From the NCBI GenBank assembly GCA_016209385.1, contig JACQWB010000149.1, positions 1 through 39,024 of the forward strand: 39,024 nt of DNA, given 5' to 3'. Below are positions 1 through 39,024 of this stretch, piece by piece; within the stretch, counting starts at the first letter, position 1, and every line of letters begins with the position of its first letter. The stretch is from Candidatus Rokuibacteriota bacterium. Its GTDB lineage: Bacteria > Methylomirabilota > Methylomirabilia > Rokubacteriales > CSP1-6. The notes beneath the pieces were generated by a model. The model made no database searches, was not told where the DNA came from, and saw nothing but the letters and a program-made list of their open reading frames with translations. The translations under genes and the position numbers were made by a program.

Positions 1-770
1 CCCCATTCTTTCCCCGCGTTGGGATACTTCCGCTCAAGGGCGTTGGGGAGGCTCACCAGGCCGAGGCCCCTCTGGAGATCGTGTTCGTGCTGGCGTCTGA
101 CGGCTTGCAGGTGGCGGAGAAGAGGTTCTTTGACTGTCGCGGGGAGCATCGTGTAGCGATCCTTGTCGCCCTTGCCGGCTCGGACGACGATCTGGTTCCG
201 AGAAAAGTCGATGTCCTTGACGCGGAGGCGGCAACACTCCATAAGCCGCAGCCCCGCTCCATAAAGAAGCATGCCCATCAACCATGGAGTGCCCTTCAGG
301 CAGCCCAGCAGCCGCTTGACCTCCTCTTTAGTCAGGATGACGGGTAATCGCCTTGGCCTTTTGGCGCGAACGACTCCCTGGATCAAGCCGATCTGCCTTT
401 CGAGCACCTCGCGGTAAAGGAACAGTAGAGCATTCAATGCCTGGTTTTGCGTTGAAGGACTTACGTGGAGATCGGACGCCAGGCTGGACAAAAACCGGCC
501 GATCTCTGTCTCGCCCATCTCTCCCAGATGTCGCTTGCCGTGAAAAAAGATGAACCGGTTGATCCAACCAATATAGGCCTGCTCGGTGTGGTGGCTGAGG
601 TGTCGCGAGCGAATCGCCAGGCGCACCTGATCAAGCAGCCTGAGCTTTGGTGCGCCCGACGGAGGAGAGGCAGCGGGAGCAGGGGACGGAGAGATGCGTA
701 CAGCAGGTTGCGCATCCCGGTTTGCCATGTTGGGCCTGTAGTCCATGAGGCTTCTCACTTTGGAATCCAT
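1..770 (-). CDS. intI: Integron-type tyrosine recombinase (IntI family), C-terminus beyond left edge
   Basis: IntI enzymes recombine attC/attI sites of integron cassettes. Reading the minus strand from ATG at 770 gives 256 open codons to the window edge. After a Pro/Ala-rich leader (about residues 1-42) comes a SAM-like N-terminal DNA-binding domain (about 43-130), then the catalytic domain with the first catalytic Arg in [13 protein letters not shown] (R175) and the core Lys in [14 protein letters not shown]. The run [14 protein letters not shown] (243-256) is the extra segment that separates IntI from XerC/XerD. The HxxR and Tyr boxes lie outside the window. A strong Shine-Dalgarno (AAAAGGAGGT) ends 4 bases before the ATG. 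The start is only 20 bp downstream of the dnaE2 stop on the same strand, so it probably belongs to the SOS mutagenesis operon. That leaves no room for the attI site and divergent promoter normally found upstream of intI. Family call is firm; activity unknown. Confidence 0.88.
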
Positions 771-790
771 GGAGACCTCCTTTTCATCGG

Positions 791-3700
791 TCAGTGAAAA
801 TCGTGGCTGGGGGCGCTTACGGGCTTAAGCGCTACCTGGGGCGTCCAGAGCCGCTCGGCGACGAGGTGGACCACGCCCTGCTCGGCCTGGAGCGTGCCTG
901 TCACGCCGAGGAAGGTGGCGGTCTTCGCCAGGAGCGCGTAGCGCTGGAACACGCGCTCCCAGAGCACGACGTTCACGAAGCCGGTCTCGTCCTCCAGCGT
1001 CATGAACACGGTGCCGCCCGCGGTGCCGGGCTGCTGGCGGCAGATGACCAGGCCGGCGTAGCGGACGCGCCGGCCGTGGCGCAGGGAGGCCACGGTGCGG
1101 GCGTCAGGCAAGCCCTGGGCTCTGAGATCCTTGCGTAGCGGCGCCAGCGGGTGGCCCCGGGGGCTGTGGAGCGTGCGGCGGTAGTCCCAGGCGATCGTCT
1201 CGAAGTGGCTCAGGGGCGCGAAGCCCGGACGCGCCCCGTCCGCGACGAGCGGCAGAGCGGCCCCTCGCGAGCGGGCGAGGCCCAGCGTTTCCCAGAGCGC
1301 GGCCCGCCGGTCCAGGCCAAACCCCTCGAAGGCGCCGGCCTCGGCCAGCGCGGTGAGGGCGCCCTCGTCGAGCCCGGTGCGGCGAACGAAATCGCCGAGC
1401 GAAGCAAGCCGGGCGTCCCGGCGCGCGGCCTCGATTCGGCTCCAGTCCCCTGATCCGAGCCCCATCACGTATCTCAGGCCCATGCGCACCGCGAAGCCGC
1501 CCGCGCTCTCAGGGCACGGCTCCAGAGTACAGTCCCAGGCGCTCTCGCCCGCGTCCACCGGCCGCACGACGACGCCGTGGCGCCGGGCGTCCTCCACGAT
1601 CGTCGCGGGAGCGTAGAAGCCCATGGGCTGGGCGTTCAGCAGCGCGCACGCGAACTCCGCCGGGTAGTGGCGCTTGAGCCAGGCCGCCGCATAGGCGATC
1701 AGGGCGAAGCTCGAGGCATGACTCTCCGGGAATCCGTATTCGCCGAAGCCCAGGATCTGCTGGAAGACGCGTGCGGCGAACTCCGGGGCGATCCCCTTGG
1801 CCTCCATGCGCGAGATCAGCCGCTCGCGGTGGCGCTCGATGAGGCCGGTCCGGCGCCAGGCGGCCATGTCGCGCCTGAGCTGGTCGGCCTCGCCGGGGCT
1901 GTAGTCGGCGGCGACCACCGCCAGGCGCATCACCTGCTCCTGGAAGAGCGGCACGCCGAGCGTGCGCTCCAGCACAGGTCTGAGACACGGATGAGGGTAC
2001 TCCACGGGCTCCTCGCCGTTCCGGCGGCGGAGGTAGGGGTGGACCATGTCGCCCGTGATCGGCCCGGGTCTCACGATGCTCACCTCGATGACCAGATCGT
2101 AGAAGCTGCGCGGACGGAGGCGCGGGAGCATCGACATCTGGGCCCGGCTCTCGATCTGGAAGACGCCCACCGTGTCGGCCCGGCTGATCATCTCGAAGGT
2201 GGCCGGATCGTCGGGCGGGATCGTCGCCATGGAGAGCTCGAGACCGCGGTGCTGCTTCAGGAGATGGAACGCCAGGTCGAGCTGGGTGAGGGCGCCCAGG
2301 CCGAGGAGGTCCACCTTGAAGAGCCCGAGGTCCTCCAGGTCGTTCTTGTCCCACTGGATCACGGTGCGCCCGGGCATGGTGGCGTTCTCGATAGGAACCA
2401 GGTCCGACACCGGCTCGTGGCCCAGGAGGAAGCCGCCTGGGTGGATGGAGAGATGGCGGGGGAAGTCGAGGAGCTCGTTCGCCAGCCGGATGAGATGAGC
2501 GTGGGCGGGGGCCTCGGGGTCGAGGCCGGCCTGCTGGAGCGCGGCGGCGGGGACGTCCTCGTGAAGGGCGAGGAGCCTGGCCACCCTGACCAGAGAGGTC
2601 TCGGGAAGCCCGAGGGCCTTACCCACGTCGCGGACGGCCGAGCGCGTGCGGTAGCGGATCACGTTGGCCACCATCGCGGCGTGGGGGCGCCCGTACCTGG
2701 CGTAGACGTGCTGGATGACCTCCTCGCGCCGCTCGTGCTCGATGTCCAGGTCGATGTCGGGGGGCTCGGCGCGCTCCCGGGAGAGAAAGCGCTCGAACAG
2801 GAGCCCCATTCTCACCGGGTCGATGGCCGTGATCCCGAGGCAGTAGCAGACCGCCGAGTTCGCGGCCGAGCCGCGCCCCTGGCAGAGGATCCCGCGCTCG
2901 CGGCAGAACTCGACGATCTCCCACATGGTCAGGAAGTAGCCCGGGTAGTCGAGGGCGTCGATCAGCATAAGCTCTTGTTCGAGTTGAGCGACGACGTCGG
3001 GTGGGAGCTCCCCGCCGTAGCGACGGCGCGCTCCCTCGAAGGTCAGGTGGCGGAGCCACTGGGAGGAGGTCGTTCCGTCGGGGAGCCGCTCCGAGGGGTA
3101 GCGGTAGCTGAGCTCGGCCAGGGAGAACCGGCAGCGCTCGGCCACCTCGCGGGTCCTTGCCACAGCCGAGGGCTCGTCGGCGAAGAGCGCGGCGAAGGCG
3201 TACGGGGAGCGGAGGGCGTGCTCGGCGTTGGGCTTGAGCCGGCGCCGGGCGGCCGGGAGCGCGACGCCGTGATGGATCGCGGTCAGCACGTCCTGAAGCG
3301 GCCGGCGCGCCGGCGTGTGGTAGAGCACCTCAGTCGCCGCCACGAGGGGAAGCCCGTAGTGCCTCGCCCGCTCGCGGAGCCGCGCCTCCTCCCTGGCCTC
3401 TTCGGCCCGCCGGTGGCGCGCGAGCAGGGCGTAGAGCCGGCCGGCGAAGGCCTCGCTCAGGTTTCCGGCGATCTGCCCCGTGGCCGCCTCGCGCACGAGC
3501 AGGCTCCGGTCCCCGCCCCAGAGCGCCAGGAGCCCGCCCGCGTGGTTGCAGACTTCTTCCCATGTCACGGCCGACTCGCCCTTGGGCGAGCGGAGCCGCC
3601 CGGCGGTGATGACCCGGCAGAGGTTGGCGTAGCCGTCCCGGTCCTGAGCCAGGAGGACGATGACGGAGCCGTCCTCCACGGTGACCTGCGCGCCCACGAT

Positions 3701-3886
3701 CAGCGTGAGGCCGGGCTCGCGCGCCTTGACGTGGGCGCGGACGACGCCGTACACGCCGTCGCGGTCGGTCAGCGCCAGCGCCTGGAGCCCTAGGCGGTGG
3801 GCTTCCTCCACCAGCTCGTCGGGGTGGCTCGCCCCTTCGAGGAAGGAGAAGTTGCTCTTGCACCAGAGCGGGACGTATGACTGCAT
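791..3886 (-). CDS. dnaE2: Error-prone DNA polymerase DnaE2 (ImuC)
   Basis: Catalytic polymerase of the ImuA-ImuB-DnaE2 mutasome, which performs SOS-induced translesion synthesis. The protein is 1031 residues, normal for DnaE2. It opens with a PHP domain (start [18 protein letters not shown]), then a C-family core with [17 protein letters not shown] (335-351) and the metal-binding PDIDLD box (D379, D381). VSIVRPGPI and a C-terminal OB fold ([13 protein letters not shown], followed by a LEDETG segment) follow. I chose ATG 3886 because the family begins at MQSYVPLW; a GGAGG lies about 11 bases upstream. A further in-frame upstream start (3934) would add residues unlike the family. A 190-bp GC-rich gap with strong hairpins separates it from imuB, which is unusual for this operon. 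The intI start follows 20 bp after its stop. Confidence 0.95.
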
Positions 3887-3928
3887 GCGGGGCCTAACCT
3901 CCGCGCCCGAGCAGGTCCTGTCCCGGCC

Positions 3929-3958
3929 GGGCACCCACGGCCTCCGCCGTGGGTGCCC
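3929..3958. repeat. Strong 13-bp perfect hairpin between imuB and dnaE2
   Basis: Arms GGGCACCCACGGC (3929-3941) and GCCGTGGGTGCCC (3946-3958) are perfectly complementary with a 4-base CTCC loop. A second, imperfect hairpin (about 3973-3996, with ACCCGCGCC opposite GGCGTGGGT) lies just beside it. The whole 3887-4078 gap is GC-rich, with no convincing ORF. There is no T-tract on either strand, so it is not a classical intrinsic terminator. The arm motif resembles part of the repeat copy at 22440-22540 (CCCACGCC/GGCGTGGG), so it may be a degenerate member of that family. It could attenuate dnaE2 relative to imuB. Confidence 0.6.
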
Positions 3959-4078
3959 ACCGTCGGGGCCCGGGTACCCGCGCCGAAGGCGTGGGTGCGC
4001 CCGGTGTAGGGACCCCCGGCCCCTCCGGTGGGGCGCCCCGCTCGCCGTGCCACCCGCTCGGGCTAGCCGGTCTGAGTC

Positions 4079-5566
4079 CTACTCAACCATGCCGTGGAGG
4101 AACCACTTCCGGCGGGGGCGGTCGTAGTAGATCCAGAGGAGGTCGCCGCGCCGGGTCTCGGCGAAGTAGTACTCGCGGTGTGCTTCTCGCTGCCACCAGC
4201 CGCCGGAAATGACGTACGGCCCGTGGAGCCGGGTGACCAGCCCGTCCTCCCGCCCGCGCACAAGCCACCCCTCGCTCCGAAGCTCGCGGGGCCGCGCCGG
4301 GAGCGGGATCGGCGTCACGAGGATCCGCCTCACCAGGGTTCTCGGGGGCACGCTCCGGGGGCGCGGGAGCGCGATCTCCACGACGGGCTCCCAGACGAAG
4401 CCCGCCTCGGGGAAATGGCCGTCGGTCAAGCGCGCCCGGACGACTGCCTCGTCTCCGAACTCAGCGCGGAGCCGGGCGAGAGCCCGGTTGGCGGCGTCGA
4501 GGTCGCGCCGGGGCTGCTCGGCGAAGAACCTGAGCTGTTCGCGGCTCGCCGGAACCCCTCGCGCCGTCAGCTCGATCCCGACCACGCCGGCGGAAAGCCC
4601 GACGGTCTCCAGCCGCAGACGGACGAGGTCGAGCAGCTGCACCACCTCCAGCGTGGGAGCCGCCGGGCGGATCTGCTCCTCGCGCCAGCCCGTCTCGTCG
4701 AGCGCGAGACGGAGGGCCAGCTCGGCGAGGGCCTCTCCCCTGACGACGAGCGTCGCCAAGAGCGGGTGCAGGAGCCGTTTGGTCAGGAAGATGAGGCGCG
4801 CGAGGTCGGCCTCGGGATCGTCGAGCGCGAGCGTCTGCCGGATCGGTTCCTCCGCCGGCAGAGGCTGGAGCGGCGCCCAGAGCTCGCCCGCGGCCAGGCG
4901 GTGCACGCGGTAGGCCTCGGGGCCGAAGCGCTCCAGCAGCCCTCCCGCCGGAAGCGAGAGCAGCGCGCCGACCGTCTTCACTCCCAGCTTGGCGAGCGTG
5001 TCGCGGAAGTCGGGATCGAGCTCCAGCCGGTCGAGCGGGACCCCGCGCGCCGCGGCGCGCTCCTGGGCGAGATCGTTGAACACCACCGTCCCCTCCAGCG
5101 CCTTGGCTACCGCACAGGTCCCGAAGCGGGTGAAACCCACGACCACGGTGGCGTGGAAGCCTGCGCCTGTGAGATCGGCGTGGATCGAACGCGCCCACGC
5201 GCCCAAGGAGGGGTAGAGGCGATCCAGCCCGGACGCGTCGAGCCAGAAGACTCCCGGCTCGTCCTCCGACGGCTCGACCGCGGGGGTGAAGCCCCTGAGC
5301 CTCTCGGTGAGCGCGGCGACTTCTCTCTCGATCTCCACGGGCGGGACCACGCCGGCACGGAGGTCCGGCGCGAGGGAAAGGCCCGCGGCATAGCGGAGGC
5401 CGGACAGCACTCCGGCCCGCCGCGCCCTCTCGTTCACCCAGAGGATGGGCCCCTGCGGTTTGTCCTCGGCGAGGACGGCGGCGGGATGAGCCGCCCACTC
5501 GGGCTGGCGCCGCAGCAGGAGCTGGAGCGGAAACGCCGGGAAGCTAACGCACGCCAGCCGGTCCAC
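4079..5566 (-). CDS. imuB: ImuB, catalytically inactive Y-family polymerase-like protein
   Basis: ImuB is the adaptor of the ImuA/ImuB/DnaE2 mutasome and links DnaE2 to the beta clamp. The protein is 495 residues. The N-terminus LACVSFPAFPLQLLLRRQPE aligns with the Y-family palm, but the catalytic DxDxFF motif is replaced by SFPAFPLQ. DASGLDRLYPS stands where the active-site SIDE/DEAYLD motif would be, so both carboxylate motifs are gone, as expected for ImuB. An ATG exists at 5581, but a GGAGG (5577-5573) sits 6 bases before an in-frame GTG at 5566. I favour that GTG because the family begins at about this point. The start overlaps the end of imuA by 23 bases, implying translational coupling. 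Confidence 0.92.
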   Translation of the reverse strand: MDRLACVSFPAFPLQLLLRRQPEWAAHPAAVLAEDKPQGPILWVNERARRAGVLSGLRYAAGLSLAPDLRAGVVPPVEIEREVAALTERLRGFTPAVEPSEDEPGVFWLDASGLDRLYPSLGAWARSIHADLTGAGFHATVVVGFTRFGTCAVAKALEGTVVFNDLAQERAAARGVPLDRLELDPDFRDTLAKLGVKTVGALLSLPAGGLLERFGPEAYRVHRLAAGELWAPLQPLPAEEPIRQTLALDDPEADLARLIFLTKRLLHPLLATLVVRGEALAELALRLALDETGWREEQIRPAAPTLEVVQLLDLVRLRLETVGLSAGVVGIELTARGVPASREQLRFFAEQPRRDLDAANRALARLRAEFGDEAVVRARLTDGHFPEAGFVWEPVVEIALPRPRSVPPRTLVRRILVTPIPLPARPRELRSEGWLVRGREDGLVTRLHGPYVISGGWWQREAHREYYFAETRRGDLLWIYYDRPRRKWFLHGMVE

Positions 5567-6176
5567 GGCAGGCCTCCGCATGGGCCCAGGTCGGGCCCCG
5601 GCGTTTGTCCTTGAGGACGGCGAGCTCGCACGCGAATCCGCCCTCGGGGGCTCTCCGCCTCTGCGCGTGGACGCGGAGGGAGACGAGCGATCCCAGCGAC
5701 GGGGCCGTGCTCGCCTTCTCCTTCAGGCAGAGCACGATGGCGTGGTGCTTCTGCGCAAGCCCCGCCAGACGCGCCTGGAGCGGTGTCGGAACCTCGACCT
5801 GCGCGCCGAGGTCGAGGACGATCAGGCCGAAACCCCCCGAGCGCGCCAGCCGGTCCGCCACCCGGGCCATCACCCGAGCCTCGGGGATGCGAATCACCAC
5901 CAGGGCGTCGAGATCCACGCCACCTTCGGCCGCATCGGGCGGGTAGAAGCTGCTCTCCACCGGCGTGATCCAGGCGACCGGCTCACCCAGTCGCTGCGCC
6001 TCCAGCACCAGCGCGAAGGCCAGCGTGAGCGCGGCCGTAGCCTCGAGCCCGGAGACCTCGACCAGCCGCCCTGCGATCTCGGCGATGCGCCACCGCGACG
6101 TTAAGGGCTCGATCGCCACCCGCTCGAAGCGTGATGCGGAGATGGGATTCTGAAACTGGACCACCGAATGAGACAT
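5544..6176 (-). CDS. imuA: ImuA, RecA/SulA-like SOS mutagenesis protein
   Basis: A 210-residue protein with a RecA-like fold outline. IAGRLVEVSGLEATAALTLA occupies the place of RecA's Walker A region, but the P-loop GKT is lost, so ATP binding is doubtful. GGVDLDALVVIRIPEARVMA and SGGFGLIVLDLGA match the RecA Walker B region. It is first of the minus-strand set imuA-imuB-dnaE2-intI. ImuA-type proteins are known to interact with ImuB and RecA. The stop lies inside the imuB start. I looked for a LexA operator in the 190 bp upstream (CTGT-N8-ACAG, GAAC-N4-GTTC and GTTC-N7-GTTC types) and saw none, so SOS control is inferred from gene identity only. Confidence 0.82.
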   Translation of the reverse strand: MSHSVVQFQNPISASRFERVAIEPLTSRWRIAEIAGRLVEVSGLEATAALTLAFALVLEAQRLGEPVAWITPVESSFYPPDAAEGGVDLDALVVIRIPEARVMARVADRLARSGGFGLIVLDLGAQVEVPTPLQARLAGLAQKHHAIVLCLKEKASTAPSLGSLVSLRVHAQRRRAPEGGFACELAVLKDKRRGPTWAHAEACRGPAGVR

Positions 6177-6366
6177 ACAGGGTGTGCTCCCTCAACGTTA
6201 GGGATACCGCTCGGCGACTACCTGATATCTGCGGTCGGGCTTGGACCTCGCGGAATACCGAAGCTCGTCCGGACTACGGCCGCAACGCTCCGGCAGGTTG
6301 CGAATCTGTCGTGGCGACCCGAGTTGCTCTCCTCCGAGCCGTCGTCGCTATCCCCTCTGCGATCGC

Positions 6367-6723
6367 TCACCAGTCGCGGTTTCGGAGCTGAAGCTCAGCG
6401 TAGTCGCGAGACTTCAGCTTTTTCCAATCCTCGTCAGTAAACCAGCCGGGCCGAGGATATCCTTCCTCGTACTCGGGAATGCCCCGGTCGTCATGCGCGC
6501 TCAATTCACGCCGCCTCTCGGCCGCACGCAGTCTCATGTACTTCGCATAGGCCATCTCGTGAGGCGTTTCCGCTCGTGCCCGACCCTGGCAGACTGCGAC
6601 GAAGTGTTTCTGGGCCTCGGTCTTCGGGGTTCGCCGACCACTTTCCAGCGACTGGTAGAACTCCAAGTGCTTCTGCAGAAGCTCCGTCTCTTCCTCGGTC
6701 AGCTCGTATGGAGAAGTCGCCAT
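6367..6723 (-). CDS. MaoP-like (DUF413) protein
   Basis: A 118-residue protein. Residues about 8-65 (LTEEETELLQKHL, then GRRTPKTEAQKHFVAVCQGR and YAKYMRLRAA) closely match the pattern of the DUF413/MaoP family (E..LL...G, then G.R.P.T..E..FV.VC.G, then KYM). E. coli MaoP helps organise the Ori macrodomain; whether that role holds here is unknown. The C-terminal half is charged and ends in a PGWFTDEDWKKLKSRDY segment. A GGAG lies 6 bases before the ATG at 6723, which makes that start better than the in-frame ATG at 6729 that overlaps the same GGAG. It follows the yfbR-like gene by 30 bases. Confidence 0.65.
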   Translation of the reverse strand: MATSPYELTEEETELLQKHLEFYQSLESGRRTPKTEAQKHFVAVCQGRARAETPHEMAYAKYMRLRAAERRRELSAHDDRGIPEYEEGYPRPGWFTDEDWKKLKSRDYAELQLRNRDW

Positions 6724-6753
6724 GTTCATCTCCGCTGTCTGAGGCCGGGGCGT

Positions 6754-7347
6754 TCAGCCCAGCTCGTCAAGCGTCAGCCTGAAGCCGGGAACGAATTTCT
6801 CCACGAAGTACCGCACTTCCGGCAGATCGAGCTCCTCGACCTGCTTCCCGAGAGCCTTCTCGGCCTTCGCGAACTCCTGATTGCCCGCCGCAATCTCCTC
6901 CAGGCACTTGATGTACGCGCAGAGCTTGTCCGCTGCCCTGACCAGACCTCGATGAGTCCGGTCGGCCTCCGCGGAAACAAAGAACGGTGCGTAGTCCTCC
7001 TTCAGCTCCTCAGGAAGCATGTTGAAAAGTTTCCGTTTCGCCGCCCCCTCGATCTCGTTGTATGCAGCCCGGATCTCGGGGTTGAAGTGCTTGACGGGAG
7101 CCGGGAGGTCGCCGGTGAGTACCTCACCGGCATCGTGATAGAGGGCCAGCAGGGCCGTTCTTTCCGGGTTCGCGCTCCCCGCAAATCGCCGATTGCGGAT
7201 AATTGCCAGCGCGTGAGCGATCATCGCCACACGCAAGCTATGCTCCTGGATGTTCTCGGCGTAGGTGTTGTGCATCAGACCCCAGCGCCGGATGAACTTC
7301 ATTCGGGAAAGATAGGCGAAGAAATGGCTGATGGCGACGCTCGTCAT
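6754..7347 (-). CDS. yfbR: HD-domain 5'-deoxynucleotidase, YfbR family
   Basis: YfbR dephosphorylates deoxyribonucleoside 5'-monophosphates. The protein is 197 residues (E. coli YfbR is 199). It shows the family's RRW near the N-terminus (20-22), the first metal His in ENIQEHSLRV (H36), the HD pair in LYHDAGEVLTGDLPAPVK (H71, D72, with E75), and the late Asp segment AADKLCAYIKCLEE. The start ATG 7347 forms an ATGA overlap with the stop of the upstream glycolipid-binding-domain gene, so the two are translationally coupled. The in-frame extension upstream has no family similarity. Confidence 0.9.
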   Translation of the reverse strand: MTSVAISHFFAYLSRMKFIRRWGLMHNTYAENIQEHSLRVAMIAHALAIIRNRRFAGSANPERTALLALYHDAGEVLTGDLPAPVKHFNPEIRAAYNEIEGAAKRKLFNMLPEELKEDYAPFFVSAEADRTHRGLVRAADKLCAYIKCLEEIAAGNQEFAKAEKALGKQVEELDLPEVRYFVEKFVPGFRLTLDELG

Positions 7348-7913
7348 TGAGGCCACACCCTTCGGAATATGCCAGGGTACTCCACGACCAGCCCGTCGGC
7401 ATCGACCTGGAGCTCGGCGGTAAACCCGCTCAGCAGACCCTCGTACCGGTACACTCCTCCATCCCGGTCCAGGTGCAGACACGTGTACCGTTGCTTCGCC
7501 GGCTTCAACTCCAGCTCGGGAACGCTCAGATAGGCCACCGTGATCTCAGCGGCCTCGCCGGGTCTCAGCGCCAGCCGCCGGATCGGCAGGGTGTTGGTGA
7601 ACGGCGTCACGGAGATATCCACGTCAATGCAACCGTCGAGCTGCGGAACGGCATCGCCCGACTCTGCGCGCCAGCGGCCTTCGCCGTCCGCACGGAGCGT
7701 GAGTCCCTGACCACGACCGCCCAAAAGACCCAGACTCACCTCCCGAACTCTCCACCGCGCGTCGCAACGGATCTCGTACCGGGCGCGGAACGGAACGTCA
7801 TCCTCCACGCCGAGAATCACGCCGTCCGCCGCAATCCCCGCGCTGTCCTGCACCAGGCGCAGGTGCTCGAGCCCCGGCCCGCTCTCCCGCGCCCACATGA
7901 CGTCTCGTTTCAT
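7344..7913 (-). CDS. Putative glycolipid-binding domain protein (DUF1089 / PF06475)
   Basis: A 189-residue soluble protein with no signal peptide. The beta-rich pattern and the N-terminal SGPGLEHLRLVQD segment, GVEDDVPFRARYEI and the later LPIRRLALRPGEAAEITVAY and RYTCLHLDRDGGVYRYEG segments match the putative glycolipid-binding family, whose cellular role is poorly known. It is coupled to yfbR by an ATGA overlap. A GGAG lies about 10 bases before the ATG, somewhat far. I assign the family from pattern and cannot state a reaction. Confidence 0.7.
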   Translation of the reverse strand: MKRDVMWARESGPGLEHLRLVQDSAGIAADGVILGVEDDVPFRARYEIRCDARWRVREVSLGLLGGRGQGLTLRADGEGRWRAESGDAVPQLDGCIDVDISVTPFTNTLPIRRLALRPGEAAEITVAYLSVPELELKPAKQRYTCLHLDRDGGVYRYEGLLSGFTAELQVDADGLVVEYPGIFRRVWPQ

Positions 7914-7935
7914 CCGGACTCACTCCCTCGCGGGT

Positions 7936-8274
7936 TTACGTCAAAAGGATCTTCAGGTTCTCCGCGAGCCGCGCCTGACTCGCACGGGCAATTTTCCCCA
8001 GCTTCTCGATGAACCGCCGATTGTCGATCGCACGAACTTGATCCACCATGATGTCGGATTTCACCTTCAGCCCCGCCTCTCCGGCTGCGAGATGCACCCT
8101 CAGGATTCGGACTTTGGGCTGGATGTTTGTGGTGACCGGGCATACTACCGTTGAAGGATGAACTCCGTTGAGCAGGTCGGTCTGCACGACGATCACCGGC
8201 CGAATTTTGCCCGGCTCAGTCCCTCGCCGGGGATTCAGATCCGCGATATACGCATGCCACTTCCTGATCTCCAT
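7936..8274 (-). CDS. mazF: MazF/PemK-type mRNA interferase toxin
   Basis: A 112-residue toxin of the MazF/PemK fold, which cleaves mRNA at short sequence motifs. The N-terminal IADLNPRRGTEPGKIRPVIV contains the typical GxE-x-(G/K)K-x-RPV-x-V signature with the conserved Arg. TVVCPVTTNI contains the catalytic Thr-bearing strand, and KSDIMVDQVRAIDNRRF is the usual C-terminal motif. It follows its antitoxin by 6 bases on the same strand, the usual antitoxin-first order. It appears intact. Confidence 0.9.
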   Translation of the reverse strand: MEIRKWHAYIADLNPRRGTEPGKIRPVIVVQTDLLNGVHPSTVVCPVTTNIQPKVRILRVHLAAGEAGLKVKSDIMVDQVRAIDNRRFIEKLGKIARASQARLAENLKILLT

Positions 8275-8280
8275 GGCACA

Positions 8281-8520
8281 CTATTGATCGAGCTCGTCCG
8301 AGAGCTTCTCGAAGGCCTCTAGCACCGCTAAGGAATCCCCCGCCACCAGCGCGGACTCTTCGGCGAGCGTCTCCTTGAGGAGCTTCCGCTTCCAGAGCTT
8401 GTTGTAAAAGTGGATGGCCTCATTGAAGTAGGCGTTCCGGGACGTCTTCCGCCGACGTAGGATCTCTTCGGACTCCCGCAGCACGCTCTCCTGCAGCTTC
8501 AGGGAGAGGATCCTCGACAT
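8281..8520 (-). CDS. Ribbon-helix-helix antitoxin partner of MazF
   Basis: A 79-residue protein. The N-terminus MSRILSLKLQESVLRESEEI, followed by SRNAYFNEAIHFYNK, has the strand-helix-helix pattern of an RHH DNA-binding domain. The acidic tail (EAFEKLSDELDQ) would neutralise the toxin. A GGAGGT sits 7 bases before the ATG. RHH antitoxins normally repress their own promoter, which fits the palindrome just upstream. Confidence 0.8.
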   Translation of the reverse strand: MSRILSLKLQESVLRESEEILRRRKTSRNAYFNEAIHFYNKLWKRKLLKETLAEESALVAGDSLAVLEAFEKLSDELDQ

Positions 8521-8531
8521 GCCGCACCTCC

Positions 8532-8579
8532 GGTAAAGGTATTACCAAAAGGATATACCGAGACTCGAGCGCTCGCCAA
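8532..8579 (-). promoter_or_regulatory. Toxin-antitoxin promoter with overlapping palindromic operator
   Basis: On the minus strand TTGGCG (8579-8574), a 16-base spacer and TATATC (8557-8552) form a plausible sigma70 promoter. Just downstream, around the expected transcription start, lies the inverted repeat GGTAA-N5-TTACC (8532-8546), with an inner palindrome GGTATTACC (8538-8546). This is the position expected for an autoregulatory operator bound by the RHH antitoxin. Assigned by eye. Confidence 0.5.
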
Positions 8580-8590
8580 CCCGATCGGCC

Positions 8591-9805
8591 TCACCGGTAC
8601 GCGCACGGGGGGACCTCGGTCTTCCACGCGGCCTGGGGGAGGTGCTGGCCGTGGGGGAAGAGACGGAGCTGGTGGGCCGGGAGCGCGCGAGCGAGCCGCC
8701 GCCCCCGGAGCGCGAGGAAGTAGCCCGCGCGGGCCGTGTCCACGCCGATGCACTTGAGGTCCCCGAGCCAGCGGATCACGCTCCGCCGCCGCTCCTGGGC
8801 CAGCGTGAGCGCCGCCTTCGGCCCGACGCCGGGCACCCGGAGGAGGAGCTCGTAGGGCGCTGTCATGACGTCCAGCGGAAAGACCTCGGCCTGGCGGAGC
8901 GCCCACGCGGTCTTGGGATCGTGGTCCAGGGGGAGGTTGCCGTCGGCGTCGAAGACCAGCTCCTCGAAGCGAAAGCCGTACTGGCGGAGCAGGTGCTCGG
9001 CCTGGTAGAGGCGAAGCTCGCGCATGCCTGGCGTCGCCCGCTCGCCTTCCATCGGCGTCCCCACCACGGGCTGGAAGGCGCTGAAGTGGGCATGGTGGAG
9101 GAGCTGCTCCCGTTCGAGCCGGGCCACGAGGCCGAGGATTTCCCGGTCCTGCTCCCCGGACGGACCGACGACGAACTGGGTCGTCGTCCCCGCGGGCCTC
9201 ACGTCTCCAGGTCGCCACTCCTGACGCGCATGGCGAAGGAGGCGACCGGCCAGCTCGAGCTTGGGGAGGAGGTCGCCGCTGAAATCCTTCTCCCTGGCGA
9301 GCCTCCTGATGTAGGTGTCACCCGGCGCTTCCAGATTTATCGAGATGCGGTTCGTGAGCCGCGCGGCCTGCTCGACCTGAGCCGGCTCGGCGCCGGGGAG
9401 GAGCTTGATGTGGACGTAGCCCCCGAAGCCTTCCTTCTTGCGCAGGATCTCGACGGCCGCGAGCATCCGATCCATCGGGCGCACCGGCTTGCCGGGCACT
9501 CCCGAGGTGAGGAAGAGGCCCTGGGCCCAGCCTTTGCGATGGGCCTCCATGAAGGTGGCGGCCACCTCCTCGGGCGCGAGCGCGGTGCGCTTGACCTTGC
9601 CCCCGCAGAAGGTGGGGCAGTAGCCGCAGGAGAGGGAGCACGCGTTGGTCTGCATGACGCGCATGATGTTCGTGGAGCCCCCGCCCGGAAGGCGGACCTT
9701 CCTGACCCCCACCGAGTTCCCGCTGCCCAGGCCCTTGGGGAGCCCGTGCTCCCTGTCGCCGGTGGCGGCCTCGGCCAGAATCGCGAGCCTGACCTGCAGA
9801 TCCAC
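8591..9805 (-). CDS. Putative DNA modification/repair radical SAM protein (UDG-linked family)
   Basis: A 404-residue radical SAM enzyme. The 4Fe-4S motif is C-x3-C-x2-C in TNACSLSCGYCPTFCGGK (about residue 55). The C-terminal part contains a helix-hairpin-helix (LLRVPGVGPKAALTLAQERR) as found in DNA-binding proteins. This matches the family usually encoded beside a uracil-DNA-glycosylase-domain protein (TIGR03916 with TIGR03914/TIGR03915); that partner is not in this window. The start is GTG at 9805 with GAGAGG upstream, 33 bases below a good promoter. Its reaction is not known. Confidence 0.82.
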   Translation of the reverse strand: MDLQVRLAILAEAATGDREHGLPKGLGSGNSVGVRKVRLPGGGSTNIMRVMQTNACSLSCGYCPTFCGGKVKRTALAPEEVAATFMEAHRKGWAQGLFLTSGVPGKPVRPMDRMLAAVEILRKKEGFGGYVHIKLLPGAEPAQVEQAARLTNRISINLEAPGDTYIRRLAREKDFSGDLLPKLELAGRLLRHARQEWRPGDVRPAGTTTQFVVGPSGEQDREILGLVARLEREQLLHHAHFSAFQPVVGTPMEGERATPGMRELRLYQAEHLLRQYGFRFEELVFDADGNLPLDHDPKTAWALRQAEVFPLDVMTAPYELLLRVPGVGPKAALTLAQERRRSVIRWLGDLKCIGVDTARAGYFLALRGRRLARALPAHQLRLFPHGQHLPQAAWKTEVPPCAYR

Positions 9806-9828
9806 GGATCGCCTCTCTGGGGAGTCTG

Positions 9829-9857
9829 ATACTATACATGTGATGAGTACTTGTCAA
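9829..9857 (-). promoter_or_regulatory. Sigma70-type promoter of the UDG-linked radical SAM gene
   Basis: On the minus strand a perfect TTGACA (9857-9852) is followed after 17 bases by TAGTAT (9834-9829). TATAGT at 9836-9831 is an alternative -10 with a 15-base spacer. The region is AT-rich against a very GC-rich background. It lies immediately after the terminator of the preceding gene, so the gene has its own transcription unit. Confidence 0.65.
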
Positions 9858-9859
9858 GC

Positions 9860-9885
9860 GAAAAAAGAGGGGGCGGGCTAGCCCC
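9860..9885 (-). terminator. Rho-independent terminator after the AmmeMemoRadiSam-type gene
   Basis: On the minus strand GGGGC (9885-9881), a 6-base loop and GCCCC (9874-9870) are followed by CCTCTTTTTT. The hairpin overlaps the stop codon of the upstream gene. The stem is short (5 bp), but the T-run is the longest seen in this part of the window and is followed directly by the next promoter. Confidence 0.5.
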
Positions 9886-10939
9886 AAACCCCGGGGATCC
9901 GCGTCTCGCAGGACGGGCACAGCCCCCGGGTCGGGGTGAGGAGGTCCTTCAGGATCGTGTAGCCGACGCGCTCGATGAGGACGGTCTTGCAGGACGGACA
10001 GTAGGTGTTCTCGAAGGGCCCGACCCGCCCGGGAATGTTCCCCGCATAGACATAGCGGAGCCCTTCGGCAACGCCGATCTCCGCCGCGCGGATCAGGGCC
10101 TTCGCCGTCGTGTTGGCCCGGTCGGTCATCTTGTAGTCCTGGTGAAACGCGGTGACGTGCCAGGGGATGTCGGGGGAGACCGAGACCAGGAACTTCGCGA
10201 TGTCCCGCAGCTCCTCGTCGGAGTCGTTGAAGCCCGGGACCACGAGCGTCACGATCTCGAGCCAGAAGCCTTTCTGGTGCAGGAGGCGGATCGCGTCGAG
10301 CACGACCTTGAGGACCCCCCCCAGCTTCCGGTAGTCCTTGTCGTCGAAGCCCTTGAGGTCCACCTTGTAGAGGTCCACCCACGGCCGGATGTAGTCCAGC
10401 ACCTCGGGCGTGGCGTTGCCGTTCGAGACATAGGAGCACGTGAGCCCGTGCGCCTTCCCTTCCTTGAAGACCTCGATCGCCCACTCGCTGGTGATCAAGG
10501 GCTCGTTGTAGGTGGTGGTGAGAATGCGAGCCCGGTGGCGGAAGGCCAGGTCAACGATCTGCGTGGGAGTGATCTCCTGAGGGGGAACACCCGCTATCGG
10601 ATCGCGCAAGGCTTGGGAGGTCAAAAAGTTCTGACAATAACCACAATGGTAATCGCATCCGAGCATGCCGAACGACAGCGCGCGCGAGCCGGGGTAGGCG
10701 TGGAAGAAGGGCTTCTTCTCGACGGGGTCGAGCTGGAGCGCGGCGACGTAACCGGTAGGGACCATCAAGCGGCCGTCCTCGTTCCAGCGGACCTTGCAGA
10801 TGCCCTTCTGGCCCGGCGGGATCAGGCACCGATGGCCGCAGGCGTAGCAGCGGACGCGGCCCTCCGGGAGCCGCTCGTAGAGCTCGCCCTCCCGGGCGAG
10901 GCGGGAGAGGACCTGTTCCAGGCTGACCGTTTCCGCCAT
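9878..10939 (-). CDS. AmmeMemoRadiSam system radical SAM enzyme
   Basis: A 353-residue radical SAM protein of the family found with AMMECR1 and Memo homologues (AmmeMemoRadiSam). The N-terminal Cys pair segment CYACGHRCLIPPGQKGICK, the 4Fe-4S motif C-x3-C-x2-C in GCDYHCGYCQN, and two C-terminal CPSC pairs (possible extra metal site) are characteristic, as is TTTYNEPLITSEWA. The AMMECR1 and Memo partners are not in the window. The gene starts at ATG 10939 and ends in an intrinsic terminator. Its substrate is not established. Confidence 0.88.
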   Translation of the reverse strand: MAETVSLEQVLSRLAREGELYERLPEGRVRCYACGHRCLIPPGQKGICKVRWNEDGRLMVPTGYVAALQLDPVEKKPFFHAYPGSRALSFGMLGCDYHCGYCQNFLTSQALRDPIAGVPPQEITPTQIVDLAFRHRARILTTTYNEPLITSEWAIEVFKEGKAHGLTCSYVSNGNATPEVLDYIRPWVDLYKVDLKGFDDKDYRKLGGVLKVVLDAIRLLHQKGFWLEIVTLVVPGFNDSDEELRDIAKFLVSVSPDIPWHVTAFHQDYKMTDRANTTAKALIRAAEIGVAEGLRYVYAGNIPGRVGPFENTYCPSCKTVLIERVGYTILKDLLTPTRGLCPSCETRIPGVWG

Positions 10940-11006
10940 GCTTGCCCTTAGTGTACCTCGAAAGGTGAAGCGAAAAAAACTGGCGAAAACGCCGAAACCG
11001 CTTGCC

Positions 11007-12365
11007 CTAGACGCCGAGGACAGCCGTCACAGCGTCGCGCGTCACGGCAATCAGGCGGTCCACCTGAGCCTCGTTGATGACGAGCGGCGGGGCGAAGAAG
11101 ACCGAGTCGACACGGGTCCGCGTAAGCACGCCTCGCTTCGTCATCTCGGCGCGGACCCGCTCCCCGGCTTTCTTGTCCGCCGGAAACGCGGCCTTCGTCC
11201 CGCGGTCGGCAACCAGCTCGATGGCCGCCAGGAGCCCCTTCCCGCCCCGGATGTCGCCCACGTGCGGGTGATCGCCAAAGGCCTGCCCGAGGCCGTGGTG
11301 AAGGCGCGTCCCCATGCGCGCCGCGTTCTCCCAGAGGCGCTCGCGCTCCATGATCTCCAGGTTCTTCAACCCCACGGCGCAGCAGGTCGGGTGGCCCGAG
11401 TACGTGTGGGCGTGCATCCAACGGCTGTCCAGCGGGACCGAGTCGATGGCCTCCTTGATCTCGCGCGACACCATGATCCCGCCGAGGGGCAGGTAGCCCG
11501 AGGTGACCCCTTTGGCGAAGGACATGATGTCGGGCTCCACGCGCCAGTGGGTCAGCGCGAACCACTGACCGGTCCGGCAGAAGCCGGTGATCACCTCGTC
11601 GGCGATGAAGAGGACCTGGTGGCGCGTGCAGACCTCGCGGATGCGCGGGAAGTAGTCGTCGGGAGGGACGATCACGCCGCCGCCGCCGATGATCGGCTCG
11701 GCGATGAAGGCTGCGACCGTATCGGGCCCTTCACGGAGGATCGCCTCCTCGAGCTCACGCGCGGCCGCCTGCCCCACCGTCTCGCCGGGCTTGGCGCCCT
11801 GGAAGCGGTAGGCGTAGGGCGACTGGATGTGGAGGAAGCCCGGGACACGCGGCTCGAACATCTTCCAGTAGGGGGGCATGCCGGTAGCGCTCATGGCCTG
11901 GAGCGTTACGCCGTGGTAGGCGTCGCGCCGGGCGATGATCTTCACCTTGTCGGGCTTCCCCTTGGCCTTCCAGTAGAAGCGCGCCGTCTTGAAGGCCGCC
12001 TCGTTGGACTCGGCGCCGCCGCAGGTGAAGAACACGGCCTGCATGTTCTTGTAGGCGAGCCCGATCAGCCGGTCGGCCAGCGTGATCGCCGGGATGTTGG
12101 AGAAGCCCACGTAGTTGGAGTAGTACGCCAGCTCCCTCATCTGGGACGCCGCGGCTTCGGCGAGCTCTTCCCTCCCATGCCCGACGCTGACGTTCCAGAG
12201 GCCCGAGAGACCGTCGATGTACTCCCGTCCCTGGACGTCCGTGATCACGGCGCCGCGCCCGCGCACGATGATCATGGGCTCGGCGTGCTCCAGCGGGTGA
12301 TGGAGTGAGTGGATCTGATGGTCCTGGTCGTGCTTCACGAGATCCGCTGGGCTCAACGTGGCCAT
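11007..12365 (-). CDS. Class III PLP-dependent omega-aminotransferase
   Basis: A 452-residue fold-type I transaminase that probably moves an amino group from an omega-amine or beta-alanine-type donor to pyruvate. Visible features are the HxxxGLSGLWNVSVGHG-like substrate loop, FFTCGGAESNEAAFKTAR (PLP phosphate loop), LFIADEVITGFCRTG (Asp to the pyridine N) and the Schiff-base Lys in MSFAKGVTSGYLPLGG. A GGAGG is 7 bases before ATG 12365. It follows the gamma-glutamylcyclotransferase gene by 31 bases and is last of the selenoprotein operon. The exact substrate cannot be told from sequence. Confidence 0.88.
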   Translation of the reverse strand: MATLSPADLVKHDQDHQIHSLHHPLEHAEPMIIVRGRGAVITDVQGREYIDGLSGLWNVSVGHGREELAEAAASQMRELAYYSNYVGFSNIPAITLADRLIGLAYKNMQAVFFTCGGAESNEAAFKTARFYWKAKGKPDKVKIIARRDAYHGVTLQAMSATGMPPYWKMFEPRVPGFLHIQSPYAYRFQGAKPGETVGQAAARELEEAILREGPDTVAAFIAEPIIGGGGVIVPPDDYFPRIREVCTRHQVLFIADEVITGFCRTGQWFALTHWRVEPDIMSFAKGVTSGYLPLGGIMVSREIKEAIDSVPLDSRWMHAHTYSGHPTCCAVGLKNLEIMERERLWENAARMGTRLHHGLGQAFGDHPHVGDIRGGKGLLAAIELVADRGTKAAFPADKKAGERVRAEMTKRGVLTRTRVDSVFFAPPLVINEAQVDRLIAVTRDAVTAVLGV

Positions 12366-12396
12366 GCGCCGCCTCCTTGTGCGTGCAACGGGTTGG

Positions 12397-12810
12397 CTAC
12401 CGACGAAGGGCTCGAGCGGGAACGTGCTGCCGATAGTCGCCGCCGGGGATGGGCACCGCGCGGCCGCGCGGCCCGTGATACCAGTAGATCCACGCCGTCA
12501 CCTCGCGCCCGTCGGACAGGCGCACCGCGGTGAGATGGCGAAGATACAGGTCCTGGCCGGGCGCGTCGGGGCGATAACCTTCCTCCCGGTCCAGGATCGC
12601 GAGCAGCGCGGGCGCACTCAAGCGATAGACCTCGCCATGGATGGCGCCGGGCTCCTCGCGAACCGCGCCCGGATAGGACCCCAGGTCCAGGAGTCGTCCG
12701 TTCACCGTCCCCTCCCCCACGAGCTCGGCCTGTTCGGCGATCAGATGGTGGAGCCTGAAGCCCCGCATGAGGGTGCCGTACGCGAAGAGGAGGTCGGAGC
12801 CAGTGCTCAC
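12397..12810 (-). CDS. Gamma-glutamylcyclotransferase-like (GGACT/YtfP) protein
   Basis: A 137-residue AIG2-like protein. The N-terminal FAYGTLMRG is the substrate-binding YGxL loop, and GAIHGEVYRLS with DREEGYRPDAPG carries the expected catalytic Glu segment (LDREEGY). Family members cyclise gamma-glutamyl amines to 5-oxoproline. The start is GTG 12810, which overlaps the peroxiredoxin stop as GTGA, so translation is coupled. This ties thiol/gamma-glutamyl metabolism to the selenoprotein genes upstream. Confidence 0.85.
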   Translation of the reverse strand: MSTGSDLLFAYGTLMRGFRLHHLIAEQAELVGEGTVNGRLLDLGSYPGAVREEPGAIHGEVYRLSAPALLAILDREEGYRPDAPGQDLYLRHLTAVRLSDGREVTAWIYWYHGPRGRAVPIPGGDYRQHVPARALRR

Positions 12811-13352
12811 CGGCTCGCCCGACGGTGCCGGGCGATCGCCGCCAGCACTCCTTTCCCGTCCAGGGCCAGGCCACCCACGTCGACGTGCCTGACGATCCCC
12901 TGCCTGTCCACGAGAAACGTGGCCCGCCGCTCGAGCCCCCAGAGGTCATCCCAGACGCCGTAGAGACGCCCGACCTTCCCCTTGGGATCGAGGTCGCTCA
13001 GGAGCCTGAACGGGAGCTTCAGGCTCTCGGCCCAGGACTTGTTGCGCCCGGGCGCATCCACCGAGATCCCGACGATCTCCGCGTCCTCGCTGTCGAATTT
13101 CGCCTTTTCATCCCGAAACCAGGAGAACTCGGCCTGTCACCCCGGAGTGAAGGCGAGAACGTAGAAAGCCAGGACAACGTACTGGCGCTTCGCGAGGACC
13201 TCGGACAGGCGGAAGGACTTGCCCTGCTGGTCCGTCAGGGTGAAGTCCGGAGCCTGGCTACCGACGGCGAGAGGCTTGTCAGGCGCCGCAGCCGCCGCAA
13301 GCGCGGTCCCGAGCAACGCCAGAGCGAACAGCGTCACTGCGAGGCGCTTCAT
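12807..13352 (-). CDS. Exported peroxiredoxin with UGA-encoded selenocysteine at the peroxidatic position
   Basis: AhpC/TSA-type peroxidase, 181 residues when the UGA at 13139-13137 is read as Sec. Residues 1-23 are a signal peptide (MKRLAVTLFALALLG then Ala-rich). GSQAPDFTLTDQQGK opens the thioredoxin fold, and the active site reads AFTPG-U-QAEF (Sec72) where relatives have FTPGCxxE. The frame stays open and family-like on both sides of the UGA (GISVDAPGRN, LPFRLLSDLDPKG, GLERRATFLVDRQG). There is no Cys anywhere in the protein, so this would be a 1-Sec peroxiredoxin needing an outside reductant. No good Shine-Dalgarno precedes the ATG, which lies in an ATGA overlap with the preceding UGA-containing ORF. 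The stop overlaps the next gene's GTG. A conventional annotation would call this two fragments or a pseudogene. Confidence 0.85.
13107..13132 (-). promoter_or_regulatory. Candidate bacterial SECIS element of the peroxiredoxin
   Basis: Downstream of the UGA the mRNA can pair CCGAG (13132-13128) with UUCGG (13117-13113), leaving a 10-base loop that contains GG at +17/+18. A shifted alternative pairs UUC-CC with GG-GAA around the loop UGGUUUC. Distance and a G-bearing loop fit bacterial SECIS rules, but the stem is weak. Confidence 0.4.
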
Positions 13353-13495
13353 GGCTGTGGGTCTTTGGGCTCCTCACGGGAGCAGGTGGCTTTGCTCCCT
13401 CAGGTGGGAACGCCGAAGCGCGGCAACACCCAGTGCCTCAGCGCCAGCACCCCTACGATGACACCGCCGACGATCAGGAAATCGGTCCAGGTCAT
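13349..13495 (-). CDS. Tiny membrane protein with internal UGA, candidate selenoprotein
   Basis: ATG 13495 forms an ATGA overlap with the stop of the upstream oxidoreductase. The first 31 codons give a Trp/Asp start, one hydrophobic helix (about residues 6-20, FLIVGGVIVGVLALR) and the tail HWVLPRFGVPT, then UGA (13402-13400). Read as Sec, the frame continues U-GSKATC-SREEPKDPQP and ends at a TGA that overlaps the peroxiredoxin ATG as ATGA. This is the same coupling seen elsewhere in the operon. If the UGA were a true stop, 47 untranslated bases without a Shine-Dalgarno at the right spacing would separate it from the peroxiredoxin. Sec32 and Cys38 (U-x5-C) could form a redox pair. Positive-inside reasoning puts the tail in the cytosol. 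I recognise no family, so the Sec assignment is inference. Confidence 0.6.
13369..13399 (-). promoter_or_regulatory. Candidate SECIS / competing hairpins after the UGA of the tiny membrane protein
   Basis: Two mutually exclusive hairpins follow the UGA. GGGAGCA (13399-13393) pairs perfectly with UGCUCCC (13384-13378) around AAGCCACC. Alternatively GCUCC (13383-13379) pairs with GGAGC (13373-13369) around CGUGA. The second fits the usual UGA-to-loop distance and has G among the first two loop bases. The switch between them could influence readthrough or peroxiredoxin translation. Confidence 0.45.
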
Positions 13496-14151
13496 GCGGG
13501 CGTCCCCCCTCCGTTGACAGCCCGGAGCACCGCGTCGAGGAACTGGCGCTCGGGGAGCGCCCCCTCGAACTGGACGCGGTCGTTGATCACGATCTTCGGC
13601 ACGGCCATCACCGCGTACTGGCGCGAGAGGTCGGGAAACTCGGTGGCCTCGATGCAGTCGGCCCGGACCTGGGTCGACGCCACCGCCATGTGCTGGGCCA
13701 GGCGCACGGCCCGGGGGCAGTACGGTCAGGTCGGTGTGGTGAAGACCCGGATGTGGACCGGCTTGTCGAGCCCGGCCAGGACGGTTTTCGTCTCCGCGGC
13801 GAGGGCAGGCTCGCCCGTGGAGGCCACGACGATCGCGTCGATCAGGTTGGTGAACTCATACCCCGACGGCAGGCCGAAGAAGCGGATCCCGTAATCGCGC
13901 GCCCCCTCCACGACGATCGCGGGGACCCGGTCAACACCGTAGGCCTCCGCCCGCTGGCGGTCCAGCACCAGGTTCAGGAGGTTGACGCTGAGCTTGTCCG
14001 AGCACTCGGCGACTTCCTTGACGAGCAGTTCGGTGTGCAGGCAGCTCTCCGACCCAAGCTCCTGAGAGAAGACCGTGAGCGTGACGGGGCCGACGAGCCT
14101 GGTGAATTCCTTCCGGATCGCATCGGTGTCGCGGTCGGTGAGAATGGGCAT
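13492..14151 (-). CDS. Protein disulfide oxidoreductase (two-thioredoxin-fold) with UGA-encoded Sec in the U-P-Y-C active site
   Basis: Glutaredoxin-like PDO, 219 residues when the UGA at 13728-13726 is read as Sec. The first thioredoxin fold (1-115) has a degenerate active site (SESCLH, only one Cys), while YGVDRVPAIVV keeps a cis-Pro. The second fold begins IRVFTTPT-U-PYC-PRAVRLAQHMA (Sec142, Cys145) exactly where relatives have CPYCP, and keeps its cis-Pro in YAVMAVPKIVIND (P185). It has no signal peptide, so it is presumably cytosolic. GGAGG lies 6 bases before ATG 14151; longer in-frame upstream codons are not family-like. The stop overlaps the next ATG. Without Sec decoding it would look like two fragments; the perfect fit around the UGA argues for a selenoprotein. 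Confidence 0.87.
13695..13712 (-). promoter_or_regulatory. Candidate bacterial SECIS element of the disulfide oxidoreductase
   Basis: Starting 14 bases after the UGA, GGGCC (13712-13708) pairs perfectly with GGCCC (13699-13695) around the loop GUGCGCCU. The first loop base is G, about 19 bases after the UGA, as bacterial SelB requires. UGC (13719-13717) with GCA (13693-13691) can extend the stem below an internal loop. Confidence 0.55.
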
Positions 14152-14210
14152 GAAGTCCTCCGTGAAGCAGTTGAGGTCGATGCCATTATACCGTGCTTCC
14201 CGACCGCCGA

Positions 14211-15104
14211 CTACCGCGCGACTGGCAGGTCGTCGCGATTTCCCCACTCGGCCCAGGAGCGGTCGTAGCCCGCCACGCGCGGGTAGCCGAGGAGGCGAAG
14301 CACGAAGTACGTATGGGCCGACCTGTGGAAGGTCTGGCAGTAGGATACGACGGCCCTGTCCGGGGTGATCCCCTGGCCCGTGTAGAGGGCACGGAGCTCC
14401 TCGACCGGCCTGAAGGTGCCGTCCCGCCTCAGGTGCCGGCGCCACTCGATGTTGACGGCGCCCGGGATGTGGCCGCCCCGCTTGGCCAGGACCTGGACTC
14501 CCCGATATTCCTCCGGCGATCGCGCGTCCACCAGGACGACGGCCGGATCCTTGAGCCGGGCCAGGATCCACTCCGCGCCCGCCAGGCGCTCGGGCTTGAG
14601 CGTCGCGCGGTAGGCGGTCGGAGTCACCTGGGGGAGCTCCGTCACGAGAGCGAAGTCGCCCCGGCGCCACGCCGCCAGCCCGCCGTTGAGGATGGAGGCC
14701 TTCCTGTGCCCGAACAGCTCCAGGGTGAAGAAGAAGCGGGAGGCGTGGAGGCCCCCTGCGTCATCGTAGATCACGACATGGGTCCCCTCGCCGATTCCGA
14801 GCCTGCCCAAGAGCTGGGAAGCCTCCTCGGCATCGAGCGCCCGGGAGCCGGCGGGCGGCGCCGGAGGCATCAGCTCCCGGAGACCCAGGTACACGGCCCC
14901 GCGGATGTGACCCGCGCGATAGGTCCTGGGATCGCTCGCCATGTCCACGATCCTGAGCGCCTGCTCCTCGAGGCGGGCGTGGAGCCATCCGGGTTCTACC
15001 AGAAGCGGGTGCTCGTCGGCGCGCGCCGGCGCGGGGAGCACGAGGCTCAGCCCGACGAGGAGCAAAACCAATCGAGGCATCGCGCTCGCGCGCTTGAAGT
15101 GCAT
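14211..15104 (-). CDS. Exported two-domain rhodanese (sulfurtransferase)
   Basis: Thiosulfate:sulfurtransferase-type protein, 297 residues. MHFKRASAMPRLVLLLVGLS (then a Pro/Ala stretch) is a signal peptide ending near PARADEH, so it acts in the periplasm or outside. The N-terminal rhodanese domain (RIVDMASDPRTYRAGHIRGA) is inactive-like. The C-terminal domain (VVLVDARSPEEYRG, then GHIPGAVNIEW) carries the persulfide-forming Cys in SYCQTFHRSAHTY. I chose ATG 15104; an internal ATG at 15080 lacks a ribosome site. It lies between the TPP-domain gene and the Sec oxidoreductase, suggesting sulfur or selenium sulfane chemistry linked to the redox genes. Confidence 0.88.
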   Translation of the reverse strand: MHFKRASAMPRLVLLLVGLSLVLPAPARADEHPLLVEPGWLHARLEEQALRIVDMASDPRTYRAGHIRGAVYLGLRELMPPAPPAGSRALDAEEASQLLGRLGIGEGTHVVIYDDAGGLHASRFFFTLELFGHRKASILNGGLAAWRRGDFALVTELPQVTPTAYRATLKPERLAGAEWILARLKDPAVVLVDARSPEEYRGVQVLAKRGGHIPGAVNIEWRRHLRRDGTFRPVEELRALYTGQGITPDRAVVSYCQTFHRSAHTYFVLRLLGYPRVAGYDRSWAEWGNRDDLPVAR

Positions 15105-15109
15105 CTCTC

Positions 15110-15622
15110 CTACCCTCGCTTCGCCTTCTTGAGGCGGTCGATCTGGACCACGTCCCAATCAGCCCTGGTTTTCCCCCTGAGCCGCGGCGCCAGCTCCTCC
15201 AGGATAAGCCCCAGGTCTCCGACGACCTCGACGAGCGGCGTGTACGGGAGCCCGGTGTGCCGCGTTCTCGAAAGGTGAACGACCAGAGCCGAGTGCCGCC
15301 AGCGGTGTGCGTCCACCTCCTCTGGAGCCACACCAAAGGCCACGATCAAGTCCGCCAGGCCCAGGAGCGTCTCGTCCTGCTCGTCACCCGTGAAGCTGCC
15401 GAGGGCCAGGGGATGAGCCTCGGGGAGGAGGTGATGGGCCTTTTCGGTGATCAGGACAGGCGCCGGCAGGGCCTCTGCGAAGGCGCGAAGCCACTCGGCG
15501 TGCTCCGCGTCGCATTGAAGCCCGGCAAGCACGACGGGCCGGGAGGCCGCCGTGATGAGCTCGGCAGCGCGGTCGAGGGCCCGAGGATCGGGTATCGGCA
15601 CCGGCGCGGGCGCGGTCGCCAT
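15110..15622 (-). CDS. Free-standing TPP-enzyme middle domain (TPP_enzyme_M-like)
   Basis: About 170 residues. RAAELITAASRPVVLAGLQC, LPAPVLITEKAHHLLPEAHP and LGLADLIVAFGVAPEEVDAH follow the pattern of the Rossmann-like central domain of acetolactate synthase and other thiamine-diphosphate enzymes. The PYR and PP domains that do chemistry are missing, so it cannot be a TPP enzyme itself. The ATG at 15622 has no clear Shine-Dalgarno; a TTG at 15655 would extend it into the upstream aminotransferase gene. Six bases separate its stop from the rhodanese start. It may be a ligand-binding or regulatory protein, or a relic. The function is unknown. Confidence 0.6.
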   Translation of the reverse strand: MATAPAPVPIPDPRALDRAAELITAASRPVVLAGLQCDAEHAEWLRAFAEALPAPVLITEKAHHLLPEAHPLALGSFTGDEQDETLLGLADLIVAFGVAPEEVDAHRWRHSALVVHLSRTRHTGLPYTPLVEVVGDLGLILEELAPRLRGKTRADWDVVQIDRLKKAKRG

Positions 15623-15635
15623 GCGGCGAAGATGA

Positions 15636-16805
15636 TCAGGGGGCGAGGCGCTCAAAGACGGGGCGCATGCGGTCGAGCCCCTTTCTGAGATTCTCTTCCG
15701 ACGTCGCGTACGAGATGCGCAGGTAGCCCTCGCCGTACTCGCCGAAGGCGGTCCCCCAGAGGAGGGCGACGCCGGCCTCCTCCAGGAGCCGCGTCGCGAT
15801 CTCCTTGGACGGCCGCTTGAGCTGCCTCACGTTCGGGAAGACATAAAACGCGCCGCGGGGGCGCTGGCAGGAGACGCCGGGCAGCTTGTTGAGCCCCTCC
15901 ACCACGAGGTCGCGACGGCGCTTGAACTCGGCCACCATGCGCGCCACGGGGGTCTGATCGCCCTGGAGCGCCGCGATTCCGGCGAGCTGGACGAAGGTCG
16001 CCGTGCACGAGGCCGAGTTCACCATCAGGCGGGTCAGGTGCTCGGCGAGCGGCGGCGGCATCACGCCGTAGCCCAGGCGCCAGCCGGTCATGGCGTAGGA
16101 CTTCGAGAAGCCGTCCAGGATGATCGTCAGCTCCTTCATCCCGGGCAGCCCCGCGATCGAGACGAACTCGCCCTCGTACAGGAACTGCCGGTAGATCTCG
16201 TCGGCCAGCACCGGGATCCGATGCGTCCGGGCGATCTCGGCGATCCGCTCGATCTGCCGGCGCTCGAGGACGCCGCCCGTCGGGTTCTGGGGCGAGTTGA
16301 TGATGATGAGCTTCGTCTTCTTCGAGACCTTCTGCTCGAAGAGCTCCAGATCGAAGCCGAAGCCCGACTCCTCGCGGAGCGGAATCGGCACCGGAACGCC
16401 GCCGACGAAGTTGATCACCGACTCGTAGATGGGGAAGCCCGGATTCGGGTAGACGACCTCGTCGCCCCGGTTCACGAGCGCCAGGATCGTGAAGAACATG
16501 ATGGGCTTGGCTCCCGGGGTCACCACGATTTCGTCCGCCGAAACCGGGATCCCGCGGGTCTGGCCGATGTGCTTGGCGATTGCCTCGCGCAGCTCCGGAA
16601 GCCCGGCGGAGGGGCCGTAGTGCGTGGCGCCCGCGTCGAGCGCCTCCTTGGCCGCCGCCTTGATGTGGGCGGGCGTGTCGAAGTCGGGCTCGCCGATCTC
16701 CAGGTGGATGATCTCCTTGCCCTGGCGCTCGAGCTGCTTGGCCTTCGCCAACACCTCGAACGCCGACTCGGTCCCAAGGCGCGCCATCCGCTCGGCAACG
16801 TTCAT
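15636..16805 (-). CDS. Class I/II aminotransferase (aspartate aminotransferase-like)
   Basis: A 389-residue fold-type I transaminase, subgroup I-gamma. Visible are EIGEPDFDTPAHI, GPSAGLPELREAIA, the PLP-stacking and Asn segment NSPQNPTGG, the Asp-Tyr segment LADEIYRQF, the Schiff-base Lys in DGFSKSYAMTGWRLGY, and the substrate Arg near YLRISYA. It probably uses aspartate/glutamate or an aromatic amino acid; sequence alone cannot decide. GGAGGGG sits 7 bases before ATG 16805, with a TATAAT box further upstream. It heads the minus-strand operon leading to the selenoprotein genes. Confidence 0.9.
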   Translation of the reverse strand: MNVAERMARLGTESAFEVLAKAKQLERQGKEIIHLEIGEPDFDTPAHIKAAAKEALDAGATHYGPSAGLPELREAIAKHIGQTRGIPVSADEIVVTPGAKPIMFFTILALVNRGDEVVYPNPGFPIYESVINFVGGVPVPIPLREESGFGFDLELFEQKVSKKTKLIIINSPQNPTGGVLERRQIERIAEIARTHRIPVLADEIYRQFLYEGEFVSIAGLPGMKELTIILDGFSKSYAMTGWRLGYGVMPPPLAEHLTRLMVNSASCTATFVQLAGIAALQGDQTPVARMVAEFKRRRDLVVEGLNKLPGVSCQRPRGAFYVFPNVRQLKRPSKEIATRLLEEAGVALLWGTAFGEYGEGYLRISYATSEENLRKGLDRMRPVFERLAP

Positions 16806-16831
16806 AGTGGTCCCCTCCGTGAGAGGTCCCC

Positions 16832-16839
16832 ATTATACT
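16832..16839. promoter_or_regulatory. Overlapping divergent -10 elements
   Basis: On the minus strand TATAAT (16837-16832) lies 26 bases before the aminotransferase ATG. On the plus strand TATACT (16834-16839) lies 7 bases before the GTG of the FGE-like gene, a spacing compatible with a leaderless transcript. I see no good -35 on either side. The 41-bp spacer would have to drive both genes, so they may compete. Confidence 0.4.
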
Positions 16840-16846
16840 GGACGCC

Positions 16847-17527
16847 GTGGAGTTCGTGGAGATCCCGGCGGGCAAGTTCTGGATGGGCTGGGAGGAGGGC
16901 CTCCCGGGGGAGGGCCCGCGCCATCCCGTCTGGGTGGACGACTTCGCCGTCGCGAAGGCGCCGGTCACCAACGCGGAGTACGGGCGCTTCCTCGAGATCA
17001 ACCCGATCGCGCCGCCGGCGTACTGGGGCGACCCGCGCTTCAGCGATCCGCGCCAGCCCGTGGTGGGGGTGAGCTGGCGGGAGGCGGTGGCCTTCTGCGA
17101 GTGGCTCACGCTGGAGACCGGTCAGACGCACCGGCTGCCGACCGAGGCCGAGTGGGAAAAGGCCGCGCGCGGCCGCCTGGACGGAGCGCGCTACCCGTGG
17201 GGCAAGGCCAAGGCCGAGGAGGTCTTCGCCGGGGTCACGCTCCCGCTGCGAGCGCCGCCTCCCGCCGGCTCAGGTCCCGCCAACGGCTACGATCTCACGG
17301 ACCTCTCGGGTTCCTGCCACGAGTGGTGCATGGACTGGTACGAAGAAGGCTACTACCTCGCGTCTCCGACGTTGAACCCCCGGGGCCCGCTGGCTGGAAC
17401 CCGGCGGGTGTCGCGCGGCGGCGCCTGGCGGCACCAGTTCCCCTGGAGCCCCGTGGCCCACCGCTCGAGCCTCCCCGCGCACCTCCGGTACTCGGACTAC
17501 AGCTTCCGCGTCGTCCGACTCCCGTAG
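16847..17527 (+). CDS. FGE/SUMF1-fold protein lacking the catalytic Cys pair
   Basis: A 226-residue protein of the formylglycine-generating-enzyme fold. VEFVEIPAGKFWMGWEEG is the usual opening, then HPVWVDDFAVAKAPVTNAEY, VVGVSWREAVAFCEWLT, THRLPTEAEWEKAARG, HEWCMDWYEEGYY and RVSRGGAWRHQ. The C-terminal segment (HRSSLPAHLRYSDYSFRVVR) has no Cys pair where true FGEs bind copper, so it should not oxidise sulfatase cysteines. This fold also serves as ligand-binding or non-heme iron domains. The start is GTG 16847 with no Shine-Dalgarno. It is the only large plus-strand gene in the window. Confidence 0.85.
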   Translation: MEFVEIPAGKFWMGWEEGLPGEGPRHPVWVDDFAVAKAPVTNAEYGRFLEINPIAPPAYWGDPRFSDPRQPVVGVSWREAVAFCEWLTLETGQTHRLPTEAEWEKAARGRLDGARYPWGKAKAEEVFAGVTLPLRAPPPAGSGPANGYDLTDLSGSCHEWCMDWYEEGYYLASPTLNPRGPLAGTRRVSRGGAWRHQFPWSPVAHRSSLPAHLRYSDYSFRVVRLP

Positions 17528-17529
17528 GA

Positions 17530-17606
17530 CAATCGGCGGGGGCCTCGACGGCCCCCTCCGAGACCTCCCCCACGACTCGGTTGCGCGGGCGAAGCCCGCG
17601 CTCGAA
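17530..17606 (+). repeat. Double-palindrome intergenic repeat, copy A
   Basis: This starts CAATCGG. Hairpin 1 is GGGGGCC (17538-17544), TCGAC, GGCCCCC (17550-17556). A linker with GAGACCTCCCCC follows, then hairpin 2, GCGCGGGC (17583-17590), GAA, GCCCGCGC (17594-17601), ending CTCGAA. It fills most of the gap between the FGE-like gene and the amidohydrolase, where the two genes converge. Copies B, C and D share the same order of parts. Confidence 0.75.
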
Positions 17607-17652
17607 ACGGTACTACTCCAACACGCTCGTGGCGCGCGCTCACAGGCGGCGG

Positions 17653-18897
17653 TCACGGACGAGTCGGAGCCTCCCGCCACCGCGCGTTGATGCGGAGCTC
17701 CTGCTCGATCGTCACCCGCCCGTTCTTCACGACCAGGGCGCGGGGCGGGAGCGCGGCCACGATATCTTCGGGGCGCTCGCACTCCCACACGACGAGATCG
17801 GCCCGGCACCCGATACTGAGGCCGTAGTCACGCAACCGGAGAATCCGAGCCGGATAGGTCGTGAGGGCGGCGACCAGCTCGCGCATCTCCGCGGGCGCCC
17901 CCATGTGCGCTGCCACGACGGCGATGAACGCCATGTGCGCGAGATCCGCGGTGCCGACAGGCGTAAACGGGTTGCGGACATTGTTCGACGCGAGCGCGAC
18001 CGGCACGCCTGCGGCCAAGAGACGGCGAATGGGTGTGAGGCCTCGCCTGACGTTCAGCTCGTCGCGACGGCCCGTCAGGTAGAGGTCCGTGGCTGGGAGG
18101 CAGATGACGCCGATGCCGGCCGCCGCGATGTCGGCGATGATCGCGTCGTGCTCGGACACCGGGAGCGCGGCGAGCTCGGTGAGGTGGCCGACCGCGACCC
18201 GCCCCTGCCAGCCCGCGCTGACGGTCTGTCGCGCGATCTCCCGGACGTGCAGGTGCTCAGGTTCGTCGAAGAAGTCTACGTGGAAGTCGGCGTCCACGTC
18301 GAACTCCCGGGCGAGGTTGAATACGCTGGCGATGTGCTCAGCCGGGTCCGTATCGTTATACGGGACGCCGCCGACCAGATCGGCGCCCATCGCGAGGGCC
18401 TGACGCAGGAGGGCCTCGGTCCCCGGCGCCTGGAGGATCCCTTCCTGGGCGAAGGCGCAGACCTGAAGGTCGAGCGCTGGCGCGTACTCTCGCTTGAGCG
18501 GCAGCACCGCCTCCATCCCCTGGAGGCCGACGATCGGATCCACGTCGACGTGGGTCCGCATGGCGGTCGTACCTCCCCCGATGGCCAGCTCGAGCACCTG
18601 CCGGGCCCGGGAGCGGATGTCCTCCACCGTGAAGCGCCGCTTCGCCTCTCCGGTCAGGCGGATCGCCTCTTCCACCGTCCCGGCAGCGCCGCTCACGCGA
18701 TCGGACAGGAGGGCCTTGTCCACATGGATGTGGGCCTCCACGAGCCCCGGCGTCACGACGCGGCCGCGCACCTCGACCGTCTCGCGAGCCGCCTCGCGCA
18801 CCGCCCCGATCGCGGTGATCCGCCCGTCGGCGATCGCCAGATCGGCAAGGCCGTCGCGATCTGGGAGACGGCAGGCCCGGAGCAGGAGGTCGATCAT
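17653..18897 (-). CDS. CodA/AtzC-like amidohydrolase with altered active-site residues
   Basis: A 414-residue metal-dependent hydrolase resembling cytosine deaminase and N-isopropylammelide hydrolase. The metal HxH is present in GLVEAHIHVDKALL (H56, H58), and RVAVGHLTELA supplies the later His (H238). By eye the catalytic Glu of the HxDE segment is Phe here (HVDFFDE), and the metal Asp of the GxDD/TDN segment is Asn (ASNNVRNPFTPVG). The reaction may therefore differ or the protein may bind without turnover. It is last in the minus-strand run from the TRAP transporter and so probably acts on an imported cyclic amide or ureide. Substrate is unknown. Confidence 0.82.
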   Translation of the reverse strand: MIDLLLRACRLPDRDGLADLAIADGRITAIGAVREAARETVEVRGRVVTPGLVEAHIHVDKALLSDRVSGAAGTVEEAIRLTGEAKRRFTVEDIRSRARQVLELAIGGGTTAMRTHVDVDPIVGLQGMEAVLPLKREYAPALDLQVCAFAQEGILQAPGTEALLRQALAMGADLVGGVPYNDTDPAEHIASVFNLAREFDVDADFHVDFFDEPEHLHVREIARQTVSAGWQGRVAVGHLTELAALPVSEHDAIIADIAAAGIGVICLPATDLYLTGRRDELNVRRGLTPIRRLLAAGVPVALASNNVRNPFTPVGTADLAHMAFIAVVAAHMGAPAEMRELVAALTTYPARILRLRDYGLSIGCRADLVVWECERPEDIVAALPPRALVVKNGRVTIEQELRINARWREAPTRP

Positions 18898-18913
18898 GGG
18901 GGCCGCTCGCGCG

Positions 18914-19441
18914 TCAGCGTCGTCGGGCGAGCCGCTTCTCCACGGTCAGGAGGCTTCCCTCCTGATCCGGCCGCCCGCCGTCGCGCGGGTAGGCGCGGAC
19001 GGCCTGGAGGAGCTTCTGGCCGGTGGCCGGGTCGAGCCGGCGGGCGAGCTTCACGCCCTCGATGCGCATGATCACGATCTCGGCCAGGCTCAGGATCCGG
19101 CAGCCCGGCTCCAGATGGCCGCCGAACGCCCCCTTCTTGTCGCAGAGGACGACGTGGGCGTGGACGTGGTAGTCCGCGATCACGCCGCTGATCGCGAGGA
19201 TTTCGGCCCCGCGCGGCGTCCGCCGGTTGTAGAAGCGCTTCGGCGGGAATGCCGAGCCCACCACTCCCGTCACCGACAGATCGGTGAGGCTTCCGAACCC
19301 GGTCAGGATCACGCCGTTCCGGATCTTCTCGGCGCGGCAGATCTCCCGAAGCGACTCGAGCAGCATCTCGCCGTAGGCGAGCCGCACCACCACGATGCTC
19401 CCGGCCCGCGCGCTGCGGGCGATCATGCGCTTCGCTGCCAT
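18914..19441 (-). CDS. PPC/DUF296 domain protein
   Basis: A 175-residue protein of the plant-and-prokaryote-conserved (PPC, DUF296) fold, a trimeric domain tied to AT-hook proteins in plants and of unknown role in bacteria. GSIVVVRLAYGEMLLESLRE opens it. GVILTGFGSLTDLSVTG, the HVHAHVVLCDK metal-like His motif and GGHLEPGCRILSLAEIVIM are diagnostic. GAGGGTGG lies just before ATG 19441. It sits 16 bases upstream of the amidohydrolase start and likely belongs to its unit. A role in binding or regulating the pathway's small molecule is possible but not shown. Confidence 0.8.
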   Translation of the reverse strand: MAAKRMIARSARAGSIVVVRLAYGEMLLESLREICRAEKIRNGVILTGFGSLTDLSVTGVVGSAFPPKRFYNRRTPRGAEILAISGVIADYHVHAHVVLCDKKGAFGGHLEPGCRILSLAEIVIMRIEGVKLARRLDPATGQKLLQAVRAYPRDGGRPDQEGSLLTVEKRLARRR

Positions 19442-19469
19442 GCCACCCTCGTTTCCGCCATCCGCCGGT

Positions 19470-19585
19470 CCGAGCGCCGGCTTTGCCGGCGCAATCCCGG
19501 GGGGAGGCTTCGGACGGGGCGGGTACCCGCGCCACACCCGCGCGCCAGCGCGGGGGGTCGGCGTGGGTGCGCCCCCCTCCGAGCA
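19470..19585 (-). repeat. Double-palindrome intergenic repeat, copy D (inverted)
   Basis: Opposite orientation to copies A-C. Read on the minus strand it goes TCGGAGGGGGG, a long GC hairpin region with CACCCACGCC, CCGTCCGAAGCCTCCCCCC, GGGATTGCGCCGGC-AAA-GCCGGCGCTCGG. The second hairpin is GCGCCGGC/GCCGGCGC (19475-19482 with 19485-19492 on the plus strand). It fills the gap between dctM and the PPC gene. Confidence 0.7.
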
Positions 19586-19589
19586 AGAG

Positions 19590-20873
19590 TTAGTATCCGA
19601 ACAGCCTCGGGACCCACAGGTAGAGGCCCGGGAAGTAGACACACAGGAACAGAACCCCGAACTGCAGCACGACGAACGGCCAGACGCCGCGGACGAGCCG
19701 CTCCATCGTGAGCCCCGACAGGCTCGCGACCACGAAGAGCACAACGCCGACCGGCGGCGTGAGCATGCCGATGACCAGGTTGAGCACGAAGACGAGCCCG
19801 AAGTGGAGTGGGTCGACGCCGTACTGGAGCGCGATCGGATGGAGGATCGGGACCAGCATGATGTACGCGGCGTTCGATTCCAGGAACATGCCGACGACGA
19901 TCAGGAACAGCATCACGAGGGTCAGGAACACCGTCGGGCTTGCCGTAACGGACTTGAGGAACGAGGCGACCGTCGCGGGCACCTGCTCGACGGTCAGGAG
20001 GAAGGTGACCGATGATGCCAGCGCGATCAGGATGACCACGATCGACGTCGTCGCGCCGCTCCGGACGAGCGCGGGCCAGAGATGCGCCAGCCTCAGCTCG
20101 CGTGTGACGAAGAAACCCACCACGAGGGCGTAGACCACCGCGATCGCCGCAGCCTCCGTCGCAGTGAACACGCCCCCGACCATGCCCCCGATCACGACCA
20201 CCGGCATCAGCAGCACCGGGAGCGCCTGCCACGTGCGAAGGGCCACGTCCCGGGCGCGGGGGCGCATCCCCGCCACAGGGTAGCCGCGGCGGCGCGCGAT
20301 CGCCCACGCGAGGGCCATCATGCCGCCCCCGATCAGGATTCCCGGCACCATCCCCGCGAGGAAGAGGCCGGCGATCGAGACGCTCGACCCCGCCATGATG
20401 GCGTAGACGATCATCGCCGCCGACGGCGGGATGATCGGCCCGATGTTCGCCGCGGCCGCGACGACGCCGGCGCCGAACTCCTCGTCGTACTCCCGCTTCA
20501 TCGGGCCGAGGAAGACGCTGGCGAGCGCGGCGGCGTCCCCGACCGCGGTGCCGGTCACGCCCGAGAGGATCATCTCGCACACCACGCACACGTGCGCCAG
20601 GCCCCCGCGGATATGCCCGACGAGGACGCGGGCGAACTCGACCAGGCGCGAGAGGATGCCGGCCGATTCCATCAGCTCCCCGGCCAGCATGAAGAGCGGG
20701 ATGGCGAGCAGCGGGAACGAGTCAACCGCCGCGAGCATCCGCTCGGGGATCATGCGGAGCGGCAGGTCCGAGGAGAAGAGCACGGCGGCCAGGCTCGAGA
20801 GGCCGAGCGCGAAGGCCACCGGCACCCCGAGGAGCGCCGTGGCGAAGAACGTCAGCGTGATCGCGGCGAGCAC
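19590..20873 (-). CDS. dctM: TRAP transporter large permease DctM
   Basis: A 427-residue integral membrane protein with about 12 hydrophobic segments. It is the ion-coupled translocation subunit of a TRAP transporter. FPLLAIPLFMLAGELMESAG, GTAVGDAAALASVF, NIGPIIPPSAAMIVYA and GMLTPPVGVVLFV are hallmark DctM stretches. The GTG at 20873 is chosen because VLAAITLTFFATALLGVP is where the family begins. It overlaps the end of dctQ by 22 bases. No Shine-Dalgarno is obvious, so coupling to dctQ is likely. Confidence 0.92.
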   Translation of the reverse strand: MLAAITLTFFATALLGVPVAFALGLSSLAAVLFSSDLPLRMIPERMLAAVDSFPLLAIPLFMLAGELMESAGILSRLVEFARVLVGHIRGGLAHVCVVCEMILSGVTGTAVGDAAALASVFLGPMKREYDEEFGAGVVAAAANIGPIIPPSAAMIVYAIMAGSSVSIAGLFLAGMVPGILIGGGMMALAWAIARRRGYPVAGMRPRARDVALRTWQALPVLLMPVVVIGGMVGGVFTATEAAAIAVVYALVVGFFVTRELRLAHLWPALVRSGATTSIVVILIALASSVTFLLTVEQVPATVASFLKSVTASPTVFLTLVMLFLIVVGMFLESNAAYIMLVPILHPIALQYGVDPLHFGLVFVLNLVIGMLTPPVGVVLFVVASLSGLTMERLVRGVWPFVVLQFGVLFLCVYFPGLYLWVPRLFGY

Positions 20874-21406
20874 AGGAGGCCGAGCAGCTGCACCGCCATG
20901 AGCAGCGCTCCGACGGGCACCGCCAGGTAGAACCAGAACACGCTGAAGCCGAGGGTGGAGGTCTGCTGCTCCCACTGGTCGGGGAGCACCGAGGCCCCAG
21001 TCACCACCACCACCAGGAGCAGCGCCAGCACGAGGACCCGCGCCCCGGCAAGCGCCCACTCGCGGAGGCCCGGCGAGAGTCGGTCCACCACCAGGGTCAC
21101 ACCGATGTGGCCGCCGTCGCGCAGGGCCAGGCTCGCCCCGAGGAAGCCCGCCCAGATGAAGCAGAAGCGCGACAGCTCCTCGGAGAAATAGAGGGAGCTG
21201 TTCAGGACGTAGCGGAAGAAGACCTCCGTGCTGATGACGGTGGCCATCGCGCCCATCGCGAGCGCGACGGCCACCCGCGTCAGCGCCGCCAGAACATCGA
21301 CGACAAACCGGAGGGGGCCTCGACGGCCCCCTCCGGCACCTCCCCCTTCGATTGCGCCGGCCGGGGACCCGCCCCGATGGGGCGGGTGGGCGCTCGAACC
21401 CGGCAT
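20852..21406 (-). CDS. dctQ: TRAP transporter small permease DctQ, N-terminus built from a repeat
   Basis: Small membrane subunit of the TRAP transporter, with 4 hydrophobic helices. Family-like sequence begins at LRFVVDVLAALTRVAVALAM and includes FFRYVLNSSLYFSEELSRF and LGASLALRDGGHIGV. The open frame extends upstream to ATG 21406, only 16 bases after the dctP stop, but residues 4 to about 35 are encoded by a copy of the double-palindrome repeat. There is no other ATG between the repeat and the first helix (only a GTG inside it). The simplest reading is that the repeat inserted in frame after the first codons. The real start is unresolved. Total 184 codons from 21406. Confidence 0.8.
   Translation of the reverse strand: MPGSSAHPPHRGGSPAGAIEGGGAGGGRRGPLRFVVDVLAALTRVAVALAMGAMATVISTEVFFRYVLNSSLYFSEELSRFCFIWAGFLGASLALRDGGHIGVTLVVDRLSPGLREWALAGARVLVLALLLVVVVTGASVLPDQWEQQTSTLGFSVFWFYLAVPVGALLMAVQLLGLLCSPRSR
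21304..21399 (+). repeat. Double-palindrome repeat, copy B, inside the dctQ 5' end
   Basis: Hairpin 1 is a perfect 12-bp stem, CCGGAGGGGGCC (21308-21319) and GGCCCCCTCCGG (21325-21336), with loop TCGAC. The linker CACCTCCCCC follows, then TTCGATTGCGCC and a second palindromic stretch (ACCCGCCCCGATGGGGCGGGT), ending GCGCTCGAA. The same blocks occur in copies A and C. It overlaps the apparent N-terminal codons of dctQ on the other strand. Confidence 0.75.
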
Positions 21407-21422
21407 GTCTCTTGCGTGACGT

Positions 21423-22397
21423 CTAGCGGTTGGCCGCGGCGAACCGGTCGATGAGGTCTTTCGTCAGCTCCTTCTCGAACTCCTTGTATACCGGAAGCGT
21501 TACCTCGCGGAACTTCTCGAGCGCCGGCGGCGACATCGTGTTGACCTGCATGCCCTTCTGCTTGAGCTGCTCGAGGCACTTCAGGTCGTCCTCGGCCGCC
21601 TGCTTCCGCTGGAACTCGGTCGCGCCGCGCGCGGCACGGTCGATGATCCCCTGCCGGTCCTTGGAGAGCCCGTCGTAGAAGCGCTTGTTCATGATGGCGC
21701 CCATCAGGTCGTAGAAGTGGCCGCTCACCGAGAGGTACTTCTGCACCTCGTAGAATTTCAGGTTCAGGGTGTTGCAGAAGGGGTTCTCGTGCCCGTCGAT
21801 GACGCCCTGCTGCATCGCCGAGTAGACCTCCTTGATGTCCATCGGCACCGGGTTCGCGCCGAGCAGCTTGAACGTCCGGAGATGAACGCTGTTGTTCTGG
21901 AGACGGATCTTGAGCCCGGAGAGATCGTCCCGCGTCGTGATCGGCCGCTTGCTGTTCGTCATGTGCCGCCAGCCGTTCTCCCAGAACCCGAGGTTCTTGA
22001 AGCCCGCCTTCTCCATCTCGCGCTCGATCTCCTTGCCGATGGGCCCGTCGAGGACGCGGAAGGCCGTCTCGCGATCCTTGAAGATGAACGGCAGGTTGAA
22101 CACGCCGAGCTTCGACACGAAGCCGGTCATGAAGGCCGTGGACAGGTAGGCGGCCTGGAGGGTACCGGTCTTCACCTGGTCGAGGTTGTCCTTGGCGCCT
22201 CCGAGCTGCATCGCCGGGAATGTGTCCACCAGCATGCCGCCGGCCGACAGCCGTTCCACTTCGTGCTTGAAGACCTCCATGGCCCGCGAGTTCGAGTTCT
22301 CTGGCGGCAGGTTTCCCGCGAAGCGGATCTTGACCTGCTGCGCGCTGGCCGGCGTGGCCAGGACGAGCGTGACCGCGAGCGCGAGTAAGGCTTTCAT
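21423..22397 (-). CDS. dctP: TRAP transporter substrate-binding protein DctP
   Basis: A 324-residue periplasmic binding protein that delivers a (usually carboxylate) ligand to DctQM. The signal peptide is MKALLALAVTLVLATPASAQ. Family features are KIRFAGNLPPENSNSRAM, FKHEVERLSAGGMLVDTFPA, the carboxylate-binding Arg in DLSGLKIRLQNNSV and GVIDGHENPFCNT. GGAGG sits 7 bases before ATG 22397. Gene order is P-Q-M on the minus strand. Ligand cannot be read from sequence; the neighbours suggest an amide or ureide-derived acid. Confidence 0.93.
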   Translation of the reverse strand: MKALLALAVTLVLATPASAQQVKIRFAGNLPPENSNSRAMEVFKHEVERLSAGGMLVDTFPAMQLGGAKDNLDQVKTGTLQAAYLSTAFMTGFVSKLGVFNLPFIFKDRETAFRVLDGPIGKEIEREMEKAGFKNLGFWENGWRHMTNSKRPITTRDDLSGLKIRLQNNSVHLRTFKLLGANPVPMDIKEVYSAMQQGVIDGHENPFCNTLNLKFYEVQKYLSVSGHFYDLMGAIMNKRFYDGLSKDRQGIIDRAARGATEFQRKQAAEDDLKCLEQLKQKGMQVNTMSPPALEKFREVTLPVYKEFEKELTKDLIDRFAAANR

Positions 22398-22439
22398 GGT
22401 CTTCCTCCTCTGACGCGATGGGGCGCAGGGCCCCGCCGC

Positions 22440-22540
22440 ACAATCGGAGGGGGACACCCACGCCTTCGGCGTGGGTACCCGGGCCCCCTCCGAGGCCTCC
22501 CCCAGGAATCGGTTGCGCGGGCCAAGTCCGCGCTCGAAGG
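22440..22540 (+). repeat. Double-palindrome intergenic repeat, copy C
   Basis: Nested hairpin: outer arms GGAGGGGG (22447-22454) and CCCCCTCC (22484-22491) enclose the inner perfect stem ACCCACGCC (22456-22464), TTC, GGCGTGGGT (22468-22476). The linker GAGGCCTCCCCC follows, then ATCGGTTGCGCGGGC-CAA-GTCCGCGCTCGAA. It lies between dctP and the racemase-like gene. The outer arms are shared with copies A and B while the inner stem differs, as if the loop had been swapped. Confidence 0.75.
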
Positions 22541-22559
22541 GCATTACTCCGCCACGCGC

Positions 22560-23276
22560 CTAGAGATACGCCTCGAGGTCCTGGGGCGGGTGGGCGAACT
22601 TGCGGACCTTCGAGTGCCTGAGGTCGAGGGCGACCAGACCTTCGGCGACCTTGACTCCGACGGCGACGGGGTCGATGACCGGGACCCCCGCGAGGCGCGA
22701 GAGTTCCGCGTCGTAGCCGCACAGCCCGGCGCAGGCGAGGATCACGACCTCCGCGCGGTCCTCCGCCACCACCTTCTGGATCTCCGCCTTGAGCTGGCGC
22801 AGCGTCTCCTCCCGGTTCGTCACGCACTCCTCGACGTTGACGTTGATCGCGCGGACCGACGCGCACTTGGCCTCGAAGCCGTAGAAGCGGACCAGGTCCT
22901 GCTGGTAGGGAATGAACTGGTCGAGCATCGTCAGGGTGGAGAAGCGGTGGCCGAGGAGCGCGGCGACCGCCATGGACGCCTCCGAGATGGAGACGACCGG
23001 GATGTCGAGGGCCTCCTTGAGCGCGTCGATCCCGACGCGGCCGAAGCCGGCGAGGACGACCGCATCGGGCCGGTGGAGCTTCACCGCCTCGAGGCAGGTC
23101 CGGATCATGTAGGCGCCGGACAGGTAGTCGCCGAAGGCGGAGTCGATGTTGCGCGTCCCGCCCTTGGTCGTGACGCCGATCAGCTCGGTTTCGGGCGCCG
23201 CGCCCCGGCGCGCCGACTGCATGATCGCGGCCGTTACTGTCTCCGAGCTGTTGGGGTTGATGACCAGCAGCCGCAT
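22560..23276 (-). CDS. Asp/Glu/hydantoin racemase-family protein with a single catalytic Cys
   Basis: A 238-residue protein that begins MRLLVINPNSSETVTAAIM, the usual hydantoin-racemase start, with GGGAGGT 4 bases before ATG 23276. Racemases of this family use two Cys. The second is present (ILACAGLCGY, C182). The first, expected in VIACFGDPG, is Gly here (VLAGFGRVG, G77). Arylmalonate decarboxylase has this same Gly/Cys arrangement, so a one-sided reaction (decarboxylation, isomerisation or elimination) is more likely than racemisation. It lies just upstream of dctP on the same strand. Confidence 0.85.
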   Translation of the reverse strand: MRLLVINPNSSETVTAAIMQSARRGAAPETELIGVTTKGGTRNIDSAFGDYLSGAYMIRTCLEAVKLHRPDAVVLAGFGRVGIDALKEALDIPVVSISEASMAVAALLGHRFSTLTMLDQFIPYQQDLVRFYGFEAKCASVRAINVNVEECVTNREETLRQLKAEIQKVVAEDRAEVVILACAGLCGYDAELSRLAGVPVIDPVAVGVKVAEGLVALDLRHSKVRKFAHPPQDLEAYL

Positions 23277-23357
23277 GCGACCTCCCCGGGTCGTGCCCGC
23301 TTCCCCACCGCCCGAATTGTGGTCCCGGGCGGCCACGGGCGTCAAGCGAAACCTTCC

Positions 23358-24101
23358 TCACGGCATGACTTCCCCGCCGTTCGGCCCGAGCGTCTGGCCG
23401 CAGAAGTAGCGCGCCTCGTCCGAGGCCAGGAAGACGAACACGGGGGCCACGTCGTTAGGGCGGCCGAGCCGCTTGAGCGGCAGCGCCGCGGCGATCTCGC
23501 GCTTGCGCTCCTCGGGAAGCGGATCGAAGCCGGTGTCCACGAGCCCCGGGGCGACGGCGTTCACCTGGATCGCGGGCGCGAGCTCCTGGGCGAGGGAGCG
23601 GGTGAAGGTCACGATGCCGCCCTTGGCCGCGGAGTAGGCCGTATAGCGCGCCCGGCCGGTGTAGGCGAGCTGCGAGCACATGTTGATGATCCTCCCGGTC
23701 CCGCGCGCCTGCATGTGCGGGACCACCGCGCGGCAGCAGAGGAAAGTGCCGCGGAGATGCACGGCCATCATCCGGTCCCAGTCCTCCACGCTCATCTCGG
23801 TGATCGCCTGGGCCTTCTGGATCCCGGCGTTGTTGACGAGGACATCGATGCGGCCGAAGGCCTGGAGGACCCGGTCCACCATCACCCGGACGTCGTCCTC
23901 CCGGGTCACGTCCGCCTTGACGGCGAGGGCGCGCCGGCCTTTCCCCTGGATCGCCTCGACCAGGCTCCGAGCATCCGGCTCGCGGGCGATGTAGTTCACC
24001 GCGACGTCGGCCCCCTCGGCGGCGAAGGCCAGGCAGACCTCGCGTCCGATCCCCGTGTTCCCACCCGTCACGACCGCCGTTTTCCCGTCCAGCCGTCCCA
24101 T
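23358..24101 (-). CDS. Short-chain dehydrogenase/reductase
   Basis: A 247-residue classical SDR (NAD(P)-dependent alcohol/ketone oxidoreductase). The Rossmann glycine motif is TGGNTGIGRE (about 12-21), then DVLVNNAGIQ (NNAG). The catalytic Ser is in INMCSQLAY, with YSAAK (Tyr and Lys), and PGLVDTGF follows. The C-terminus GQTLGPNGGEVMP is close to the usual G-x-x-x-x-VDGG end. It sits between the DUF1116 gene and the racemase-like gene on the same strand, so it may act on the same pathway. Substrate unknown. Confidence 0.9.
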   Translation of the reverse strand: MGRLDGKTAVVTGGNTGIGREVCLAFAAEGADVAVNYIAREPDARSLVEAIQGKGRRALAVKADVTREDDVRVMVDRVLQAFGRIDVLVNNAGIQKAQAITEMSVEDWDRMMAVHLRGTFLCCRAVVPHMQARGTGRIINMCSQLAYTGRARYTAYSAAKGGIVTFTRSLAQELAPAIQVNAVAPGLVDTGFDPLPEERKREIAAALPLKRLGRPNDVAPVFVFLASDEARYFCGQTLGPNGGEVMP

Positions 24102-24121
24102 GGCGCCTCCTCAGTGCGACC

Positions 24122-25357
24122 TCAGGCCGAGGGCGCGGCGAGCGCCTCCAGGGCCGCCGTGAAGCAGCCGAGCGGCGCCCGGACGACCCCCGCGCCCACC
24201 TGACCCACGCCGGCTTTCCGGCCGGCGATCCCGGTGTTGATGAGCGGCGTGATGCCCGTCGCGACGACGCGGCGCACGTCGATGCCGACCGGGACCCCGC
24301 GCTCGTCCTGGGTCGGGATCCTGAAATGCGGGTGCTCGCCCAGGGTGATCTCCCGCATCTCCTCCGTGATCCTGAGCGCTTCGGCCAGGCCGCCGGCGCC
24401 GACGAACCCGGCGACGGCCGGCGAGGCGGCCATCGCCATGCCCCCGAGGCCGATCGTCTCCACGATGGCCGAGTCACCGAGGTCCGGGTTCGCGTCCTCC
24501 GGCCCGAACCCCGGGAAGAAGAGCCCCTCGGGGGTATTGACCGGCGCCGTGAACCAGCGCTCCCCGCAGCCGGCCACCCGGATGCCGAACTCCGTGCCGT
24601 TCCGCGCCATCGCGGCGACTACCGTCGCGCCGCGGATCCCGAGGATCGGGTCCGTCGCCGCCTTGGCCGCCGCCATCACCAGGTTCAGGAAGAACTGGTC
24701 GTTGCCGACGATAAAGTCGGCGAGCCGGGCGAGCTCCGGGCCCGATGCCTCGCGCACGAGCGGGGAAAGGATCGCGCGCACGAAGAGCGACGACGCGGCG
24801 ACGTTCCGCTGGTGCATCTCGTCGCCCATGCGGAGCGCCTGCGCCATGAGCGGCCTGAGCGGGATCCCGCCCGCGCGACGGAGCGCGCGTCCGAGGAGCG
24901 GGCCGGCCTCGTCCCTGAGCCAGGCCAGGCGCGTGAGGACGCCCTCATCGTTGGCGCCGAAGCGGAGCACGCGCCCCAACCCCTCGTTGATCGTCGCCGA
25001 GGCGCGGTTGCTGAGCGCTCGGTTCTCGACGACGAAGACCGGCATCGAGCGCGTGATCAGGCCCGTCATCGGCCCGACCGCGCCCCGATGGTGGCACGGC
25101 TCGAACCTCACCCGCCCGCGCGCCGCCAGCTCGGCCGCCTCGGGTTCACTCCCGGCCCAGCCCTCGTATCTGAGCGCGCCCATGACCGCGGCCTGGAGCG
25201 GCGGGCACATCGCGTCCCATTCGATCGGCGGCCCCGCGTGGAGCACCGCGTGGGCCTCGAGCCCGAGGGCCTCGGCGGCGGGGACGCAGTCCACGAGCAC
25301 CGGTTCCGCCGCGACGAGTCGGCTCACAGCGTCAGCGTTCGCGGCCTTCACGCTCAC
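24122..25357 (-). CDS. DUF1116 protein (YlbE/AllG-like, oxamate carbamoyltransferase subunit family)
   Basis: A 411-residue DUF1116 protein. E. coli YlbE (AllG) of this family is a subunit of oxamate carbamoyltransferase in anaerobic allantoin use, acting with FdrA (AllF) and YlbF (AllH). Recognisable are PPIEWDAMCPPLQAAVMGAL, RFEPCHHRGAVGPMTGLI, GDEMHQRN, RNGTEFGIRVAGCGERWFTA and the C-terminal TGITPLINTGIAGRKAGVGQ. No FdrA or YlbF homologue is in the window, so partners may lie elsewhere or the role may differ. The start is GTG 25357 without a clear Shine-Dalgarno. It heads the minus-strand catabolic cluster. Confidence 0.85.
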   Translation of the reverse strand: MSVKAANADAVSRLVAAEPVLVDCVPAAEALGLEAHAVLHAGPPIEWDAMCPPLQAAVMGALRYEGWAGSEPEAAELAARGRVRFEPCHHRGAVGPMTGLITRSMPVFVVENRALSNRASATINEGLGRVLRFGANDEGVLTRLAWLRDEAGPLLGRALRRAGGIPLRPLMAQALRMGDEMHQRNVAASSLFVRAILSPLVREASGPELARLADFIVGNDQFFLNLVMAAAKAATDPILGIRGATVVAAMARNGTEFGIRVAGCGERWFTAPVNTPEGLFFPGFGPEDANPDLGDSAIVETIGLGGMAMAASPAVAGFVGAGGLAEALRITEEMREITLGEHPHFRIPTQDERGVPVGIDVRRVVATGITPLINTGIAGRKAGVGQVGAGVVRAPLGCFTAALEALAAPSA

Positions 25358-25504
25358 GTCACACCCCGAGGGCCGGGCGTGGCCAGCGGATGCGGCGACG
25401 CAACCACCCCGCGGCGCCCGACGGCAGCGGGCCAGCGGGTCTCAGGCCTCACCACAGGTGACCGGGCTTGACAGTTCCCCGACATCGCTCGCATAGTGCA
25501 ATCG

Positions 25505-25819
25505 ATGGCGGCAAGACGCTCGGTCGTTTTGGCTCTCCTCTTCATCGGCCTGATGCTTCTGGCCCAGGTGCAGTACGGTCTGGCCATCGTCGATGAGGTC
25601 TGGGATTCGATCCTCTCGTGGGACAATCCCGCGAGCCAGGCGGTCGAGGACGCCGCCTCGCTGACTCCCCCGCGCATCGATCCGGCCCTCCAGGCCTGCG
25701 ATCATATCACCGCGTCGGCCGGTTCCTGTTCGGGACGCCTCTTCCTGGCCGAGTGGCCAGCCTCGGCCCAGAGCCCTGCCAGTTCCCCCCGGATCATCAG
25801 GCCCCCTCCCACCGCGTAG
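25505..25819 (+). CDS. Possible small membrane or exported protein (weak)
   Basis: An ATG at 25505 (or GTG 25496) opens a 104-codon frame. It has a basic start (MAARR), one hydrophobic segment (SVVLALLFIGLMLLA) and an unremarkable Pro/Ser/Ala-rich remainder with two Cys. I recognise no family and see no Shine-Dalgarno. The shape suits a signal peptide or a single membrane anchor. The 550 bp between the DUF1116 gene and the next small ORF otherwise shows no gene on either strand. Confidence 0.3.
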   Translation: MAARRSVVLALLFIGLMLLAQVQYGLAIVDEVWDSILSWDNPASQAVEDAASLTPPRIDPALQACDHITASAGSCSGRLFLAEWPASAQSPASSPRIIRPPPTA

Positions 25820-25908
25820 CCTCCCGGTCGTCTCAATCCAAGCTTCGGGCTGGGCAGCATAGGGTTACCCTGACCCGGGGCTCCGACTACTCATCGCGGA
25901 GGCGCGCC

Positions 25909-26100
25909 ATGGAAATGGGCTGGACGGAACGGCTCGTTGGCATTGTGATAATCGTTCTGGCGTTTATCTGCATCGCGTTTTACCACGTGATCTTCGACAG
26001 AATCCGTCGTCGGAAACGAGCGACGGCTTCGAAACAAGCCTTGCCGACCGACGAGGAGGCGACGCCCGGGCCCAGTGGTCCGCGGGGCGATTCCCGGTAA
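25909..26100 (+). CDS. Small single-pass membrane protein
   Basis: A 63-residue protein: short N-terminus (MEMGWTERLV), one clear transmembrane helix (GIVIIVLAFICIAFYHVIF), then a strongly basic stretch (DRIRRRKRATASKQ) and a Pro/Gly-rich tail. Positive-inside reasoning puts the tail in the cytosol. GGAGG lies 6 bases before the ATG. No family recognised. A GC hairpin follows 16 bases after the stop. Upstream, AGGGT-T-ACCCT (25861 region) is a small palindrome that might be an operator. Confidence 0.6.
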   Translation: MEMGWTERLVGIVIIVLAFICIAFYHVIFDRIRRRKRATASKQALPTDEEATPGPSGPRGDSR

Positions 26101-26116
26101 TTGCCGGCGTCGCGAC

Positions 26117-26142
26117 GGGCGCCGGAGCCACCTCCGGCGCCC
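26117..26142 (+). terminator. Strong hairpin downstream of the small membrane ORF
   Basis: Perfect 11-bp arms GGGCGCCGGAG (26117-26127) and CTCCGGCGCCC (26132-26142) flank a CCAC loop. It lies 16 bases after the stop of the small plus-strand gene and could act as a terminator between convergent units. The lack of a T-tract makes that uncertain. Confidence 0.45.
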
Positions 26143-26167
26143 TCGGTGCGCGCCCATCGGTTCCCCT

Positions 26168-26333
26168 TCAGCCCACGACCTGGGGAGCGATCACGCGCAC
26201 GAAGCGCTCCATGGTTCCGAGGACCGAATCCAGCGTCTCCCGCCCAAGCTCGGGAAGACCGTAGAAGAGGTCGAGGTTCATGTAGTTGCGAGGGAAACGT
26301 GGCGAAATGGGGAAGATTGATCCCTAACTTCAT
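26168..26333 (-). pseudogene. Remnant of a deleted gene (possibly luciferase-like monooxygenase family)
   Basis: On the minus strand ATG 26333 gives MKLGINLPHF, the usual opening of luciferase-like (F420/FMN) monooxygenases. The frame then loses sense. In a shifted frame a plausible C-terminal end follows at once (FPRNYMNLDLFYGLPELG, then ETLDSVLGTMERFVRVIAPQ and a stop at 26168). The simplest reading is a gene reduced to its first 10 codons and its tail by an out-of-frame deletion. The family call rests on 10 residues and is tentative. It lies just downstream of the enoyl-CoA hydratase. Confidence 0.35.
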
Positions 26334-26345
26334 GCCGCAATCCCC

Positions 26346-27134
26346 CTACCTGCCCTTGAACGTGGGGGTCTTCTTCTGGGCGAACGCGGTGACGCCGTCC
26401 CTGAAGTCCTCGGTGTGGCCGCTCCGGGCAATGGCCTGGGACTCCAGCTCCATCTGGGTCTCCAGGCTCTCGTGGGTGGACTGGTGGAAGAGGAGCTTGG
26501 CCCCGCCGAAGGCGAGCGTGGGCCCCTGGGCGAGCTCTCGCGCCAGGCTTCGTAGCGCCTCGGAGAACTCGGCGTCGGCGACGACGCGCGTGACCAGCCC
26601 CCACTCGAGCGCCTCGCGCGCGCTGAGGACGCGGTTCGTGAAATAGAGCTCCATGGCGCGCCTGAGCCCGATCAGCCGGGGGAGGAAATAGCTCGACGAG
26701 CCGTCGGGCGTCGCCGCGATCTTCGAGTAGGCCATCGTGAAGCGCGCCGACTCGGCCGCGATCACGAGGTCGCCCGAGAGCGCGAGGGAGAGCCCGCCGC
26801 CGGCCGCGACGCCGTTGACGCCCATGATCACCGGCTTCTGGCTCCTCACCAGCCTCGAGACAGCTCCGTGGAGGTACGTCGTCAGCTCCTTGACCAGGAT
26901 CCCGATCCGCGGCAGGTTGTCGGCGAAGTCCTTGACGTCGCCGCCAGCGCAGAACGCCTTGCCGGCTCCGGTGACGACGATACAGCGGACGTCCGGATTC
27001 TCGTCCAGCTCCAGCGACGCGTCGAAGAGCTCGCGCGCCAGGGTCAGGTTCAGCGCGTTGTAGGCCTCCGGCCGGTTCAGGGTGACGGTGCCGACCTGAT
27101 CCTTGATCTCGAACAGGAGCGTCTTGTACGCCAT
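26346..27134 (-). CDS. Enoyl-CoA hydratase/isomerase
   Basis: A 262-residue crotonase-fold protein. The oxyanion-hole segments are AGKAFCAGGDVKDFAD (about 57-72) and NGVAAGGGLSLALSGDLVIA (about 105-124). Position 2 of the usual catalytic Glu pair falls in KIAATPDGSSSYFLPRLIG, which has Asp/Gly rather than the Glu of true hydratases. It is therefore better described as a generic crotonase (hydratase or isomerase) of beta-oxidation or aromatic-acid breakdown. It stands alone between the remnant and the hydrolase. Confidence 0.88.
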   Translation of the reverse strand: MAYKTLLFEIKDQVGTVTLNRPEAYNALNLTLARELFDASLELDENPDVRCIVVTGAGKAFCAGGDVKDFADNLPRIGILVKELTTYLHGAVSRLVRSQKPVIMGVNGVAAGGGLSLALSGDLVIAAESARFTMAYSKIAATPDGSSSYFLPRLIGLRRAMELYFTNRVLSAREALEWGLVTRVVADAEFSEALRSLARELAQGPTLAFGGAKLLFHQSTHESLETQMELESQAIARSGHTEDFRDGVTAFAQKKTPTFKGR

Positions 27135-27197
27135 GGCCGTGCCCTCCGGGGTTCGGGTGTTCGGGTGAAAAGCGCTGCCATTCTACCTCAAGCGCCC

Positions 27198-29225
27198 TCA
27201 GCGTTGCACGGACCAGTCCCAGTGGCGCGCGGCGCGATCGTGGACCCGCGGGAGATCCTCGGCGAGCAGGTACCCGGCCTTCGCCAGCGTCGCGGCGGCT
27301 GTTGACACCGCGCGAAGGTAGTCGGCTCGCGTCGGATAGAGCTTCTCGATGCTCGGGCGCTGATCGCCGCTCCGCGCTCTCTCCGCCTCGGTACGGGGCA
27401 ACGGGATGTAGGTGCCGAGAAAATCCGTCAGCTCATCCGTCGCGCCGGGAAACCCGGTTCTCAGGTTCCACGGGGTGTACGTCGCGAGGGGCGCGAGCAG
27501 CTCCACGCCCCTGACGCCGGCGACCTCGTTGCCGAGGTCGTCCACCTGGGAGACCAGCGACGGGAAGGCTTTGCCGAGTACTGGCGGCTCGAGGGTGATG
27601 ATCCCCCTCGCCCAGTGCGGACCGTAGTCCACACGGTAGGCCTCGTGGATCAACCTCGGGAGCGGCACCCCGGGGATCTTCGGGAACCTGACCCGGTCGA
27701 TCGACACCAGCGAGCCGGCATCGATCCGCGGGTGACTGCTCGGAGGCGGCTCGACCCCGTCAGCCACCCACGCTGTCAGACGCACGAGCAGGGCGCGGAG
27801 CGAGACCAGGAAGTCGAGCGGGTTGCCCCGGTAAGCCCTCACTCCCTCGCCGGCTGCGCGGGATGCGGGTGGGAACGACCCCACGAAGTGCTGGCCGCCC
27901 GCGAGATGATAGACGCGCTCGTTCGAAAGCAGCTCGGTATCGGCCCGCCCGTCCACCGTCGTGTGGATGAGTGACGCCGCGCGCCCCCAGTACTCGTAGC
28001 CGGTGTTCGTGTAGAAGACCTTCGGGAGGTGGTCCTGGCTCTGACGGGCGAAGAGACCGTCGCTCCTCCCGGTCTCGGGATCCCGCTGAGCCCGGCCGGT
28101 GAACGGAAACAGATCTACCGGGTAGAAGAACGAGGAGTAGCGCTGGGCGTCCCGCGACGGCTGGGCGAAGCGGTGGTTGAAGCTCCCGCGCCCGGCGCCC
28201 GCCGTGTGGATCAGCATCCCGTCGAAGGCCTTCCGCCCCTGCTCGTCGGTGTTGAACCCCTCGTAGATGAACTGGCGCAGGAACCGACCGGTCTGGGAGA
28301 TCCCGACGGCGATCCCGGCCTTCGCCGGGAAGAGGCTCCTGGAATCGTACTTGGCGTACGAAACGACGTCCCGCACAGCGGCGAGGCCCAGCCCCGCCAC
28401 GACGGGGTTCCGGCCGCGGTAGACCAGCTCGTAGATCTTCCCCGCTAGAAAGCCGGCGGGCATGTGGATGTGCCCGCGGTCCTCGACGACCTCGCCGCCC
28501 GCCTCCCGCGCGAAGCGCCACTGATCGCGCGGGACAACGCGGCGCGGCGCCAGGCGACCGTCGCGAACGGTCAGCACGTTATCGGGACGCCCCGGGTCGT
28601 GCACGGGATAGGACACGTGGTTGCGGTGGCCGAGGCTCAACGTCCTGACGGTCCGGTCGACCGTCCAGTCGCTCCGGACCAGGCCCTCGACCGGCGCGCC
28701 GTCGCCCGTCGCCACAGGCACGTCGAGGCGCAGGAGACCGTACTGGAGCGGAACGTCGAACTGCCAGCCGACCCAGATCGCCGTCAGGCCCTGGCGCATG
28801 AGCAAGCCGTCACCAAAGTCCTCGGGCGTGGTGGGATCGAGGTTCCAGCGCGCGCCGTTGAAGTACGGGAGCGCCGCCTTCCCGCCCCGGTTGCTCACCT
28901 CGAGGAGCGCGACGCCACGCCCCGCGCGCGGCTCCTTGGGCTTGAGGACCATGAAGTTTGCCCGGGCCTCGACCAGGCCCGCGGCGTTCCGGGGCGCCCG
29001 CTCAAGATCGGCGATCCGCGCGTTCGCGGGATTGGCGGGATCGAAGGCGAAGAAGATCCTGCCGGCGAGCTTCTCGTACGGGCCCGCCGCGCCGAAGGCT
29101 GCGCTGCCGAGCACGGTCTCGCGCATCTCGACCTCGACGCGCTGGACCGCCGCCGACGCGTCAGAAGGCGCGAGCGCGACAGCCAGCGCGAGAAGGACGA
29201 TCCGGCGTCGGAGGCGCGGCGTCAG
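27198..29225 (-). CDS. Exported alpha/beta-hydrolase domain protein (PF20091-like), start unresolved
   Basis: About 675 residues. A good signal peptide is visible (TPRLRRRIVLLALAVALAPS, then DASAA). The nucleophile Ser lies in AGIAVGISQTGRFLRQF (G-x-S-x-T-G), and SNERVYHLAGGQHFVGSFPP holds a candidate catalytic His. RGVALLEVSNRGGKA and FDGMLIHTAGAGRGSFNH are typical of the large hydrolase family often called alpha/beta hydrolase domain-containing. No ATG, GTG or TTG lies near the signal peptide. The best-placed codon is CTG at 29225, overlapping the aldehyde dehydrogenase stop as CTGA. Either a rare CTG start is used or the start has been lost. Substrate unknown; ester or lactone hydrolysis is likely. 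Confidence 0.78.
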   Translation of the reverse strand: MTPRLRRRIVLLALAVALAPSDASAAVQRVEVEMRETVLGSAAFGAAGPYEKLAGRIFFAFDPANPANARIADLERAPRNAAGLVEARANFMVLKPKEPRAGRGVALLEVSNRGGKAALPYFNGARWNLDPTTPEDFGDGLLMRQGLTAIWVGWQFDVPLQYGLLRLDVPVATGDGAPVEGLVRSDWTVDRTVRTLSLGHRNHVSYPVHDPGRPDNVLTVRDGRLAPRRVVPRDQWRFAREAGGEVVEDRGHIHMPAGFLAGKIYELVYRGRNPVVAGLGLAAVRDVVSYAKYDSRSLFPAKAGIAVGISQTGRFLRQFIYEGFNTDEQGRKAFDGMLIHTAGAGRGSFNHRFAQPSRDAQRYSSFFYPVDLFPFTGRAQRDPETGRSDGLFARQSQDHLPKVFYTNTGYEYWGRAASLIHTTVDGRADTELLSNERVYHLAGGQHFVGSFPPASRAAGEGVRAYRGNPLDFLVSLRALLVRLTAWVADGVEPPPSSHPRIDAGSLVSIDRVRFPKIPGVPLPRLIHEAYRVDYGPHWARGIITLEPPVLGKAFPSLVSQVDDLGNEVAGVRGVELLAPLATYTPWNLRTGFPGATDELTDFLGTYIPLPRTEAERARSGDQRPSIEKLYPTRADYLRAVSTAAATLAKAGYLLAEDLPRVHDRAARHWDWSVQR

Positions 29226-30664
29226 GAGAGATCGACCCAGACGGTCTTGACCTCGGTGTAGAGCTCGAGCCCCGCCGAGCCCAGCTCCCGCCCGAACCCG
29301 GACTCCTTGAACCCGCCGAAGGGCAGCGCGGCGTCGTAGAGGTTGTAGGCGTTCACCCAGACCGTGCCGGCGCGGAGCGCCCGTGCCGCGCGGAGCGCCT
29401 TCGCCACGTCGCGTGTCCACACGGCCGCGGCGAGCCCGTAGGTCGTCGTGTTCCCCTCCGCAATCCCCTCCTCGATCGCCTTGAACGGGATCACCGAGAG
29501 GACCGGCCCGAAGATCTCCTCGCGCGCGATCTTCATCCGGTTCGAGACCTGGTCGAAGATGGTGGGCTCGATGAAGAAGCCCTTGCCGTTCCCCACCTTG
29601 GCCTGGCCGCCACCCGTCACCACGCGCGCGCCCTCCTGCTTTCCGGCCTCGATGTACGAAAGTACAGTCTCCATCTGCTGCTTGGAGACCACGGGGCCCA
29701 TCCGCGTCGCCTTGTCCATGGGATCGCCGACCTTGAGCCCCTTGACCCGGTCGGTCAGCTTGGCGACGAACTCGTCGTGGATCTTCTCCTCGAGGAAAAG
29801 CCGGGAGCCGGCGGCGCAGACCTCGCCCTTGTTATAGAAGATGCCGGTCATCGCCCCCCTCACGGCCGCCTCCATGTCAGCGTCGGCGAAGACGATGTTC
29901 GGCGACTTGCCGCCCAGCTCGAGGGAGACGCGTTTGAGCGTGCCCGCCGCCTCGCTCATGATCTTTTTGCCGACTTCCGTCGAACCCGTAAACGCGATCT
30001 TGTCCACACCCGCATGACGCACCAGCGCCATCCCGACCTTGGAGCCGGGGCCGGTGACGACGTTGAACACGCCCTCGGGAAGCCCGGCCTCCGCGCAGAG
30101 CTCGGCGAACTTGAGCGCTGTCAGTGGCGTCAGCGACGCCGGTTTCAGGACCACCGTATTGCCGGCCGCGAGGGCCGGGGCGATTTTCCACGATGCGAGG
30201 AGGAACGGGAAGTTCCAGGGAACGATCGCCCCCACGACGCCGATGGGCTGGCGGAGCGTGAACGTGAAGGCGCCCTCGCGGAGGGCGAGGGTCTCCCCGT
30301 GGATCTTGGTCGCCCACCCCGCGTAGTAGCGGAAGACCTCGGCGGCGAACGGGATCTCGACCTTGCCCGAGTCGAAGAGGGTCTTCCCCGTGCAGAGACT
30401 CTCGAACCGCGCCATCTCGTCCAGGTTCGCCATGATCAGGTCCGCGAGCTTCCAGACGATGCGGCCCCGCTCGGCTGCGCTCATCTTCGGCCAGGGGCCA
30501 GAGTCGAAAGCCTTCCGTGCGGCCTGCACCGCCAAGTCGATGTCGCGCTCGTCGCCCTTGCCCACCCGCGCGCTCTCCTCCTCCGTCGCGGGGTTGACCG
30601 TGGCGTAGGTCTCGCCTGAGAGCGGCGCGCGCCAGCTACCGCCGATGAACAGCTCGCTCTTCAT
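29222..30664 (-). CDS. NAD(P)-dependent aldehyde dehydrogenase
   Basis: A 480-residue ALDH superfamily enzyme oxidising an aldehyde to the acid. VGAIVPWNFPFLLASWKIAP holds the catalytic-site Asn (PWNFP), FTGSTEVGKKI the cofactor loop, RVSLELGGKSPNIV the general-base Glu, and FYNKGEVCAAGSRLF the nucleophile Cys. EEIFGPVLSVIPF and PFGGFKESGFGRELG follow. GGAGG precedes ATG 30664. It is followed without a gap by the exported hydrolase and lies 91 bp after the ABC permease gene, so it may process what that transporter brings in. Confidence 0.93.
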   Translation of the reverse strand: MKSELFIGGSWRAPLSGETYATVNPATEEESARVGKGDERDIDLAVQAARKAFDSGPWPKMSAAERGRIVWKLADLIMANLDEMARFESLCTGKTLFDSGKVEIPFAAEVFRYYAGWATKIHGETLALREGAFTFTLRQPIGVVGAIVPWNFPFLLASWKIAPALAAGNTVVLKPASLTPLTALKFAELCAEAGLPEGVFNVVTGPGSKVGMALVRHAGVDKIAFTGSTEVGKKIMSEAAGTLKRVSLELGGKSPNIVFADADMEAAVRGAMTGIFYNKGEVCAAGSRLFLEEKIHDEFVAKLTDRVKGLKVGDPMDKATRMGPVVSKQQMETVLSYIEAGKQEGARVVTGGGQAKVGNGKGFFIEPTIFDQVSNRMKIAREEIFGPVLSVIPFKAIEEGIAEGNTTTYGLAAAVWTRDVAKALRAARALRAGTVWVNAYNLYDAALPFGGFKESGFGRELGSAGLELYTEVKTVWVDLS

Positions 30665-30755
30665 CGTGTTGCCTCCTCCGCCCATTCGGGCGGTCCAAGC
30701 ATCGCTCTGTGTGTGAGCTGCCGAAACCCTTGCTGATCCAGGATCACCGCGCTCC

Positions 30756-31604
30756 TCAGCCCTTGACTCCACCGGCCCCGATCCCTGTCACGAGGTGGCG
30801 CTGGATGAAGCCGAAGACGAGCGCCATCGGCAGCGTGACCAGCACCGAAGCGGCCATCATCAGCCCCCAGTTCACATCGGTGGCCGACAGGAAGCGCATC
30901 AGGCCCGGGGGCAGCGTCCGGAGCGACTCGTCGGAAATCAGGAGGAGGGCGAAGAGGTACTCGTTCCAGGCGAAGATAAACGCAAAGATCCCCGTGGCGA
31001 TGATCCCGGGCATCGCCTGGGGAAGGACCACGCGCACGAAGGCGCCCCACCGGGACGCCCCGTCGATCATGGCGGCCTCCTCGTAGTCGCGCGGGATCGC
31101 GCGGAAGAAGCCCCGCAGCACCCACATGATAAAGGGCACCGCGAAGGTCATGTAGGAGAGCGTCAGGCCGGTGTGGCTGTTGGAGAGCCTGAGGCGGGCG
31201 AAGAGCATGACGAGCGGAATCGCCAGGAGCGCGCCCGGGAACATGTACGCCAGCAGCACCGAGCCTCCAAACAGCTCCTTGCCGCGGAACGAGAAGCGCG
31301 CCAGGGCGAAGGCCCCCAGCGTGCCGACGACCAGGGAGAGGACGGTGCTGAACAGGCCCACCTTCACGCTGTTGAAGAAAAGCCGCGCAAAGTCCGTGAG
31401 GGTCAGCAGATCGTTGTAGTTCCGGAGCGTCCAGGTGCGCGGGATCCACGAGGGCGGCACCTGGAAGACCTCCTGCTGCGGCTTCAGCGAGGTCACGGAC
31501 ATCCAGTAGAGCGGGAAACAGACGACACCCAGCAGGAGCAGCGCGAGGCCGTAATGCTGGAAGGCCCGGAACCGGGCGACCCATCGGCCCCTACGGGTCC
31601 TCAC
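30756..31604 (-). CDS. ABC sugar transporter permease, MalG-type
   Basis: A 282-residue inner-membrane permease of the CUT1 class with 6 hydrophobic segments. The EAA loop that contacts the ATPase is EEAAMIDGASRWGAFVRVVL. FAFIFAWNEYLFALLL and the C-terminal IQRHLVTGIGAGGVKG are typical of MalG-like proteins. The start GTG 31604 overlaps the stop of the MalF-type gene as GTGA. No ATP-binding subunit is encoded in this window, so a shared MsmK/UgpC-type ATPase elsewhere is likely. Confidence 0.92.
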   Translation of the reverse strand: MRTRRGRWVARFRAFQHYGLALLLLGVVCFPLYWMSVTSLKPQQEVFQVPPSWIPRTWTLRNYNDLLTLTDFARLFFNSVKVGLFSTVLSLVVGTLGAFALARFSFRGKELFGGSVLLAYMFPGALLAIPLVMLFARLRLSNSHTGLTLSYMTFAVPFIMWVLRGFFRAIPRDYEEAAMIDGASRWGAFVRVVLPQAMPGIIATGIFAFIFAWNEYLFALLLISDESLRTLPPGLMRFLSATDVNWGLMMAASVLVTLPMALVFGFIQRHLVTGIGAGGVKG

Positions 31605-32482
31605 GCGAACTCCTCCTTGGGAAAGAGCCGGAAGTAGAGCAGCATGACCGCTACGAGAAAGAAGAACATGACCACTGCCACCGCGGAACCGCGGCCGACC
31701 TCATAGAGACCGAAGGCTTGCTCGTAGACCAGGATCGGCAAGGTCATGGTGGCCCGGAGCGGACCTCCCCCCGTGAGGAGGAACACGACCTCGAAGTTGT
31801 TGAACATCCAGATCGTCCGGAGCAGCGCCACAACCACCAGCACGTCGCGGATCTGCGGCAGGGTGATTTCCAGGAACCGGGCACCCGCGCCCGCGCCGTC
31901 AACCCGCGCGGCCTCGTACAGCTCCTGCGGGATCACCTGCAGCCGCGCCAGCACCATCACGACGACGAACGGGAAGTATTTCCACGTCGCCACGAGGATC
32001 ACGCTCCAGAGCGCGGTGTCCGGGTGGGCCAGCCACGCAAGCGGCCGGCTGATCAGCCCGAGCTGGAGCAAGAGGTAGTTGAGCACGCCGTACAGCGCGT
32101 TGTAGAGCAGGATCCACACGAGAACGACGGAGACGATCGGCGTCATGTAGGGGAACAGGATGAGCCCGCGCGCGATCGACCGGCCTCGAAACGGCTGGTG
32201 GAGGAGCAGGGCAGCCGCCGTGCCCAGGATCAGCTGGAAGCCGACCGTGGCGCCAGCCCAGAACACGCTGTGCCAGAGGGCCTCCCAGAACTCCGGGTTA
32301 GTGAGAAGCCAGATATAGTTGCCGAGCCCGACGAACGTCCCGCTCACGTCCAGCAGGTGGCGGTTGAACAGGCTCGTGTAGATCCCGTACCCGAGGGGAT
32401 AGAGGAGGAGCGCGACAAAGAACACCAGGCTCGGGAGCAGCAGGACGGGCCCGAGGTTCCGTTCGATGAGGCGGGCGGTCAT
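31601..32482 (-). CDS. ABC sugar transporter permease, MalF-type
   Basis: A 293-residue permease with 6 hydrophobic segments. The EAA motif is ELYEAARVDGAGAGARFLEI, and ATWKYFPFVVVMVLARLQVI and PLRATMTLPILVYEQAF are typical CUT1 stretches. It follows the binding-protein gene by 51 bp and is coupled to the MalG-type gene by GTGA. Together they import a sugar or glycerol-phosphate-type solute. Confidence 0.92.
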   Translation of the reverse strand: MTARLIERNLGPVLLLPSLVFFVALLLYPLGYGIYTSLFNRHLLDVSGTFVGLGNYIWLLTNPEFWEALWHSVFWAGATVGFQLILGTAAALLLHQPFRGRSIARGLILFPYMTPIVSVVLVWILLYNALYGVLNYLLLQLGLISRPLAWLAHPDTALWSVILVATWKYFPFVVVMVLARLQVIPQELYEAARVDGAGAGARFLEITLPQIRDVLVVVALLRTIWMFNNFEVVFLLTGGGPLRATMTLPILVYEQAFGLYEVGRGSAVAVVMFFFLVAVMLLYFRLFPKEEFA

Positions 32483-32533
32483 GGCCGGGTGGGCGGCCCG
32501 CCTGGGTTCGCCGACGAGCCGCCCCGTCTCTCC

Positions 32534-33868
32534 CTACCCTCTGATGTCCCGGGTCACCTCCACCATCTGCCTGTGGGCCCACTCGACGGCCTTGCCGACT
32601 GGCTCCTTGCCGATCACGATCTTCTGGACGCAGTCGGTGAGAACGTTCTTCTCCTCGACGGCGAGGTACTTGTAGTTGAATGGGTGATGCCTCGACTCGT
32701 GGGTCGGCGAGATGGCGAAGTCGATGGGGGTGATCAGGCTCGGCACGATCTCCGGGTTCTCCTTGAGCCACTGATGCTGGCCGTAGAGGCGCTCGACGCT
32801 CTTCCGAGTGGGGACGACATGACCTGCCACCGGCGACAGAAGACGGGTGAGCTGCTCGGCCTGGAGCATGAACTTGACCAGCTCGACCGCCTCCTTCGCG
32901 CCCGCGGCGTTCCTGTAGACGTAGAACTCGTCGAAGTGGAGCGTGGTGCGGTACTGCTTGTCCCGCGGGATGTGCGCGGTCGCGCTCTTCGGGAGCAGCT
33001 GGGGAGCCTGGGCGTAGAGGTGGGAGAGGACCCGGCCCCAGTAGAAGGTGGTCGCCGTCTTCCCGGAGGTGAAGGCCGCGGAAGCTTCGCGGAAGCCGTA
33101 CTGCCCGACATCGGGCGGGGAGAACCTGGTCGCCATCTCCCCGTAGTAGGTCAGGGCCCGTCGGGTCTCGGGGGAATCGAACACGACGTTGAGCTTCTCG
33201 TCGAACAGCAGGCCTCCCGCGCTCCAGATGGTGATGAGCGCCATCAGGTGCGTGTTCCAGGTCCGTCCCGCGCTGAAGACGGCGCCGTAGGTCCCCTTCG
33301 CCGGATCGGTGAGCTTTTCTCCCACCGCCCGGTAGTCGTCCCAGGTCACCGGCGGCTTCAGCCCCTTTTCGGCCAGGAGGTCCTTCCGGTACCAGAGCAC
33401 CGGCCACTGGCCGCCATACGGGATCGCCATCTGGATGCCGCCGTACTGCCAGACCTTGAGGGCCGCCTCCTGGAAGTCTGCCCGTCCGAGGGCGTCGATG
33501 AGGGGGGCCAGATCGAGCACCAGCCCGCGCTTGACCTGCGCAGCGACGAACGAGGGGTTGCTGCCGCCGGCGACGATCTCCGGCGGGGACCCGGCCGCAA
33601 TGTCGGCGGCGAGCTTCTTGGTGATGTCGTCCCACTTGGCGTATTCGCCCTTGGCGGTGATGTCCTTGTGCTTCGCGCCGAAATCCTCGAAGACCGCGTT
33701 CCAGGCCTTGATCTGCCCGGGATCGGCCTCGGGCGTCAAGAGGCGGAGCGTCTTCGCCGCCTGCGAGCGCCGCGGCGATCCCAAACCGAAGAGCAGTCCG
33801 GCGCCAGCGCCCGCCCCCAAGCGCACAAATCGGCGACGCGTCATGAAACTCACCCGATGATTGCTCAT
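32534..33868 (-). CDS. Tat-exported family 1 extracellular solute-binding protein
   Basis: A 444-residue substrate-binding protein for the ABC permeases downstream. The N-terminus MTRRRFVRLGAGAGAGLLFG (after MSNHRVSF) fits the twin-arginine signal (T-RR-x-F), implying folded export. KTLRLLTPEADPGQIKAWNA opens the mature domain, and GGQWPVLWYRKDLLAEKGLK and TWDDYRAVGEKL are classic family 1 stretches. GGAGGAGG lies 8 bases before ATG 33868; the in-frame codon at 33892 would run through that ribosome site and is rejected. Ligand unknown. Confidence 0.92.
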   Translation of the reverse strand: MSNHRVSFMTRRRFVRLGAGAGAGLLFGLGSPRRSQAAKTLRLLTPEADPGQIKAWNAVFEDFGAKHKDITAKGEYAKWDDITKKLAADIAAGSPPEIVAGGSNPSFVAAQVKRGLVLDLAPLIDALGRADFQEAALKVWQYGGIQMAIPYGGQWPVLWYRKDLLAEKGLKPPVTWDDYRAVGEKLTDPAKGTYGAVFSAGRTWNTHLMALITIWSAGGLLFDEKLNVVFDSPETRRALTYYGEMATRFSPPDVGQYGFREASAAFTSGKTATTFYWGRVLSHLYAQAPQLLPKSATAHIPRDKQYRTTLHFDEFYVYRNAAGAKEAVELVKFMLQAEQLTRLLSPVAGHVVPTRKSVERLYGQHQWLKENPEIVPSLITPIDFAISPTHESRHHPFNYKYLAVEEKNVLTDCVQKIVIGKEPVGKAVEWAHRQMVEVTRDIRG

Positions 33869-34020
33869 GTTCGTGTCCTCCTCCTTGAGCATGCCGAAAC
33901 GATGAGGTCTGGACTCGCCCCGACCACTGCCGGAGAATCAGGTTAACACCAACCGGGCGACCCTGTCCTGAGGCTACGGGGCCTCCAACAAATTGCATGC
34001 AACTGAACGGAGAGTTCGGC

Positions 34021-34143
34021 GTGCCGGGCCAAATAACGAGCATGACGAGGACGCAGGGAGGAGCCGACCGGAGCGTACGCAGTTGTACGTGAGGATCGGC
34101 GACGACCGAGGACGAAGTAAGGCGAAGTTAGTTGGCACGGCAC
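34021..34143. repeat. Nested inverted-repeat element beside the pyk stop codon
   Basis: The ends GTGCCGGGCCAAATAAC (34021-34037) and GTTAGTTGGCACGGCAC (34127-34143) are inverted copies matching at 15 of 17 bases. Inside, GCCGA pairs with TCGGC (34053-34057 with 34096-34100), and CGTAC (34074-34078) with GTACG (34085-34089), so the whole folds as three nested stems. The right end touches the pyruvate kinase stop. The intervening sequence is purine-rich and has no good ORF. It might be a terminator for pyk, a structured RNA, or a dispersed repeat (non-autonomous element). Confidence 0.6.
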
Positions 34144-35561
34144 TAGCGGCGCTCGCCGACCCGGTGGAGCTTTAATAAGTTCGTCGTCCCCGTGACCCAC
34201 ATCGGAGCGCCCGAGATGATGACGAGCACATCGTCAGGCTTGACCGAGCCATCGCCGAGCAGCGTCGCCTCCACCTCCTCGATCATCTCGTCGGTGGTCT
34301 CGACCTTCCTGATGAGCCGGGAGGACACCCCCCAGAAGAGCGCGAGGCGCCGCTGGACCGCGACGTCGGGGGTCAGCGCGATAACGGGCACCTCGGGGCG
34401 CTCGTGAGAGATGAGGCGGGCCGTGAACCCCGACTGCGTGAAGGCCACGATCGCCCGCGCCTTGAGCGTGCGCGCGGCGTGACAGGCCGCGTCGGAGATC
34501 GCCCCCGGGAAGCCATAGACCTCCTGCCGCCGGCGGTCCACGTGTTTCAGCGGGAGCGATTGCTCGGCCCGCTCGGCGATCCGGCCCATGACCTCCACCG
34601 CCTCCACGGGATGCTGGCCGGTCGCCGTCTCGGCCGAGAGCATGATGGCGTCTGCACCGTCGAAGATCGCCGTGGCCACGTCGGAGACCTCGGCGCGCGT
34701 GGGGCGGGGATGGGTCGCCATGGATTCGAGCATCTGGGTCGCCACGATGACCGGCACCTTCGCGAGGCGTGCCCGGCGGATCACCTCTTTCTGGATGATC
34801 GGCACCTCCTCCAGCGGGACGTCCATGCCCAGGTCCCCACGCGCCACCATCACGGCGTCCACCAGGGCCAGAATCTCGGGGAGGTTGGCCACAGCCTCCC
34901 CGCGCTCGAGCTTGGCGACGACCGGGACGTCGGCGCCATGCTGGTGGAGAAACTTCCTCACCTCCTGAATGTCGGCCGCCGATCGCACGAAGGAGACCGC
35001 CACGTAGTCGACCCCGTGCTGGATCCCGAACGTGAGGTCCTGGCGGTCCTTGTCCGTCAGGCACGAGACCGGGACCGCGAGTCGTGGGAACGAGACTCCC
35101 TTGTGGTCCGACAGCGTCCCGCCCGCCACGACGCGACACCGGATCTCCTCACCCTCGACGGCGTCCACCCGGAGCTGGACCATGCCGTCCCCGAGCCAGA
35201 TCGGGTCGCCGGCCTTCAGCACGCCAACGAGCTCGGGATGGCTGATCGTGGCCCGCGCGGCAGTGCCGAGGCACGGCTCAGGCGTGAGCGTGAAGGGCTG
35301 CCCCGACGCGACGACGGCGCTCCCGCCCGCGAAGGTACCGAGGCGCACCTTCGGCCCCTGAAGGTCCTGGAGGATCGCGACGGGCTTCTTCCAGCGCCCC
35401 TCCCTTTCCCTGAGCCGCCGGATCACCTCGGCGTGCTCGGCGTGGCTGCCGTGGGAGAAGTTGAGCCGCGCGACGTCCATCCCGGCGCTCACGAGGGCGT
35501 CAAGGGTTTCCGGAGACGCGCTCGCTGGTCCGATCGTGCAGACGATCTTGGTCCGGCGCAT
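34143..35561 (-). CDS. pyk: Pyruvate kinase
   Basis: Last step of glycolysis: phosphoenolpyruvate plus ADP to pyruvate plus ATP. The protein is 472 residues, full length. TKIVCTIGPASAS, MDVARLNFSHG (K+ and ATP-binding Asn), LQDLQGPKVRLG, the catalytic Lys in VVAKLERGEAV, VARGDLGMDVPLEEVP (metal Glu/Asp) and ATQMLESMATHPRPTRAEVS are all present, with a regular C-terminal domain. It starts 8 bases after the stop of the restriction-modification fusion, on the same strand and with only a weak ribosome site, an unusual neighbour for a housekeeping gene. Confidence 0.97.
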   Translation of the reverse strand: MRRTKIVCTIGPASASPETLDALVSAGMDVARLNFSHGSHAEHAEVIRRLREREGRWKKPVAILQDLQGPKVRLGTFAGGSAVVASGQPFTLTPEPCLGTAARATISHPELVGVLKAGDPIWLGDGMVQLRVDAVEGEEIRCRVVAGGTLSDHKGVSFPRLAVPVSCLTDKDRQDLTFGIQHGVDYVAVSFVRSAADIQEVRKFLHQHGADVPVVAKLERGEAVANLPEILALVDAVMVARGDLGMDVPLEEVPIIQKEVIRRARLAKVPVIVATQMLESMATHPRPTRAEVSDVATAIFDGADAIMLSAETATGQHPVEAVEVMGRIAERAEQSLPLKHVDRRRQEVYGFPGAISDAACHAARTLKARAIVAFTQSGFTARLISHERPEVPVIALTPDVAVQRRLALFWGVSSRLIRKVETTDEMIEEVEATLLGDGSVKPDDVLVIISGAPMWVTGTTNLLKLHRVGERR

Positions 35562-35569
35562 GGACGAGC

Positions 35570-38500
35570 TCAGGGCTTGATCACCTTTGATCTGAACCGC
35601 TCGAACAGCCAGTCCAAGAAGAACTTGGCGAATTCCCGATCGTCAGTGACGCGCTTGTAGAACTTGAAGTTCGTCTCGACCATGTCCTGGAGGCGGTCGT
35701 TCACGATAAGGTCGAACGTGAGGCGAGCGTTCTCCGGCGTGTTCGTCCGCACGCTCGCCGTGAGGGATGGGTCCCCGGCGAGCTTGTCCTCGAGCTGCTG
35801 GATAAAGACCCGGTCCTCCTCGGTAAAGTCGGTCCCGAACCGCTCGTTGAGCTCCCGGATGATCTGGGAAAGCAGCTCGATCTCCTCGGGCGCCGGTCCC
35901 TGGGCCGGCTTGACTCCGATCGGCTCAACCTCTCCCTGACCGCGCTCCAGGCCGATCTTCCCCGTGTGCCGACGCTGGATGCGGTAGGACTCCATGTCCA
36001 CGTTCTGCTGGATCTCGCGCGGCAGCTCCTCTCGGCTGGCCGGCAGGTACCGGCGCAAGAGGCGCCCGAAGACGTACAGTTTCTCAAGATCCGCGTCGGT
36101 GAAGGTCAGGATCTGAGACAGGAAGGCGTAGAGCCGGACGTAGTCGGCCAGCTTACCCCGGCAGTCCGCTTGCTCGTCTTCCGTCAGCTCCACGAACCGA
36201 TCCACCACCGGCCGGAGCGCTGCATAGAGCTGGTCCTGGGTGGACCTGGGAGCGAAGTAAAGACGGGCGAAGGCATCCACCTCAACCTGGGAGAAGATGT
36301 GGAAGCCGAAGAGCTGCCGCTCGAGGTCGTAAAGGAGGTTCGGGTCGGTGGCCTCCGAAAGAAGCGTCCTCTCGTAGTACGGCTGGAAGCCTTTCTGGAT
36401 ATCGTCGGCCTCGTTGGCAAAATCCAGAACCACGGTCTCGGCCTTGTCCGGGTAGGTCCGGTTCAGCCTGGAGAGGGTCTGGACAGCGTTGACCCCGCTC
36501 AGCTTCTTGTCCACGTACATGGTGTGGAGCAGATGCTGGTCGAAGCCCGTCTGGAACTTCTCGGCGACGACCAGGAACCGGTACTCGGAACGCTCAAACG
36601 TCCCGGCGGTCTGGGCCTCGGGGAAGCCATTCATGTTCGACTCGGTGTAGTCCACTCCCCCGTCTCGCACAGTGCCCGAGAAGGCCACGAGGGCTTTGTA
36701 GGGATAGCCCTTCTCCCGGAGGTACTGGTCCAGCGCGAGCTTGTACCCCACCGCGTGGAGCCGCGAGCGGGTGACGATCATCGCCTTGGCTCTCCCCCCG
36801 ATCCGGTGGGCCACCTGCCCGTGGAAGTGCTCCACCACAATCTCGATCTTCTTCCGGATCGCGTGCTCGTGGAGGTCCACGAACGACCGGAGCAGGTAGC
36901 TAGCCTTGTCCCGGTCGTACCGGGGGTCGTCCGAGATCTTCTTCAGGAGCCGCCAGTACACCTTGTAGGTTGTGTAGTGCTCCAGGACATCGAGGATGAA
37001 CCCCTCCTCGATAGCCTGGCGCATGCTGTAGAGGCTCCAGGCCTCGAACCTCCCGTCCGTGCGCCGGGTGCCGAAGAGCTCCAGGGTTTTGGCCTTGGGG
37101 GTGGCCGTGAAGGCGAAATAGGAGACGTTGGGGAGCCGCCCCCTGGCCTTCACCTCGGCCACGATCCGATCTTCCAGGTCCTCCCCTTCCTCGCCCTCCT
37201 CCCGCTCCGCCTCGTCCAGGCTCCCCGTCGCCAGTACCTTCTTCAGGTGCTTGGCGCTCTCCCCCGTCTGCGAGGAGTGAGCCTCGTCAACGATGACTGC
37301 GAACCGCTTCTGGGGGAGGCCTCCCATCTCGTCGGCGATCACGGGGAACTTCTGGAGCGTTGTCACGATGATCGTCTTCCCCGACTCCAGGGCCTCCTTG
37401 AGCTGGCGGGAGGTCTTGTCGATGTTCTCCACCACGCCCGGCATCTGCTCGAAGGCCTGGACGGTGCGCTGGAGCTGGCGGTCGAGGACCCGCCGGTCGG
37501 TGATGACGATGATCGAGTCGAAGACCCGGCGGTCATGAGCATCGTGGAGCACCGAAAGCTGGTGGCCGAGCCAGCCGATCGAGTTCGACTTGCCGCTCCC
37601 GGCCGAGTGCTGGACAAGGTATCGCTCCCCCGGTCCGTGCTCACGGGCATGGGCGACGAGTCGCCGCACGGCATCGAGCTGGTGGTAGCGGGGGAAGATG
37701 AGGCTCCGGCGGCCTGTCGGTCTCCCCGCCTCGTCCTCTTCCTCCACCCCGTGGATGAAGTGCTGGATCAGGTTCAGGACGCTGTCTCGGGCCCAGATCC
37801 TCTCCCAGAGGTACGCCGTGGCGTAACCCGACTCCGCTGGCAGAACGGGCGGGTTCCCGGCCCCACCGAACCTGCCCTGGTTGAAAGGCAGAAAGCGCGT
37901 CCTCGTTCCTTCGAGCCGGGTCGTCACATACACGAGGTCAGGGTCAACCGCGAGATGGGCGGGAGCGGTGATCTTCATCTCGGCCTTCCTGGCGGCGGTC
38001 TTCAGGGCGCCCAGGAACTTCTCCCTGTCCTTGAAGAGGGTCCCCGGCATGCCGGCCAGCATTTTCCGGATCGCCTCTTGGAGCGCGCGCCCCTCGCCCT
38101 CCTCCCGAGCCCTGGCTTTGGGGTCCTTCTTCGAGCTCCGGGCAAGACTCCGAAACGCCGACTCTTCGTCCAGGCGGGCGATGCGCTCCTTGCTCGCCTG
38201 GAAGTTGAGCCGGAGCGGCCGCTCGACCGTGATCTTGCGGTAGCCGAAGTGGGTCGTCGGGAAGATCTTGGACACGACGACCTCTCCCTCCTTGCCGTCC
38301 TGGGTCACGAGGCGTGTGTCGCCATCCCTGAAGTCCTTGAGGATCCTCACGATGTCCCAGGCCTTCTCGGGCGGGATCTCCCGGCGCTTGTCCCCCAGGC
38401 TCCGGCGCATGGGCGCCCAGAACGACGTGGCGTCAACGAGCTGGACCTTCCACTTCCGCGCGCGCGCCTTCCGGTTGGTCAACACCCAGACGTAGGTCGC

Positions 38501-39024
38501 GATGCCGGTGTTGTAGAAGAGCTGCTCGGGCATGGCAATGAGGGCTTCGAGCCAGTCGTTCTCCAGGATACAGCGGCGGATCTCGCTTTCACCGCTCCCG
38601 GCGTCCCCCGTGAAGAGCGGCGAGCCGTTCATGATGATGGCCACCCGGGAGCCCCCGTCCCCCGGCGGTTCCATATGGGCCAGCATGTGCTGGAGGAACA
38701 GGAGCTGACCGTCGCTGATCCGGGGAAGCCCCGCCCCGAAGCGGCCGGACGGGCCCCGCTCATGCTCTTTCTCTACCGGCTCCTGATCCCGCTTCCAATC
38801 TTTGCCGTAGGGCGGGTTGGCGATCAGGTAGTCAAACCTGCGGCGCGGGTGGCGGTCGTTCGAGAGGGTGCTCCCGAACTCGATATTGTCGGCGTCGTGG
38901 CCGTATGTCCGTAGCATCATCATATCCGATTTGATGACCGCCCAGGTATCCGGATTCACCTCATGGCCGAAGAGGTGGACGTCCGCCTTGGGATTCACGA
39001 CGTGACTTGCGGGCGTCCCAACGA
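35570..39024 (-). CDS. Fused type I methyltransferase-translocase (HsdM C-part joined to HsdR without nuclease domain), 5' end beyond right edge
   Basis: One open frame of at least 1150 codons that continues past the right edge. Numbering from GTG 38998, residues 1-345 are the HsdM catalytic core and tail: VHLFGHEVNPDTWAVIKSDM, the N6-adenine methylase motif NPPYG (61-65), NGSPLFTGDAGSGESEIRR and FGYRKITVERPLRLNFQAS. From about 347 (near 37963) it becomes HsdR: HLAVDPDLVYVTTRLEG, FPRYHQLDAVRRLV, Walker A HSAGSGKS (464-471), VIVDEAHSSQTGES (DEAH), YFAFTATPKAKT and helicase C-terminal motifs. The HsdR PD-(D/E)xK nuclease that should precede this point is absent, and there is no hsdS at this end. 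It looks like a deletion that joined the two genes in frame. An assembly join is possible. Confidence 0.85.
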   Translation of the reverse strand, partial: VGTPASHVVNPKADVHLFGHEVNPDTWAVIKSDMMMLRTYGHDADNIEFGSTLSNDRHPRRRFDYLIANPPYGKDWKRDQEPVEKEHERGPSGRFGAGLPRISDGQLLFLQHMLAHMEPPGDGGSRVAIIMNGSPLFTGDAGSGESEIRRCILENDWLEALIAMPEQLFYNTGIATYVWVLTNRKARARKWKVQLVDATSFWAPMRRSLGDKRREIPPEKAWDIVRILKDFRDGDTRLVTQDGKEGEVVVSKIFPTTHFGYRKITVERPLRLNFQASKERIARLDEESAFRSLARSSKKDPKARAREEGEGRALQEAIRKMLAGMPGTLFKDREKFLGALKTAARKAEMKITAPAHLAVDPDLVYVTTRLEGTRTRFLPFNQGRFGGAGNPPVLPAESGYATAYLWERIWARDSVLNLIQHFIHGVEEEDEAGRPTGRRSLIFPRYHQLDAVRRLVAHAREHGPGERYLVQHSAGSGKSNSIGWLGHQLSVLHDAHDRRVFDSIIVITDRRVLDRQLQRTVQAFEQMPGVVENIDKTSRQLKEALESGKTIIVTTLQKFPVIADEMGGLPQKRFAVIVDEAHSSQTGESAKHLKKVLATGSLDEAEREEGEEGEDLEDRIVAEVKARGRLPNVSYFAFTATPKAKTLELFGTRRTDGRFEAWSLYSMRQAIEEGFILDVLEHYTTYKVYWRLLKKISDDPRYDRDKASYLLRSFVDLHEHAIRKKIEIVVEHFHGQVAHRIGGRAKAMIVTRSRLHAVGYKLALDQYLREKGYPYKALVAFSGTVRDGGVDYTESNMNGFPEAQTAGTFERSEYRFLVVAEKFQTGFDQHLLHTMYVDKKLSGVNAVQTLSRLNRTYPDKAETVVLDFANEADDIQKGFQPYYERTLLSEATDPNLLYDLERQLFGFHIFSQVEVDAFARLYFAPRSTQDQLYAALRPVVDRFVELTEDEQADCRGKLADYVRLYAFLSQILTFTDADLEKLYVFGRLLRRYLPASREELPREIQQNVDMESYRIQRRHTGKIGLERGQGEVEPIGVKPAQGPAPEEIELLSQIIRELNERFGTDFTEEDRVFIQQLEDKLAGDPSLTASVRTNTPENARLTFDLIVNDRLQDMVETNFKFYKRVTDDREFAKFFLDWLFERFRSKVIKP

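Follow-up and report, generated by a model that had tools for sequence, protein, structure and literature searches.

The window, by which we mean the whole stretch of 39,024 nucleotides analysed here, contains on its minus strand a very small ORF located between the genes of two selenoproteins, a protein disulfide oxidoreductase (PDO) and a peroxiredoxin. The features of this region are the following:

14211–15098, minus strand: rhodanese, a two-domain sulfurtransferase, upstream (PF00581, E=4e-35)
13492–14151, minus strand: selenoprotein PDO, with its UGA at 13728–13726 within TPTUPYC (TIGR02187, 263 bits, cut-off 185)
13504–13512, minus strand: Shine-Dalgarno sequence of the mini-ORF, GGAGGGGGG, strong and 8 nt 5' of the ATG
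13349–13495, minus strand: putative mini-selenoprotein ORF, 48 residues plus stop, MTWTDFLIVGGVIVGVLALRHWVLPRFGVPT-U-GSKATCSREEPKDPQP when TGA is translated as U
13418–13489, minus strand: transmembrane helix, residues 3–26, predicted N-out/C-in from AlphaFold2 and the charge bias of the family
13400–13402, minus strand: in-frame UGA, predicted selenocysteine at residue 32; UGA in all non-Cys homologues
13378–13399, minus strand: competing 7-bp stem, GGGAGCA/UGCUCCC, starting directly after the UGA
13369–13383, minus strand: SECIS-like hairpin, GCUCC[CGUGA]GGAGC, common to nine Rokubacterial relatives
12807–13352, minus strand: selenoprotein peroxiredoxin (AhpC/TSA), with its UGA at 13139–13137 within FTPGU (PF00578, E=4e-36)
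12397–12810, minus strand: gamma-glutamyl cyclotransferase-like gene, downstream and overlapping the end of the peroxiredoxin gene (PF06094, E=1.5e-25)

The mini-ORF encodes one transmembrane helix followed by the UGA and a tail of 16 residues. Its start and the stop of the PDO gene share an ATGA (13495–13492), and its stop and the peroxiredoxin start share another one (13352–13349). This layout had been described in the original prediction without naming the strand and proved correct on re-translation, as did the claim that the peroxiredoxin lacks a ribosome site at normal spacing, the nearest GAGGAG being about 17 nt from its start. The peroxiredoxin gave a strong match to AhpC-TSA yet scored below every NCBIfam peroxiredoxin cut-off, and as its N-terminus is signal-peptide-like (MKRLAVTLFALALLGTALAAAAAP) the protein may be exported. 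Two adjacent radical SAM genes (8591–9805 and 9878–10939 of the window, both on the minus strand) are found further downstream.

In the AlphaFold2 model a single confident helix spans residues 3–26, followed by a disordered tail of low confidence. Among 83 members of the family, the mean number of Arg/Lys residues was 0.06 before the helix versus 1.75 after it. According to the positive-inside rule, this excess predicts an N-out/C-in orientation, so that the Sec would be expected on the cytoplasmic side, adjoining the membrane.

As a single-protein scan of GTDB contigs yielded only two loci, homologues were sought instead by profile searches of whole genomes in two phyla, comprising the window's own family (57 genomes) and the Acidobacteriota (396 sampled genomes). 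In the former, 17 of the 57 genomes carried a homologue, and in every one of these a single TGA stood in frame at the position aligned with the Sec; one further weak match from this search (L024) was unrelated. The homologues that share this UGA include some with 67–77% identity to the mini-protein of the window. The family was also detected in roughly 90 of the 396 Acidobacteriota genomes, with matches spanning the site and containing exactly one TGA in 86 of them, and with Cys instead of Sec in two (G095 and G282); a Bryobacterales homologue with Cys at the Sec position reads WILPRFGVPTCMSNSCSVESRH. Altogether, the codon at the Sec site was UGA in 83 inspected homologues and Cys in two. The original prediction had proposed a search for such a Cys homologue, here found twice, in Acidobacteriota, and had named UAA/UAG at the site, or a lack of conservation after the UGA, as outcomes that would speak against it; both were looked for among the homologues and neither was found, with no TAA or TAG at the Sec site in the inspected homologues of either phylum.

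In an alignment of 68 members, P25, G28 and U/C32 were invariant and L24 and T31 nearly so. The MSxxC stretch directly after the Sec is located 5' of the hairpin and is retained in both Cys members, which assigns its conservation to the protein level, and the VE(S/D)R stretch further on coincides in part with the hairpin, such that its conservation may reflect a constraint on the RNA. The Bryobacterales locus L086 (G095:C12:14346-14486) has Cys for Sec though its genome retains SelB; as its hairpin fails the bSECIS model, this case looks like a recent Sec-to-Cys change.

The machinery for Sec insertion was detected in the window's genome, with SelB at 388 bits (cut-off 242) and tRNA-Sec at 72.7 bits (gathering score 47), both on contig C51. 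Among the Acidobacteriota, SelB was found in 82 of the 86 genomes with UGA members versus 172 of the 310 others (p=5e-14), the four UGA genomes without a SelB match being possibly incomplete assemblies. Regarding the two Cys genomes, G282 had no SelB match and G095 had one.

Bacterial SECIS elements are described by a loop of 3–9 nt, a stem of 4–16 bp, a G in the first two loop positions, a distance of 16–37 nt from the UGA and an energy of −7.5 kcal/mol or lower (PMC13188914). Hairpins fitting this model were present in 78 of the 83 UGA members and in neither of the two Cys members. With a faster scan, 77 of 82 members fitted the model, compared to means of 35, 23 and 25 after synonymous-codon, codon-order and base shuffling, respectively, and in 60 members, compared to 18, 6 and 5 in the same shuffles, a distance of 21–24 nt separated the UGA and the loop. 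In 40 gap-free sequences, compensatory changes were counted in 70 cells of the 8-bp hairpin; shuffled alignments gave 23.8 and slid registers no more than 28. The covariation score was 0.512, compared to 0.222 in the shuffled alignments. RNAalifold alone recovered the four central pairs of the hairpin only.

The copy in the window has its loop 21 nt from the UGA, thus within the range of 16–37 nt, and the SECIS spacing claimed for it from the beginning was correct. With a calculated energy of −7.3 kcal/mol against the published threshold of −7.5 it is marginal, its spacing and loop being right. The automatic bSECIS scan gave no match for this copy because of the competing stem, which at −11.6 is the minimum-energy fold of the isolated RNA, and the copy was therefore examined by hand. 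After removal of the 9–15 nt that directly follow the UGA, the conserved hairpin became the minimum-energy fold, and the competing stem would presumably be melted by a ribosome positioned at this codon. A similar GGGAGC start was seen only in L079 among the relatives read. The UGAs of the PDO and of the peroxiredoxin are each accompanied by a bSECIS-like hairpin that conforms to the model.

A second Cys was detected at U+5 or U+6 in 63 of the 83 members and elsewhere in four, and 16 had no Cys after the Sec. As only 63 of 83 carry it at U+5/U+6, the pair of U and a second Cys is common but does not define the family. The original prediction was thus supported in part; the U-x5-C redox relay that it put forward is on weaker ground than the selenoprotein itself, the second Cys being frequent but not universal and the relay function conjectural. 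A TUAVP or TUAKP subgroup (TUAVPxPR…; L087, L095, L098, L103, L107, L111, L119 and L125) has no Cys at U+5/U+6, so that its Sec would lack an evident resolving partner within the protein.

The genetic context was also compared. The mini-gene lies directly 3' of a PDO gene in the window and in nine other Rokubacterial genomes, and this PDO contains UGA in the window and also in all five relatives whose motif was read (TPTUP[YH]C). When all loci were considered, the nearest upstream gene on the same strand encoded a YgaP-like transmembrane protein in 12 of 68 cases, a DUF302 protein in seven, an AcrB-type transporter in five, a thioredoxin-fold protein in five and a rhodanese in three, with two each for pyridine-nucleotide disulfide reductase, TauE, OsmC and ArsR. 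Downstream, a zinc-ribbon protein of the FmdB type was found in 12 of 38 cases and DUF302 in five. TrxA was near the mini-gene in several loci, a gamma-glutamyl cyclotransferase-like gene was close to it in several relatives, and many loci had unrelated neighbours.

In one lineage of Acidobacteriota (L100-L102, L104, L106, L110, L112 and L116), the mini-gene is placed between a gene for a YgaP-like transmembrane (or Suf-type) protein and genes for thioredoxin and an FmdB-type zinc ribbon. This cassette is recurrent across these loci, some of which also have SufS and a Rieske-type gene on the upstream side.

When 68 members were compared with family libraries at E≤0.01, none matched NCBIfam (June 2026), and Pfam gave three weak and irrelevant matches, of two members each, none of them to a selenoprotein family. 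The PDB, Rfam and plasmid searches gave no match to the mini-selenoprotein either, so a known protein family was rejected as an explanation. No protein of this kind was found in the available portions of the 2026 selenoproteome inventory (PMC13188914), nor was one described in those of the 2025 deep-Sep families (PMC12013277) or of the GOS families (PMC2398784), in agreement with the early statement that no described family was known. The conservation of the UGA in more than 80 homologues, the two Cys forms, the covariation of the SECIS element, the co-occurrence with SelB and the lack of a matching model together strongly support a predicted membrane selenoprotein absent from the family libraries.

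These computational data make it very probable that the UGA of the mini-ORF codes for Sec. It would be decoded by SelB and tRNA-Sec, directed by the hairpin with its loop about 21–24 nt downstream, as judged from conservation and covariation. The family so delimited, which we regard as new to the literature, would consist of proteins of about 40–65 residues with one N-out/C-in transmembrane helix, a cytoplasmic juxtamembrane motif, LP(R/K)xG(V/I)xT-U-(M/A/G)(S/A)xx(C), and a short flexible tail.

Regarding function, the neighbours PDO, thioredoxin, rhodanese, YgaP-like transmembrane protein, DUF302 and OsmC suggest a role in thiol or sulfane-sulfur redox chemistry at the cytoplasmic face of the membrane, and for a redox or sulfur role of the mini-selenoprotein we consider the chances to be about even. 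Most likely, the membrane-tethered selenol would pass electrons or sulfane sulfur to and from cytoplasmic partners of the thioredoxin-fold or rhodanese type that are encoded alongside, these being PDO in the window and, elsewhere, TrxA, rhodanese, pyridine-nucleotide disulfide reductase, OsmC or YgaP-like membrane proteins, often with the assistance of a second Cys 4–5 residues beyond the Sec. A direct relay to the adjacent peroxiredoxin is unlikely, as the Sec is predicted to be cytoplasmic and the peroxiredoxin bears a signal-peptide-like N-terminus, so that the membrane would have to be crossed. Taken jointly, Sec coding and a redox or sulfur role provide the best explanation of the data, to which we assign a probability of roughly 0.55.

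A different function for the same peptide has also to be weighed, in which the selenol and the nearby Cys would serve to bind mercury, copper or arsenic and not to transfer electrons or sulfur. U-x4/5-C could indeed chelate a metal, and ArsR-type regulators, efflux proteins of the RND type (AcrB family) and OsmC are encoded next to some of the mini-genes; however, genes of this type appear in a minority of contexts, 16 of the 83 members are without any Cys after the Sec, and no metal-binding model of Pfam or NCBIfam was matched. Thus, a metal- or metalloid-handling peptide appears rather unlikely.

The ATGA shared by the mini-ORF and the peroxiredoxin gene suggests that, in the window, translation of the peroxiredoxin may also depend on Sec read-through of the mini-ORF. 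Taken further, the mini-ORF could act mainly as a selenium-responsive leader, with the peroxiredoxin start being reached only after Sec insertion and its output tracking the selenium supply. This would fit the overlap and the absence of a normal Shine-Dalgarno sequence before the peroxiredoxin of the window, and in one relative (L075) a peroxiredoxin gene is also closely 3' of the mini-gene. Nevertheless, the peroxiredoxin is itself a UGA-containing selenoprotein, in nearly all other genomes the gene that follows is either another one or far away, and the sequence of the peptide is kept in both phyla, which leaves a leader effect at most as a local side effect and makes this proposal improbable as a general explanation.

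Finally, that the UGA is the ordinary stop of a membrane microprotein of 31 residues followed by non-coding sequence is very improbable and was rejected: UGA is a frequent stop in GC-rich genomes, the helix and the LPRFG motif both precede it and the hairpin of the window is weak in the isolated RNA, but none of the 86 site-spanning Acidobacteriota matches has UAA or UAG (p about 5e-14 when as many as 70% of stops are taken to be UGA), the frame continues with a Cys codon in two homologues, the MSxxC after the UGA is conserved in these Cys members too, and both the covarying SECIS-like hairpin and the co-occurrence of SelB with UGA members oppose it.

If the mini-ORF encodes a selenoprotein with a redox or sulfur role, the family could, more tentatively, represent widespread minimal membrane-tethered selenoproteins without a thioredoxin fold, whose selenol, often with one Cys, ferries electrons or sulfane sulfur between cytoplasmic proteins of the thioredoxin or rhodanese type and membrane partners of the YgaP-like type, and which exist almost entirely in the Sec form and were missed because they are tiny and seem to end at a UGA stop. 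The mini-gene is present in about one-fifth of the sampled Acidobacteriota and in almost one-third of the window's own family, yet falls outside Pfam and NCBIfam, and it would add membrane proteins of very small size, with a single helix, to the prokaryotic selenoproteome. Its near-exclusive Sec form is relevant to the question of why organisms keep Sec, and PDO, thioredoxin, rhodanese and the YgaP-like transmembrane protein provide a compact set of candidate partners in a membrane-associated thiol or sulfur function.

Eukaryotic SELENOK and SELENOS are small single-pass membrane selenoproteins with one transmembrane helix and Sec in a short cytoplasmic tail. Set beside them by description, the mini-protein shares this layout only, but its Sec lies close to the membrane, a few residues away, its recoding signal is of the bacterial type and none of the 68 members matched a Pfam selenoprotein family. 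The seleno-PDO (PDO_seleno_TRX, TIGR02187) is a genetic partner encoded directly upstream, a larger enzyme with a thioredoxin fold that is not homologous to the mini-protein. The YgaP-like transmembrane proteins (PF11127) are likewise small membrane proteins and recurrent upstream neighbours, but they form a separate family, as the mini-protein has no PF11127 match; YgaP has been associated with sulfurtransferase biology (PMC4730233). Compared to the bacterial selenoproteins of the 2026 inventory (PMC13188914, Table 1, as far as its available portions go), the mini-protein has neither a thioredoxin fold nor any listed domain, consisting of a single helix and a short tail, but it shares with them a UGA aligned with Cys, a SECIS-like hairpin 16–37 nt downstream and the presence of SelB and tRNA-Sec.
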